Of a stretch of 44,308 nucleotides of DNA, positions 1 through 44,308 are shown one piece after another. The notes below the pieces were generated by a model. It saw only the letters and a program-made list of their open reading frames with translations, searched no databases and was not told the origin of the DNA. The DNA is from Desulfobacteraceae bacterium (GTDB lineage Bacteria > Desulfobacterota > Desulfobacteria > Desulfobacterales > JALSRD01), in assembly GCA_027061725.1 (NCBI GenBank), contig JAMOVG010000181.1:1-44308 (forward strand), in the 5' to 3' direction. Numbering within the stretch: position 1 is the first letter of the stretch; every line of letters begins with the position of its first letter. The position numbers and the translations under genes are program-made.

Positions 1-308
1 GTGGACAGCACCCGGTAGGTGGCGCCGCTCTCCAGGTTTACAAAGGTGGCCGCCATGATGCCGTAGTCGACGAACTTGAGGCTGCGGCGCCCCAGCTTGA
101 CGCCGGTTACGAAAGCCACCGCATCGGCCGTACAGCGGTCCATTTCCACGTACACGATGAGCTTCTTGATCTGGTCGCGGCGCGTGGGTTCCTCCAGGCC
201 GATCAGGCGGCAGCCCAGCATGGCCATGCGCACGCCCACCACCTGTCCCGGGCACAGGTGCCCGTGGGCGGCCGCCGATCCGTTGAGCAGGGTATTGAAA
301 TCTTGCAT
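1..308 (-). CDS. FmdE-family protein, partial (runs off left edge)
   Basis: Reading left from ATG at 306-308, about 102 residues are visible before the edge. Near the N-terminus is HGHLCPGQVVGVRMA, followed by DRCTADAV, a VTG segment and GRRSLK. This is the hallmark layout of the FmdE family (PF02663), named after a subunit found with molybdenum formylmethanofuran dehydrogenase. In bacteria these proteins often sit beside molybdenum or tungsten genes; their reaction is not established. The gene diverges from a ModE-like regulator, with a palindrome between them, so metal-responsive control is likely (inference). A second FmdE-type protein with a zinc ribbon lies at 1051-1662. The C-terminus is missing, so a zinc ribbon here cannot be judged. 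Family call firm, function open. Confidence 0.85.
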   Translation of the reverse strand, partial: MQDFNTLLNGSAAAHGHLCPGQVVGVRMAMLGCRLIGLEEPTRRDQIKKLIVYVEMDRCTADAVAFVTGVKLGRRSLKFVDYGIMAATFVNLESGATYRVLS

Positions 309-317
309 TTGGTTGCC

Positions 318-337
318 TTATGTTATATTTAACATAA
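318..337. promoter_or_regulatory. Perfect operator-like palindrome between fmdE and the ModE-like gene
   Basis: TTATGTTA at 318-325 is the exact reverse complement of TAACATAA at 330-337, with a 4-base spacer. It lies 10 bases upstream of the FmdE start and 67 bases upstream of the ModE-like start. AT-rich dyads of this build are typical for ModE-type winged-helix dimers. That this particular regulator binds here is inferred from position. Confidence 0.6.
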
Positions 338-404
338 CTACTTAGTGGTACCATATTTTTCTGTAAATGTCTTGTAAAATTTTTTCGTCCACGGAGGAGC
401 CGCC

Positions 405-734
405 ATGGCTTGCCTGAAGCTCCGGTCCAGCCAGTGGATCGTCGATGAACACGGCCGCCCCATCATCGGCAAGGGCCGGATGGAAATCCTGGATCTCATC
501 GAAGAGACAGGGTCCATCAACCAGGCGGCCAAACGGATGAAAATGTCCTACAAGGCTGTCTGGAGCAAAATCAAGGCCTCGGAGAGGCATCTCGGCACCA
601 CCCTCGTGCACACCGACCGCTGCAAGGGGTCCCACCTGTCGCGGGAAGGCCGGGAACTGGTGGAAAAGTTCCGGCGGCTGCAGGAGCGCTGCCGGCAGGC
701 CGACGACGGCATTTTTGCGGAAATCTTCGAGTAA
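405..734 (+). CDS. ModE-like winged-helix regulator, DNA-binding domain only
   Basis: 109 residues. Start fixed by GGAGG at 393-397, seven bases before ATG. It matches the N-terminal LysR-like winged-helix domain of ModE: a GKGRMEILDLIEETGSINQAA segment (residues about 22-42), then MSYKAVWSKIKA, then a wing ending SREGRELVEKF. Full ModE (about 260 residues) also has C-terminal molybdate-binding Mop domains; none is present. Such short ModE-like proteins are common in Desulfobacterota, where some control molybdate or tungstate genes. Between two FmdE-type genes, and in a genome with an aldehyde oxidoreductase at 28.9-30.6 kb, a metal-linked role is likely, but how it would sense metal without Mop domains is not visible. 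Confidence 0.85.
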   Translation: MACLKLRSSQWIVDEHGRPIIGKGRMEILDLIEETGSINQAAKRMKMSYKAVWSKIKASERHLGTTLVHTDRCKGSHLSREGRELVEKFRRLQERCRQADDGIFAEIFE

Positions 735-751
735 CGGGCCCGCGGGCCCGT
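734..751 (+). terminator. Perfect GC palindrome directly after the ModE-like stop
   Basis: The 18-base self-complementary run ACGGGCCCGCGGGCCCGT overlaps the last base of the stop codon. It can form a strong hairpin. Only two T residues follow, so it is a weak intrinsic terminator at best, or an RNA-stabilising 3' hairpin. Confidence 0.5.
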
Positions 752-1050
752 TTGCACCCGCCGCATCAACCTCTCCAAACCCGCACCCCTCTTTGGATCA
801 CGCCGGGTTCCCATGCGTGGGCCGCCTGCATGGCGCCCGATTCCCCGACCGTGCCTTGCTCTCCCCGGTGGCAACCGCCGCCGGCGCATATGTTTTTAAT
901 CTCGGCGACCATTAGCGGTTGACAGCGCCGCCTTAAATTTCTATATAATTATTTGGCTATATATGGCGACGACCATGCCGCCGCCCACGGTATCGGGCCT
1001 CCAAGAAGGGCCTTTTGCAATTCACCAATTTCCAACGGGAGGGCAAGGAT
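735..1050. other. Intergenic region between ModE-like gene and second FmdE gene
   Basis: No convincing gene in these 316 bases. It begins with the GC palindrome and ends with the sigma-70 promoter at 919-949. The stretch 752-910 is GC-rich, with no coding or repeat signal I recognise. Confidence 0.6.
919..949 (+). promoter_or_regulatory. Sigma-70 promoter for the second FmdE gene
   Basis: A perfect TTGACA (919-924) is followed after 17 bases by TATATA (942-947), or after 19 bases by TATAAT (944-949). The region is AT-rich against a GC-rich background and lies about 100 bases before the FmdE start at 1051. Repeated TATAT elements at 942-965 could also serve a ModE-like protein, but I see no clean dyad. 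Confidence 0.65.
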
Positions 1051-1662
1051 ATGGACGAAAAACTGCAGCAGATTTTCGAGACGGGGCTCAAATTTCACGG
1101 CCACAAGTGCCCGGCCATGCCCATGGGCCTGCGGGCCGGGCTGGCCGCCATGCGCGCCCTGGACGTAAAGCGGGCCCAGGACAAGGAACTGCGCCTGGTC
1201 TCGGAAACCGGCAGGGGGCATGCAGCGGGCTGCTTTCTCGACGGCCTGATGATGGCCACAGGCTGCACCTACGGCAAATCCAACGCCGAAAAGCGCTATT
1301 ACAACAAGATGGCCTTCACCCTCATCGACAACCAGCGGGGCCGGGCCGTGCGGGTGTCGCTCAAACCCGGGTTTTTCAAAATGGCGCTGGACTCGCCCTT
1401 TGTCCAGCAGCGCAAGGCCGGCGTGCCGCCCCAGGACGTGGCGCCGGAAGTCACCAACCCGCTGGTGGAGCGCATTCTCAACCTGCCCGAGGAGCAGTTC
1501 CTCGATATCGGCGAAGTGTACGAGGTGGAGGTCCGCAAAGGCAGGGGGATCTTCGAGGCCAGGGCCTGCGCCAAGTGCGGCGAACTGACCTTCGTCGACA
1601 AGCTGCGCGCCACCGAAGACGGTGAACTGGTGTGCATTCCCTGCTCAGGCTACGACGAATAG
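1051..1662 (+). CDS. FmdE-family protein with C-terminal zinc ribbon
   Basis: 203 residues from ATG at 1051, chosen over an in-frame TTG at 1015 because GGGAGG lies just upstream of it. Residues 1-160 are the FmdE domain, with the [15 protein letters not shown] motif at about 16-30 and a GCTYGKSN segment at about 71-78 that resembles metal-linked FmdE proteins. The C-terminus carries CAKCGE (C173, C176) and CIPC (C195, C198), a four-cysteine zinc ribbon seen in a subset of the family. The reaction is unknown; a role with a molybdenum, tungsten or other metal enzyme is inferred from the regulator upstream. It is followed by a hairpin and a TauE/SafE exporter on the same strand. Confidence 0.88.
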
Positions 1663-1680
1663 CGGTCTGTACCACAACGA

Positions 1681-1705
1681 GGTCCCGGGCCGACGACCCG
1701 GGACC
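1681..1705 (+). terminator. Strong hairpin between FmdE and TauE genes
   Basis: GGTCCCGGG (1681-1689) pairs with CCCGGGACC (1697-1705) around a 7-base loop. No T-tract follows, so it is more likely an attenuating or mRNA-protecting hairpin than a full terminator. Confidence 0.5.
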
Positions 1706-1725
1706 GGCAAAGCGGAGTTCTAACC

Positions 1726-2478
1726 ATGATGCTTGCAATCACCACCGGTGTCATTTTGGTGCTGGCCTTCATCTTTTCCATGCTGGGGCTGGGCGGCGCC
1801 ATGCTCTACATCCCCGTGTTCAACTGGTTCGGCTACGACTTCAAGACCGTGGCCATCCCCACCGGGTTGCTTTTAAACGGCATCACGGTGGTGTCGGCCG
1901 CCATCGTCTACTACCGCTCGAAGATGATCGACATCAAGGGCTCCATCCCGCTGGTCATCTCCTCTTTCATCGGTGCGCCGGTGGGCGCCTACCTGACGGA
2001 ATTCATCCCCACGCGCACCCTCATCCTGCTCTTTGCCCTGTGTATGATCTTCGCGGGCGGGCGCATGCTGCTCAGCTCGACCCAGCCCGACAAGGACCGC
2101 ATGATGGCCCTGAAGACGCGCATCGTCCTGATGGCCGTCGGCGGCTTCCTGATCGGCATGATCGCCGGACTGCTGGGCGTCGGCGGTGGGTTCCTGTTCG
2201 TGCCGCTGATGCTGGCCATGGGATACCCCACCAAGAGGGCGGCCGCCACCAGCGCCTTCGTGGTCATATTCTCTTCCTTTTCCGGCTTTGCCGGCCACAT
2301 CGCCGAGGGCCACTTCAACTGGCCCCTGATGATCGCCACCAGCGTGGCCGTCATCATCGGCGCCCAGATCGGGGCCCACGTGATGAAGGAAAAGATGAAG
2401 GCCAAGTGGATCAAGCAGATGTTCGCGGTGGTGCTGCTGGGTGTGGCGATCAAGCTGCTGGTCAAGTTATACCTGTAG
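1726..2478 (+). CDS. TauE/SafE-family sulfite/sulfoacetate-type anion exporter
   Basis: 250 residues, ATG preceded by CGGAG at eight bases. The protein is almost wholly hydrophobic, with about 7-8 predicted membrane segments. It has the two pseudo-repeats of the TauE/SafE family (PF01925): GLGGAMLYIPVF near residue 20 and GLLGVGGGFLFVPLML near residue 150, each a glycine-rich re-entrant motif. Family members export sulfite, sulfoacetate or other organosulfur anions. Next to a rhodanese and a MauE/DoxX protein, a role in sulfur-compound handling is plausible. The exact substrate cannot be read from sequence. Confidence 0.9.
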   Translation: MMLAITTGVILVLAFIFSMLGLGGAMLYIPVFNWFGYDFKTVAIPTGLLLNGITVVSAAIVYYRSKMIDIKGSIPLVISSFIGAPVGAYLTEFIPTRTLILLFALCMIFAGGRMLLSSTQPDKDRMMALKTRIVLMAVGGFLIGMIAGLLGVGGGFLFVPLMLAMGYPTKRAAATSAFVVIFSSFSGFAGHIAEGHFNWPLMIATSVAVIIGAQIGAHVMKEKMKAKWIKQMFAVVLLGVAIKLLVKLYL

Positions 2479-2479
2479 T

Positions 2480-2562
2480 ATGGCGCGCCCCGCAGGCCGA
2501 GAGCCCCCGCGCAGGCGCCACATCCCGCATTGACGCTTGACAACCGCTACCGGGCGCGCCAT
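2480..2562 (+). repeat. Long-loop inverted repeat, 11-base arms
   Basis: ATGGCGCGCCC (2480-2490) and GGGCGCGCCAT (2552-2562) are exact reverse complements, 61 bases apart, immediately after the TauE stop and followed by TTT. Either a terminator with a large loop or a regulatory structure ahead of the rhodanese. A TTGACA at 2537-2542 inside the loop could be a -35 element for the next gene. Confidence 0.45.
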
Positions 2563-2583
2563 TTTGATGCCCGGAGGTAACAA

Positions 2584-3090
2584 GTGCCGATGCGATCTGG
2601 AAGCGCCCACATGTGGCTGAGCGCCTGCTGGCAGGTGCCGCTCATCCTGCTGATCTCCGTGGTGACGGCCCTGAGCGTCAACGCCCTGCGCAGGGAGGGC
2701 CGCCTGGCGTTGACGGACGGGCCGCCCCCGCCGGCCGGCGACGAGCTGCGGATATCAATAGACCGGGCGCAGGAGCTGTTTCAGCAGGGGGCCGCTGTCT
2801 TTCTCGACGCCCGTCCGCGCCGGGATTACCTGCGGGGGCACATCCGCGGGGCGCTCAGCCTGCCCTGGCAGGAGGTCGACGACCGTATCGCGGAGGTCGC
2901 CGACCGGCTGACGGACGACAGGGTCATCATCACTTACTGCGACGGGCAGCAATGCACCCTCAGCCATCACCTGGCCCGCTATCTCAAGGACATGGGTTTT
3001 TCCCGGGTGCGAGTGCTTCCCAACGGCTGGACGCGCTGGCGGCAGAGCGGTCTGCCCGTGGCGCAGGGCACGGGGGAAGAAGAGCGGTGA
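2584..3090 (+). CDS. Membrane-anchored rhodanese-like sulfurtransferase
   Basis: 168 residues from GTG at 2584, chosen because GGAGG ends seven bases before it. Residues 11-33 form one membrane anchor, so the domain probably faces the periplasm. A single rhodanese domain follows (about 55-160): ISIDRAQELF, then FLDARPRRDYLRGHIRGALSLP, then the active-site loop ITYCDGQQCTLS. C119 is the expected catalytic cysteine that carries the persulfide; C124 in the loop is unusual and could form a disulfide with it. The stop overlaps the start of the MauE/DoxX gene (GTGA), so the two are translated together and probably act in one sulfur or thiol-redox step (inference). Confidence 0.85.
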   Translation: MPMRSGSAHMWLSACWQVPLILLISVVTALSVNALRREGRLALTDGPPPPAGDELRISIDRAQELFQQGAAVFLDARPRRDYLRGHIRGALSLPWQEVDDRIAEVADRLTDDRVIITYCDGQQCTLSHHLARYLKDMGFSRVRVLPNGWTRWRQSGLPVAQGTGEEER

Positions 3091-3581
3091 AGGGAGCATC
3101 TCCGGCCGCCAGGCGCACTTTCCGCAGCGGGCTTTTTGCCCGTCTGGCCTACCATGTCGTGCGCCTGGCGCTGGGAGCCATTTTCGTCTATGCCAGCATC
3201 GACAAGATCCGCCACCCGGCGGCCTTCGCCGAGGCCATCGCCAACTATCGCATCCTGCCGGACGCGCTGGTCAACCCCACGGCCGTGATTCTTCCCTGGC
3301 TGGAGGTGGTCATCGGCGCCCTGCTGATGGGCGGTGTCTGGATGCCGGGGGCCGCGGTGCTGGCCACGGTCCTGCTGACGGTCTTCGAGGGGGCCTTCAT
3401 CTTCAACATCGTGCGCGGGCTCAACGTCTATTGCGGGTGTTTTGCCAGCACCGGCGAGGTGCTGCACGGCAACGCCTGGTACCTGGCCCGCGATTCGCTT
3501 TTCCTGGCCGCCGCGCTCTATCTGCTGGTGACGATTTTCCGCTCCACGGGAAATGACGCGGACCACGGCGCGGCCCCGTAA
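3087..3581 (+). CDS. MauE/DoxX-family redox-associated membrane protein
   Basis: 164 residues from GTG at 3087, overlapping the rhodanese stop. Four membrane segments are apparent. Typical family features are the GAIFVYASIDKIRHPAAFAEAI motif after the first helix and a YCGCF motif (C116, C118) near the third. MauE proteins support disulfide formation in methylamine dehydrogenase; DoxX relatives act with thiosulfate or quinone redox. Coupling with a membrane rhodanese suggests electron transfer to or from a periplasmic persulfide or disulfide, via quinone (inference). It is the last gene of the plus-strand group and converges with the permease. Confidence 0.82.
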   Translation: MKGASPAARRTFRSGLFARLAYHVVRLALGAIFVYASIDKIRHPAAFAEAIANYRILPDALVNPTAVILPWLEVVIGALLMGGVWMPGAAVLATVLLTVFEGAFIFNIVRGLNVYCGCFASTGEVLHGNAWYLARDSLFLAAALYLLVTIFRSTGNDADHGAAP

Positions 3582-3693
3582 CCGCCACCGTTATCCTGCC
3601 CAAACCGGGGACCGGCGGCTGCCACGAAAATCGCTGCCACGTCACCCGCGATCGCCGTTTGGTTCAGGGGCCGACCGACCCCGAGGAGCAGCC

Positions 3694-4839
3694 TCACGTG
3701 GGACCGCACTCGGAAGCCGTCGGCAGGATATCGTCGGGCGCCGCAGCGGAGTCCGGCCGGGGTTTGCGCCGTTTTCGCAACCAGGCCGCCGCAAGCCTGC
3801 CCAGCGGTTTGACCGATATGAGCAGCACCGTGACGGCGCCGGCCCACTGCACCCAGGCCGGCAGCAGCTCGGCGGCCTGGCCCGCCACGGCCTGCGCCGA
3901 TATGCCCCAGTGGGTGTAGATGCGGTCCACCAGGAGTCCGAAAACCACGCTGCAGATGGCGATGGAGGCGAGGTAAATGGCCGTGGCGCGCTTGCCCAGG
4001 GTGCCGAAGAGCACGGCCAGCGAGGCCATGTTGGTGGCCGGACCGGCCAGCAGGAAGACCAGGGCCGCGCCCGGGCTGACGCCCTTGAGGATCAGGGCCG
4101 CCGCGATGGGCGTCGAGGAGCTGGCGCAGATGTAAAAGGGAATGCCCACCGCCAGCATCAGCAGCATGGCCTGCAGGCCAGCGCCGAGGTACCGGCCGAG
4201 AAAGTCGGCCGGCACCAGCACGGTGATGACGCCCGCCAGCAGCAGTCCCACGAAGAACCAGGCCGCGATGTCGGCCCACAGGTCCCCGAAAGCGTAGGCC
4301 AGGCCGGCCCGGATCCTGGCGACAAAGCTGTGGTGATGCCGGTGCTTTTCCGGGGGGCAGTCAATGCCGTCGCAGCAGCCGTCCACCGGGCAGCTTCGAT
4401 CGGGTTCCGCCACCTGTGCATCGGGCGTGAAGGACATCAGATTTTCGGCGATGCCGGCCACCGAGGCGGTGATGAAGGCCACCAGCGGCCGGGCCACGGT
4501 CATGATGGGGTCCAGCAGCGCATAGGTGATCAAAATGGAGTCCACGCCCGACTCGGGCGTAGAGATCAGGAAGGCCGTCGTGGCGCCCCGGCTAGCGCCC
4601 TGTTTGCGCAGCGACACGGCTGCGGGAAGCGTGCCGCAGGATCACAAGGGAATGGGAATGCCCAGTACGGCGGCCTTGAAAACGGACGCAAAGCGGCCCC
4701 GTCCCAGGTGGCGGGCCACCGACTGGGGGTTTAAGAAAACCCGCAGCAGGCCGCTGACCAGCAGGCCGAACAGGATGTACACCGAGGCCTCCAGCAGCAG
4801 CTGCCAGGAGGCGGTCGACACATCGATGATCGTATTCAT
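3694..4839 (-). CDS. COG0701/DUF318 permease, probable selenoprotein (in-frame TGA at 4642-4644)
   Basis: Two open frames, 4645-4839 and 3694-4641, are in the same phase and separated only by TGA. Together they give 381 residues of a YraQ/ArsP-type permease. The family motif around the junction is normally PLCSCGxxP; here it is GIPIPL-TGA-SCGTLPAA, so TGA replaces the first conserved Cys and is best read as selenocysteine (Sec66), giving Sec-Ser-Cys. The second half has the matching IPFYICASSSTPIAAAL and LLAGPATN motifs. A soluble loop carries CPVDGCC, C161 and HRHHH (residues 150-170), which may bind metal. Start at 4839 follows AAGGAAG. It lies 45 bases after an SmtB-type regulator, so export of a metal(loid) or its organic form is likely. 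Alternative: a simple nonsense mutation. Confidence 0.82.
4607..4624 (-). promoter_or_regulatory. SECIS-like hairpin downstream of the permease TGA
   Basis: On the minus strand, 17 bases after the TGA, CGCAGC and GCTGCG form a 6-base-pair stem closing the loop CGUGUC. The loop has G in its second place and GU, and starts 23 bases after TGA. This fits the bacterial SECIS pattern of a small apical loop, with G in its first two bases, roughly 16-37 bases after the codon. An overlapping alternative stem (GCGGCACG with CGTGTCGC) is also possible. Confidence 0.65.
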
Positions 4840-4884
4840 GGGGATCTTCCTTTGACCGGTCATGAAAAGGGGGCCGGGCGCAGG

Positions 4885-5259
4885 CTACTCCGAGATGTGC
4901 GCCAGGCTGACTTCCAGCAGGGTCTCCACGTGGTGATCATCCAGGCAGTAGTAGACGATCTGCCCTTCCCTGCGGCTCCTGACCAGCGCCAGGTCCTTGA
5001 GCCGCCGCAGCTGGTGGGACACGGCCGACTCGCTCAGGCCGGTGAAGGCGGCCAGGTCGCAGACGCACATCTCCGTTTCCCGCAGGGCGATCATCATCTT
5101 CAGCCGGCTGGGATCTCCCAGGGCTTTGAAAATGCGCGACAGCCCCTCCAGCGCCGGCGCGGGCACCTGCGAACGCCGCGCCTGCTCCACCTTGTCCTGG
5201 TGAACCACCCGTACCCGGCAGCCTTCCCCGTCGGCAACCCCCGCCCCGGCAGTTGACAT
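4885..5259 (-). CDS. SmtB/ArsR-family metal-sensing repressor
   Basis: 124 residues from ATG at 5259, chosen for the AAGAGG eight bases upstream; an in-frame TTG at 5280 lacks one. A winged-helix ArsR domain spans about 40-110, with SESAVSHQLRRLKDLALV as recognition helix. It has both known metal sites of the family: CVCDLA (C65, C67), as in CadC/ArsR alpha-3 sites, and D108-x-H110-x10-H121-x2-E124, whose spacing is identical to the zinc-binding alpha-5 site of SmtB. It should be a dimeric repressor released by zinc, cadmium, lead or a similar soft metal. It is transcribed just ahead of the Sec permease and surely controls it. Which metal is the true inducer is not determined by sequence. Confidence 0.9.
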   Translation of the reverse strand: MSTAGAGVADGEGCRVRVVHQDKVEQARRSQVPAPALEGLSRIFKALGDPSRLKMMIALRETEMCVCDLAAFTGLSESAVSHQLRRLKDLALVRSRREGQIVYYCLDDHHVETLLEVSLAHISE

Positions 5260-5281
5260 ATTCCAGCCTCTTCTTTTCAAT

Positions 5282-5301
5282 ATATGAACATATACTCAGA
5301 T
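5282..5301 (-). promoter_or_regulatory. SmtB/ArsR-type operator
   Basis: ATATGAACATATACTCAGAT resembles the SmtB/ArsR operator pattern of TGAACA followed by TTCAGAT with a short spacer. It lies just downstream of the -10 element at 5309-5314, over the expected transcription start, and 23 bases before the arsR start, as expected for autorepression. Confidence 0.65.
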
Positions 5302-5308
5302 TTCGCCA

Positions 5309-5337
5309 AATATAGCCCCCTCCAACGGGTTCGTCAA
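5309..5337 (-). promoter_or_regulatory. Sigma-70 promoter of the arsR-permease operon
   Basis: On the minus strand TTGACG (5332-5337) and TATATT (5309-5314) are 17 bases apart. The SmtB-type operator follows directly, so repressor binding would block the start site. Confidence 0.75.
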
Positions 5338-5613
5338 GCGCAAACCTTCATTTTTCCGGGCAATCGCAAATAACCTTGGCTTGGTTGATGCCATGGCTTT
5401 TAGTAGGCTGCGCGCCCCCTGGGTTCGAGGGGTGGGCAGGGTTCGGCTGCGTGTAGTTTGAGAACCGGCGGGAAAAAGATGCGCAGGCGGCCGGAGCATC
5501 CCCGCCGGGGCTCACGCAGCGCAGACGATGCCTGTCCGCCCCGGCGCGTCAGCCTATTTGCGATTGCCCCGGGGACACGAGGGACGCCGCGAACAGCACA
5601 TCCCGCCGGCTCC
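5338..5613. other. Intergenic region upstream of arsR promoter
   Basis: No gene seen. With the promoter and operator, the gene-free stretch is 5260-5613. It holds one inverted repeat, CGCCGGGGC (5503-5511) and GCCCCGGCG (5538-5546), with a 26-base loop, 57 bases or more beyond the DUF4405 stop; this may end that transcript but has no T-tract. Confidence 0.5.
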
Positions 5614-6444
5614 TCAGCGCGCCTCCCGGATGAGGCGGTAGATGTCGTGGGGATCCGCCTGGTTGCTGCCGGCGATATCCTTGAGACGCTGGTCGCCGCC
5701 GGCCGCGATCCCGGCCTTTGCCAGGGCCCTGCGGACCGTCTCCAGATCGCGCCCGTAACTGCGGCAGATCTCGGCCAGGGACTTGCGGCCGATGCCGGCC
5801 GGCGGTTCGGCCGGCATGCCGGCGCCCCCGGCGGAAGCTTTTTTCTCCCCGGCCTTTTTCATCACGCCGTACACCTGCTGGGGGGTCAGGCCGTTTTCCG
5901 CGGCGATCTCCCGGAGGGTCTGCCCGGGGCCTTTGAAACGGATCCCCCGGGCCTCAAGCGCCGCCATGGCCTTTTGCAGATCCAGCCCGGTGCGCTGCGC
6001 CAGGGATTTCAGGCTGGACAGTTCCGCGTGGCCGTATGGCGGCGCCCCGTACCGGGCCTCGGCCGAGTCCTTGAGGGTGTCGTTGAAGGTCAGCACCCAG
6101 GAAAACGGCGGTACGTAGAAAAGCGTCCCGGCGGTGAAAACCAGGCCAAGCAGCAGCGCAACGTTGAACTCCGGCGTGAAGACCCGGATCTTTCTGGCCC
6201 TGTTCTTGAGGTAATTCACGATGGGCTTCCAGTTGTAGTAGACGTGCAGCAGGATGCTCAGCAGGAAGAGCAGCCCCAGGTTGATGTGCAGATCGCTCCA
6301 CTGGGTCTTGGTGAGACCCCAGAGGCGCCAGTCGGACCAGTAGGCCACACGGCCCTGGGGAACGATGTAGAGAATCACGCTGGTGACCACCAGCAGACAA
6401 AACGAAACCAGTGCGGTCAGGGATGTGATCTTGCGAATTTTCAT
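5614..6444 (-). CDS. DUF4405 membrane protein with two C-terminal helical repeats
   Basis: 276 residues; AGGAAG six bases before ATG. Residues 1-130 are a DUF4405-type membrane domain, with helices near 8-30, 52-70 and 95-115 and histidines in SDLHINLGLLFLLSILLHVYY that could bind heme, as in related b-type membrane domains. The rest is soluble and holds two related units of about 55 residues: SLKSLAQRTGLDLQKAMAAL to YGVMKKAG (about 140-205), and SLAEICRSYGRDLETVRRAL to YRLIREAR (about 220-276). Each repeat pairs an L-A-x-x-x-G-x-D-L helix with an L-x-x-I-A-x-x-N helix, which looks like helix-turn-helix bundles. The function is unknown; membrane electron transfer or a redox-linked signal is possible. 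Gene stands alone. Confidence 0.75.
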   Translation of the reverse strand: MKIRKITSLTALVSFCLLVVTSVILYIVPQGRVAYWSDWRLWGLTKTQWSDLHINLGLLFLLSILLHVYYNWKPIVNYLKNRARKIRVFTPEFNVALLLGLVFTAGTLFYVPPFSWVLTFNDTLKDSAEARYGAPPYGHAELSSLKSLAQRTGLDLQKAMAALEARGIRFKGPGQTLREIAAENGLTPQQVYGVMKKAGEKKASAGGAGMPAEPPAGIGRKSLAEICRSYGRDLETVRRALAKAGIAAGGDQRLKDIAGSNQADPHDIYRLIREAR

Positions 6445-7046
6445 GGAAAGCTTCCTGTGTTGTTTGCCGAACGTCCCTTGCGGCCGTTGCGGCGGTCGAT
6501 GATGCCCGTCGGTTTTTCCTGAACTTCCCCCACCCGTTCTTCAAAACCCGTGCCAAAGCCGGTTGCCACGGAAATCAGGCGGTTGGCGCATGTGATAAGG
6601 CAGGCGAGTCGACAATTAACGGTATTTTTCGACAATCTTGTCGAAGCGTCTGCGAAAAGAGTGCGGTTCGGTGCCTTCCCGGCGCCTGGGCATGTCCCTG
6701 GGCATCGACCTGGTGCCGCACAAGGTTTGCTCCCTAACAGAACAGGGCCATAGCCGCGGGGGTGTGGGCCGCATGGCAGAAAGTGGGATCGCGACGGCCT
6801 CCACCGGTGGCCGGGCGAAAACAAACTTCCGGGCTTTTCTGCGGCCCGCCGTATTCCTGGCCCCGTCGATCCCTTTTTCCACCCGGCTCAATGGTCGAGT
6901 CATGCGGTCATTGCCCTGATACTCCAGCTTATCCCCGTGTCCGCATCCATCGTGCGGCGCTATCGCTTCGTCGCCAGGCTGGACTGCAAGCCGCAACAGG
7001 ATCAGGGGGTGAAACGTTGCAGCCCGTTTTGGAAACGCCCCGACGA
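6445..7046. other. 602-base gap without a convincing gene
   Basis: Several frames are open but none has a ribosome site plus a family I know. The least unlikely small gene is minus-strand 6619-6705, starting MPRDMPRR and ending FDKIVEKYR, but it has no supporting evidence. A perfect palindrome, TTCGACAA-TC-TTGTCGAA, lies at 6628-6645. The promoter of the DUF4405 gene should be at the left end; I could not pick a clear one. Confidence 0.5.
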
Positions 7047-9152
7047 TCACGGCGACAGGTGTTTTAAGACTTTGACCACCACCAGGGTCAAATCGTCCTC
7101 CTGGGGTCCCTCGCCCCGGAAAGCCGTGGCCGCCGTGAACATGGCGTCCACGATTTCAGCCGACGAACGGTGGGCGTTGCTTCGGATGACTTCCTGCATG
7201 CGCTCTCGGCCGAAGTAGACGCCCTCCGGGCTGCGGGTCTCGGCGATGCCGTCCGTGCCGATGACCAGGACCTGTCCGGGACGGAAATCCCGGTGGCACT
7301 CCTCAAATTCGGCATCGGCCTGAACGCCGAGCGGCATCCCGCGGCCCTTGAGAATCTCCATGCTGTCGTCGGACGGGTCGTAGAGCAGTGCCGGTTCGTG
7401 GCCGGCCCGCACCCACTGCAGATGGCTTTCCCGGCGGACGATGCGCGCCAGGAAAAGGGTCATGAACTGCCCGCTCCGGCCCACATCACGCATGAAGTAG
7501 CGGTTGATGTCGGCCACGATCGTCGCCAGCGACTCCGACGAGTTCGCCCGCACCCGCAGGGCCGAGCGTACCGTGGCCATCAGGATGGCGGCCGGGATAC
7601 CGTGTCCCGAGACGTCTCCCACCACCACGCACAGCTGGTCGGGCCGGATCTCCCCTTCGCAGAGGAAATCGAACAGGTCGCCGCCGGTTTCGTCCGAGTA
7701 CAGGATCTTGCCGGCCACGTCCAGGCCCGGCACCCGGGGCGGCCCTTCCGGCAGCAGGCTTTGCTGGATCTCCCGGGCGATCTCCAGGTCGCGACGCATC
7801 TGGGCGTGGGCCTTGAGCCGCGGCCCCACCTGGTTGAAAACCCGCGCCATGTCCCCGAATTCATCCCGCGAGTCGATGTCGACGCGGGCGTCGAAATCGC
7901 CCTGCGCCAGCCGGCGGCTGGCCGCCACGAGGGCTTCCAGCGGACGGGTGACGGTACGCGAGAAGCGCACCGCCAGCAGAAACGCCAGGATGATCATCAC
8001 CACCAGAAAGGCAAAAGTGAAATACGAGACCCGGCGCACCCGCCGGGTGATGGAGTCGATCACCCGGCTGCCGCTGCCCAGCATCTTGTCGCGGGGCACG
8101 ATGAATACGAAATCGGTTCCCTGTCCGGGCAGCGGACCGTAGGCCCAGAAGCACACCTGGCCCCGGAAAGGCAGTTGGCGCACCCGGCTTGCACGGATGG
8201 CCATGTCCTGGAGCACGACCCGCGATTGGCCGTCGTCCGGTGCCGCCAGCCAGTGGTCCTGCGGGCCGACGTCCATCTCTCCCCATCGGCCGTCAGCCAG
8301 GAATCGCCGGGCGACCAGCACCGTGGCACCCACGCGGCCGCTGCGCGAATCGTTTTCCAGCGTGGCGATCAGGACCACGGTTCCCTCGGGCAGCCCGGTG
8401 ACCGTCGATGCCATTTCGATGACGGTGTCCAGCGGAACCACCAGGCTGGTGACGCCGACGACGGCGTGGTCCGGCCCTCGCAGAGGAATGCTGACGGCCA
8501 TCACCCAGTGACCGGTGAACGCGTCGCGGTACGGCATGGTCCAGTAAGAGAGCTTCTCCCGGAAAGCCGAACGGTACCACGGCTGTTGCCGCGGATCGAA
8601 ATCGGCCTGGCGCGGACGGTGGCAGGGGTAGACGACGCACAGGCCGCACTGCAGGGCGGAAAACTGCCATAGCACGATCTCTCCCAGGTGCCGGGAGATG
8701 GCCTCGTACACCGGCCCCACCGTCTGCAGGCGCCGTTTGCCCTCCCGGATGCGAAACGGCGTAACGCCGGGGGCCACGATGAAACACGGCCGGGAAAAGT
8801 CCGCCGGCGCCCCGCGGTGCAGGACGAAATCCCGGGGTCCGGGGGCGGGGTGCGTCTCCTGCGGCGCCCCCTCTCCTGCGCTGAGCACCTCCGCCAGGCT
8901 GCGCTCCACCTCGAAGGCCTGGGAGAAAAGCGCCATCTCCACCTGCTCGCGCACACTTTCCAGGGTGCGGGCGTATTCGCTGATGACCATGTGCAGGCGG
9001 TTGACGGCCTCCTGCCGGCGGGCCTCGCGCACCGTGTCCTTCAGGGCATCGGCCATGAGGTGCACATTGTGCATGCCGAAGCTCCTCAGACCGATGACGG
9101 GTACGATGGAAATCAGCAGAAAGAGAATCAGCAGCTTCCAGCGGTATTTCAT
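7047..9152 (-). CDS. Membrane-bound SpoIIE/RsbU-type PP2C phosphatase with dCache sensor and HAMP
   Basis: 701 residues. A first membrane helix (about 6-24) and a second (about 372-395) bracket a periplasmic sensor of about 345 residues with the dCache signature FDPRQQPWYRSAF. That sensor also has a CGLCVVYPC cluster that could bind metal or heme. A HAMP linker follows (about 395-450, ending DEFGDMARVFNQ). The C-terminal 240 residues are a SpoIIE PP2C phosphatase: LEIAREIQQSLLP, then GGDLFDFL, VVGDVSGHGIPAAILMA and EDDLTLVVVKV, with the metal-binding aspartates in place. Such proteins dephosphorylate anti-sigma-factor antagonists. No antagonist or anti-sigma gene is adjacent, so the partner is elsewhere. 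The minus-strand sigma-54 activator upstream is 174 bases away and may be co-transcribed. Confidence 0.9.
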   Translation of the reverse strand: MKYRWKLLILFLLISIVPVIGLRSFGMHNVHLMADALKDTVREARRQEAVNRLHMVISEYARTLESVREQVEMALFSQAFEVERSLAEVLSAGEGAPQETHPAPGPRDFVLHRGAPADFSRPCFIVAPGVTPFRIREGKRRLQTVGPVYEAISRHLGEIVLWQFSALQCGLCVVYPCHRPRQADFDPRQQPWYRSAFREKLSYWTMPYRDAFTGHWVMAVSIPLRGPDHAVVGVTSLVVPLDTVIEMASTVTGLPEGTVVLIATLENDSRSGRVGATVLVARRFLADGRWGEMDVGPQDHWLAAPDDGQSRVVLQDMAIRASRVRQLPFRGQVCFWAYGPLPGQGTDFVFIVPRDKMLGSGSRVIDSITRRVRRVSYFTFAFLVVMIILAFLLAVRFSRTVTRPLEALVAASRRLAQGDFDARVDIDSRDEFGDMARVFNQVGPRLKAHAQMRRDLEIAREIQQSLLPEGPPRVPGLDVAGKILYSDETGGDLFDFLCEGEIRPDQLCVVVGDVSGHGIPAAILMATVRSALRVRANSSESLATIVADINRYFMRDVGRSGQFMTLFLARIVRRESHLQWVRAGHEPALLYDPSDDSMEILKGRGMPLGVQADAEFEECHRDFRPGQVLVIGTDGIAETRSPEGVYFGRERMQEVIRSNAHRSSAEIVDAMFTAATAFRGEGPQEDDLTLVVVKVLKHLSP

Positions 9153-9326
9153 GGTCCCTCTCGCCTTTCAGATACGGTCCCCGCGGCGCCTGGCCGTCCG
9201 TCGGGAGCCAGAGCGCGTGTCCGCCCTGCGGGCCTCCCGGCGCCATCGCCGGATGCCCGGCGCCCACTCCTGAAGCCGTGCGCCGGGATCACTGGGACAG
9301 CAAAAAGCATACCAATTCCCGGACCA

Positions 9327-10712
9327 TCAGGGCGCTTCCGGGCGTCCGGCGCGAATGCCGTACCGTTTCATCCAATTCCACACCGTCACCCGGGAAACCC
9401 CCAGCAGGCGTGCCGCCTCGGCGCGGTTGCCGCCGGTCCTGCGAAGCGCCTCCAGCAGGTGGTGCTTCTTCATCTCCTCGTGCCGCAGCGGAAAAGTCGG
9501 CGTATCGGCGGCTGGAGATCGGGGGGGCTTGGCGATGTGCTCGGGCAGGTGTTCCGGCTGTATCTCTGGACCCAGACAGCGTATCACGGCGTATTCAAAA
9601 GCGCTTTTGAGCTCACGCACGTTGCCCGGCCAGGGATAGGCCATCAGCCTGTCCAGCGCCTTCCGGGCGACCCCCGGAAGCGGCTTTTCATTCTTCATGC
9701 AGATCCTGCGCAGGAAAAAATCCGCCAGCAGGGGAATGTCCTCGGGCCGTTCCCGCAGAGGCGGCATGCGGATGGGGATGACGTTGATGCGGAAATAGAA
9801 ATCCTCGCGCAGCCTTCCCCTGCGGACCAGTTCCTCGAGGTTGCGGTTGGTGGCCGACAAGATGCGTACATCCACCGGGATGGGGGTGTTGTCTCCCACC
9901 CGCTCAATGATTTTTTCCTCCAGCACCCGAAGGAGCTTCACCTGTGTTGCGGGCGGTATGTCCCCGATCTCATCGAGAAAGATATCCCCGCCCTGGGCCG
10001 CCTCGAAGCGCCCCTTGCGGTCCCGGTAGGCGCCGGTGAAGGCCCCCTTGACGTGCCCGAAAAGCTCGCTTTCCAGCAGGGGCTCGCTCAGAGCGGCGCA
10101 GTTGATCTTGATGAAAGGCCCCTTCCGGCGCCGGCCGCTGCGGTGCAGCGCTTCGGCCGCCAGTTCCTTGCCGGTGCCGCTCTCGCCCAGAATGACAACG
10201 GGCGCCTCCGACTGCGCCGCACTGGAAATCAGGTCGAACACCCTGCGCATGGCCGGCGAGTTGCCCAGCAGGCCGTGGAAGCGGTCCTCGGAACGCAGTT
10301 CCCTGCGGAAAACCTCGACCTGCCGCTGGCTCTCCACCAGCATCGAGATGTCGGTGACGGTCTCTACGCTGCCGATGACTTCGCCCTGCTCGTCGTACAG
10401 CAGGCGGGCGTTTTTGAGAACATGGACGATTTCGCCGCTCTTGCTCACCAGGGTGCAGCGGTGGTTGTCCAGCCGGCCCGTCCTGAACAGGATGCACCAG
10501 TCGTCGAGGCCACTGCCACGGGCGATCTCGCAGTAGCTGCAGTTGATGGTGGTACAGGGCTGACCGATGATCTCGTCCCTGGCGTAACCGGTCATGTCTT
10601 CGAAGGCCCGGTTGACCGACAGGATAATGCCCTGCCGATCGACGATCATGACACCGTCCTGGATGGTCTCGACGACCGTTTTCCAGTGGGCCTCGAGGTA
10701 GGAGCCGTCCAT
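9327..10712 (-). CDS. PAS-domain sigma-54-dependent transcriptional activator
   Basis: 461 residues, AGGGTG seven bases before ATG. An N-terminal PAS domain (about 8-125) contains five cysteines, C53, C58, C61, C73 and C86, in a QPCTTINCSYCEIARG context that suggests a metal or redox sensor. The AAA+ domain follows: Walker A GESGTGKE (176-183), the sigma-54 contact loop GAFTGA (223-228), Walker B DIFLDEIGD and an R-finger region. A Fis-type HTH ends the protein (GNRAEAARLLGVSRVTVWNWM). There is no receiver, so it senses a signal itself. It diverges from a porin gene that has a good -24/-12 promoter and is almost surely its target. A dyad overlaps its own ribosome site, suggesting autoregulation. 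Confidence 0.92.
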   Translation of the reverse strand: MDGSYLEAHWKTVVETIQDGVMIVDRQGIILSVNRAFEDMTGYARDEIIGQPCTTINCSYCEIARGSGLDDWCILFRTGRLDNHRCTLVSKSGEIVHVLKNARLLYDEQGEVIGSVETVTDISMLVESQRQVEVFRRELRSEDRFHGLLGNSPAMRRVFDLISSAAQSEAPVVILGESGTGKELAAEALHRSGRRRKGPFIKINCAALSEPLLESELFGHVKGAFTGAYRDRKGRFEAAQGGDIFLDEIGDIPPATQVKLLRVLEEKIIERVGDNTPIPVDVRILSATNRNLEELVRRGRLREDFYFRINVIPIRMPPLRERPEDIPLLADFFLRRICMKNEKPLPGVARKALDRLMAYPWPGNVRELKSAFEYAVIRCLGPEIQPEHLPEHIAKPPRSPAADTPTFPLRHEEMKKHHLLEALRRTGGNRAEAARLLGVSRVTVWNWMKRYGIRAGRPEAP

Positions 10713-10715
10713 CTG

Positions 10716-10733
10716 TTAACACCCTTGTGTTAA
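10716..10733. promoter_or_regulatory. Palindrome, likely enhancer and autoregulatory site
   Basis: TTAACAC (10716-10722) and GTGTTAA (10727-10733) are perfect inverted arms around CCTT. It starts three bases upstream of the activator's ATG and includes its Shine-Dalgarno. It lies about 160 bases upstream of the porin -24/-12 element, a normal distance for an enhancer site of a sigma-54 activator. Confidence 0.55.
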
Positions 10734-10893
10734 AATTTTTAACTATCGTTTAATTATTTATCATAACCGGCCGTCCGCTGGCAAGCCGAATCCGCACCAC
10801 CCGCCATGCGCCTCCTGCCATGGATCTCATAACATCCCTATTTCTCATTTAAATCAGGATATATAACCCACCGCTGAAACCGTATTCAAAGAC

Positions 10894-10909
10894 TGGCATC
10901 GAAGTTGCT
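10894..10909 (+). promoter_or_regulatory. Sigma-54 promoter of the porin gene
   Basis: TGGCAT-CGAAG-TTGCT fits the -24/-12 consensus TGGCAC-N5-TTGCA/T. The GG (10895-10896) and GC (10907-10908) dinucleotides are exactly ten bases apart. A PAS sigma-54 activator is divergently encoded next to it. Confidence 0.78.
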
Positions 10910-11071
10910 CTAATAAGAAAGCATTCAACGGCAGTCCAAAACCCGTTGGACGCCCTCAAGACGGGCGCCCGGACCGCAGAGAGGAGGTGATGCGCAACAG
11001 GCAGCGCCGATTCCAGTGTCGTATTGTTGCATACCCATTACCAGTCGATCCACACGAATCACAGGGAGGAA

Positions 11072-12298
11072 ATGAAAGTGAAAAAACGTATCGTTCTTTT
11101 TGCCGCTTTAGCTGTGGTGCTGTGGGTGTTTCCCGCCTCTGCGCAAGACCAGTGGGAATTTTACGGCAGTGCCCGCATGGAGACCTTTTACAACGCCGGC
11201 AAGGCCGCCACATTGATGAATGCCCATGACAACGGCAACCTCAATGAGGATGATGCCGAAACCGAGTGGCGCCTGTCGCCCATCGCGCGCATCGGCGCCA
11301 AGGTCAAGCACGGCCATGTGAGCGGTTACTTCGAGTACGGACCGGGCGTCAATCTGCGCAAGCTGTACGCCACCTGGCGGCCCTGGGGAGACCAGTCCTG
11401 GGAACTGCTGGTGGGCCAGACCTATACGCCCATCAACGTGTTCTACTCCGGCCAGACCTACGCCGCCGACGAAGGCCTGCTCTCCACCGGCCAGATGTAC
11501 GACGGACGCCACCCCATGGTGGCGGTGAGTTACCGGGGCTTTAAACTGGCGTTCATCAATGTCAACAAGGCCGGCAACCTGGGCACCATGTTCCCCTCGG
11601 AGCCCGGCGGCGACCTGGACTCGCCGGGTGACGTGGACGTACTGCTGCCCAAAATCGCGGCCAGCTACCACTTCGGCGCCGACAATTTCTTCTTCGACCT
11701 GGTCGGCGGCTACCAGACCTACCGCATCGAGAACCCCAACGGTTTCGGCTCCGATCTGAACGTGGACTCCTTCGTCTTCGGCGGCGGCGGCGGTGTCAAC
11801 TTCGGCCCGGCCTACTTCAAGGCCGCCGGCTACTACGGCCAGAACATCGGCAACTACGGCATGTGGACCAACGCCAACGGCTACTTCGGCAAACCCATCC
11901 TCAAACCGGGCGCACCTGTGGCCGGTCTGTGGACCGTCGATGCCGCCAGTGCCGTGGTGACCTACAACCGCGACGCCGCCGGGGCTCTGAGCTATGACAC
12001 CGAGGACACCACCGTCTGGAGCGCCCTGGGCGTGGTGGGCTTCAACGTCAACGACATGGTCCGGCTGGAAGCCGGCGTGGGCTACATCGACTACGACAAC
12101 GACTACTTCATCGCCGACGGCAAGGTGACGGCCGCCTACCTGCAGGCACCCATCACTTTCGCCAAGGGCGTTTTCGTGGTCCCTGAAATTGGCTACTACA
12201 ACATCGACAGCCGACTGGATATGCTGGACGATAACGGCTCCGCCCGCGACGGTGAAGATTTCTGGTACATCGGCGCCAAGTGGCAGATCAACTTCTAG
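11072..12298 (+). CDS. Outer-membrane porin
   Basis: About 408 residues. A signal peptide runs to residue 24 (MKVKKRIVLFAALAVVLW then FPASAQ, cleavage after SAQ or nearby). The mature chain is rich in Gly, Tyr, Asp and Asn with alternating polar and hydrophobic residues, starts WEFYGSARMETFYN, and ends in WQINF with a terminal phenylalanine, the usual signature of an outer-membrane beta-barrel. It resembles the homotrimeric porins of sulfate reducers. The start is not certain: AGGGAGG is two bases from ATG 11072 but eight bases from an in-frame GTG at 11078. Control by sigma-54 and the divergent PAS activator suggests that porin production follows a nutrient or redox signal. Substrate unknown. 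Confidence 0.85.
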   Translation: MKVKKRIVLFAALAVVLWVFPASAQDQWEFYGSARMETFYNAGKAATLMNAHDNGNLNEDDAETEWRLSPIARIGAKVKHGHVSGYFEYGPGVNLRKLYATWRPWGDQSWELLVGQTYTPINVFYSGQTYAADEGLLSTGQMYDGRHPMVAVSYRGFKLAFINVNKAGNLGTMFPSEPGGDLDSPGDVDVLLPKIAASYHFGADNFFFDLVGGYQTYRIENPNGFGSDLNVDSFVFGGGGGVNFGPAYFKAAGYYGQNIGNYGMWTNANGYFGKPILKPGAPVAGLWTVDAASAVVTYNRDAAGALSYDTEDTTVWSALGVVGFNVNDMVRLEAGVGYIDYDNDYFIADGKVTAAYLQAPITFAKGVFVVPEIGYYNIDSRLDMLDDNGSARDGEDFWYIGAKWQINF

Positions 12299-12333
12299 CC
12301 GGCCACAACCCGCCATCGGGCGCATCTGAAAAA

Positions 12334-12357
12334 GCCGCCCCCGACCCGGGGGGCGGC
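12334..12357. terminator. GC hairpin after the porin gene
   Basis: GCCGCCCCC (12334-12342) pairs with GGGGGCGGC (12349-12357) across a 6-base loop, 35 bases after the porin stop. No T-run follows on the plus strand, while on the minus strand five T residues follow, so it may work better in that direction. Confidence 0.6.
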
Positions 12358-12396
12358 GCTGCCCGCCGCATCCACCGCTTGCATCTTCCCCCCTTT

Positions 12397-12410
12397 TTGA
12401 TCTAAGTCAA
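12397..12410. promoter_or_regulatory. FNR/CRP-family box candidate
   Basis: TTGATCTAAGTCAA is one base away from the FNR/ANR-type dyad TTGAT-N4-ATCAA. It is 94 bases before the next gene's start at 12505. No FNR-type gene is seen in the window. Confidence 0.4.
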
Positions 12411-12504
12411 TTGCACGCTCCGCCGATTGCGGTATGTTTTCACCGATACCGATGCAGGACGATGTGCGATCATATCATCCATCCCATCATGAAAGGACTA
12501 TCAA

Positions 12505-12948
12505 ATGTGTGAAAGTTTTCGTAAAACATGTTCATGTGGACGCCGTACGGCGGAGATCTTCTTCGGCAAGATGGCCCTGGATGAACAGAGCGTCGAAGCG
12601 GTCTACTGCCCGGAGTGCAGCCGCAACATCGCCACCGACCCCGAAAGCCGGGTGTGGGACAACGGCTGGGTGCTGGAACTGGATATGGACGTGGTGCGCA
12701 CGCGCGCCGCGGTCATGGGGGTCTCTCCGCACGAACTGACCGCCGAGTGGGTCTTCGATCATGGCTATGCCACCTGGGTGGGCATCACCCCGGACGAATC
12801 CGAGCAGCGCAACCGCGAACGCGCCGAGATCCAGAAACTAGCCAAAACCGATCTGCTGGCGTATTACAACGCCATGAAACAATGGGGCGTCGGCCGGGAG
12901 GAACGTTTTGTCCGCGAAGGCTGGCGAAAAACGAGGATCTGGCAGTAG
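12505..12948 (+). CDS. Unrecognised Cys-rich protein with zinc-ribbon-like N-terminus
   Basis: 147 residues; GAAAGGA seven bases before ATG. I do not recognise a named family. The N-terminus has C2, C9, C11 and then CPEC (C35, C38), spaced like a small zinc or iron-sulfur binding knuckle. The middle (about 45-85) has WDNGWVLELDMDVV and a MGVSPHELTAEWVFDHGYATW segment, and the C-terminal third is charged and helical, ending GWRKTRIWQ. It has no signal peptide or membrane helix, so it is cytoplasmic. It stands alone behind an FNR-like box, which would suit a redox-responsive protein (inference). Confidence 0.75.
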   Translation: MCESFRKTCSCGRRTAEIFFGKMALDEQSVEAVYCPECSRNIATDPESRVWDNGWVLELDMDVVRTRAAVMGVSPHELTAEWVFDHGYATWVGITPDESEQRNRERAEIQKLAKTDLLAYYNAMKQWGVGREERFVREGWRKTRIWQ

Positions 12949-13034
12949 GCGGACCATTTTCCCACGGCACCCCGCCGGGCAGGATATCGCATTCGGCCTG
13001 GATCACCTGCTGCCGGGATCGCCGATAGAAAGCA

Positions 13035-13814
13035 TCACTTCAGGAAATCACGCACAAGTTCGCAGAACGTATCGGGCGCATCGACGTGCACGAAATGACC
13101 GGCGCCCGGCACCACGACGATGCGTGCGTGCGGAAAAAGACGCTGGATGGGTTCGCGGTCGGCTGCCGTGACATAGTCGGAAAGCGCGCCCGCGATGAAG
13201 AGCGCGGGGTGCGGCAGCGTTTGGCCCGATGCGACCCCGGCGTAGATCTCGCTGCGATTGGCGTTGATGCCGGCCAGGCCGATGCGCCAGGCGAGCCGGC
13301 CGTCAGGGCCGCGCACCAGGTTTTTGGCCAGAAAGCGCCGTGTCGTCAGGCAGGCAACGCGATCGGCCAGGGCGGCCACCACCGCGGAACGGTCGGTGTA
13401 TGCCGCCGGGTCCAGGGAAACCACGGCGTCCAGAAGCTCGTCCAGCACCGGTGGATAGCGCCGCGGCGCTATGTCCACCACCACCAGCCGCGAGAGGCGC
13501 CCGGGAAAATCGGCGGCGAACTGCATGGCCACCTTGCCGCCCATGGAGTGGCCCACCAGGTGAACACGCTCCAGACCCCGGGCATCCAGAAAAGCCGCCA
13601 CGTCGGCCGCCATCACCGGGTAGTTAAATTCCATGCTGTGGAAAGAGCCGCCGTGGTTACGCAGGTCTAGGGCGTGCACACTGAAGTCCCGGGCCAGTCG
13701 CCGGGCGACCCCCAGCCAGATGCTCAACGAGCCCAGCAGGCCGTGGAGCAGCACCACCGGCGGACCCGACCCGGCCTGCCAGCTGTTGAGTATCGGGTGC
13801 GCAGTTTCACCCAT
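13035..13814 (-). CDS. Alpha/beta-fold hydrolase (YbfF/ABHD11-like esterase)
   Basis: 259 residues; AAAGG nine bases before ATG. Classic alpha/beta hydrolase layout: oxyanion HGLLGS at 24-29, nucleophile elbow GHSMGG (88-93, Ser90), acid Asp213 in AGALSDYV, and His240 in GAGHFVHVD. The LDLRNHGGSFHS segment after the oxyanion loop is typical of the YbfF/ABHD11 branch of acyl esterases. No signal peptide, so cytoplasmic. The substrate is unknown, since these enzymes cleave short acyl esters or acyl-CoA broadly. It is transcribed away from the hut operon and shows no operon partner. Confidence 0.88.
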   Translation of the reverse strand: MGETAHPILNSWQAGSGPPVVLLHGLLGSLSIWLGVARRLARDFSVHALDLRNHGGSFHSMEFNYPVMAADVAAFLDARGLERVHLVGHSMGGKVAMQFAADFPGRLSRLVVVDIAPRRYPPVLDELLDAVVSLDPAAYTDRSAVVAALADRVACLTTRRFLAKNLVRGPDGRLAWRIGLAGINANRSEIYAGVASGQTLPHPALFIAGALSDYVTAADREPIQRLFPHARIVVVPGAGHFVHVDAPDTFCELVRDFLK

Positions 13815-13974
13815 ATTTCGATACCTTTCAATTACAGACTGTTACAATAAATACGTAAAGGTTATCCAAAAGCTCACGCCCAGCGGCCGGCAACATCACA
13901 GCCGCCTGTTTCCCGGCGGCACAGGCCGGGCGCCGCTGCAACCACTCCCCGCTTTTTTGCCGGTGCCTTTCGCC

Positions 13975-14002
13975 TTGACATCACTTTCGGCTGTAGTATG
14001 GT
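13975..14002 (+). promoter_or_regulatory. Sigma-70 promoter of the hut-liv operon
   Basis: TTGACA (13975-13980) and TATGGT (13997-14002) are 16 bases apart, about 90 bases before the hutU start. A small hairpin, GCCGCC (13901-13906) with GGCGGC (13915-13920), lies upstream of it. Confidence 0.55.
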
Positions 14003-14092
14003 TGCCTCACTGCCCAATGCCGCCCCGTACAGGGGCGCGTGTTTTCGATCGGACGGCCTTTCCGTTTCAACCACCATCCGGGGGTGACGAAA

Positions 14093-16165
14093 ATGATTGC
14101 CAACCAGGAGATCGCCCAGGCCATGACCGTGCGCCTGGATGAAATCTTCCCCAAGCTGCCGCGCCGGCCGGCCTTTGTCAAGGGCATCCGCCGGGCCCCC
14201 CACCGTGATTTTTCGCTGTCGCGCGAGGAGACCGTTCTGGCGCTCAAGAACGCCCTGCGCTACGTTCCCGAAAAGTGGCACGCGCGCCTGGCGCCCGAAT
14301 TTCTCGACGAGCTGCTGACCACCGGCCGCGTTTACGGCTACCGCTTCCGGCCGGCCGGAAACATCAAGGCCCGCCCCATCGGCCGCTACCGCGGCAACTG
14401 CCTCGAGGGGCGCGCTTTTCAGGTGATGATCGACAACAACCTGGATTTCGACGTGGCGCTCTACCCCTACGAGCTGGTGACCTACGGCGAAACCGGACAG
14501 GTCTGCCAGAACTGGATGCAGTACCAGCTCATCCGGCGCTACCTGCAGATCATGAGCCGCGACCAAACCCTGGCAGTGGCCTCGGGACACCCCTTGGGCC
14601 TCTTCGAGTCCTCGCCCGAGGCGCCGCGGGTGATCATCACCAACGCCCTCATGGTGGGCATGTTCGACGACCAGCAAAACTGGAACCGTGCCATGTCCCT
14701 GGGCGTGGCCAACTACGGCCAGATGACCGCCGGCGGCTGGATGTACATCGGCCCCCAGGGCATCGTGCACGGCACCTACAGCACGCTGCTCAACGCCGGC
14801 CGATCCATTCTGGACATCCCGGCCGACCGGGACCTGTCGGGCCACCTGTTCGTGTCCTCGGGCCTGGGCGGCATGAGCGGCGCCCAGGGCAAGGCCGTGG
14901 TCATCGCCGGGGGCGTGGGCGTCATCGCGGAGGTGGACGAGTCGCGCATCAAAACACGCCTGGACCAGGGCTGGGTGGACCGCGTGGAAAAAGACCCGGC
15001 CAAAGCCTTCGCCGCCGCCAACGCGCTGCGCGAGGCCGGCAAGGCCGCGGCCATCGCCTTTTACGGCAACATCGTGGACCTGCTGGCCTATGCCGCCGAG
15101 CAGCGGGTGCCCATCGACCTGCTGTCCGACCAGACCTCCTGCCACGCGGTCTACGACGGCGGCTACTGTCCCCAGGGGCTGACTTTCGCCCAGCGCACAC
15201 GACTGCTCAAGAGCGATCCGGCCAAGTTCCGCCGCCTGGTGGATGAATCCCTGCGGCGCCACATCGGACTCATCCGCCAGCTGGTGGACCAGGGGGCCTA
15301 CTTCTTCGACTACGGCAACAGCTTTCTGAAAGCGGTCTACGACGCCGGTGTGCGCGAGATCTGCAAGAACGGCAAGAACACCCTGGACGGCTTCATCTAC
15401 CCCTCCTACGTGGAGCACATCATGGGCCCCGTCATGTTTGACTACGGCTACGGCCCCTTCCGCTGGGTGTGCCTGAGCGGCAAGAAGTCGGATCTGGCCA
15501 AGACCGACCGCGCGGCCATGGCCTGCATCGACCCCGCCCGGCGCTTCCAGGACCGCGACAACTACGAGTGGATTAAAAACGCGGGTAAGAACCGCCTGGT
15601 GGTGGGCACCCAGGCGCGCATTCTCTACCAGGACGCCGAGGGCCGCATGCGCATCGCCCTGACGTTCAACGAGATGGTGCGCCGCGGCGAGATCGGCCCC
15701 GTCATGCTGGGCCGCGACCACCACGACACCGGCGGCACGGACTCGCCCTTCCGCGAAACCGCCAACATCCGCGACGGCAGCAACATCATGGCCGACATGG
15801 CCACCCACTGCTTCGCCGGCAACGCCGCCCGTGGCATGAGCCTGGTGGCGCTGCACAACGGCGGCGGGGTGGGCATCGGCAAGGCCATCAACGGCGGCTT
15901 CGGACTGGTGCTGGACGGCAGCCGGCGGGTGGACGCCATCATCGCCCGCGCCATGGCCTGGGACGTCATGGGCGGCGTCGCGCGCCGCGCCTGGGCACGC
16001 AACGAAAACGCCATGGAAACCGTCATTGACTACAACAACCGGCGCCGGGGCCGCGACCACATCACCCTGCCCTTTGTCCCCGACGAGGACCTGGTCTCCT
16101 CGCTGGTGGCCGGCGCCTGGAAAAAATCGCCGGGCCGCACCGGCCGCGGGAGAAAAAAGCAATGA
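14093..16165 (+). CDS. hutU: Urocanate hydratase (long form)
   Basis: 690 residues from ATG 14093 after GGGGGTG; an upstream in-frame ATG at 14039 has no ribosome site. Converts urocanate to 4-imidazolone-5-propionate with bound NAD+, the second step of histidine breakdown. Conserved blocks include NWMQYQLI, GGWMYIGPQGIVHGTYSTLL, SSGLGGMSGAQ with the Rossmann GGVGVIAEVD, DQTSCHAVYDGGY, and the signature LGRDHHDTGGTDSPFRET. It is longer than the roughly 557-residue enzyme of Pseudomonas and matches the roughly 670-residue form known from animals and various anaerobes. The stop overlaps the ftcD start (ATGA). Neither hutH nor hutI is in the window. Confidence 0.95.
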   Translation: MIANQEIAQAMTVRLDEIFPKLPRRPAFVKGIRRAPHRDFSLSREETVLALKNALRYVPEKWHARLAPEFLDELLTTGRVYGYRFRPAGNIKARPIGRYRGNCLEGRAFQVMIDNNLDFDVALYPYELVTYGETGQVCQNWMQYQLIRRYLQIMSRDQTLAVASGHPLGLFESSPEAPRVIITNALMVGMFDDQQNWNRAMSLGVANYGQMTAGGWMYIGPQGIVHGTYSTLLNAGRSILDIPADRDLSGHLFVSSGLGGMSGAQGKAVVIAGGVGVIAEVDESRIKTRLDQGWVDRVEKDPAKAFAAANALREAGKAAAIAFYGNIVDLLAYAAEQRVPIDLLSDQTSCHAVYDGGYCPQGLTFAQRTRLLKSDPAKFRRLVDESLRRHIGLIRQLVDQGAYFFDYGNSFLKAVYDAGVREICKNGKNTLDGFIYPSYVEHIMGPVMFDYGYGPFRWVCLSGKKSDLAKTDRAAMACIDPARRFQDRDNYEWIKNAGKNRLVVGTQARILYQDAEGRMRIALTFNEMVRRGEIGPVMLGRDHHDTGGTDSPFRETANIRDGSNIMADMATHCFAGNAARGMSLVALHNGGGVGIGKAINGGFGLVLDGSRRVDAIIARAMAWDVMGGVARRAWARNENAMETVIDYNNRRRGRDHITLPFVPDEDLVSSLVAGAWKKSPGRTGRGRKKQ

Positions 16166-17058
16166 AACGAATCGTCGAGTGCGTACCCAATTTCAGCGAG
16201 GGCCGCGACCCGGCCGTCATCTCCAGGATCGTGGGGCCCTTCCGGGGCCAAAAAGACGTCAAGCTGCTGGACTACCAGCGCGACGAGGACCACAATCGCC
16301 TGGTGGTCACGGTGGTGGGGGAACCGGAGCCTCTCAAGGAGGCCGTCATCGCGGCCATCGGGGCGGCCGTGGAGACCATCGACATGCGCCGCCACCGCGG
16401 TCAGCACCCGCGCATGGGCGCCGCCGACGTGGTGCCCTTCATCCCCATCCGGGGGGTCACCATGGAAGAGGCCGTGGCGCTTTCGCGGGAGGTGGCCCAG
16501 GCCGTGGCCCAGCGCTACGACCTGCCCGTTTTCCTCTACGAACGCTCGGCCACGGCGCCCCACCGCCAAAACCTGGCCGCCGTGCGCAAGGGCGAGTTCG
16601 AGGGCATGGCCGAAAAACTGCAGCAGCCCGAGTGGCAGCCGGACTTCGGACCGCCCAGGGTGCACCCCACGGCCGGCGTCACCGCCATCGGCGCCCGCAT
16701 GCCCCTGGTGGCCTTCAACGTCAACCTGAACACCGACCGGCTGGAGATCGCCCAGAACATCGCCAAGAACGTGCGCCACCTCTCCGGCGGCCTGCGCTAC
16801 TGCAAGGCCCTGGGAATCGAGCTCAAAGACCGCGGCATGGTGCAGGTTTCCATGAACATGACCGACTACACCCGCACGGCGCTCTACCGCGCGGTGGAGC
16901 TCATCCGCGCCGAGGCACGCCGCTACGGCGTGACCATCGCCGGCTCCGAGATCATCGGCCTGGTGCCCATGGAGGCGCTGCTGGACTCGGCCGCCTATTA
17001 CCTGGGCCTGGAGGGTTTTTCCATGGACCAGGTGCTGGAAAACCGTCTCATGGAGTAG
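16162..17058 (+). CDS. ftcD: Glutamate formimidoyltransferase
   Basis: 298 residues. Moves the formimino group of N-formiminoglutamate to tetrahydrofolate, giving glutamate, the end of the folate-dependent histidine pathway. The start VECVPNFSEGRD is the family hallmark, and the catalytic motif RRHRGQHPRMGAADVVPF lies at about 76-93 with the essential His. It is the single-domain form, with the cyclodeaminase on a separate gene just downstream, unlike the fused animal enzyme. It overlaps hutU by 4 bases, so the two are translationally coupled. Confidence 0.95.
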   Translation: MKRIVECVPNFSEGRDPAVISRIVGPFRGQKDVKLLDYQRDEDHNRLVVTVVGEPEPLKEAVIAAIGAAVETIDMRRHRGQHPRMGAADVVPFIPIRGVTMEEAVALSREVAQAVAQRYDLPVFLYERSATAPHRQNLAAVRKGEFEGMAEKLQQPEWQPDFGPPRVHPTAGVTAIGARMPLVAFNVNLNTDRLEIAQNIAKNVRHLSGGLRYCKALGIELKDRGMVQVSMNMTDYTRTALYRAVELIRAEARRYGVTIAGSEIIGLVPMEALLDSAAYYLGLEGFSMDQVLENRLME

Positions 17059-17071
17059 GAGAATACAGAAT

Positions 17072-17689
17072 ATGCTTTCAGATCTGACGGTTAAAGGTTT
17101 TTCAGAAAGAACCGCTTCAGGCGACCCGCTGCCCGGCGGCGGCTCGGTTTCGGCGCTGGCCGCCGCGTTGGGCGCGGCCCTGGCCGAGATGGTGGCCAAC
17201 CTCACGGTGGGCCGGGAAAAATACGCGCAGCACGAGGCCGCCATGCAGGCCCTGCGCGAGGAAGCCGCGCAGCTGCGCAGCGCCATGCTGGCCTGCATCG
17301 ATCGCGACGCCGAGGCCTACCAGCAGGTGCTCTCGGCCTTCCGCCTGCCCAAAGACGACGACGCCCAGAAAACCCGCCGCAGGGAGGCCGTCCAGGAGGG
17401 CTTCAAACAGGCCGCGCGGGTGCCGCTGTCCGTGGCCGCCGACGCCCTGCGGATCCTCGAACTGGCCCTGGAGGCCGTGTCGCGGGGCAACACCAACGCC
17501 CAGAGCGACGGCGTGGTGGCGGCCCTGATGGCCAGAAGCGCCGTGCTGGGCGCCCTGAGCAACGTCAAAATCAACCTGGAGGCCATCAAGGACCCGGCTT
17601 TCGTAGACGACTTCACCACCCGGGCCCGGCAGATCCGGCAGAAGCTGGAGGCCACCGAACCGCAACTGCAGTCCCTGCTCCCCTTTTGA
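17072..17689 (+). CDS. fchA: Formiminotetrahydrofolate cyclodeaminase
   Basis: 205 residues, all-helical. Converts 5-formiminotetrahydrofolate to 5,10-methenyltetrahydrofolate and ammonia. The motif ASGDPLPGGGSVSALAAALGAAL at about 14-36 is the family signature, and QSDGVVAALMARSAVLGALSNVKINL near 150-175 matches the second conserved block. It sits 13 bases after ftcD, and livH begins five bases after its stop, so one-carbon units made here enter the folate pool together with ammonia. In an acetogen-like C1 network this would feed carbon into the Wood-Ljungdahl pathway (inference). Confidence 0.94.
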   Translation: MLSDLTVKGFSERTASGDPLPGGGSVSALAAALGAALAEMVANLTVGREKYAQHEAAMQALREEAAQLRSAMLACIDRDAEAYQQVLSAFRLPKDDDAQKTRRREAVQEGFKQAARVPLSVAADALRILELALEAVSRGNTNAQSDGVVAALMARSAVLGALSNVKINLEAIKDPAFVDDFTTRARQIRQKLEATEPQLQSLLPF

Positions 17690-17693
17690 CTTC

Positions 17694-18560
17694 ATGCATC
17701 TGTTTCTCGAGCAGCTCTTAAACGGCGTCGCCCAGGGGGCCATCTATGCCCTGGTCACCCTGGGCCTGACCCTGGTCTACGGCATCCTGCGGGTACTGCA
17801 CGTGGCCCACGCCGCGGTCTACACCGTGGGCGCCTACCTCGGGCTGCTGGTTTTCAACACCACCGGCAGCCTGGCCCTGGCCTTTGCAGGCGCCATGGCC
17901 GGCTGCGCCCTGCTGGGGGTGCTCATCGAGCGCCTGGTCTACTTCCCGCTGCTCAAGTACCCGCCCTACGTGCCGCTCATCGGCAGCATCGCGGTGATGC
18001 TCTCCATCGAAGAGCTGCTGCGCCTGGTGGCCGGCCCGTACATTCTGACCTTCCCGGCCAAGTTGCCTTTTCCCGCGCTGCATGTGGGCGGTTTCCAGAT
18101 CTCCCCGACCCTCACGGCGGTGTACGTCATCACCGCCCTGGTGCTGCTGGTCTTGTGGTTCATCACCGGCCGCACCGAGGTGGGGCTGGCCATGCGGGCC
18201 GCCTCCCAGGACATGCCGGTGGCCGACGCCATGGGCATCGACAGCCACTTCGTCGTCAGCCTGACCTTCGTGCTGGGCTCGGCCATCGCGGCCGTGGCCG
18301 GCGTGCTGGTGGGCATCTACTACAACCAGGTCTATCCCACCATGGGAAGCGTGCCGGCCTACAAGACGCTGGCCATCATCGTGGTGGGCGGCATGGGCTC
18401 GGTGTCCGGCGCCGTGATCGCCTCCCTGCTGCTGGGCATCGCCGAGACCCTGCTGATCGGCTACGCCAACATCCCCCTGCCCCGCGATGCGCTGGCCTTC
18501 ATCGCCATGATCGCCGTGCTCATGTGGCGCCGCGAGGGACTGATGGGGTCCGGAAGATGA
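17694..18560 (+). CDS. livH: Branched-chain-type amino acid ABC permease LivH
   Basis: 288 residues, about eight membrane segments. Typical LivH start, LEQLLNGVAQGAIYALVTLGLTLVYGILRVLHVAHAAVYTVGAY, and the EAA-like loop AMGIDSHFVVSLTFVLGSAIAAVAGVL. This is the first inner-membrane subunit of a Liv-type importer. Its start lies five bases past fchA, with no gap for a promoter, so the transporter belongs to the hut operon. The natural substrate may thus be histidine, urocanate or a related compound rather than leucine (inference from context). Confidence 0.92.
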   Translation: MHLFLEQLLNGVAQGAIYALVTLGLTLVYGILRVLHVAHAAVYTVGAYLGLLVFNTTGSLALAFAGAMAGCALLGVLIERLVYFPLLKYPPYVPLIGSIAVMLSIEELLRLVAGPYILTFPAKLPFPALHVGGFQISPTLTAVYVITALVLLVLWFITGRTEVGLAMRAASQDMPVADAMGIDSHFVVSLTFVLGSAIAAVAGVLVGIYYNQVYPTMGSVPAYKTLAIIVVGGMGSVSGAVIASLLLGIAETLLIGYANIPLPRDALAFIAMIAVLMWRREGLMGSGR

Positions 18561-18588
18561 AAAACGCCATGCGGAGGACAGACGCCCC

Positions 18589-19473
18589 GTGAGCGCCTAC
18601 GTGATCACCATCGCCACCCTGATCGTCATCTACGCCATCGTGGTCTGCGGGCTGAACGTCATCGTTGGCTACGCCGGGCAGATCTCCCTGGGCCACGCCG
18701 CCTTCTTCGGCATCGGCGCTTACACGGCGGCTCTGCTGGCCACCAAGGGGCACTTCTCCTTCTGGGGCGCCCTGCCCCTGGTGATCCTCATCAGCGGGCT
18801 GGTGGGGCTGCTGTTGGGGCTGCCCAGCCTGCGGGTGCGCGACGATTTCCTGGCCATCACCACCATCGGCATCAACTTCATCGTGGAGGCCGTTTTCCTC
18901 TACGTTCCCTTTTTCGGCGGCGCACTGGGCATCGGCGGCATCCCGCGGGTGATGCTGGCGGGCATCAAGCTCAAGGGGGCCGCCTTTCTGCTGCTGTGCC
19001 TCTTTTTCCTGGCGGTGGTGCTGGCGGTGTGCTGGTGGTTCACCCGCAGCTGGGCCGGCCTGGCCTGCTTCGCACTGCGCGAGGAGGAGCAGGCCGCCGC
19101 CAGCATGGGCATTTCGCCGGTGCGCTTCAAACTGACGGCCTTCGTGCTGGGCACCGGCATGGCGGGACTGGGCGGGGCCCTGTACGCCCACTACATGCGC
19201 TTCATCAGCGCCACCGACTTTTCCTTCCCGGTCTCCATCACCCTGCTGGCCATGCTGGTCATCGGCGGCATGGGCAACCTGTGGGCGCCCCTGCTGGGCG
19301 CCGTCATCCTGGGGGTGCTGCCAGAGCTGTTTCGCCCCATCGTGGACTACCGCATGCTCTTTTACACGGGCCTGCTGCTTCTGATGATACGGTTTCAGCC
19401 CGGCGGCCTGCTGGGCGAGGGCAGTTTCCTGCGGCGTCGGCTGCGCCTCAAGCCCGGGAGGGCCGCCGCATGA
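18589..19473 (+). CDS. livM: Branched-chain-type amino acid ABC permease LivM
   Basis: 294 residues from GTG at 18589. About eight to nine membrane segments, with the LivM hallmarks GLNVIVGYAGQISLGHAAFFGIGAYTAALL near the start and the ABC-contacting loop ALREEEQAAASMGISPVRFKLTAFVLG near residue 160. It pairs with LivH to form the membrane pore. The stop overlaps the livG start (ATGA). Confidence 0.92.
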   Translation: MSAYVITIATLIVIYAIVVCGLNVIVGYAGQISLGHAAFFGIGAYTAALLATKGHFSFWGALPLVILISGLVGLLLGLPSLRVRDDFLAITTIGINFIVEAVFLYVPFFGGALGIGGIPRVMLAGIKLKGAAFLLLCLFFLAVVLAVCWWFTRSWAGLACFALREEEQAAASMGISPVRFKLTAFVLGTGMAGLGGALYAHYMRFISATDFSFPVSITLLAMLVIGGMGNLWAPLLGAVILGVLPELFRPIVDYRMLFYTGLLLLMIRFQPGGLLGEGSFLRRRLRLKPGRAAA

Positions 19474-20237
19474 GCGCGCCGCTGCTGGAGATAACGGGCC
19501 TGTCCAAGACCTTCGGGGGGCTCAAGGCCGTGGACAACGTGGACATGGCCCTTTACAGCGGCGAGATCCTGGGCCTGCTGGGGCCCAACGGCGCCGGCAA
19601 GACCGTGTGCTTCAACCTGATCTGCGGCGTCTACCGGCCTTCGGCGGGCCGCATCCGCTTCGACGGCCGGCGCATCGACGGCCTGGCGCCCCACGAGGTG
19701 GCGGCCCGCGGCATCGGCCGCACTTTCCAGATCGTCAAGCCCTTCGCCGCCCTGAGCGTGCTGGAAAACGTGCTGGTGGCCCGCGGCATCCGCCGCTACG
19801 GTCGCTTTTCGCGCATGTGGGGCAGCTGGCGCGGGCGCGGCGAAAAAGAGGCCGCCATGGCACTGCTCGAACGCGTGGGCCTGGCGGAACTGGCCGGCCG
19901 CAAAGCCGGCCTGCTGCCCCTGGGCAACCTGCGGCGCCTGGAAATCGCCCGTGCCCTGGCCGTGGGCAGCCGCCTGGTGCTGCTGGACGAATCGTTCTCC
20001 GGCCTGCGCCACGAGGAGATCGCCCGCCTGGAGGCCCTGGTGCGCCGCATCCGTGAAGACGGCGTGACCATCCTGCTCATCGAGCACAACATGCGGGTGA
20101 CCATGGGCCTGTGCGACCGCATTGTGGTGCTGGACCACGGCCGCCGCATCGCCGAGGGCACGCCGTCCGAGATCCAGCACGACCCGGCGGTCATCGAGGC
20201 CTACCTGGGCACCAAGGGGAAGCGTCATGCTGCTTGA
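19470..20237 (+). CDS. livG: Liv-type ABC ATP-binding protein LivG
   Basis: 255 residues from ATG at 19470. Walker A is GPNGAGKT (about 38-45), Q-loop in GRTFQIVKPF, Walker B RLVLLDES, and H-loop LLIEHNM. Two family positions are unusual: the signature LSxGQ region reads LPLGNLRRLEIARAL instead of the usual LSYGQQRRLEIARAL, and Walker B is followed by SFSGLRHEE instead of PAAGLNPxE. The core fold is intact, so it is probably functional with altered ATP-site chemistry. It powers the permease pair together with LivF. Confidence 0.92.
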   Translation: MSAPLLEITGLSKTFGGLKAVDNVDMALYSGEILGLLGPNGAGKTVCFNLICGVYRPSAGRIRFDGRRIDGLAPHEVAARGIGRTFQIVKPFAALSVLENVLVARGIRRYGRFSRMWGSWRGRGEKEAAMALLERVGLAELAGRKAGLLPLGNLRRLEIARALAVGSRLVLLDESFSGLRHEEIARLEALVRRIREDGVTILLIEHNMRVTMGLCDRIVVLDHGRRIAEGTPSEIQHDPAVIEAYLGTKGKRHAA

Positions 20238-20946
20238 AGCCCGCGACCTGCATGTAGCCTACGGCGACATCCGCGCCGTGTCAGGGGTCAGTTTCCGGGT
20301 GGACAGGGGGGAACTGGTTTCCATCATCGGCGCCAACGGCGCCGGCAAGACCTCCATTCTGGGGGCCCTGATGGGCATCGTGCCCCTGGCGCGCGGCACC
20401 ATTGTCTACGACGGCGACGATATCACCGGCCTGCCGGCCTTTCGCCGTGCCCGCGCCGGCATTCGACTGGTGCCCGAACGCGCACGGGTTTTTCCGCGCC
20501 TGAGCGTCACCGAAAACCTGATGACCGGTGTCTACCGCCAGCGCAAAAAAGTGCCCCTGGCCGAGCGCATAGCCTGGCTCTACGAGCTGTTTCCCATTCT
20601 GGCGCAGCGCCGCGACCAGCCGGCGGCGACGCTGTCCGGCGGCGAGCAGCAGCAGCTGGCCATCGCCCGCGCCCTGATCTCGGACCCGCAACTGCTGCTG
20701 GTCGACGAGGTTTCCATGGGCCTGATGCCCAAACTGGTGGACCGCGTGTTCGAACTGCTCGAGGACCTCAACCGCAACCACGGCCTCACCATCCTGCTGG
20801 TGGAGCAGAACGCCCTGGCCTCGCTGGAGATCTCGCAGCGCGCCTACGTCCTGGAAACCGGCACCTGCGTGGCCGAAGGCGACACGCGGGACCTGCGCCG
20901 CGATCCGCGCATCCGGCAGGTCTACCTGGGCAGCGGCACGGATTGA
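20227..20946 (+). CDS. livF: Liv-type ABC ATP-binding protein LivF
   Basis: 239 residues; overlaps livG by 11 bases. Motifs are canonical for LivF: Walker A GANGAGKT, Q-loop region VPERARVFPRLSVTENL, signature LSGGEQQQLAIARAL, Walker B LLLVDEVSMGL, and H-loop LLVEQNA. It makes the second ATPase half of the heterodimer and, unlike LivG, has a normal signature motif. It closes the hut-liv run; the next gene on this strand starts at 24451. Confidence 0.93.
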   Translation: MLLEARDLHVAYGDIRAVSGVSFRVDRGELVSIIGANGAGKTSILGALMGIVPLARGTIVYDGDDITGLPAFRRARAGIRLVPERARVFPRLSVTENLMTGVYRQRKKVPLAERIAWLYELFPILAQRRDQPAATLSGGEQQQLAIARALISDPQLLLVDEVSMGLMPKLVDRVFELLEDLNRNHGLTILLVEQNALASLEISQRAYVLETGTCVAEGDTRDLRRDPRIRQVYLGSGTD

Positions 20947-20950
20947 AGTG

Positions 20951-21808
20951 TCAGCGGCCCAGGAAAAATTCCTTCCAACAAACCCGGAGGCGGCGGCCGG
21001 GCAGCTGTTCGGGCCGCAGCCAGATCACGGCGATGCAGGCAGCGGTCACCAGGACGAACCAAATCAGCCGCACCCCCCAGGTGCGCAGGCGCGAGGCGTG
21101 GCGGCGCACAAAAGCCTCTCCCGAGCGCAGGTACAACCACGGCCGGCTGTTGGTCCGGGAAGATAAGCGACCGATGCCGCCGGTGACCGCAAAGCGATTT
21201 TTGCTTTCGTCGACGTAAGCCGCCTCGACCAGGGCTTTTCCCTCGAATGTTGCCAGGGGGATGCGCCACAGCAGGACATCGGTGCCATAGCCAATGCGAT
21301 AGAGGAAACAGGGCGCTTTCTGATGACCGAAGGCGATTTTCAGCGCTGCCCCGCGGTGATCCAAGGGCTCCGGGAGCAGCAGGAAGACATCCTGGGATGA
21401 AATCCGGGGCCGCAGGAAAACCTGCCGGTAGACCCCATGCCGCGGCCCCTTTTCCTGGAAGACCACCAGCGATGCCGCATGGGTGACATTGCCCACGGTC
21501 AGCGACAGCGCCGAGAGCGGCAGCGGCACGGTCATCACGAACAGCAGCGCCGCCGCCGTCACGGAAGCCGTCAGGACCTGTTTCAGGCGCAAGGCGCCGG
21601 GAAACCGGGTGGCCAGCCCGCGCCCCAGCAGCAGGCTGGCGCCCAGGCAGGCCCAGAAAAACAACTGGTAGGGTGAATGCCGGAAAAGGATCCACAGCAG
21701 TTCGGAAAAGAAAAAAACGACCAGCACGGCAGCCAGCGCCGCAGCCGTGTGCCAGGCGGCATCGGGGATGTCCTGCAGGCATGCGGCGGTATCAGGCGCC
21801 CTCTTCAT
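20951..21808 (-). CDS. Unrecognised membrane protein with periplasmic domain
   Basis: 285 residues from ATG at 21808; longer readings from GTG or TTG codons upstream are possible. The N-terminal half has three to four membrane helices (about 22-40, 46-65, 75-100). A periplasmic part of about 120 residues follows (starting SLTVGNVTHAASLVVFQ) and then one C-terminal helix (about 245-265), ending in a short basic tail. I do not recognise a family. The gene starts within the last 17 bases of the large multi-spanning protein upstream, so the two are co-translated and probably act together in the envelope. Confidence 0.7.
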   Translation of the reverse strand: MKRAPDTAACLQDIPDAAWHTAAALAAVLVVFFFSELLWILFRHSPYQLFFWACLGASLLLGRGLATRFPGALRLKQVLTASVTAAALLFVMTVPLPLSALSLTVGNVTHAASLVVFQEKGPRHGVYRQVFLRPRISSQDVFLLLPEPLDHRGAALKIAFGHQKAPCFLYRIGYGTDVLLWRIPLATFEGKALVEAAYVDESKNRFAVTGGIGRLSSRTNSRPWLYLRSGEAFVRRHASRLRTWGVRLIWFVLVTAACIAVIWLRPEQLPGRRLRVCWKEFFLGR

Positions 21809-24071
21809 GGCCTCCCTCGCCGGCACCGGAAACAAACGAAATGGCCCTCACCTGCCACGGGTATCGCATCGCTGCGGAAACGACCCTGCCGCTGGTGTCG
21901 ATCAGTTCCAGCCGGATTTCCTCACCCTGGATACGTCCCATTTTCCCCTCCGGCAGGGGAATGCGACGGCGCTGCCATGAGGGGGTCACCTTTGCGCGCT
22001 GCACCTCCTGACCGTTGAGCGACACGCGGAAATAAAACGGTCCTGCAGAGTCGAAGCCTGCGTTGAGGCGGCAGCGGAAACAGAAGACGGGATGCTTCCG
22101 AAGAACGTCCGTGCGCACCCGGCGCGTGATACGGGCGGCATAAAAAACCGCATGCCGCTGGGTGTAGAGGCAGTAAAAGTCATCGCAGTCCAGGCGTTTC
22201 CAGTCGCGCTCCAGCAGGTGCCAGGGGAAGGGGCGGTGCCAGCCCCGCTCCACCCAGCGCAGCGCGTCCCGGTCAATCAGGATGTAGACCTGCGGCCAGA
22301 TCTGGTAAAGCCACTTGGAAATCTTCTCTACCTGCCAGCCCCTTTTCTCCCAAGAGAGCACCCGGCTGAAGTCGGCCGGCATGAAACCCGAATAGCCGTT
22401 GACGGTGTACTGAAAGCGCCCGATGGTGTTCATCAGCAGGCGCGAGTCGATGTCCCGAATGTCGGCAGGCAGCCCGAAAAGCACGCTGTTCTCCGGCAGC
22501 GCCCGACTCCGGCATATGACACGCGACTTGAAAAGATGGTCGTATCGGTTGAATTTGTAAGGCAACGCATGCACCGCTTCGAATCCCAGAATGCCGAGCA
22601 GCGGCAGAAACAGCCACACCGCTCGTGCGCGGCGCAGCACCACCTGATGCAGGGCGCAGCATCCCGCGATGAGCAGGTAGGACAGGATCACGATGGCAAA
22701 GCGGGTCAGCCCGCGCACCATGGAAAAGATGGGCACCGCCCGGGAAATGTCCGCGAACGGCCCCCGGCTCAGCACCACCCGGGCGCTGTCCGGCCCCACC
22801 GTGATCATGGGGCCGAGGCTGATGAAAAAACACAGCACGGCCGCCGCCGAGAGCCCGCACAGAATCTGTGCGTTGTGTCCGGGGCGCTCGGGGCGCCAGA
22901 GGCCAACGGCATACAGCACGAGAATCAGATAGGAAAGGGGGTAGAGCAGTGGATCCAGGCACCGCAGGCCGGGCACACGAAAACCGAGGGCGTGGCTCAG
23001 CACGACGCCCCAGAAAAAGCCCCAGGAAGCGGCCTTGGCCGTCGCCAGCCAGCACTCCGGCCGGCCGAACCGCCGCCGGCGCAGTACCAGGCCGACAGCG
23101 GCAGCGGCCAGGAATGTGATCGCCAGAATCCCCAGGGCGCTGCCCGGGAAGAGAAACGTCTCGCTCTGGCGTGTCGGGGGGGTCTTGAAGAGTGCTCTGG
23201 CCAGCACCGCCGGGCGGGTGTCGAGGTAGTGCATGGGCTGGGCGTGGTGCTTGAGGTAATCCGCCGCGGTACGCTGGTAGCCGGCACGGCCGTGCAGGAT
23301 GGCATAGGGGTACAGGTAGACCGCGCAGACCGCCAGAACGCCGGCCACCATGACCCCCAGCCCTGCGAAAAAGCGCCTGTTGCGCCACCGCCGGTCGTGA
23401 AGCATGACCGCCGCCAACACCAGTGCCAGCATGATGCCCGCCATCAGGGTGTAGTACAGGCAAGAGGTGGCCGCCACCCAGAATGCGGCGACAAACAGCA
23501 GCGCGCCGCCCAGCGACGGGCGGCGCAGCCAGCGGATGAACACCAGCAGCAGGAGCGGGAAGACAAAAACCAGCTGCATGTTGAACTCCTCGTAGTAGTG
23601 CATGCGGTAGGGCAGCAGGCAATAGACCACAGCGCCCAGGTAGCACACCACGCGGGAAAGCCGGAGTTCACGCAGCAGCACGAACATCAGGACGCCCGAC
23701 AGGGCCCAGAAAATGAGCAGGGTGGCGTTGAAACTCAAAAAAAGGTTCTTCGAAAAAGCGTAAATGGCCGCGTAGATATAAGACTGCGGCCACAGCAGTT
23801 CGCTGAAGGCCAGGGTGTAGGCGTGGGGGTAGAAAAAGTTGGCGTTGAAATCAGGTACCAGGAAGTGGCCCTGGAGGATGTTGTTCGCATTCCAGGCCAT
23901 CCACTCGCCCATGAGTTTGGTGTCCCAGTGCCAGGCGAGACCGGAGGTGAAATAGGCCGACCATGGCCTGACACAGTACAGGATGACGCCCGCCAGCACG
24001 CCGAACAGAACCACCACCTCCACCAGGCGGCATCCAATTTTACGGTGGCTGCTTTCCGCGTCGGGTGACAT
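21792..24071 (-). CDS. Large multi-spanning membrane protein, GT-C/YfhO-like glycosyltransferase fold
   Basis: 759 residues from ATG at 24071, chosen over the long open lead-in because a sigma-70 promoter lies 43-72 bases upstream of it and no ribosome site supports earlier starts. About 12-13 membrane helices fill residues 15-520. The first periplasmic loop has WHWDTKLMGEW with an acidic residue where GT-C enzymes hold their catalytic Asp, and HYYEEFNMQ lies in a later loop. The C-terminal third is soluble: a mixed region with YTVNGYSGFMPADFSRVLSW and a beta-sandwich-like tail. This resembles YfhO/GT-C polyprenyl-phosphate sugar transferases. The donor and acceptor are unknown. It overlaps the downstream membrane gene. 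Confidence 0.65.
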   Translation of the reverse strand: MSPDAESSHRKIGCRLVEVVVLFGVLAGVILYCVRPWSAYFTSGLAWHWDTKLMGEWMAWNANNILQGHFLVPDFNANFFYPHAYTLAFSELLWPQSYIYAAIYAFSKNLFLSFNATLLIFWALSGVLMFVLLRELRLSRVVCYLGAVVYCLLPYRMHYYEEFNMQLVFVFPLLLLVFIRWLRRPSLGGALLFVAAFWVAATSCLYYTLMAGIMLALVLAAVMLHDRRWRNRRFFAGLGVMVAGVLAVCAVYLYPYAILHGRAGYQRTAADYLKHHAQPMHYLDTRPAVLARALFKTPPTRQSETFLFPGSALGILAITFLAAAAVGLVLRRRRFGRPECWLATAKAASWGFFWGVVLSHALGFRVPGLRCLDPLLYPLSYLILVLYAVGLWRPERPGHNAQILCGLSAAAVLCFFISLGPMITVGPDSARVVLSRGPFADISRAVPIFSMVRGLTRFAIVILSYLLIAGCCALHQVVLRRARAVWLFLPLLGILGFEAVHALPYKFNRYDHLFKSRVICRSRALPENSVLFGLPADIRDIDSRLLMNTIGRFQYTVNGYSGFMPADFSRVLSWEKRGWQVEKISKWLYQIWPQVYILIDRDALRWVERGWHRPFPWHLLERDWKRLDCDDFYCLYTQRHAVFYAARITRRVRTDVLRKHPVFCFRCRLNAGFDSAGPFYFRVSLNGQEVQRAKVTPSWQRRRIPLPEGKMGRIQGEEIRLELIDTSGRVVSAAMRYPWQVRAISFVSGAGEGGHEEGA

Positions 24072-24450
24072 TGTACTGGGAACCTCGAAATATAGACAGT
24101 TTTTTCGACAGGTTCTATAGCTTACAGCTGTCCGTCCTGTCAAGCAACGCCCTGCTGGAAAACAGGGCGGAGGCCCGTCATAACCGGCATGGTGAACGCC
24201 CGGCCCTCCATGGCAGGAGCGCCTCTGCCGCCTGTCCCGTCGTGCCAGTCGAGTTGTGACGGCCCTGTGCAGTAAAACCGGGTTTGCTGGAAACGCGGCG
24301 CGGGCACGCATCGCCTGAGCCGGGGGGCCTCCGGCGGAAACCGCCCGGCGTCTTGTCGGGAAAAACGGCTTGTGCTATCTGGATAAAGCAAAGGGCCGAG
24401 TCTGCGGACGCCCCCGTTTCTCTTCCCCAGGAGCGGGAACCGATAGCCTT
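24072..24450. other. Divergent intergenic region
   Basis: 379 bases without a gene I can support. It holds the minus-strand promoter at 24114-24143 and a hairpin, CGCCCTG (24148-24154) with CAGGGCG (24163-24169). The promoter for the plus-strand gene at 24451 is not clear. Confidence 0.5.
24114..24143 (-). promoter_or_regulatory. Sigma-70 promoter of the GT-C-like gene pair
   Basis: On the minus strand TTGACA (24138-24143) and TATAGA (24114-24119) are 18 bases apart, placed 43-72 bases upstream of the start at 24071. Confidence 0.65.
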
Positions 24451-25434
24451 ATGAAACGAAAACACGTCCTGCGCATTGCGATTCTGCTCTGCCTGTGCGG
24501 GCTTTTGCTGCTAGCCGGGGCTTACGGATACCTGTACCTGTCGCCGTCGCCAACGCCGGTGGCGGACGCCGTGCCCGCCAACCGCGACCAGCTGGCCCGG
24601 CAAATCCCCAACGCCGTGCTGCTGTGGTCCCGGGACGGGTGGGTGACGGCCTCGGGCCTCTCGCCCTGGAAACCGGTGAGGATCACCCGGGGGGAAAATC
24701 CCCGCTGGTCCCCGGACGGGCGGCGATTCGTCTTCACACGGGGCCATGACGTGTATCTTATGAGCCGCCATCTCGGAAAATCGCGCAGAATCCTGGGGCC
24801 CGTGGTGACCGAATACGCCACGGGTGCCTACTGGACCCCGGACGGCCGGGCGGTGGTGGCCATATCCCGGCGAAACCCGCGACAGGTGATTCTGCTGACG
24901 CTGGACAGCGGCGAGCGCAGCATTATTCACGATGAGGGGCAACCGCCCTTCAAGGGCTACCGGCTCTCCCAGGGGGCGGACCTGCGCTTTGACCGGCGCT
25001 ACCTGCTGACCTTCACTGCCGATGCCGGGCACCGCAGCATGATCATCGACCTGGTGGCCCGCAGCTACATCACCAACGAACTGATGCGCAGGGGAGACTG
25101 CGGACCGAGCTGGTCTCCGGACGGGCGTTTTATCGTGGTGACCCGCCGCAACCGGCTGAGCCCCACCCGGCCGATCTACGCGGCACGCTTCGACCCGCAG
25201 CAACGGGTCCTGTCGCCCTCGCGCTACCTCATCGGCCGGGGGCGCTGCCACCGTCCCCGCGTTTCCAGCGATTCGCGCTGGGTGCTCTACGTTCTTTCCG
25301 GAAACATCTACTGCTGGCCGGTGAAGCAGAAGGTGGAAAAACCGCGCAACGGCATCCAGCTGACCTTCGACGGCAAAAGCACGGATCCCGCCCTGTATGT
25401 CTTCCGCAACCGGAACCCGGAGGCTTTCCGATAG
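24451..25434 (+). CDS. TolB-like/PD40 beta-propeller protein, membrane-anchored
   Basis: 327 residues from ATG at 24451. One N-terminal helix (about 7-28) anchors or exports it. The rest contains repeated WSPDG-type blades: PRWSPDGRRFVFTRG, AYWTPDGRAVVAISR, LRFDRRYLLTFTA, PSWSPDGRFIVVTRR and PRVSSDSRWVLYVLS, typical of PD40/WD40-like TolB propellers of the periplasm. With five to six blades seen it may form a complete six-bladed propeller. No catalytic signature. The neighbours are envelope proteins on one side and a binding protein on the other, and a role as a scaffold or ligand sensor in the envelope is only a guess. Confidence 0.75.
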   Translation: MKRKHVLRIAILLCLCGLLLLAGAYGYLYLSPSPTPVADAVPANRDQLARQIPNAVLLWSRDGWVTASGLSPWKPVRITRGENPRWSPDGRRFVFTRGHDVYLMSRHLGKSRRILGPVVTEYATGAYWTPDGRAVVAISRRNPRQVILLTLDSGERSIIHDEGQPPFKGYRLSQGADLRFDRRYLLTFTADAGHRSMIIDLVARSYITNELMRRGDCGPSWSPDGRFIVVTRRNRLSPTRPIYAARFDPQQRVLSPSRYLIGRGRCHRPRVSSDSRWVLYVLSGNIYCWPVKQKVEKPRNGIQLTFDGKSTDPALYVFRNRNPEAFR

Positions 25435-25587
25435 GCGGGCATGGGCCTATGGAAACGAACCGCAGCGAAAGGCTTGACGCCGGGGCCGATCCCGCGTAAC
25501 ACATCTGCATCGCAAGCGCCCGGGCGAAGGGGGCGCGCCACACGGAGAGTTTTCACCGTCCATTCAAGCAAAAGGGAGGATGCAATC

Positions 25588-26733
25588 ATGAAAGTGATCA
25601 GAAGTGTTGTGGTTCTTTGCCTGTTTTTCGTACTGGCCGCCGGCACCGCCGGGGCCGCCGACACGGTGAAAATAGGCCTGATGGCGCCGCTGACCGGGTT
25701 CGCCGCGGCTGACGGCCTGAGCGTACTCAATTCCGTCAAGCTGGCCGTGGAGCGCGTCAACGCCGAGGGCGGCGTGCTGGGCAAGAAGGTCGAACTGGTC
25801 GCCTATGACGACCGCGCCGACGCCAAGGAAGCCGTGGGGCTGGCCCGCAAGCTCATCCAGCAGGACCGCGTAGTGGGCGTCGTGGGCGGCTCCTACTCCA
25901 CCCCCAGCCGGGCGGTGGCGCCCATCTTCCAGGACGACGAGGTGCCCTTCGTGGCCGCCTATGCCGTACACCCCGACATCACCAAGGCCGGCGACTACTG
26001 TTTCCGCAACGGTTTCCTGGGCATGGTGGAGGGCAAGTCCGCGGCTTTCGTGGCCGTCAACATGCTCAAGGCCAAGAAAATCGCGCTGCTCACCAGCGAC
26101 AATGATTTCGGCCGCACCCTGGCCGAGGGGGTCCGGACCTATCTAAAGGGGCAGGACGCCGCCATCGTTTACCAGCAGACCTACCCCTTCAAGGAAAAGG
26201 ACTTCAAGCCCTACCTGGCCAAGATCAAGGAAACAGCGCCCGACCTCATTTTCGCCAGCGGCTATTATTTCCAGACCGGCCCCATCGTCAAACAGGCCCG
26301 GGAAATGGGCATCAAAACCCAGATCGTGGGGGAGGAAGGCGCGGACTCGCCCAAGTTCCTGGAAATCGCCGGTCCCGCGGCTGAAGGATTCATCATCACC
26401 ACCAATCTCAACCGCGACGACAAGCGCCCCGAAGTGCAGGCTTTTCTGAAAGAGTACCGCAAACGCTACGGCATCGAGCCGGACATGGTGGGCGCCTCGG
26501 CCTATGACGCCTTCATGATCATCGTCGACGCCGTCAAGCGCGCCGGCGGCACCAGGGGCCCCGCGGTGCGCAAGGCCATCGCCGCCACCCGCGATTTCGA
26601 CGGCCTGACCGGCCGATTGAAAGGCTTCACCAAGATCGGCGAAGTAGTCAAGGAGGTGCAGGTACAAGTGGTCAAAAACGGCGCCTTCCACTACTTCGGC
26701 GTGGTCAGCGACCCGCAGGTGATCACCCCCTGA
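25588..26733 (+). CDS. livK: Liv-type ABC transporter periplasmic binding protein
   Basis: 381 residues; GGGAGGA nine bases before ATG. The signal peptide ends around residue 24 (AGTAGAAD). The mature protein starts TVKIGLMAPLTGFAAADG, the usual opening of the LivK/leucine-isoleucine-valine binding family (Peripla_BP_6), and includes GGVLGKKVELVAYDDRADAKEAV, GGSYSTPSRAVAPIF and a two-lobe fold hinge around 140 and 270. It should capture the substrate for LivHMGF, whose operon ends 4.6 kb upstream; three genes intervene. It is followed by a good terminator, so it is a single-gene unit or the end of the TolB-like transcript. Confidence 0.92.
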   Translation: MKVIRSVVVLCLFFVLAAGTAGAADTVKIGLMAPLTGFAAADGLSVLNSVKLAVERVNAEGGVLGKKVELVAYDDRADAKEAVGLARKLIQQDRVVGVVGGSYSTPSRAVAPIFQDDEVPFVAAYAVHPDITKAGDYCFRNGFLGMVEGKSAAFVAVNMLKAKKIALLTSDNDFGRTLAEGVRTYLKGQDAAIVYQQTYPFKEKDFKPYLAKIKETAPDLIFASGYYFQTGPIVKQAREMGIKTQIVGEEGADSPKFLEIAGPAAEGFIITTNLNRDDKRPEVQAFLKEYRKRYGIEPDMVGASAYDAFMIIVDAVKRAGGTRGPAVRKAIAATRDFDGLTGRLKGFTKIGEVVKEVQVQVVKNGAFHYFGVVSDPQVITP

Positions 26734-26758
26734 GTCCGGAATCCGGACAGTGCACAGA

Positions 26759-26818
26759 CGCCGGCGCCCGCGTGGCGTGCCGCCGCTTCGCGCGTCGGGC
26801 GCCGGCGACCTTTTTATT
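26759..26818 (+). terminator. Rho-independent terminator after livK
   Basis: CGCCGGCGCCCG (26759-26770) and CGGGCGCCGGCG (26796-26807) form 12-base-pair arms around a 25-base loop, followed by ACC and TTTTTATT. Confidence 0.85.
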
Positions 26819-26845
26819 GACTTCCCATCGGAATTATCTTAGCTA
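26817..26845 (+). promoter_or_regulatory. Possible sigma-70 promoter for the squalene/phytoene synthase
   Basis: TTGACT (26817-26822) and TAGCTA (26840-26845) are 17 bases apart, starting within the terminator T-run. The gene starts 187 bases further on. The -10 match is modest. Confidence 0.35.
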
Positions 26846-27031
26846 AAAACGGTCGGGGCCAGGAAGGCAATCAGCTCTGCGCGCGTTGCGATTCCTGCCG
26901 GAAAGGTTTCCTGCCCGATCCCCAAGGCGACGCAGAACTGAAACGACGACCCGCAGGACGCCCGGTAAAGACCAGACTGCGCAAGGCGCACCCCTCGTAT
27001 CGGCACACGGTTTTTCACAAATCGAAGGCAC

Positions 27032-28078
27032 ATGTACGCATTACATCAGCCAGCTTCAAGCATCCTGCCCTCGGCACAGGAAACCGGAGATGAACTGCAG
27101 GCCGACCTGCTGCAGGGAGTGTCGCGCACCTTTGCCCTGACAATTCCCCAACTGCCCCGGCGACTCAGTCGGGTGGTCTCCAATGCCTACCTGCTGTGCC
27201 GCATCGTCGACACCATCGAAGACGAGGTCAGCCTGACGGCCGACCAGAAGCGCAGGTTCTGCACGGGCTTCATCGACGTGCTGGAAGGGGGGGCCGATGC
27301 GGCGCGTTTTTCTGACAGCCTGGCGGCCCTGCTGTCGGAAAACACCCTGGAAGCCGAGCACCGCCTGGTCCGCCACATCCCCTACGTGGTGCGCATCACC
27401 CGCCAGTTCGACACTGCCCAGCAGGACGCCCTGACACGCTGCGTGAAGACCATGGCCGAGGGCATGTGGAAATTCCAGGCCCAGCAGCTCAACGCCGGAC
27501 TGGATGACCTGCAGACCCTTGACCGGTACTGCTACTACGTGGCGGGCTGCGTGGGCGAGATGCTCACGCACCTGTTCTGCCACTACTCGCCGGAGATTGC
27601 GCGCAACGGGCGGGGCCTGTTTGCCCGGGCGGCGGCTTTCGGCCAGGGGCTGCAGATGACCAACATCCTCAAAGACATCTGGGACGACCTGCAGCGCGGG
27701 GTGTGCTGGCTGCCGAGAGACATTTTCGACCGCAGCGGATACGATCTGTCGAATCTTACGCCCCATCACCACGACGAGCGGTTCTGCGCGGGACTGCGGC
27801 AGCTGGTCAGCATCGCCCACGGCTACCTGCGCGAGGCCCTCACCTACACCCTCCTGATCCCCAGGGAGGAGACCGGCATCCGCCATTTCTGCCTGTGGGC
27901 CATCGGCATGGCGGTGCTGACACTTCAGAAAATCCGGCACCGGCCGGACTTCAGCGACTCCCGCCAGGTCAAGATATCGCGCCGCAGCGTACGCGCCACC
28001 ATTCTGACTTGCAAGATCGGCGTGCGCCACGACGCCCTGCTGAAAATGGCCTTTCAGGCCGCCAGCATCGGCATCTGA
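27032..28078 (+). CDS. Squalene/phytoene synthase family protein
   Basis: 348 residues; AAGG just before ATG. Head-to-head prenyl synthase of the squalene/phytoene synthase family, with both aspartate-rich motifs intact: DTIED (60-64, in NAYLLCRIVDTIEDE) and DIWDD (215-219, in NILKDIWDDLQRG), plus the YCYYVAGCVGEMLTHLF helix. It should join two farnesyl diphosphates to presqualene diphosphate or squalene, the entry to hopanoids or other triterpenes. Neither HpnC/HpnE nor a cyclase is adjacent, so whether it stops at presqualene diphosphate, goes on to squalene, or makes a carotenoid precursor is not settled. It is convergent with the MoaD-like gene. Confidence 0.9.
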   Translation: MYALHQPASSILPSAQETGDELQADLLQGVSRTFALTIPQLPRRLSRVVSNAYLLCRIVDTIEDEVSLTADQKRRFCTGFIDVLEGGADAARFSDSLAALLSENTLEAEHRLVRHIPYVVRITRQFDTAQQDALTRCVKTMAEGMWKFQAQQLNAGLDDLQTLDRYCYYVAGCVGEMLTHLFCHYSPEIARNGRGLFARAAAFGQGLQMTNILKDIWDDLQRGVCWLPRDIFDRSGYDLSNLTPHHHDERFCAGLRQLVSIAHGYLREALTYTLLIPREETGIRHFCLWAIGMAVLTLQKIRHRPDFSDSRQVKISRRSVRATILTCKIGVRHDALLKMAFQAASIGI

Positions 28079-28126
28079 GACCCGCGCGGCCGCTTTAGCC
28101 AACCCCCGGGCGCAGCCCTGCCCTGT

Positions 28127-28747
28127 CTATCCCGGGTTCTCATCGGGGCACCTGACCCGCAGCCGGACACGCGGCGCATCGGCCAGGGACGAAACGAGAT
28201 CCGTAAAAGCGATCGGGCGTCCGCCGAGCCGAATGGCGCGGCAATCCCGGCGGAAGGTTTCCGGCAGCGTTTCCAGGAAGCCCGCCAGGTCGGCGCCCGC
28301 CACCCGGATGCCCCGGGACAGGAACAGCGGGCCGATTTCGGCGGCCACCATATTGAAGAGCTTCAGCCGCAGCGTTCCATCGCCGGCGATAGACGGCATG
28401 TCGTCCCGCCCCCCGTAGGAGATGACATCGCGCAGGGCGGCGTAGCGCCCGCCCTTGCGGAAAGTGGCGCCCACCAGGCCGGGCATGGCCGCCGAGAGGG
28501 CCAGCGTGGCGCCGTCGTGCAGTACGGCCCGGTCGGCGTCGTCCACGGCCCGGCCGTCCAGGAAAATGGTCTGCACGCGCTCCTTCAGGTACCGGGCGTC
28601 CAGTCCCGGCTGCCGGGCAAACCACTCGCTCAGTGTCAGTCCCACCTCGGTGTGAATGTCGAAGCCGCCGCCCAGCAGCGGGAAAAAGCCCGGCAGGCGA
28701 TCTTGCGGCACATCCATCTCCAGCAGGGGCGCATCTTCGGCTTGCAT
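28127..28747 (-). CDS. MoaD/ThiS-like small protein next to aldehyde oxidoreductase
   Basis: 206 residues from ATG at 28747, with AGGAG nine bases upstream; an earlier in-frame start at 28789 has no ribosome site. Residues about 20-100 look like a ubiquitin-like fold: GGGFDIHTEVGLTLSEWF, VQTIFLDGRAVDDAD, LHDGATLALSAAMPGLVG and FRKGG. The FLDG-x-x-VDD and LHDGATLALS patterns recall MoaD/ThiS, but the glycines are internal, not C-terminal, so sulfur carriage is uncertain. The last 100 residues form a second domain that I do not recognise. I recall such proteins next to aldehyde:ferredoxin oxidoreductase genes, which would fit a pterin-cofactor or assembly role (inference). Confidence 0.65.
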   Translation of the reverse strand: MQAEDAPLLEMDVPQDRLPGFFPLLGGGFDIHTEVGLTLSEWFARQPGLDARYLKERVQTIFLDGRAVDDADRAVLHDGATLALSAAMPGLVGATFRKGGRYAALRDVISYGGRDDMPSIAGDGTLRLKLFNMVAAEIGPLFLSRGIRVAGADLAGFLETLPETFRRDCRAIRLGGRPIAFTDLVSSLADAPRVRLRVRCPDENPG

Positions 28748-28800
28748 ACCTGGTGTCTCCTGGTTCGCGGGTTGGGCAAAGAAGGTCAAAGACCTTTTAA

Positions 28801-28835
28801 AACAAAGAGGGGGAGATCCGTGGCCGGACCTCCCC
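28801..28835 (-). terminator. Rho-independent terminator after the aldehyde oxidoreductase
   Basis: On the minus strand, GGGGAGGTCC and GGATCTCCCC (28810-28835, one G-U pair, 6-base loop) are followed by a T-rich run (TCTTTGTT). It lies between the oxidoreductase stop (28864) and the small gene at 28747, so the downstream gene would depend on readthrough or its own promoter. Confidence 0.7.
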
Positions 28836-28863
28836 GCAACAGGTCGATGGGAAAGGGCGCCTG

Positions 28864-30606
28864 CTACCAGTTAAAGACCTGGTCAAGCTCCTCGTCACTG
28901 ACGCCGAACGTCACGTTGTGGGGCGCCAGTTTTTCCCGGTAGAAGTACCCCGGCAGGCGGTCGTCCTTGGCCGTGAAGCCGGCCCGCTTGTTGAAGTCGC
29001 GCTCGATTTCGAGCACCTTCTTGCCCAGCGCCATGACGTCGTCGGCCGTCATGGCGGTGCCCGTGAAGGCCCCCAGCATGTCCACCAGCGCCTGGAAGGT
29101 TTCGGCCTGGTCCAGGATGGCAAAGGCGATGAACAGGCACATGCCCGAAGAGTCGATGGCCGCCGTGGATATCTGCAGGTTGCGCGACAGCTCCACCTGC
29201 CCCTCGGGTTTGAGCGGATCCACGCTCCCGCCCACGCCCAGGATGTTGGTGGCCACCGCGTAGCCGGCAGTGTGGTCGGCGCCCATGGTGGTCGTCGCGT
29301 AGGTCACTCCGATGCCCTGCACGGCCCGCGGATCATAGGCCGGCATGGCCTGGCCCTTGACCACCGGCACGCGCTCGATGCCGAAAACCTTGCCGGCCAC
29401 CGCGGCGCCGCTGCCCAGAATGCGGCCCAGGGGCGTGCCTTCGCCCACCTGCTTGACCAGGTCGATGGCCGCCTGCGCGTCTCCAAACTCGGCGACGCCG
29501 GCCTCCATGGCCACGGCCAGGGTGGCCCCCATCTCGATGGTGTCCAGGCCAAAATCATCCTCCAGCCGGTCCATCATCGCAATCGCATCCAGATCGTCGA
29601 TGCCGCAGTTGCCCCCGTGGGCCCAAACAGTCTCGTACTCGGGCTGCTTGGTCAGGTAGTTGCCGTCCTTGTCATAGTAGGTGCCCGAACAGCGGATAAC
29701 GCACCCCCGGTGGCAGCCGTGGGTCGCCGAACCCTCGCCGCCGCGGGCGTTCTCCGTCTCCGCCATGGTCTCGCCGCTGATCTTGGCGGCTCCCTCGAAC
29801 TGGCCCTTGGAAAAATTGCGGGTCGGGTACGCCCCGGCCTCGTTGATCACGTTGGTCAGCACGTTGGTGCCATAGGCCGGCAATCCCTCGCCCGTCACCG
29901 GGTGCTTGCGCAGCCCGGCAACAAATTCCTTGTTGGCGGCCTTGAACTTCTCCGCCTCGGCCGGCTTGCGGTTGGAAAGACCGCTGTCGTCGAGCACGAT
30001 CACCTTGACTCGCTTGGATCCCATCACCGACCCCACTCCCCCGCGGCCGGCGTGGCGCGTGGGACGAAGTTCCATGTCCGAAAAGGCCACCGAGGAGTTG
30101 GCCAGCTTCATCTCCCCCGCCTGCCCAATGGATATCGTGGCGATCTTGTCGCCGTACTCGGCCTTCATCTTGTCGACCACCGCGTAGTTGCCCAGCATCT
30201 TGAGGCTGTTGTCCACCGTGATCTGCGCGCCGTCCTTGTTGATGAACACCTTGTAAAGATTGTCGTCGGCGGGTTTGCCCTCCAAAACAATGGCCGCATA
30301 GCCCAGCCGCGCCAGAACCTGCGCACCCTGACCGCCGGAGTTGGACTCCTTGATGCCGCCGGTCAGCGGGCTCTTGCAGCCCACCGAGATGCGGCCGGAC
30401 ATGGCCGCCGCGCTGCCGCTCAGAATGCCCGGGGCGATCACAAGCTTGTTGTCTTCACTCAGCGGATGGCAGGTGGGCGGAACTTCCTTGGCCACGATGG
30501 AGGAAGTCATCGCACGCCCCCCCAGACCGGCGTATTCGCCGACAGGCTCTTCGGTCAGCTTGGGCCCTCCCGCGGCCCCCATGTCGATTCTCAAAATCTT
30601 GTCCAT
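28864..30606 (-). CDS. aor: Tungsten-dependent aldehyde:ferredoxin oxidoreductase
   Basis: 580 residues. Oxidises aldehydes to acids, or the reverse, using a tungsten bis-pyranopterin and one [4Fe-4S] cluster with ferredoxin. Family marks: GLGGRAMTSSI at 27-37, GRISVGCKSPLTGGIKESNSGG, and HAGRGGVGSVMGSK near 185-198. The cluster cysteines are C298, C302, C306 (GCHRGCVIRC) and C490 (SGMCLF), close to the known CxxC-type spacing of the enzyme, with one extra residue. GGAGG is seven bases before the start. It is followed by a terminator and a MoaD-like gene and preceded, at 62 bases, by the larC stop; its G+C is higher than that of larC, so it may not belong to the same unit. ModE-like and FmdE genes at the window's left end may serve the same metal. 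Confidence 0.94.
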   Translation of the reverse strand: MDKILRIDMGAAGGPKLTEEPVGEYAGLGGRAMTSSIVAKEVPPTCHPLSEDNKLVIAPGILSGSAAAMSGRISVGCKSPLTGGIKESNSGGQGAQVLARLGYAAIVLEGKPADDNLYKVFINKDGAQITVDNSLKMLGNYAVVDKMKAEYGDKIATISIGQAGEMKLANSSVAFSDMELRPTRHAGRGGVGSVMGSKRVKVIVLDDSGLSNRKPAEAEKFKAANKEFVAGLRKHPVTGEGLPAYGTNVLTNVINEAGAYPTRNFSKGQFEGAAKISGETMAETENARGGEGSATHGCHRGCVIRCSGTYYDKDGNYLTKQPEYETVWAHGGNCGIDDLDAIAMMDRLEDDFGLDTIEMGATLAVAMEAGVAEFGDAQAAIDLVKQVGEGTPLGRILGSGAAVAGKVFGIERVPVVKGQAMPAYDPRAVQGIGVTYATTTMGADHTAGYAVATNILGVGGSVDPLKPEGQVELSRNLQISTAAIDSSGMCLFIAFAILDQAETFQALVDMLGAFTGTAMTADDVMALGKKVLEIERDFNKRAGFTAKDDRLPGYFYREKLAPHNVTFGVSDEELDQVFNW

Positions 30607-30668
30607 TTCCGGCCTCCTTACATGGAAAAATGGTTAATCCAACGATAACGGCAAATTCATACAAACAC

Positions 30669-31856
30669 CTACGGCTTGGACCTCAGCCTCTGCTGTGCCG
30701 TTATTTCCTTCACCACTTTCTTCAAGGGGATGCCCCTCTGCAGAGCCGCCCGCTTACAATCTTCATATTCCGGAGCCACATTCACGATTTCATCGCCAAT
30801 ACGGGCGATTTTACAGTTTATTGGTCCGTAGGTCGTTTCAACAGTCTCGATGCATCGTTTTGCAATAATCCTGTTCTCTATTCGCCACCGCAGGCCGATG
30901 GATGTGGTTTCGCGCAAAACGAAATCCGCAAATTCGGTCACCGCGGCAGGCCTGCAAAGAATGGTCAAAAGGGTTCCAACCCGGTTTTTTTTCATGTGGA
31001 CCGGCGTTAAAAAAACATCCAACGCCCCCATGGCCAGCATCTTCTCGATCAAATAATCAAAAAACTGGGGATTCATATCATCGATGTTGGTCTCCATTAC
31101 CGCTACCTGTTCCATGTCGCATTGATCGAGCGCGGCATCGGCGGTACCTATGGACAAACGCAACAGGTTGGGGATAGGCAACTCGGAGGTTCCGGCGCCG
31201 TATCCAATACACTCGACTGTCATAGCCGGCATGGGACCAAACCCCGCGGAAAGAGTCGTCAAAACGGCGGCGCCAGTGGGTGTCAGCAACTCACCGACGA
31301 CACCCGTGGCGTAGACGGGTTTGCCCCTGATTAACTCGGCCGTAGCCGGGGCCGGGACAGGCAGTGTGCCGTGGGCACAATCCACCGTTCCGGTGCCCAC
31401 ATGCAGCGCCGAACAAAAAATTTTCCGAATTCCCATGGCCTGAATGCCCGCCACTGCGCCAACGACATCGATAATGGAATCCATCGCACCGACTTCATGA
31501 AAATGCACCTTATCGACAGAGGTCCCGTGCACTTTGGCCTCGGCCTCTGCAAGCCGCCTGAAAATGGCGAGGCTCCGCTTTTTCACTTCGCCATGGAGGC
31601 CGCTCCTGGTGATGATCCCGGTAATGTCTGCAAGACGGCGATGGTGCTGGTGACGCTCGGTATCGACAATGACCGCCACCTGGGTTCCCCCGATGCCCTT
31701 TTTCTGGATTGGGCGGGCCTCCAGCTCGTAGTGCGACAAACCCAGCTTGGCGATTTCGGACTTTAAGTCCTCCAGCGGCAACCCCGCATCGACCAGGGCG
31801 CCGAGGAGCATATCTCCGCTGGCGCCTGAGAAACAATCCAGATAAGCAATTTTCAT
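30669..31856 (-). CDS. larC: LarC, nickel insertase for the nickel-pincer nucleotide cofactor
   Basis: 395 residues, full length in one frame. LarC is a CTP-dependent cyclometallase that inserts nickel into the pincer nucleotide used by lactate racemase-type enzymes. Seen: LDCFSGASGDMLLGALVDAG at the start, VHFHEVGAMDSIIDVVGAVAG near 115-135, LPVPAPAT, and ETNIDDMNPQFFDYLIEKM near 255-273, all hallmarks of LarC (PF01969). In some lactobacilli larC is split and joined by frameshifting; here it is uninterrupted. It is the third Lar gene of the run larE-larB-larC, 118 bases after larB. No larA (DUF2088) is in the window. Confidence 0.95.
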   Translation of the reverse strand: MKIAYLDCFSGASGDMLLGALVDAGLPLEDLKSEIAKLGLSHYELEARPIQKKGIGGTQVAVIVDTERHQHHRRLADITGIITRSGLHGEVKKRSLAIFRRLAEAEAKVHGTSVDKVHFHEVGAMDSIIDVVGAVAGIQAMGIRKIFCSALHVGTGTVDCAHGTLPVPAPATAELIRGKPVYATGVVGELLTPTGAAVLTTLSAGFGPMPAMTVECIGYGAGTSELPIPNLLRLSIGTADAALDQCDMEQVAVMETNIDDMNPQFFDYLIEKMLAMGALDVFLTPVHMKKNRVGTLLTILCRPAAVTEFADFVLRETTSIGLRWRIENRIIAKRCIETVETTYGPINCKIARIGDEIVNVAPEYEDCKRAALQRGIPLKKVVKEITAQQRLRSKP

Positions 31857-31974
31857 CCCTGTAAACTCCGTCTGAAGCCTTGTCCATTAAAACGGAATAG
31901 GGCCGCTGGCGGCTTACCAAAAAAAATCTCATACGGGAAAGGCCTGACACAGGCATTACGATGGGTCGGAAAAA

Positions 31975-32814
31975 TTAAGCATTGCACCGCCGCCTGCCTT
32001 TCAGCCCTTCTCCATCGGATGCCGCTGACCCGGGCTCGCTTTTCTGTTTTTGGCCCTCGCCATGGTGTGATGCCATTCGGTTAATCAAGCTGGCCTGGTA
32101 GCCGGCGCCAAATCCGTTATCGATGTTGACGACCGAGACCCCCGACGCGCAGCTGTTCAACATGCTCAGCAATGCCGCAAGACCGCCGAAACTGGCACCG
32201 TAGCCGACGCTGGTTGGAACGCCGATAACCGGGCATGCAACCAGCCCGCCGACCACACTGGCCAAAGCGCCCTCCATTCCAGCGACAACAACGGCCACAT
32301 TGGCTTTGAACAGATCGTCACAGAAGCTAAGTAATCGGTGCAATCCGGCAACGCCGACATCGTAAATGCGACAGACCTTGTTTCCCAGCACTTCTGCCGT
32401 GACCGCCGCTTCTTCGGCCACCGGTAGATCCGAAGTCCCGGCGCATACCACGGCGATATTGCCAATCTTATCTACCGGGTAAGGCTTTACAACCACAATG
32501 CGGGCCTCTTCTTTATAAACACTGTCGGGTACCACTTCGCGAATGCCTTCGAACACTTCCCGGCTGGCGCGCGTGGCCAGAATATTGCTTTGGCTGCATG
32601 CCATCAGTTTTACTATGCCCTTTATCTGCCCGACGCTTTTGCTCTGGCAAAAAATGACTTCGGGTGCCCCGTTTCGGATACAGCGATGATGGTCGATCTT
32701 GGCATACCCCAAATCCTCAAATGGCAATTTCTTAAGGCGATGCACCGCGTTTTCAAGATCGATACGATCACTTCTGACCATTTCCAGCAATGTTCTGATT
32801 TCATGACTGTCCAT
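31975..32814 (-). CDS. larB: LarB, pyridinium-3,5-biscarboxylate mononucleotide synthase
   Basis: 279 residues from ATG at 32814, chosen for GAAGG eight bases upstream. LarB carboxylates nicotinic acid adenine dinucleotide to start nickel-pincer cofactor synthesis. The C-terminal half is AIRC/PurE-like: NIAVVCAGTSDLPVAEEA, the VGVAGLHRLL segment, VVVAGMEGALASVVGGLV and ACPVIGVPTSVGYGAS, all typical of LarB. The last 30 residues are a charged tail (GEGQKQKSEP and on). It starts inside the last 14 bases of larE, so both are co-translated. Confidence 0.95.
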   Translation of the reverse strand: MDSHEIRTLLEMVRSDRIDLENAVHRLKKLPFEDLGYAKIDHHRCIRNGAPEVIFCQSKSVGQIKGIVKLMACSQSNILATRASREVFEGIREVVPDSVYKEEARIVVVKPYPVDKIGNIAVVCAGTSDLPVAEEAAVTAEVLGNKVCRIYDVGVAGLHRLLSFCDDLFKANVAVVVAGMEGALASVVGGLVACPVIGVPTSVGYGASFGGLAALLSMLNSCASGVSVVNIDNGFGAGYQASLINRMASHHGEGQKQKSEPGSAASDGEGLKGRRRCNA

Positions 32815-33688
32815 GGCCGTTACCTTCCATGTCTTCACTCACCATTCTGTTCAGGCTACCCATTGTGTATCCCTCAAGATCAATGGTGACATACTTGAAC
32901 CCAAGTTTTTTAAAGTAGGATACGATTTTTCCGTGTACAGACTTATTGAACACGCCGGCGACTTCCTGCGGGTCGAATTCCAGGCGTGCAATACTCCCAT
33001 GATGCCGAACCCGGAGCTGTCCGGAGAAACCTAATGACCGCAAAAACACCTCGCCGGCATCTATCTGTTGAAGTTTTTCGGTGGTAATGGCCGAATGATA
33101 AGGGATACGCGAAGCCAGGCAGGCATAGGCGGGCTTATTCCATGTCGAAAGGCCCAGGTCTTTGGACAGAAGGCGTATCTCCTCTTTAACAAAGCCCGCC
33201 TGTGACAAGGGACTGTGGACACCCAGCTCTTTGACGGCCTTCATTCCAGGGCGGTAATCCAGTTGATCTTCGCGATTGCCCCCGTCCAGCACATGGCGAA
33301 ACCCCTCCTTTTCAGACAATTCCGCTAAATATCCGAAGCGAACTTTTTTGCAGATATAGCACTTGTTTTCGGGATTGCTCACAAATTCCGGCAGCGCCAG
33401 TTCATCTGTCTCCACCAGTCGGTGAGAGACACCGATTTCACGGGCAACCCTTACGGCATCTTCTCGCTCATGAAGCGGCATGGTGGCCGACAGGGCGGTC
33501 ACCGCCAGCACGCCGTCGGCACCCAGAACATCTGTGGCGACCTTCAGCAGCAAGGTGCTGTCCACGCCCCCGGAAAAAGCAATGATCACGCGGTCCATCT
33601 CCTGGAGGATTTCCCTGAGATGATTGTACTTTGCCTTGACAGTGGTGTTGTCAGCATTCAAATCGGAAGTAGCCTCGATCGGCATCAT
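32801..33688 (-). CDS. larE: LarE, sulfur insertase of the nickel-pincer pathway (three-cysteine type)
   Basis: 295 residues; AAGGG eight bases before ATG ATG. An adenylating PP-loop enzyme: SGGVDS at 39-44. It adds sulfur to the pincer precursor. Three cysteines stand out: C110 and C113 in NKCYICKK and C190 in PAYACLASRIPY. The single-cysteine LarE of lactobacilli gives up its own sulfur; the three-cysteine type, known from Thermotoga, holds a [4Fe-4S] cluster and can act repeatedly, so this enzyme is probably catalytic. Its start lies 38 bases inside mftC and its end overlaps larB, tying nickel cofactor synthesis to the mycofactocin-type genes. Confidence 0.94.
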   Translation of the reverse strand: MMPIEATSDLNADNTTVKAKYNHLREILQEMDRVIIAFSGGVDSTLLLKVATDVLGADGVLAVTALSATMPLHEREDAVRVAREIGVSHRLVETDELALPEFVSNPENKCYICKKVRFGYLAELSEKEGFRHVLDGGNREDQLDYRPGMKAVKELGVHSPLSQAGFVKEEIRLLSKDLGLSTWNKPAYACLASRIPYHSAITTEKLQQIDAGEVFLRSLGFSGQLRVRHHGSIARLEFDPQEVAGVFNKSVHGKIVSYFKKLGFKYVTIDLEGYTMGSLNRMVSEDMEGNGHGQS

Positions 33689-34700
33689 CGTCTTTTCCCT
33701 TAATCAGATTTTCCAGGCATTCTGGATCGGGCAGGTTCAGCTGCTGCTGCGTGTGATATGCGATGGCGGGACATCCACCATTGCACAAACTGAATCTGCG
33801 GCAGCCCTCGCATGATTTGACTCTCAAATTCCGAAAAGAAGTGAAAACCGGAGAATTGCGCCATACGGAGGCAAACGCTTCTTCCGGAAGCTTGCCGGCG
33901 TAAAATTCAACGTCCTGCAAAAAGGCGCAGGGAAAAACTTTTCCCTGCGGTGAGATGCAGCAGGTCAACTTGCAGGCCCCACACATGTTCATGCCCAACG
34001 AACGCCGCTCTTCGGTTGAGACCGAAAAAAAAGAATCGCCCGTTGAAACGGCTATATGCCTTGCCAGCCAATCGGAAAAAGTCAGCATTTCTTCTTTCGT
34101 CACGTTGAGCGCCGCCCAGCTTTCTTTTCCCCGTCCCGAAGGCCGAAATCGTGATACCCGCAGCTTCGCCCCGAAGGAAGCCGCCAAATCCACGAGTTGA
34201 TCGAGCTCGGGAAAACTCAGGCGTGTCAACACGGTATTGATACTGACTTCAATGTCCCGCTCTCTCAGGCGTTCCAACGCCCTGACGGCTTTTTCAAAAC
34301 TGCCTTTACCGCGAATGGCATCATTTTGGTCAGCGCTGGCGGCGTCAAGACTTACCTGAATGTATACCAGGTGGTGGTTTAGCCTGTCGGCACATTTGTC
34401 GTCGATGAAAGTGCCATTCGTACTGATGCAGGTGACCATACCTTTTTCATGGGCATAGTCCATTAAGTCCATGAAATCTTCCCGAATGAAAGGCTCTCCG
34501 CCGCCGATATTAAGCTGAAAAACTTTCATTGCAGAAAGGTCATCGATTATCTGCAGGCACTCCCCGGTCGTCAGCTCTCCGGCCCTTGCCGAGCCAGAAT
34601 CGGAAAGGCAGTGAATGCAGGACAAATTACAGCGGTATGTCATTTCCCAGGTTACATTAACGGGTGCCGAAAGGCCCATTTCAACATATTGATTGCCCAT
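33651..34700 (-). CDS. mftC: MftC-type radical SAM/SPASM maturase
   Basis: 349 residues. A radical SAM domain begins TYRCNLSCIHC (C24, C28, C31, the SAM-cluster ligands), with GGGEP at 66-70. The C-terminal SPASM domain, about 236-330, has C240, C243, C247, C248, C258, C297, C300, C306, C310 and C328, enough for two auxiliary clusters. MftC decarboxylates and crosslinks the C-terminal Val-Tyr of the precursor MftA. The assignment rests on the domain type plus the MftB and MftA genes directly upstream; alone it could be confused with PqqE-like enzymes. It overlaps mftB by 20 bases and larE by 38 bases. Confidence 0.9.
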   Translation of the reverse strand: MGNQYVEMGLSAPVNVTWEMTYRCNLSCIHCLSDSGSARAGELTTGECLQIIDDLSAMKVFQLNIGGGEPFIREDFMDLMDYAHEKGMVTCISTNGTFIDDKCADRLNHHLVYIQVSLDAASADQNDAIRGKGSFEKAVRALERLRERDIEVSINTVLTRLSFPELDQLVDLAASFGAKLRVSRFRPSGRGKESWAALNVTKEEMLTFSDWLARHIAVSTGDSFFSVSTEERRSLGMNMCGACKLTCCISPQGKVFPCAFLQDVEFYAGKLPEEAFASVWRNSPVFTSFRNLRVKSCEGCRRFSLCNGGCPAIAYHTQQQLNLPDPECLENLIKGKDDDADRGYFRFEC

Positions 34701-34962
34701 GAATCAGCCCCTTAGTCTCAAGCATCATAATAATCTGGGCAACACGTTTTTCAACCTGCGTTCGCGGCCATTTGTTGGCATCGACAAGAGAGGCCACCAG
34801 CGCTGATGCGCTTTCGGTGCCGTTAAAAAAAGAACTGGGCAAGAGTGTTTCACTAGGTACGAAATACAAGCGCGGTCCCCTGTAATCATAGAACAGCAAC
34901 CCAAATTTTTCATTACGCACTTGCACGCCCTGGCAAAGCTTATAGGCTTTTTCGAACTCCAT
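34681..34962 (-). CDS. mftB: MftB, PqqD-like peptide-binding chaperone
   Basis: 93 residues from ATG at 34962, a typical MftB length; an in-frame GTG at 35046 would add 28 residues but has no ribosome site. Residues 6-33 (AYKLCQGVQVRNEKFGLLFYDYRGPRLYF) match the MftB/PqqD fold that binds the leader of the precursor peptide and hands it to the radical SAM enzyme. The C-terminus forms the expected helix pair. It overlaps mftC. A hairpin (34970-34993) sits 7 bases upstream and covers the ribosome site GGAAAGGG. Confidence 0.88.
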   Translation of the reverse strand: MEFEKAYKLCQGVQVRNEKFGLLFYDYRGPRLYFVPSETLLPSSFFNGTESASALVASLVDANKWPRTQVEKRVAQIIMMLETKGLIHGQSIC

Positions 34963-34969
34963 AGGGCCC

Positions 34970-35013
34970 TTTCCGGTGGCCAACAACCGGAAATCACTGT
35001 TTCTTTTACAGTG
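34970..35013 (-). other. Two consecutive hairpins in the mftA-mftB spacer
   Basis: TTTCCGGT and ACCGGAAA (34970-34993; 8-base-pair stem, 8-base loop), followed upstream by CACTGT and ACAGTG (34995-35013; 6-base-pair stem, 7-base loop). Minus-strand transcript. The first covers the mftB ribosome site. A plausible role is to protect the mftA message or to lower mftB translation so that precursor peptide is in excess. Confidence 0.55.
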
Positions 35014-35061
35014 TTTTCGCGCTCCGGCACCCGCCTGAATAGCCACGGTGAAAAAAGTGGG

Positions 35062-35196
35062 TCAGTAAACTCCGCAAATGCCATCAATAGCCAATTCTTC
35101 TATGTATATTTCCTCAAGGATTGTCAGTGGTTCTGTATTCGGGTTCTCTTCGACATCCAAAGATTTTTCGGTTGCTTCCAATTCTTTGTTCTCCAT
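35062..35196 (-). CDS. mftA: MftA-like mycofactocin precursor peptide
   Basis: 44 residues from ATG at 35196; AAGAGG lies eight bases upstream. The leader is acidic and varied (MENKELEATEKSLDVEENPN). The C-terminal core IEELAIDGICGVY, with terminal Val-Tyr, has the hallmark ending of mycofactocin precursors, in which the last residues IDG(I/M)CGVY are conserved and Val-Tyr is turned into the redox-active lactam core. It is directly followed on this strand by MftB and MftC and preceded by a mycofactocin-type SDR, which leaves little doubt. An upstream start (35256, 64 residues) is less likely because it overlaps the SDR end. Confidence 0.92.
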   Translation of the reverse strand: MENKELEATEKSLDVEENPNTEPLTILEEIYIEELAIDGICGVY

Positions 35197-35227
35197 CTCT
35201 TGAGCCTCTTGTTTATCTATTCTTTTG

Positions 35228-36037
35228 TTATGCTGCTTGGGCTGTCCACCCGGCATCGACGGTTATCATGTTGCCTGTGATGCATCTGGCTTCATCGCTG
35301 GCCAGCCAGAGTACCGCCTGGCCAATGTCTTCCGGCGTTATTTCGGGTTCCTTGATAAGGTGTCCGGCAAAAAACTGCTCTTTGCCTTCTTCTTCCTCCA
35401 TACCAAAGTACTCTGCAATGCCCTTCATCATGTCCGTCCACACGGTACCGGGGCATACTACATTGGCGCGAATGTTGTGGTCGGCGACTTCCATGGCAAT
35501 GGACTTGTTCAGCCCGATCATACCGTGCTTGGCGGCACAATAATGGCCTCCCATGCCAAAACCCCGCTGGCCGCCCACCGAAGAGATACTGATCACGCAG
35601 CCCGAATGCTGGGCGATCATGTGCGGCAACACATATCGGCAGCATAAAAACATCCCTTTCAGATGCGTGTCGACCACTTCATCCCATGTATCCTCGTTCA
35701 TCTCCGCGATGGCTACCATGGAAGAATTACCGGCGTTATTGACCAGGATATCGATTTTTCCAAAAGTTTCCATGGCTGTATTGACCATGGATTCTACTTC
35801 AGTAGCTTTTCGGACGTCACACTTTACCCCGATGGCCTGCCTGCCCAAAGATTTGATCTCTTCCACGGAATGCGCCATTTTTTCGGGGGTAGACATTTCA
35901 TATGGAATGGTGCTCATGTTCTGGCAAATATCGGCGATGACAATATCCGCGCCTTCACGAGCCATGCACGTGGCCGTCGCCAGACCGTTTCCCCGGGCAC
36001 CGCCAGTCACAATGGCGACTTTACCTTCAAGCTTCAT
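35228..36037 (-). CDS. Mycofactocin-coupled SDR dehydrogenase
   Basis: 269 residues from ATG at 36037 with GGAG seven bases upstream. Short-chain dehydrogenase: TGGARGNG (11-18), NNAG (101-104), Ser near 153, and YxxxK (Y166, K170). After beta-strand 2 it has the extra segment DICQNMSTIPYEMSTPEKMA (about 37-55), which matches the insertion of the mycofactocin-coupled SDR family. Those are nicotinoproteins that keep NAD(P) bound and pass electrons to mycofactocin. It is the gene just before the precursor peptide. The substrate, probably an alcohol or hydroxy compound, is unknown. Confidence 0.88.
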   Translation of the reverse strand: MKLEGKVAIVTGGARGNGLATATCMAREGADIVIADICQNMSTIPYEMSTPEKMAHSVEEIKSLGRQAIGVKCDVRKATEVESMVNTAMETFGKIDILVNNAGNSSMVAIAEMNEDTWDEVVDTHLKGMFLCCRYVLPHMIAQHSGCVISISSVGGQRGFGMGGHYCAAKHGMIGLNKSIAMEVADHNIRANVVCPGTVWTDMMKGIAEYFGMEEEEGKEQFFAGHLIKEPEITPEDIGQAVLWLASDEARCITGNMITVDAGWTAQAA

Positions 36038-36075
36038 TAGATTTCTCCTTCCGCTTCTCAGACGATGTGTGGCCA

Positions 36076-36438
36076 TCAAATAGGCTCTCTCAGCGCATCC
36101 AAGTCAAACTGGCTGCCGATCTGCTGCAAGCTGAAATTGATCTCCTGAAGATCGTCTTTCAACGAATCCATACCGTACTCTTGGATCTGGAAATCCAGTT
36201 GACCTTCCAGGCTAAAAACCAGGTGGAGCAAGTTCAACAAATAGACATACTGCGGTTGCCGAATGAGCTTATGGAAATATTTATCCATCATCTCCGAAAC
36301 CGACAGTTCTTTCAAACCCCATTCAAGTGTTTCTCGATCAACCTTCTGTAGCATGACACCCCGCAGCAGCACTGCGGCTTGAACCCCCAGCCGAGTAACA
36401 TCCTGAATCATCTTTTTATCGCTGAGCCCCTGATCCAT
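36076..36438 (-). CDS. Small helical protein of unknown function
   Basis: 120 residues, GGGAG eight bases before ATG. I do not recognise it. No cysteine, signal peptide or membrane segment; nearly all sequence is predicted amphipathic helix with many leucines (LGVQAAVLLRGVMLQKVDRE, YVYLLNLLHLVFSLEGQL). It sits between the other small helical protein and the SDR, with 12 and 38 bases of spacing, and has the ribosome site of an expressed gene. The two small proteins may be partners of each other or of the SDR. Confidence 0.65.
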   Translation of the reverse strand: MDQGLSDKKMIQDVTRLGVQAAVLLRGVMLQKVDRETLEWGLKELSVSEMMDKYFHKLIRQPQYVYLLNLLHLVFSLEGQLDFQIQEYGMDSLKDDLQEINFSLQQIGSQFDLDALREPI

Positions 36439-36450
36439 GCAACACGCTCC

Positions 36451-36777
36451 CTATGTCATGCGGACCTTCATCGTCTTGACATGCTTGATGATTTTACCGA
36501 GTTTCTCATGAAACGGTCGAAAAACGTCCTGGGCATCCGCTTCCGTTTTACAAGTGGCTATTTTATCACCCAGGCTTTCCGCCTCCTTGGCCAGTTCCTC
36601 CATGTCCTCCGTGCCTTTCTGAGTCTTAAAATACAGTTTCTTGGCCAGGGGCTCGAGATCAGCCGCGATCGAAACCATCTGCTCTTTTACTTTGGCAAAA
36701 TCTACTTTTTCTGCGACATCCCGAAATGTCTGACAAATTTCACGCACATAGTGTGTTCCCATCTTCTGTTCAGTCAA
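36451..36777 (-). CDS. Small helical protein of unknown function, TTG start
   Basis: 108 residues. Start codon TTG at 36777 is fixed by a perfect AAGGAGG seven bases upstream; a later Met (MGTHYVREI) has no such site. It is charged and highly helical, with coiled-coil-like stretches (VDFAKVKEQMVSIAADLEPL). Only two cysteines, C15 and C76. No known domain. It lies 12 bases from the next small gene and 83 bases after the Mrp-like ATPase. Confidence 0.65.
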   Translation of the reverse strand: MTEQKMGTHYVREICQTFRDVAEKVDFAKVKEQMVSIAADLEPLAKKLYFKTQKGTEDMEELAKEAESLGDKIATCKTEADAQDVFRPFHEKLGKIIKHVKTMKVRMT

Positions 36778-36859
36778 GGGTGAACCTCCTTTTTTCCTGG
36801 TGTTTCATTTCAGCATCGAGGCACAACGCCAACCGTCTTTTATACACCGCACGTCTTCC

Positions 36860-37807
36860 TCAATGCGGACGATGATAATGATCTGGATGATGGCAACTTT
36901 CACCTTCACCGTGATGGTGACCTGCCCCCGGACAAGGCGTGCTCTCGTGAACGGGCGCTTCGGGCATTTCCCTTGTTGGCAGCTCACGGGTCAATATCTC
37001 GGCGATTTTGACAAAAGAAGTAGCCGTAGCGCTTTCAGGGTGCAGGTTGACAATCGGAACACCACTATCGGCGGCTTCCGAGAAAAGCGGGTCGATGGGA
37101 ATGGAACCAAGAAAAGGGATTTCCATCATCCTAGCCAGTTGTTTTCCCTTGTCTTTGCCAAAAATGTATACTTCATCTCCACACTCTCGGCAACGATACA
37201 CGCTCATATTTTCAATAAGCCCCAAAACCTTGGCGCCCAAAGCTTGCGAGGCGCTGACCGCCTTGGAACAAACCAGAGTGGAAACTTCCTGAGGGGTCGT
37301 TACGATAATCACCCCGTCTAAATCCGGTATCGATTTGAGGATGGCGATAGGTTCATCACCGGTGCCAGGAGGGAGATCAATCAGCAGAAAATCCAGGCTG
37401 CCCCACTTGGCAGCGGACAAAAGCTGACGAATGGTGCGACTCTTCGTCTGTCCCCGCCACATGATGGGCGTCATGTCTCCCGGCCAGAAAAGGGCCACCG
37501 ACAGGGCCTTGATGCCTGTCGCGGCTGTAACCGGGTTGAGCCAGAATCCTCCGTCGAGTTTGGCTTCTTCTTTGATCCCCAGCATTTTCGGAACGCTGGG
37601 ACCGTGAAGATCCGCATCGAAGATTCCGACACGGTTGTCAACGTTCTTCAGCGCCGCCGCTAGATTCACCGTTGCAGCGGTCTTTCCAACCCCGCCCTTG
37701 CCCGAAAGCACGGCTATTTTATATTTTACGTATTTCAGGGCGTCGGAAATAGCACCTTGTTTGACGAGCTGCTGCCGCTGCTTTTCTATAAACTGCCCCT
37801 TATCCAT
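36860..37807 (-). CDS. Mrp/NBP35-family P-loop ATPase with His-rich tail
   Basis: About 315 residues from ATG 37807 (GGAG seven bases upstream; another ATG at 37813 is possible). The P-loop is SGKGGVGKT (35-43), followed by FDADLHGPSVPKMLGI and LLIDLPPGTGDEPI, the signature of Mrp/NBP35 scaffold ATPases that carry [4Fe-4S] clusters. A CRECG motif near residue 208 supplies the paired cysteines. The last 25 residues are rich in histidine (GAGHHHGEGESCHHPDHYHR), like the nickel-binding ends of HypB or UreE. In a cluster with Lar genes this could deliver nickel or iron-sulfur clusters to LarC, the radical SAM enzyme or DUF362 proteins (inference). Confidence 0.85.
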   Translation of the reverse strand: MDKGQFIEKQRQQLVKQGAISDALKYVKYKIAVLSGKGGVGKTAATVNLAAALKNVDNRVGIFDADLHGPSVPKMLGIKEEAKLDGGFWLNPVTAATGIKALSVALFWPGDMTPIMWRGQTKSRTIRQLLSAAKWGSLDFLLIDLPPGTGDEPIAILKSIPDLDGVIIVTTPQEVSTLVCSKAVSASQALGAKVLGLIENMSVYRCRECGDEVYIFGKDKGKQLARMMEIPFLGSIPIDPLFSEAADSGVPIVNLHPESATATSFVKIAEILTRELPTREMPEAPVHESTPCPGAGHHHGEGESCHHPDHYHRPH

Positions 37808-37904
37808 CTCCATTCCATTCTCCTAACTCGCGTGTGCAATCCAAGTAAAAAAGTTCTTTATGCGACCCGTCAGGAAATACGTCCCCACAACAGCATATAT
37901 CTGT

Positions 37905-38840
37905 TCATGACAGCCGTTTTATCTCGCCCTCGATTTTGCCGATTCCCAGTGATTCAGCTTCTCTCAGCACTTTCCAGAAATCGATGCCGGTAATGTCCTG
38001 GCAGGAACCGAGCCGCCTTTCTATAAGAGACAGAGACGCGGCATCCAGGGCTACGGGGTCGCTGGAAGCCAGAAAACCGAGATTCTCAACCACTGGTCTG
38101 CCGCTATAGGGGTAATATTCCGGCTCAGGGGTAACATCCCATAGATAGTTGACATAAAAAAGACGCCCCTCCACCGACGCTCTTACCCCGAGATGGCTAT
38201 CCAACGCTCCTCGCTGAAATCGCTTCAGTTCTCGGTCTGCAGGCCTCTGGCCGTTAAACATATAAGGGTTGACACCACGGAGTACCCGGGTCCTTTCCCT
38301 GGCCGAGAGGCACTCAAACCCGCCGTTTAACAATGCACCACTGAGGCCGAACATGGGATGGAAGGTCACATGAGAAAGCACCCCCAGCATGTCACTGCGG
38401 CAAACCGCCGTGCCGACTTCCACACCGGCGATTTCAGAATCCGGAGCCCCGCAGGGAAAAAGATCCCCCTCGTCCCCGCTGAATCCTCCGTTGATCACAA
38501 AGTGCCCTCCCAGCGTTTCACTGGAGTACCCCATGGCCTCCGTAACCGACAGGAATGTGTTTCCCTTGGCGTTTTTCCAGTAATCAACCAATTTTTGACC
38601 ATCACAAAGGACGGGACGCTTTTGCGTTGCATGGTAGGCCATCTCGGCTACGATTCTGAAGAAAACAGGCTTCAGGCCATATTCATAGCCCTCTTCGGCC
38701 GTGTTCATTTTCAAGGCTACACGCTTTCCGGAAGAAAATCCAGAATCAATGCCGGACTCCCGGATGAGCTTGACCAATTTGTGAGCCACGGTGTTACCAA
38801 CGGCCATATTCTCAGCATCTACCCAGGTGACTCGTTGCAT
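37905..38840 (-). CDS. DUF362 protein, short form
   Basis: 311 residues from Met at 38840; the upstream open frame to 38924 has no ribosome site. It matches DUF362 (PF04015): start VTWVDAENM, GKRVALKMNTAEEGYEYGLKP near 40-60, the GLSGALLNGGFECLS motif and ENLGFLASSDPVALDAASLSLIE near the C-terminus. It lacks the ferredoxin-like cysteines of the longer paralogue upstream (39017-40528). DUF362 proteins are widespread in anaerobes and their reaction is unknown. It follows a terminator, and no strong promoter is apparent in the 126 bases before it. Confidence 0.82.
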   Translation of the reverse strand: MQRVTWVDAENMAVGNTVAHKLVKLIRESGIDSGFSSGKRVALKMNTAEEGYEYGLKPVFFRIVAEMAYHATQKRPVLCDGQKLVDYWKNAKGNTFLSVTEAMGYSSETLGGHFVINGGFSGDEGDLFPCGAPDSEIAGVEVGTAVCRSDMLGVLSHVTFHPMFGLSGALLNGGFECLSARERTRVLRGVNPYMFNGQRPADRELKRFQRGALDSHLGVRASVEGRLFYVNYLWDVTPEPEYYPYSGRPVVENLGFLASSDPVALDAASLSLIERRLGSCQDITGIDFWKVLREAESLGIGKIEGEIKRLS

Positions 38841-38966
38841 TTCATGCTTGCCTTTCCGCCCTGCATCAACCAGGAAGCATCTAAAGCCCCCAGGACATAT
38901 GAACGCCACGAAAATACTTGCCACAACCCCATCAGGACGATGGGCCGGTCTTCAGGTCAACCACCA

Positions 38967-39000
38967 ACAAAAAGGAGAGGGCCAACAAGTAACCCTCTCC
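38967..39000 (-). terminator. Rho-independent terminator after the large DUF362 gene
   Basis: On the minus strand GGAGAGGG (38993-39000) pairs with CCCTCTCC (38974-38981) around an 11-base loop, followed by TTTTTGT. It should stop many transcripts leaving the large DUF362 gene before the mft-lar part. Confidence 0.82.
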
Positions 39001-39016
39001 CTTACGTTCATTCAAA

Positions 39017-40528
39017 TCATTCGGGGGGCTCACCTTTGAACGGATCGAACTTTTTCCACTCGTTCTGGACCCACTCTTTGTTGTATTCGGCTCTTCTGAA
39101 TGGCATGACCTCGGTGGCCAGATCATGTCGGTTAAATACTTTTCTCAGTCGCACGGTGACCGGCACGTGGTTTCCATCGCCGGCTCTTCTGATCTGCCAT
39201 TTGGCTGCATTCTCCGGTGACATGACCGGTTCGTAATTTATCAATTCATATTTCTGGGTGCCCAGACCAATCTTCTCACCCGCCGCCATAGTAATCCGGG
39301 GGCTGAATCCATTGATCATGCGAAACTTATCTTCTCCGGGCTTCAATCCCTTTTCATCGGCAACGGAACCCGGGCTAATAGGCGCATTGTCTATGGCGTC
39401 CAAGGTGGCACTTTCGATGGCAATCAAATCCTTGCTGGCAAAAATACCAATATCCGGACAGACAGCGAGACCGGCCCAGGGAAAACAGTCACATTCTGGG
39501 CATACGTCAATGGCGTGGTTGATGAAACCGACTTTGCCCCTTTCAAAGCACTTGAGTGCACCCAGTGCGGCATCGGCATGGGCGATCATGGCATTGGGGA
39601 AATAGGCTTCCTCGAAGGTAATGCCACTCATCCCTGAAAAAATACAGGTAACCTGGCAGGAATAACACAGCCGGCACCGTTCGGGATACCACACTTTTCC
39701 ATGCTCGGTGACATGATGCGCTCCGCGCGGGCACGAATCATCACACATCTGGTGGAATTTGCAGGCTTTGCCCGGACACTGATCGGTAAATTTGGGCCAC
39801 CCGATGGCATCATGAGGATCGCCCCAATGCGCCAAGTGTGTGATGTACTTTCCCCGTTTGGACTGGCATCCGATACCAAGCTGTTTTAGGGCACCACCGT
39901 ACATGGTAATCGAATGGCCACGGGCATGGGCCAGTACAATCATGGCATCTGCCTCGGCAACAGCCCTGCCTATGAATGTTTCCTTGAGAATCAGACCTTC
40001 GGGCAATTCAACCCGATAATCATCCTCCCCGGAGTATCCATCTGCAATAAGGACGGGGCATCCAAAAGTCGCATCCGTATATCCATGACGGATGGCACCC
40101 TCCATCTGGTATTGCGAAGTCGCCATATTGTCAAACGTATGATAGGAAAGCGTGGTGTCGTTGACGACATAGGGATGTGCGCCACAAGCCTTTACTTCCT
40201 CTACAATGGCGGCAATGTACTCAGGCCGTAAAATAGCCGTCCGGTTGTATTCCCCGTAATGGATTTTAATGGCAACTTCGTCGCCCTTGTCAAAACATTC
40301 GTTTAGTTTCGCTTCGTAAAAAAGATCTTTTGCCTTGCAAATCATCGACTCGGTCCAGTTGGTCGCATTGGCCTCTGAGAACCATACTGGCGCCGCCCCC
40401 TTTTCTGTGTAAGGGCCCCATTTTTCCTTGGGGGGATTCCAGCTTTTCTGCTGGTAAGAGTCTCGCCCTCCGTCGATGGGCGCCTTGAGCTCGTGCCACT
40501 TGGTTGGTTCATACGTGTATTCAGCCAT
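39017..40528 (-). CDS. DUF362 protein with ferredoxin-like cysteine clusters
   Basis: 503 residues; GGAGGG before ATG. DUF362 domain in the N-terminal half (AIKIHYGEYNRTAILRPEYI near 86-105; MIVLAHARGHSITMYGGALKQLGIG near 196-220). Cysteine-rich centre: C251, C256, C262, C266; then CRLCYSCQVTC (C285, C288, C291, C295), a near-ferredoxin Cx2Cx2Cx3C; and CPECDC with C357. Twelve cysteines would suit two or more iron-sulfur clusters. A soluble oxidoreductase or electron-transfer protein is likely; the reaction is unknown. It is the first gene behind the sigma-54 promoter, so it is the most direct target of the two-component pair. Confidence 0.84.
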   Translation of the reverse strand: MAEYTYEPTKWHELKAPIDGGRDSYQQKSWNPPKEKWGPYTEKGAAPVWFSEANATNWTESMICKAKDLFYEAKLNECFDKGDEVAIKIHYGEYNRTAILRPEYIAAIVEEVKACGAHPYVVNDTTLSYHTFDNMATSQYQMEGAIRHGYTDATFGCPVLIADGYSGEDDYRVELPEGLILKETFIGRAVAEADAMIVLAHARGHSITMYGGALKQLGIGCQSKRGKYITHLAHWGDPHDAIGWPKFTDQCPGKACKFHQMCDDSCPRGAHHVTEHGKVWYPERCRLCYSCQVTCIFSGMSGITFEEAYFPNAMIAHADAALGALKCFERGKVGFINHAIDVCPECDCFPWAGLAVCPDIGIFASKDLIAIESATLDAIDNAPISPGSVADEKGLKPGEDKFRMINGFSPRITMAAGEKIGLGTQKYELINYEPVMSPENAAKWQIRRAGDGNHVPVTVRLRKVFNRHDLATEVMPFRRAEYNKEWVQNEWKKFDPFKGEPPE

Positions 40529-40751
40529 TTAACATCCCTCCCTTTTTCAGGCTTATAAGCCGGGTTGCACCTACCTGAAAAGCCCTGTTGCCGTTCAAGA
40601 CGATCGCAACGCCAGGTAAGCGGTTGAAAAGTCTTTTGCCATCCATCACCTCCCTCCAAAAGCCGCTTCTAAAACGTAACGATTTTTACCAGATAGCCTT
40701 GCATCACAATAAACCCTGAAAGGCGTTCACCCTCTAAATTGCAATTACCCA

Positions 40752-40768
40752 TGCAATCGCTGTGCCTG
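40752..40768 (-). promoter_or_regulatory. Sigma-54 promoter for the large DUF362 gene
   Basis: Read on the minus strand, AGGCAC-AGCGA-TTGCAT fits the -24/-12 consensus, with GG (40765-40766) and GC (40753-40754) ten bases apart. It is about 225-240 bases before the ATG at 40528. The NtrC-type regulator gene ends 255 bases upstream. Confidence 0.72.
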
Positions 40769-40898
40769 AACATTTTCAAGCATGAAAGCCAAACCGGTTG
40801 TTTCTGACAAACAAATAAAATTAATAGGATAACCGCTAATGCCGGTGCACAGCGAATCACAGAGGTTGAATTTAACTGGGGGGCACAGTGGGATCGAC

Positions 40899-40913
40899 GG
40901 GTGAATATCACCC
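40899..40913. promoter_or_regulatory. Dyad, candidate enhancer site for the NtrC-type regulator
   Basis: GGGTGA and TCACCC are perfect arms around ATA. It lies about 130 bases upstream of the -24 element, at a usual enhancer distance. Which protein binds it is not shown by the sequence. Confidence 0.45.
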
Positions 40914-41022
40914 TTTCAGCTGCAGACAAACCTGTAATAGGATGAAATTATATTAGAATATAGAATGACACAAACTGCGGTCGGATGGGGCAAAATACCT
41001 CAGGAAAATGAGAAAGGCCAGT

Positions 41023-42357
41023 TCACGAGAAAATGTTGTATTTTTTGATCTTCTGGTACAGGGTTTTACGGTTGATTCCCAGAATTTTGGCCGCACGGCT
41101 TTGGTTGCCGCCTGTTTGAGAAAGCACCCTGACAATATAATCTTTTTCAACATCCTTCAGTTTTTTTGGTGCACGGCAAATATTCTTGGCCTGGAACAAA
41201 TGGGGTGGAAGGTGTTCAGGGCAGATAAGGTTTTCGTCTACTAGGTAGCCGATTCTATTGGCAGTGGCCTTCAGTTCACGAATATTGCCGGGCCAGCTGT
41301 AAGCGGTAAAAATTTCTGCTGCTTCATCCGAAAAGCGCACAACTCCGTGATTCCTGTCATTTGATTTCAAGAAATGCAGTGCCAGTGGAACAATATCGTC
41401 CGGGCGATCTCTGAGCGGTGGTATGGTCAGGTGAAATTGTGACATACGATAAAAAAGATCCGACCGGATTTTCCCCCCTTGCAGCGCCTCCTCAATCTCC
41501 AGATTGGTGGCTAAAATTATTCTCGCATCCACTCGCTTCTCGGCATTTTCGCCCACGCGACGGATGTAGCCGGTTTCGATGAACCGCAGAAACTTTTTCT
41601 GTAGGTCCAGATCGATATTGCCGATTTCGTCCAGGAAAAGGGTCCCATGATGGCTCTTTTCCACAATTCCGGTTTTGGGTTCAGTGGCTCCGGAGAATGC
41701 CCCTTTGCGGTGACCATACAATTCGCTTTCGGCCAGGCTGTGGGGCAACAGTCCACAATCCAGCGTGACAAAAGGGCCACCCCTGCGCGCGCTTAAAATA
41801 TGAATATGGCGTGCCAGTACATCCTTTCCAACGCCGGTTTCACCCTGCAGAAGGATGGTGCAATCGGAAGGGGCAATTTTTTTGAGCAGCCCATAGATAT
41901 CCTGCATCGCCTTGCTGGGGCACTCCAAAAAATAACGATGCCGATCCGGGTCCAGACTATCCGGAAGCGCCTGAAATAATTGATTGCGCTTCACTTCTTC
42001 GATCGCCCGCTTAACCAGGTCCAGCAGTTCGTCCAACTTGAACGGTTTGGAAATATAATCGCGGGCGCCAAGCTTCATGCTTTCTACGGCCGTTTTAACA
42101 TCTCCATAGCCTGTAATCATAATAACGGCCGTCTTAGGTGACTTCCGTCTTATGCGTCTCAAGGTTTCGATACCGCTGATTTTGGGCAGCTTCAAATCCA
42201 ACAGTACGACGTCGAATCGGTTATGCTCAAAAAGCCTCAGTCCTTCTTCACCGCTCCCGGCGGTGACCACGTGGAGGCCTTCCAGCGAAAATTCGCTATC
42301 AATCAAATGGCGAATATTCGGTTCGTCATCGATTGCCAGTATTTTTCCGTAACCCAT
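41023..42357 (-). CDS. NtrC-family sigma-54 response regulator
   Basis: 444 residues. Receiver domain (1-120) with phosphoacceptor Asp54 in VLLDLKLP, acidic pair D10-D11, and Lys104 (SKPFK). The AAA+ domain has Walker A GETGVGKD (172-179), the sigma-54 loop GAFSGA (219-224, the usual T changed to S, a common variant), Walker B GTLFLDEIGN, and the VRRPPLRDRPDDIVPLA-type region. C-terminal Fis HTH: GNQSRAAKILGINRKTLYQKIKK. It is preceded on the same strand by a histidine kinase (166 bases away) and followed by the sigma-54 promoter at 40752-40768, its natural target. Confidence 0.93.
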   Translation of the reverse strand: MGYGKILAIDDEPNIRHLIDSEFSLEGLHVVTAGSGEEGLRLFEHNRFDVVLLDLKLPKISGIETLRRIRRKSPKTAVIMITGYGDVKTAVESMKLGARDYISKPFKLDELLDLVKRAIEEVKRNQLFQALPDSLDPDRHRYFLECPSKAMQDIYGLLKKIAPSDCTILLQGETGVGKDVLARHIHILSARRGGPFVTLDCGLLPHSLAESELYGHRKGAFSGATEPKTGIVEKSHHGTLFLDEIGNIDLDLQKKFLRFIETGYIRRVGENAEKRVDARIILATNLEIEEALQGGKIRSDLFYRMSQFHLTIPPLRDRPDDIVPLALHFLKSNDRNHGVVRFSDEAAEIFTAYSWPGNIRELKATANRIGYLVDENLICPEHLPPHLFQAKNICRAPKKLKDVEKDYIVRVLSQTGGNQSRAAKILGINRKTLYQKIKKYNIFS

Positions 42358-42523
42358 AACAAACTCACCCTGATGGATTTCGTAATAGCGGAACTCGTTT
42401 GTGGCAGACTGTTTCTGCCTTCTAAAAGCCCCTGCACTGTCGCATACGTCAATTTGAAATACTCTGATAAGCTAAGCATTTTCATGGGAACACCCGTATA
42501 GCAACAACGTCGGCGCCTCGGAT

Positions 42524-43723
42524 TTATAAATTGAACGGAAAACTGAGAAAAAAATTGTTGTGGCCGTCTTCGGTATGCTCGAATCGAATAACGCCTCTGT
42601 GATGCTGAACGATGCTATAACAAATTGACAGATCTATACCGTCGTCACGACTCTCTGTATTCTCTCTATCCAGTGGTCCGAAGACATCGCAGTTATGGTT
42701 GAATGCTGAAGAATTTCCGGTGTCGGAAATGAAAATTTCGATCTGGTTTTCCCCCGAGGCAGTATTCACCGCCAAAACCCCTCCTCCTTCCATTGATTTC
42801 AAGGACCGATTGAAAAGGTTTAGAAAAAGGTGTTTCAGTTGAGATTCCTTGCCATATATCGCGCTGAATTCTTTTGTTAAATTATTATTGTAAGTAATAT
42901 TGACTCCATGATCTTTCGCATGTTGCCGGAAAAGGGATATCGTGTCTCTGATGATCTGATCGATGTGAACGATTTCGAAGTCATCGATTGAATTGTGGCT
43001 AAACTCCCGGAGATTCTGAATGATTTCTTTGCATCGGTGGGCTTCGGCATTGATGATTTGCAAATAATCTTGAAAAGAGGCTTTCATCCTGAGATCAAAG
43101 GTGAATTCATCTTTGGCAAGCCGTTTTAGCAACCCCTCCGAAAAACCAGCAATGGATGTTAATGGGTTGTTTATTTCATGGGAGATTCCGGCGGTTAAGA
43201 AACCGATGGCAGCCATTCGATCTGCCTGCATGAGCTTGTATTCATACTCCTTCCTCTCAGTGATATCACGCATCAGCAAAATGATTTCATCAACATTTCC
43301 GGACAGGTCTTTTATGGGAGATGTGGTCCACTCGATGAAGCGACCCGCTAAGTTTCCCGATTTAATAAAAACCTCTCCCCGCAGGGTTTCAGATTTCTCC
43401 CTTGTTTTAAGAGAGGGGCAGTCTCGGCATAGTTTTTCCCTATTATAATAAGCCTGAAAGCATTTGGTGCCGACCAGAGGCGTCGTTGGAAACATGGTTT
43501 TCTGGACATGGTTGGCAAACACGATGTTAAAATCCTTATCCAGAATCGTCACACCATCACTCATGCTGTTAAAAATAGCCTCGAGTCTATTGTGACGGCG
43601 GGCCAGTTTGATATTGAGCTTCTCCAGCTCTTTGATCTTGTATCGGACTTCTTTGAAGTAGCCGATCTTGGAGTACCCGATCCCCTGAAAATCAGGCAGG
43701 TTCTGATTTTTTCCACTATTCAT
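42524..43723 (-). CDS. PAS histidine kinase with eroded ATP-binding motifs
   Basis: 399 residues, soluble. A coiled coil (20-45) leads into a PAS domain (about 44-158) with C88, C99 and C102 (CRDCP). The dimerisation domain has an intact H-box, GISHEINNPLTSI, His182. In the ATPase domain the motifs are abnormal: the N-box reads LNLFNRSLKSM, with Arg306 where the magnesium-binding Asn is expected; the G1 box is DTGNS instead of DTGxG; and the G2 box is DGIDLSICYS instead of GTGLGLSI. It may be a pseudokinase, a phosphatase or a kinase with unusual chemistry. It follows the iron alcohol dehydrogenase by nine bases and precedes the NtrC-type regulator, so it may report on that enzyme's substrate. 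Confidence 0.88.
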   Translation of the reverse strand: MNSGKNQNLPDFQGIGYSKIGYFKEVRYKIKELEKLNIKLARRHNRLEAIFNSMSDGVTILDKDFNIVFANHVQKTMFPTTPLVGTKCFQAYYNREKLCRDCPSLKTREKSETLRGEVFIKSGNLAGRFIEWTTSPIKDLSGNVDEIILLMRDITERKEYEYKLMQADRMAAIGFLTAGISHEINNPLTSIAGFSEGLLKRLAKDEFTFDLRMKASFQDYLQIINAEAHRCKEIIQNLREFSHNSIDDFEIVHIDQIIRDTISLFRQHAKDHGVNITYNNNLTKEFSAIYGKESQLKHLFLNLFNRSLKSMEGGGVLAVNTASGENQIEIFISDTGNSSAFNHNCDVFGPLDRENTESRDDGIDLSICYSIVQHHRGVIRFEHTEDGHNNFFLSFPFNL

Positions 43724-43732
43724 GAAAATTCT

Positions 43733-44308
43733 TTACCATGCTTCAATGTACATTTTTTCAATTTCATCAATATCATACCGATGCGGGTTGGTGAGCATGC
43801 AAAGGTCTTGCTGTGCCTCTTTAGCCATGCGCGGTATGTCCTCGTATCGCACTCCAACCTCGGATAAATGTGTAGGCATTTTAAGCTTTGCGATTAAAGC
43901 TTCAATTAGCCGTGGTACCTGCTCGGCAGCTTCCCGAGCTGATTTACCTCGGGTATCGGCTCCCATGGCATTGGCTATTCCGGCAAACTTCTCATAGGCA
44001 TGTTCCATATTTTTTTTAACCACCATTGGCAGCAAAATCGCATTGGCCAATCCGTGGTGAAGATCATACAATCCGCCCAGTGGATGTGCCAGAGCGTGGA
44101 CGGCACCCAAAATGGCATTCGAAAAAGCGATACCTGCTTCCAGGCTCGCAATTGCCATGCCTTCCAAGGCTTTTGAAGATCGGGTGTATGTGGCCTCGAC
44201 GAGATGGATGAACACCAGGCTAATAGCATGCAGGGCATGAGGATCCGTCAACGGCCAGGCGAGGGAGGAAACATAGGCTTCAATGGCGTGTGTCAACGCG
44301 TCCATTCC
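43733..44308 (-). CDS. Iron-containing alcohol dehydrogenase, partial (runs off right edge)
   Basis: The C-terminal 191 residues are visible. Group III iron alcohol dehydrogenase marks: GMDALTHAIEAYVSSLAWPLTD, and the metal-binding pair HALAHPLGGLYDLHHGLANA with two iron-coordinating His residues. The enzyme oxidises alcohols, or reduces aldehydes, with NAD(P). Some members of this family, the nicotinoprotein methanol dehydrogenases, couple to mycofactocin in other bacteria; here that would fit the SDR, MftA, MftB and MftC genes in the same region, but is not shown by the visible part. It ends nine bases before the histidine kinase, so they are likely one operon. Confidence 0.9.
   Translation of the reverse strand, partial: GMDALTHAIEAYVSSLAWPLTDPHALHAISLVFIHLVEATYTRSSKALEGMAIASLEAGIAFSNAILGAVHALAHPLGGLYDLHHGLANAILLPMVVKKNMEHAYEKFAGIANAMGADTRGKSAREAAEQVPRLIEALIAKLKMPTHLSEVGVRYEDIPRMAKEAQQDLCMLTNPHRYDIDEIEKMYIEAW

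Follow-up and report, generated by a model that had tools for sequence, protein, structure and literature searches.

The locus considered here raises the question of whether a membrane transporter gene interrupted by a single in-frame TGA is broken at this position or is read through it as a selenoprotein. It lies in a 44,308-nt stretch of DNA, referred to below as the window, from a sulfate-reducer-like bacterium, and its minus strand carries from 4839 to 3697 a frame of 381 residues in which codon 66 (4644-4642) is the lone internal TGA and a further TGA at 3696-3694 ends the gene. The first-pass annotation had described two open frames in the same phase, split by this TGA at the first cysteine of the motif PLCSCG, and its coordinates proved correct to the base, as the stop occupies the first Cys of this otherwise invariant motif in the context GIPIPL[TGA]SCG. 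Its assignment to the COG0701 permeases, with homology to the family on either side of the TGA, also held and could be narrowed to the SO_0444 family: the read-through protein matches the NF033936 profile (418 bits, cut-off 300) over residues 11-344, which span both sides of the TGA, and PF03773 with 158 bits. The PLCSCG and YICA..STP motifs and the Cys-rich loop of the SO_0444 family are all present, the first Cys being replaced by U. Judged by profile and motifs, the gene therefore belongs, within the COG0701/ArsP_1 superfamily, to the Cu/Zn efflux transporters of the SO_0444 family. An identity as SaoE (NF040736) was also considered and rejected, as the score of 189 bits lies below the cut-off of 325. 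The features of the locus are listed in Table 1.

Table 1. Features of the transporter locus, in window coordinates.
Feature	Position	Strand	Remarks
SO_0444-family metal efflux transporter (NF033936, PF03773)	3694..4839	(-)	381 residues, one internal UGA, terminal TGA
UGA codon 66, probably read as selenocysteine	4642..4644	(-)	first residue of (U/C)SC in the PLCSCG motif
Cys68, second motif cysteine	4636..4638	(-)	invariant in 34 aligned homologues
bSECIS-type hairpin, 6-bp stem CGCAGC/GCUGCG, loop CGUGUC	4607..4624	(-)	folding and comparison
Cys/His-rich loop (CPVDGCCDGIDC...H..HHH)	4330..4392	(-)	second Sec site here in some relatives
Cys238, second-half motif (GIPFYICASSSTP)	4126..4128	(-)	invariant (alignment); helix break in model
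ArsR/SmtB-type metalloregulator	4885..5280	(-)	directly upstream of transporter, 45 nt gap; NF033788, 96 bits

The family is widespread in the order to which the window belongs, where the NF033936 profile finds some match in 262 of 291 genomes and a match above the cut-off in 127, and many of the matching genes carry one TGA. From the fetched loci and from named records, 122 distinct homologous genes were assembled and compared at codon 66. This codon is TGA in 37 of them and TGC or TGT in the other 85; neither TAA, TAG nor any other residue occurs, so that the cysteine which the first-pass annotation had proposed to look for at residue 66 of the homologues is indeed the only alternative to TGA.

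The hairpin that had been reported 17 bases past the TGA, with GU in a 6-base loop, was recovered exactly. In CGCAGC-CGUGUC-GCUGCG, 17 nt separate the TGA from the stem, the loop begins 23 nt after the TGA, and the second and third loop bases are GU. Bacterial SECIS (bSECIS) elements are expected to have a loop of 3-9 nt, a stem of 4-16 bp, a G at loop position 1 or 2, a distance of 16-37 nt from the UGA and an MFE of -7.5 or lower (PMC13188914); with a loop of 6, a stem of 6, the loop sequence CGUGUC, a distance of 23 nt and an energy of -9.1 to -9.8 kcal/mol, the hairpin lies within all of these limits. Folding of the sequence after the TGA, as had been suggested, gave a divided result: the isolated hairpin is stable (-9.8 kcal/mol, z -2.35), but in a 63-nt context of the window sequence alone a competing fold is the minimum, with an energy no better than that of shuffled sequences. 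Because this competing fold wins, the hairpin is unconvincing from one sequence, and the evidence for it comes from the comparison between homologues.

For this comparison, all 37 TGA genes were taken without selection by hairpin motif. Among 213 windows of seven codons, the one at codon 73 ranks first in synonymous conservation in the TGA genes (0.71; median 0.39, sd 0.07), while in the Cys genes the same window is ordinary (0.37 vs a median of 0.38). The stem found here, referred to as type A and scored by its first five pairs, forms in 28 of the 37 TGA genes as opposed to 1 of the 85 Cys genes, and its sixth pair varies between C-G, U-G and U-A. The lone Cys gene with this stem (L099) has a TGA gene (L064) as its nearest neighbour on the tree. 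TGA genes outside the type-A group carry alternative hairpins at the equivalent place, namely CUGCC-GGC-GGCAG in five genes and CCUGU..ACAGG in two, and only a weak hairpin was found by the criteria applied in two further TGA genes (L061 and L113). A rank test of hairpin energies between TGA and Cys genes gives p 2e-11, a value inflated by shared relatedness, and for this reason more weight was placed on the within-gene window comparison and on the tree. Across the homologous sequences, the hairpin signal lies far beyond chance. The sharply frozen hairpin provides clean examples of bSECIS elements, with at least three different solutions at one coding position.

The hairpin also bears on the possibility that translation stops at UGA66 and restarts downstream, for example at the GTG at 4617, to give a transporter in two pieces. 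A 307-aa open reading frame with this start does exist; however, the GTG lies inside the conserved hairpin, the restart would remove the first half-motif, and an exchange of TGA and Cys at one codon without any TAA or TAG is not expected from a restart, which makes such a split transporter very improbable.

A tree of the homologues, built without column 66, requires at least 10 changes between Sec and Cys, 6 of which are forced by well-supported branches. A natural pair is found within one genome (G046), whose two genes, L081 with TGA and L084 with TGC, have the same hairpin and are identical over 75 nt around it save for codon 66 and one other base.

With regard to the selenocysteine machinery, for which selA, selB, selC and selD had been named as the genes to search, three of the four were found in the window's genome. 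These are the tRNA-Sec gene selC (76 bits; anticodon TCA according to ARAGORN), selA (621 bits in a profile search) and selD (363 bits), the last with a TGA of its own at the Sec position, CG[U]AAK. SelB was not found in this genome with either the full model or the winged-helix domain, the matches being EF-Tu as the best, IF-2 and related factors. The assembly is a draft of 410 contigs with an estimated completeness of 97.6%, and of 22 relatives tested, 21 have selB, among them the sole other genome of the genus, so that an assembly gap seems the likeliest reason for its absence. Synteny gave no location for the gene: in the genus sister, selB is flanked downstream by a gene that is matched only weakly and in part in the window's genome, and upstream by a hydrogenase gene whose match there is a different, TGA-containing gene. 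The tRNA-Sec with its TCA anticodon speaks against a reading of the UGA as Trp or some other amino acid, and together with the agreement of independent genomes, and with homologues that always have Cys and never Trp where TGA is missing, it leaves this explanation, or that of a sequencing error, scarcely credible.

An in-frame stop, in an assembly in which selB was not found, could also be a nonsense mutation in a gene whose remainder is decaying. Decay of this kind is contradicted by the sequence downstream of the TGA, where homology continues with 64-72% identity to the nearest Sec genes and dN (0.2-0.33) is well below dS (about 1 or more, with some values saturated). Moreover, the stop at codon 66 is common to 37 distinct genes of many families, in which TGA is the only stop found there, TAA and TAG being absent, and the hairpin is synonymously frozen in the TGA genes only. 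A broken gene is therefore highly unlikely. Since codon 66 is exchanged between UGA and Cys, the hairpin is frozen, the tree calls for about ten switches and the Sec machinery is present for the most part, the selenoprotein interpretation of the first-pass annotation is well supported by evidence that is drawn from sequence comparison: the exchange at one codon, a conserved hairpin specific to the UGA genes, and selC, selA and selD. The gene very probably encodes a full-length selenoprotein of 381 residues in which UGA66 is decoded as selenocysteine by means of the downstream hairpin. In the proposed mechanism, the hairpin 17 nt past UGA66 would recruit SelB with Sec-tRNA-Sec, and the ribosome would then insert selenocysteine at UGA66.

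The ArsR/SmtB regulator next to the transporter contains MCVCD and the complete alpha5 metal-site motif DxHx10HxxE, a pattern that marks the zinc site on alpha5 in SmtB-type sensors. Among the homologues for which sufficient sequence upstream was available, a similar regulator directly precedes the transporter gene in 25 of 36 with Sec and in 63 of 81 with Cys, and the window's transporter is probably controlled by this adjacent metal sensor. At its other end, the transporter is convergent with a gene for a MauE/DoxX-type membrane protein (window 2613-3581, plus strand), which ends just past the 3' end of the transporter gene.

In the AlphaFold model of the transporter (pLDDT 78.7, 34 sequences), the helices break at residues 61-66 and at the counterpart 236-238, so that Sec66/Cys68 lie at one helix break and Cys238 at the other. 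Breaks of this kind are typical of ion-transporter folds. The top match of the model in VIA-align is the arsenite exporter ArsB (10tp_A; Z 14.2, 283 residues, rmsd 5.5, 10% identity), and dicarboxylate, nucleoside and TRAP transporters rank next; as this Z is within the range that helical membrane proteins reach without kinship, the likeness of the model to ArsB and ion-transporter folds is suggestive only. A Foldseek search of the model against solved structures gave no significant match (E no better than 0.013), and no solved structure related by sequence to the transporter was found. From the model, we infer that Sec66 may be a mid-membrane ligand for soft metals in the export path. Together with Cys68 and Cys238 at the broken helices, it would bind the exported metal (Cu+, Zn2+ or Cd2+), and its selenolate might bind a thiophilic metal more strongly or faster than a cysteine.

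The main rival to a role as metal ligand is a redox role, in which Sec is likewise inserted but Sec66 and Cys68, as a UxC pair, close reversibly to a selenenylsulfide. This would gate the transporter or protect it, or would serve to reduce a metal or metalloid while it is being exported. The UxC motif with its invariant Cys68 would suit this role, and redox enzymes make up the majority of selenoproteins whose function is known (PMC13188914). However, Sec66 is placed at a helix break in the transporter core opposite a second invariant cysteine, Cys238, no redox partner gene was seen beside the transporter, and the genetics of the family (PMC3219624) indicate Cu/Zn export; a redox role thus appears rather unlikely. 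An exporter of metals in which one codon has repeatedly changed between Sec and Cys, near-identical natural pairs included, offers a direct route to the advantage that selenium may bring to the binding and transport of metal.

A second position at which Sec may occur was found in 11 SO_0444 relatives (L034, L040, L067, L069, L070, L071, L073, L074, L077, L078 and L080), which have an in-frame TGA in the Cys-rich loop at reference residues of about 151-154, mostly as GG[TGA]GC...C (GGUGC). L069 is the sole one of these to carry TGA at both the loop and codon 66. It is conceivable, at somewhat less than even chances in our estimation, that Sec has been gained and lost repeatedly at the mid-membrane USC site and at the UGC site of the soluble loop because it is a direct metal ligand, selenium then serving transport and not redox catalysis. 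A description of the loop site was not found in the open-licence full-text literature. Separately, one homologue with TGA at codon 66 (L134) has an additional in-frame TAG in the loop, at reference residue 165.

The SO_0444 family has been listed as a predicted selenoprotein with the motif UxC, represented by WP_014809615.1 with GenBank annotation as the source (Table 1 of PMC13188914, 2026), and the Sec-containing SO_0444 transporter is therefore not a new selenoprotein family. The listed protein belongs to the same NF033936 family and has a single Sec in UxC, like USC here; its entry is based solely on GenBank annotation and does not name the replaced cysteine, while the relatives studied here show both USC and UGC. 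Since both fit UxC, the Sec of WP_014809615.1 may be located at either the transmembrane USC or the loop UGC site. Our additions are the comparative evidence, the natural Sec/Cys pairs and the second Sec site in the Cys-rich loop of relatives. No paper linking COG0701 or SaoE to selenoproteins was found among open-licence full texts. Other membrane transport proteins are likewise predicted to contain Sec, namely the YeeE/YedE thiosulfate transporter family selenoprotein (GUxSG) and the SaoP permease (PMC13188914), which are set apart from SO_0444 by family name and motif. SaoE is of the same superfamily as the window transporter, and several selenoproteins are found among the products of the Sao genes (PMC13188914).

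Experimental knowledge of the family comes from SO_0444 of Shewanella oneidensis MR-1, a member of the same transporter family with a metal regulator next to it, whose mutants tolerate Zn and Cu poorly (PMC3219624). Export of Cu and Zn by the window transporter is accordingly a prediction from the family, the Shewanella member being known as an exporter by its mutant phenotype only. In contrast to the ArsR/SmtB-type regulator found here, the regulator beside the Shewanella gene is ZntR-like, and the accessible text describes no selenocysteine in the Shewanella protein (PMC3219624). A Nitratiruptor member of the family responds to Cd and Cu (PMC10092412).

A further TGA was observed elsewhere in the window's own genome, in a gene for a [NiFe] hydrogenase large subunit (L180; G000:C22:10539-12182, minus strand), where it occupies a Cys site in the N-terminal nickel motif RSCGV[TGA]TYTH, with the C-terminal DPCIACGVH intact. 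Classical NiFeSe hydrogenases have their Sec at the C-terminal motif. A large subunit with CxxU in the N-terminal motif is missing from Table 1 of PMC13188914, where the forms listed are UxxC. Dozens of relatives have one TGA in the hydrogenase gene, and at the site itself, read in 20 loci, there are 15 TGA, 4 Cys and one locus without a motif match. A downstream hairpin sequence, CTGTCCTCGGTGAGGGCAG, is nearly frozen in the TGA genes only.
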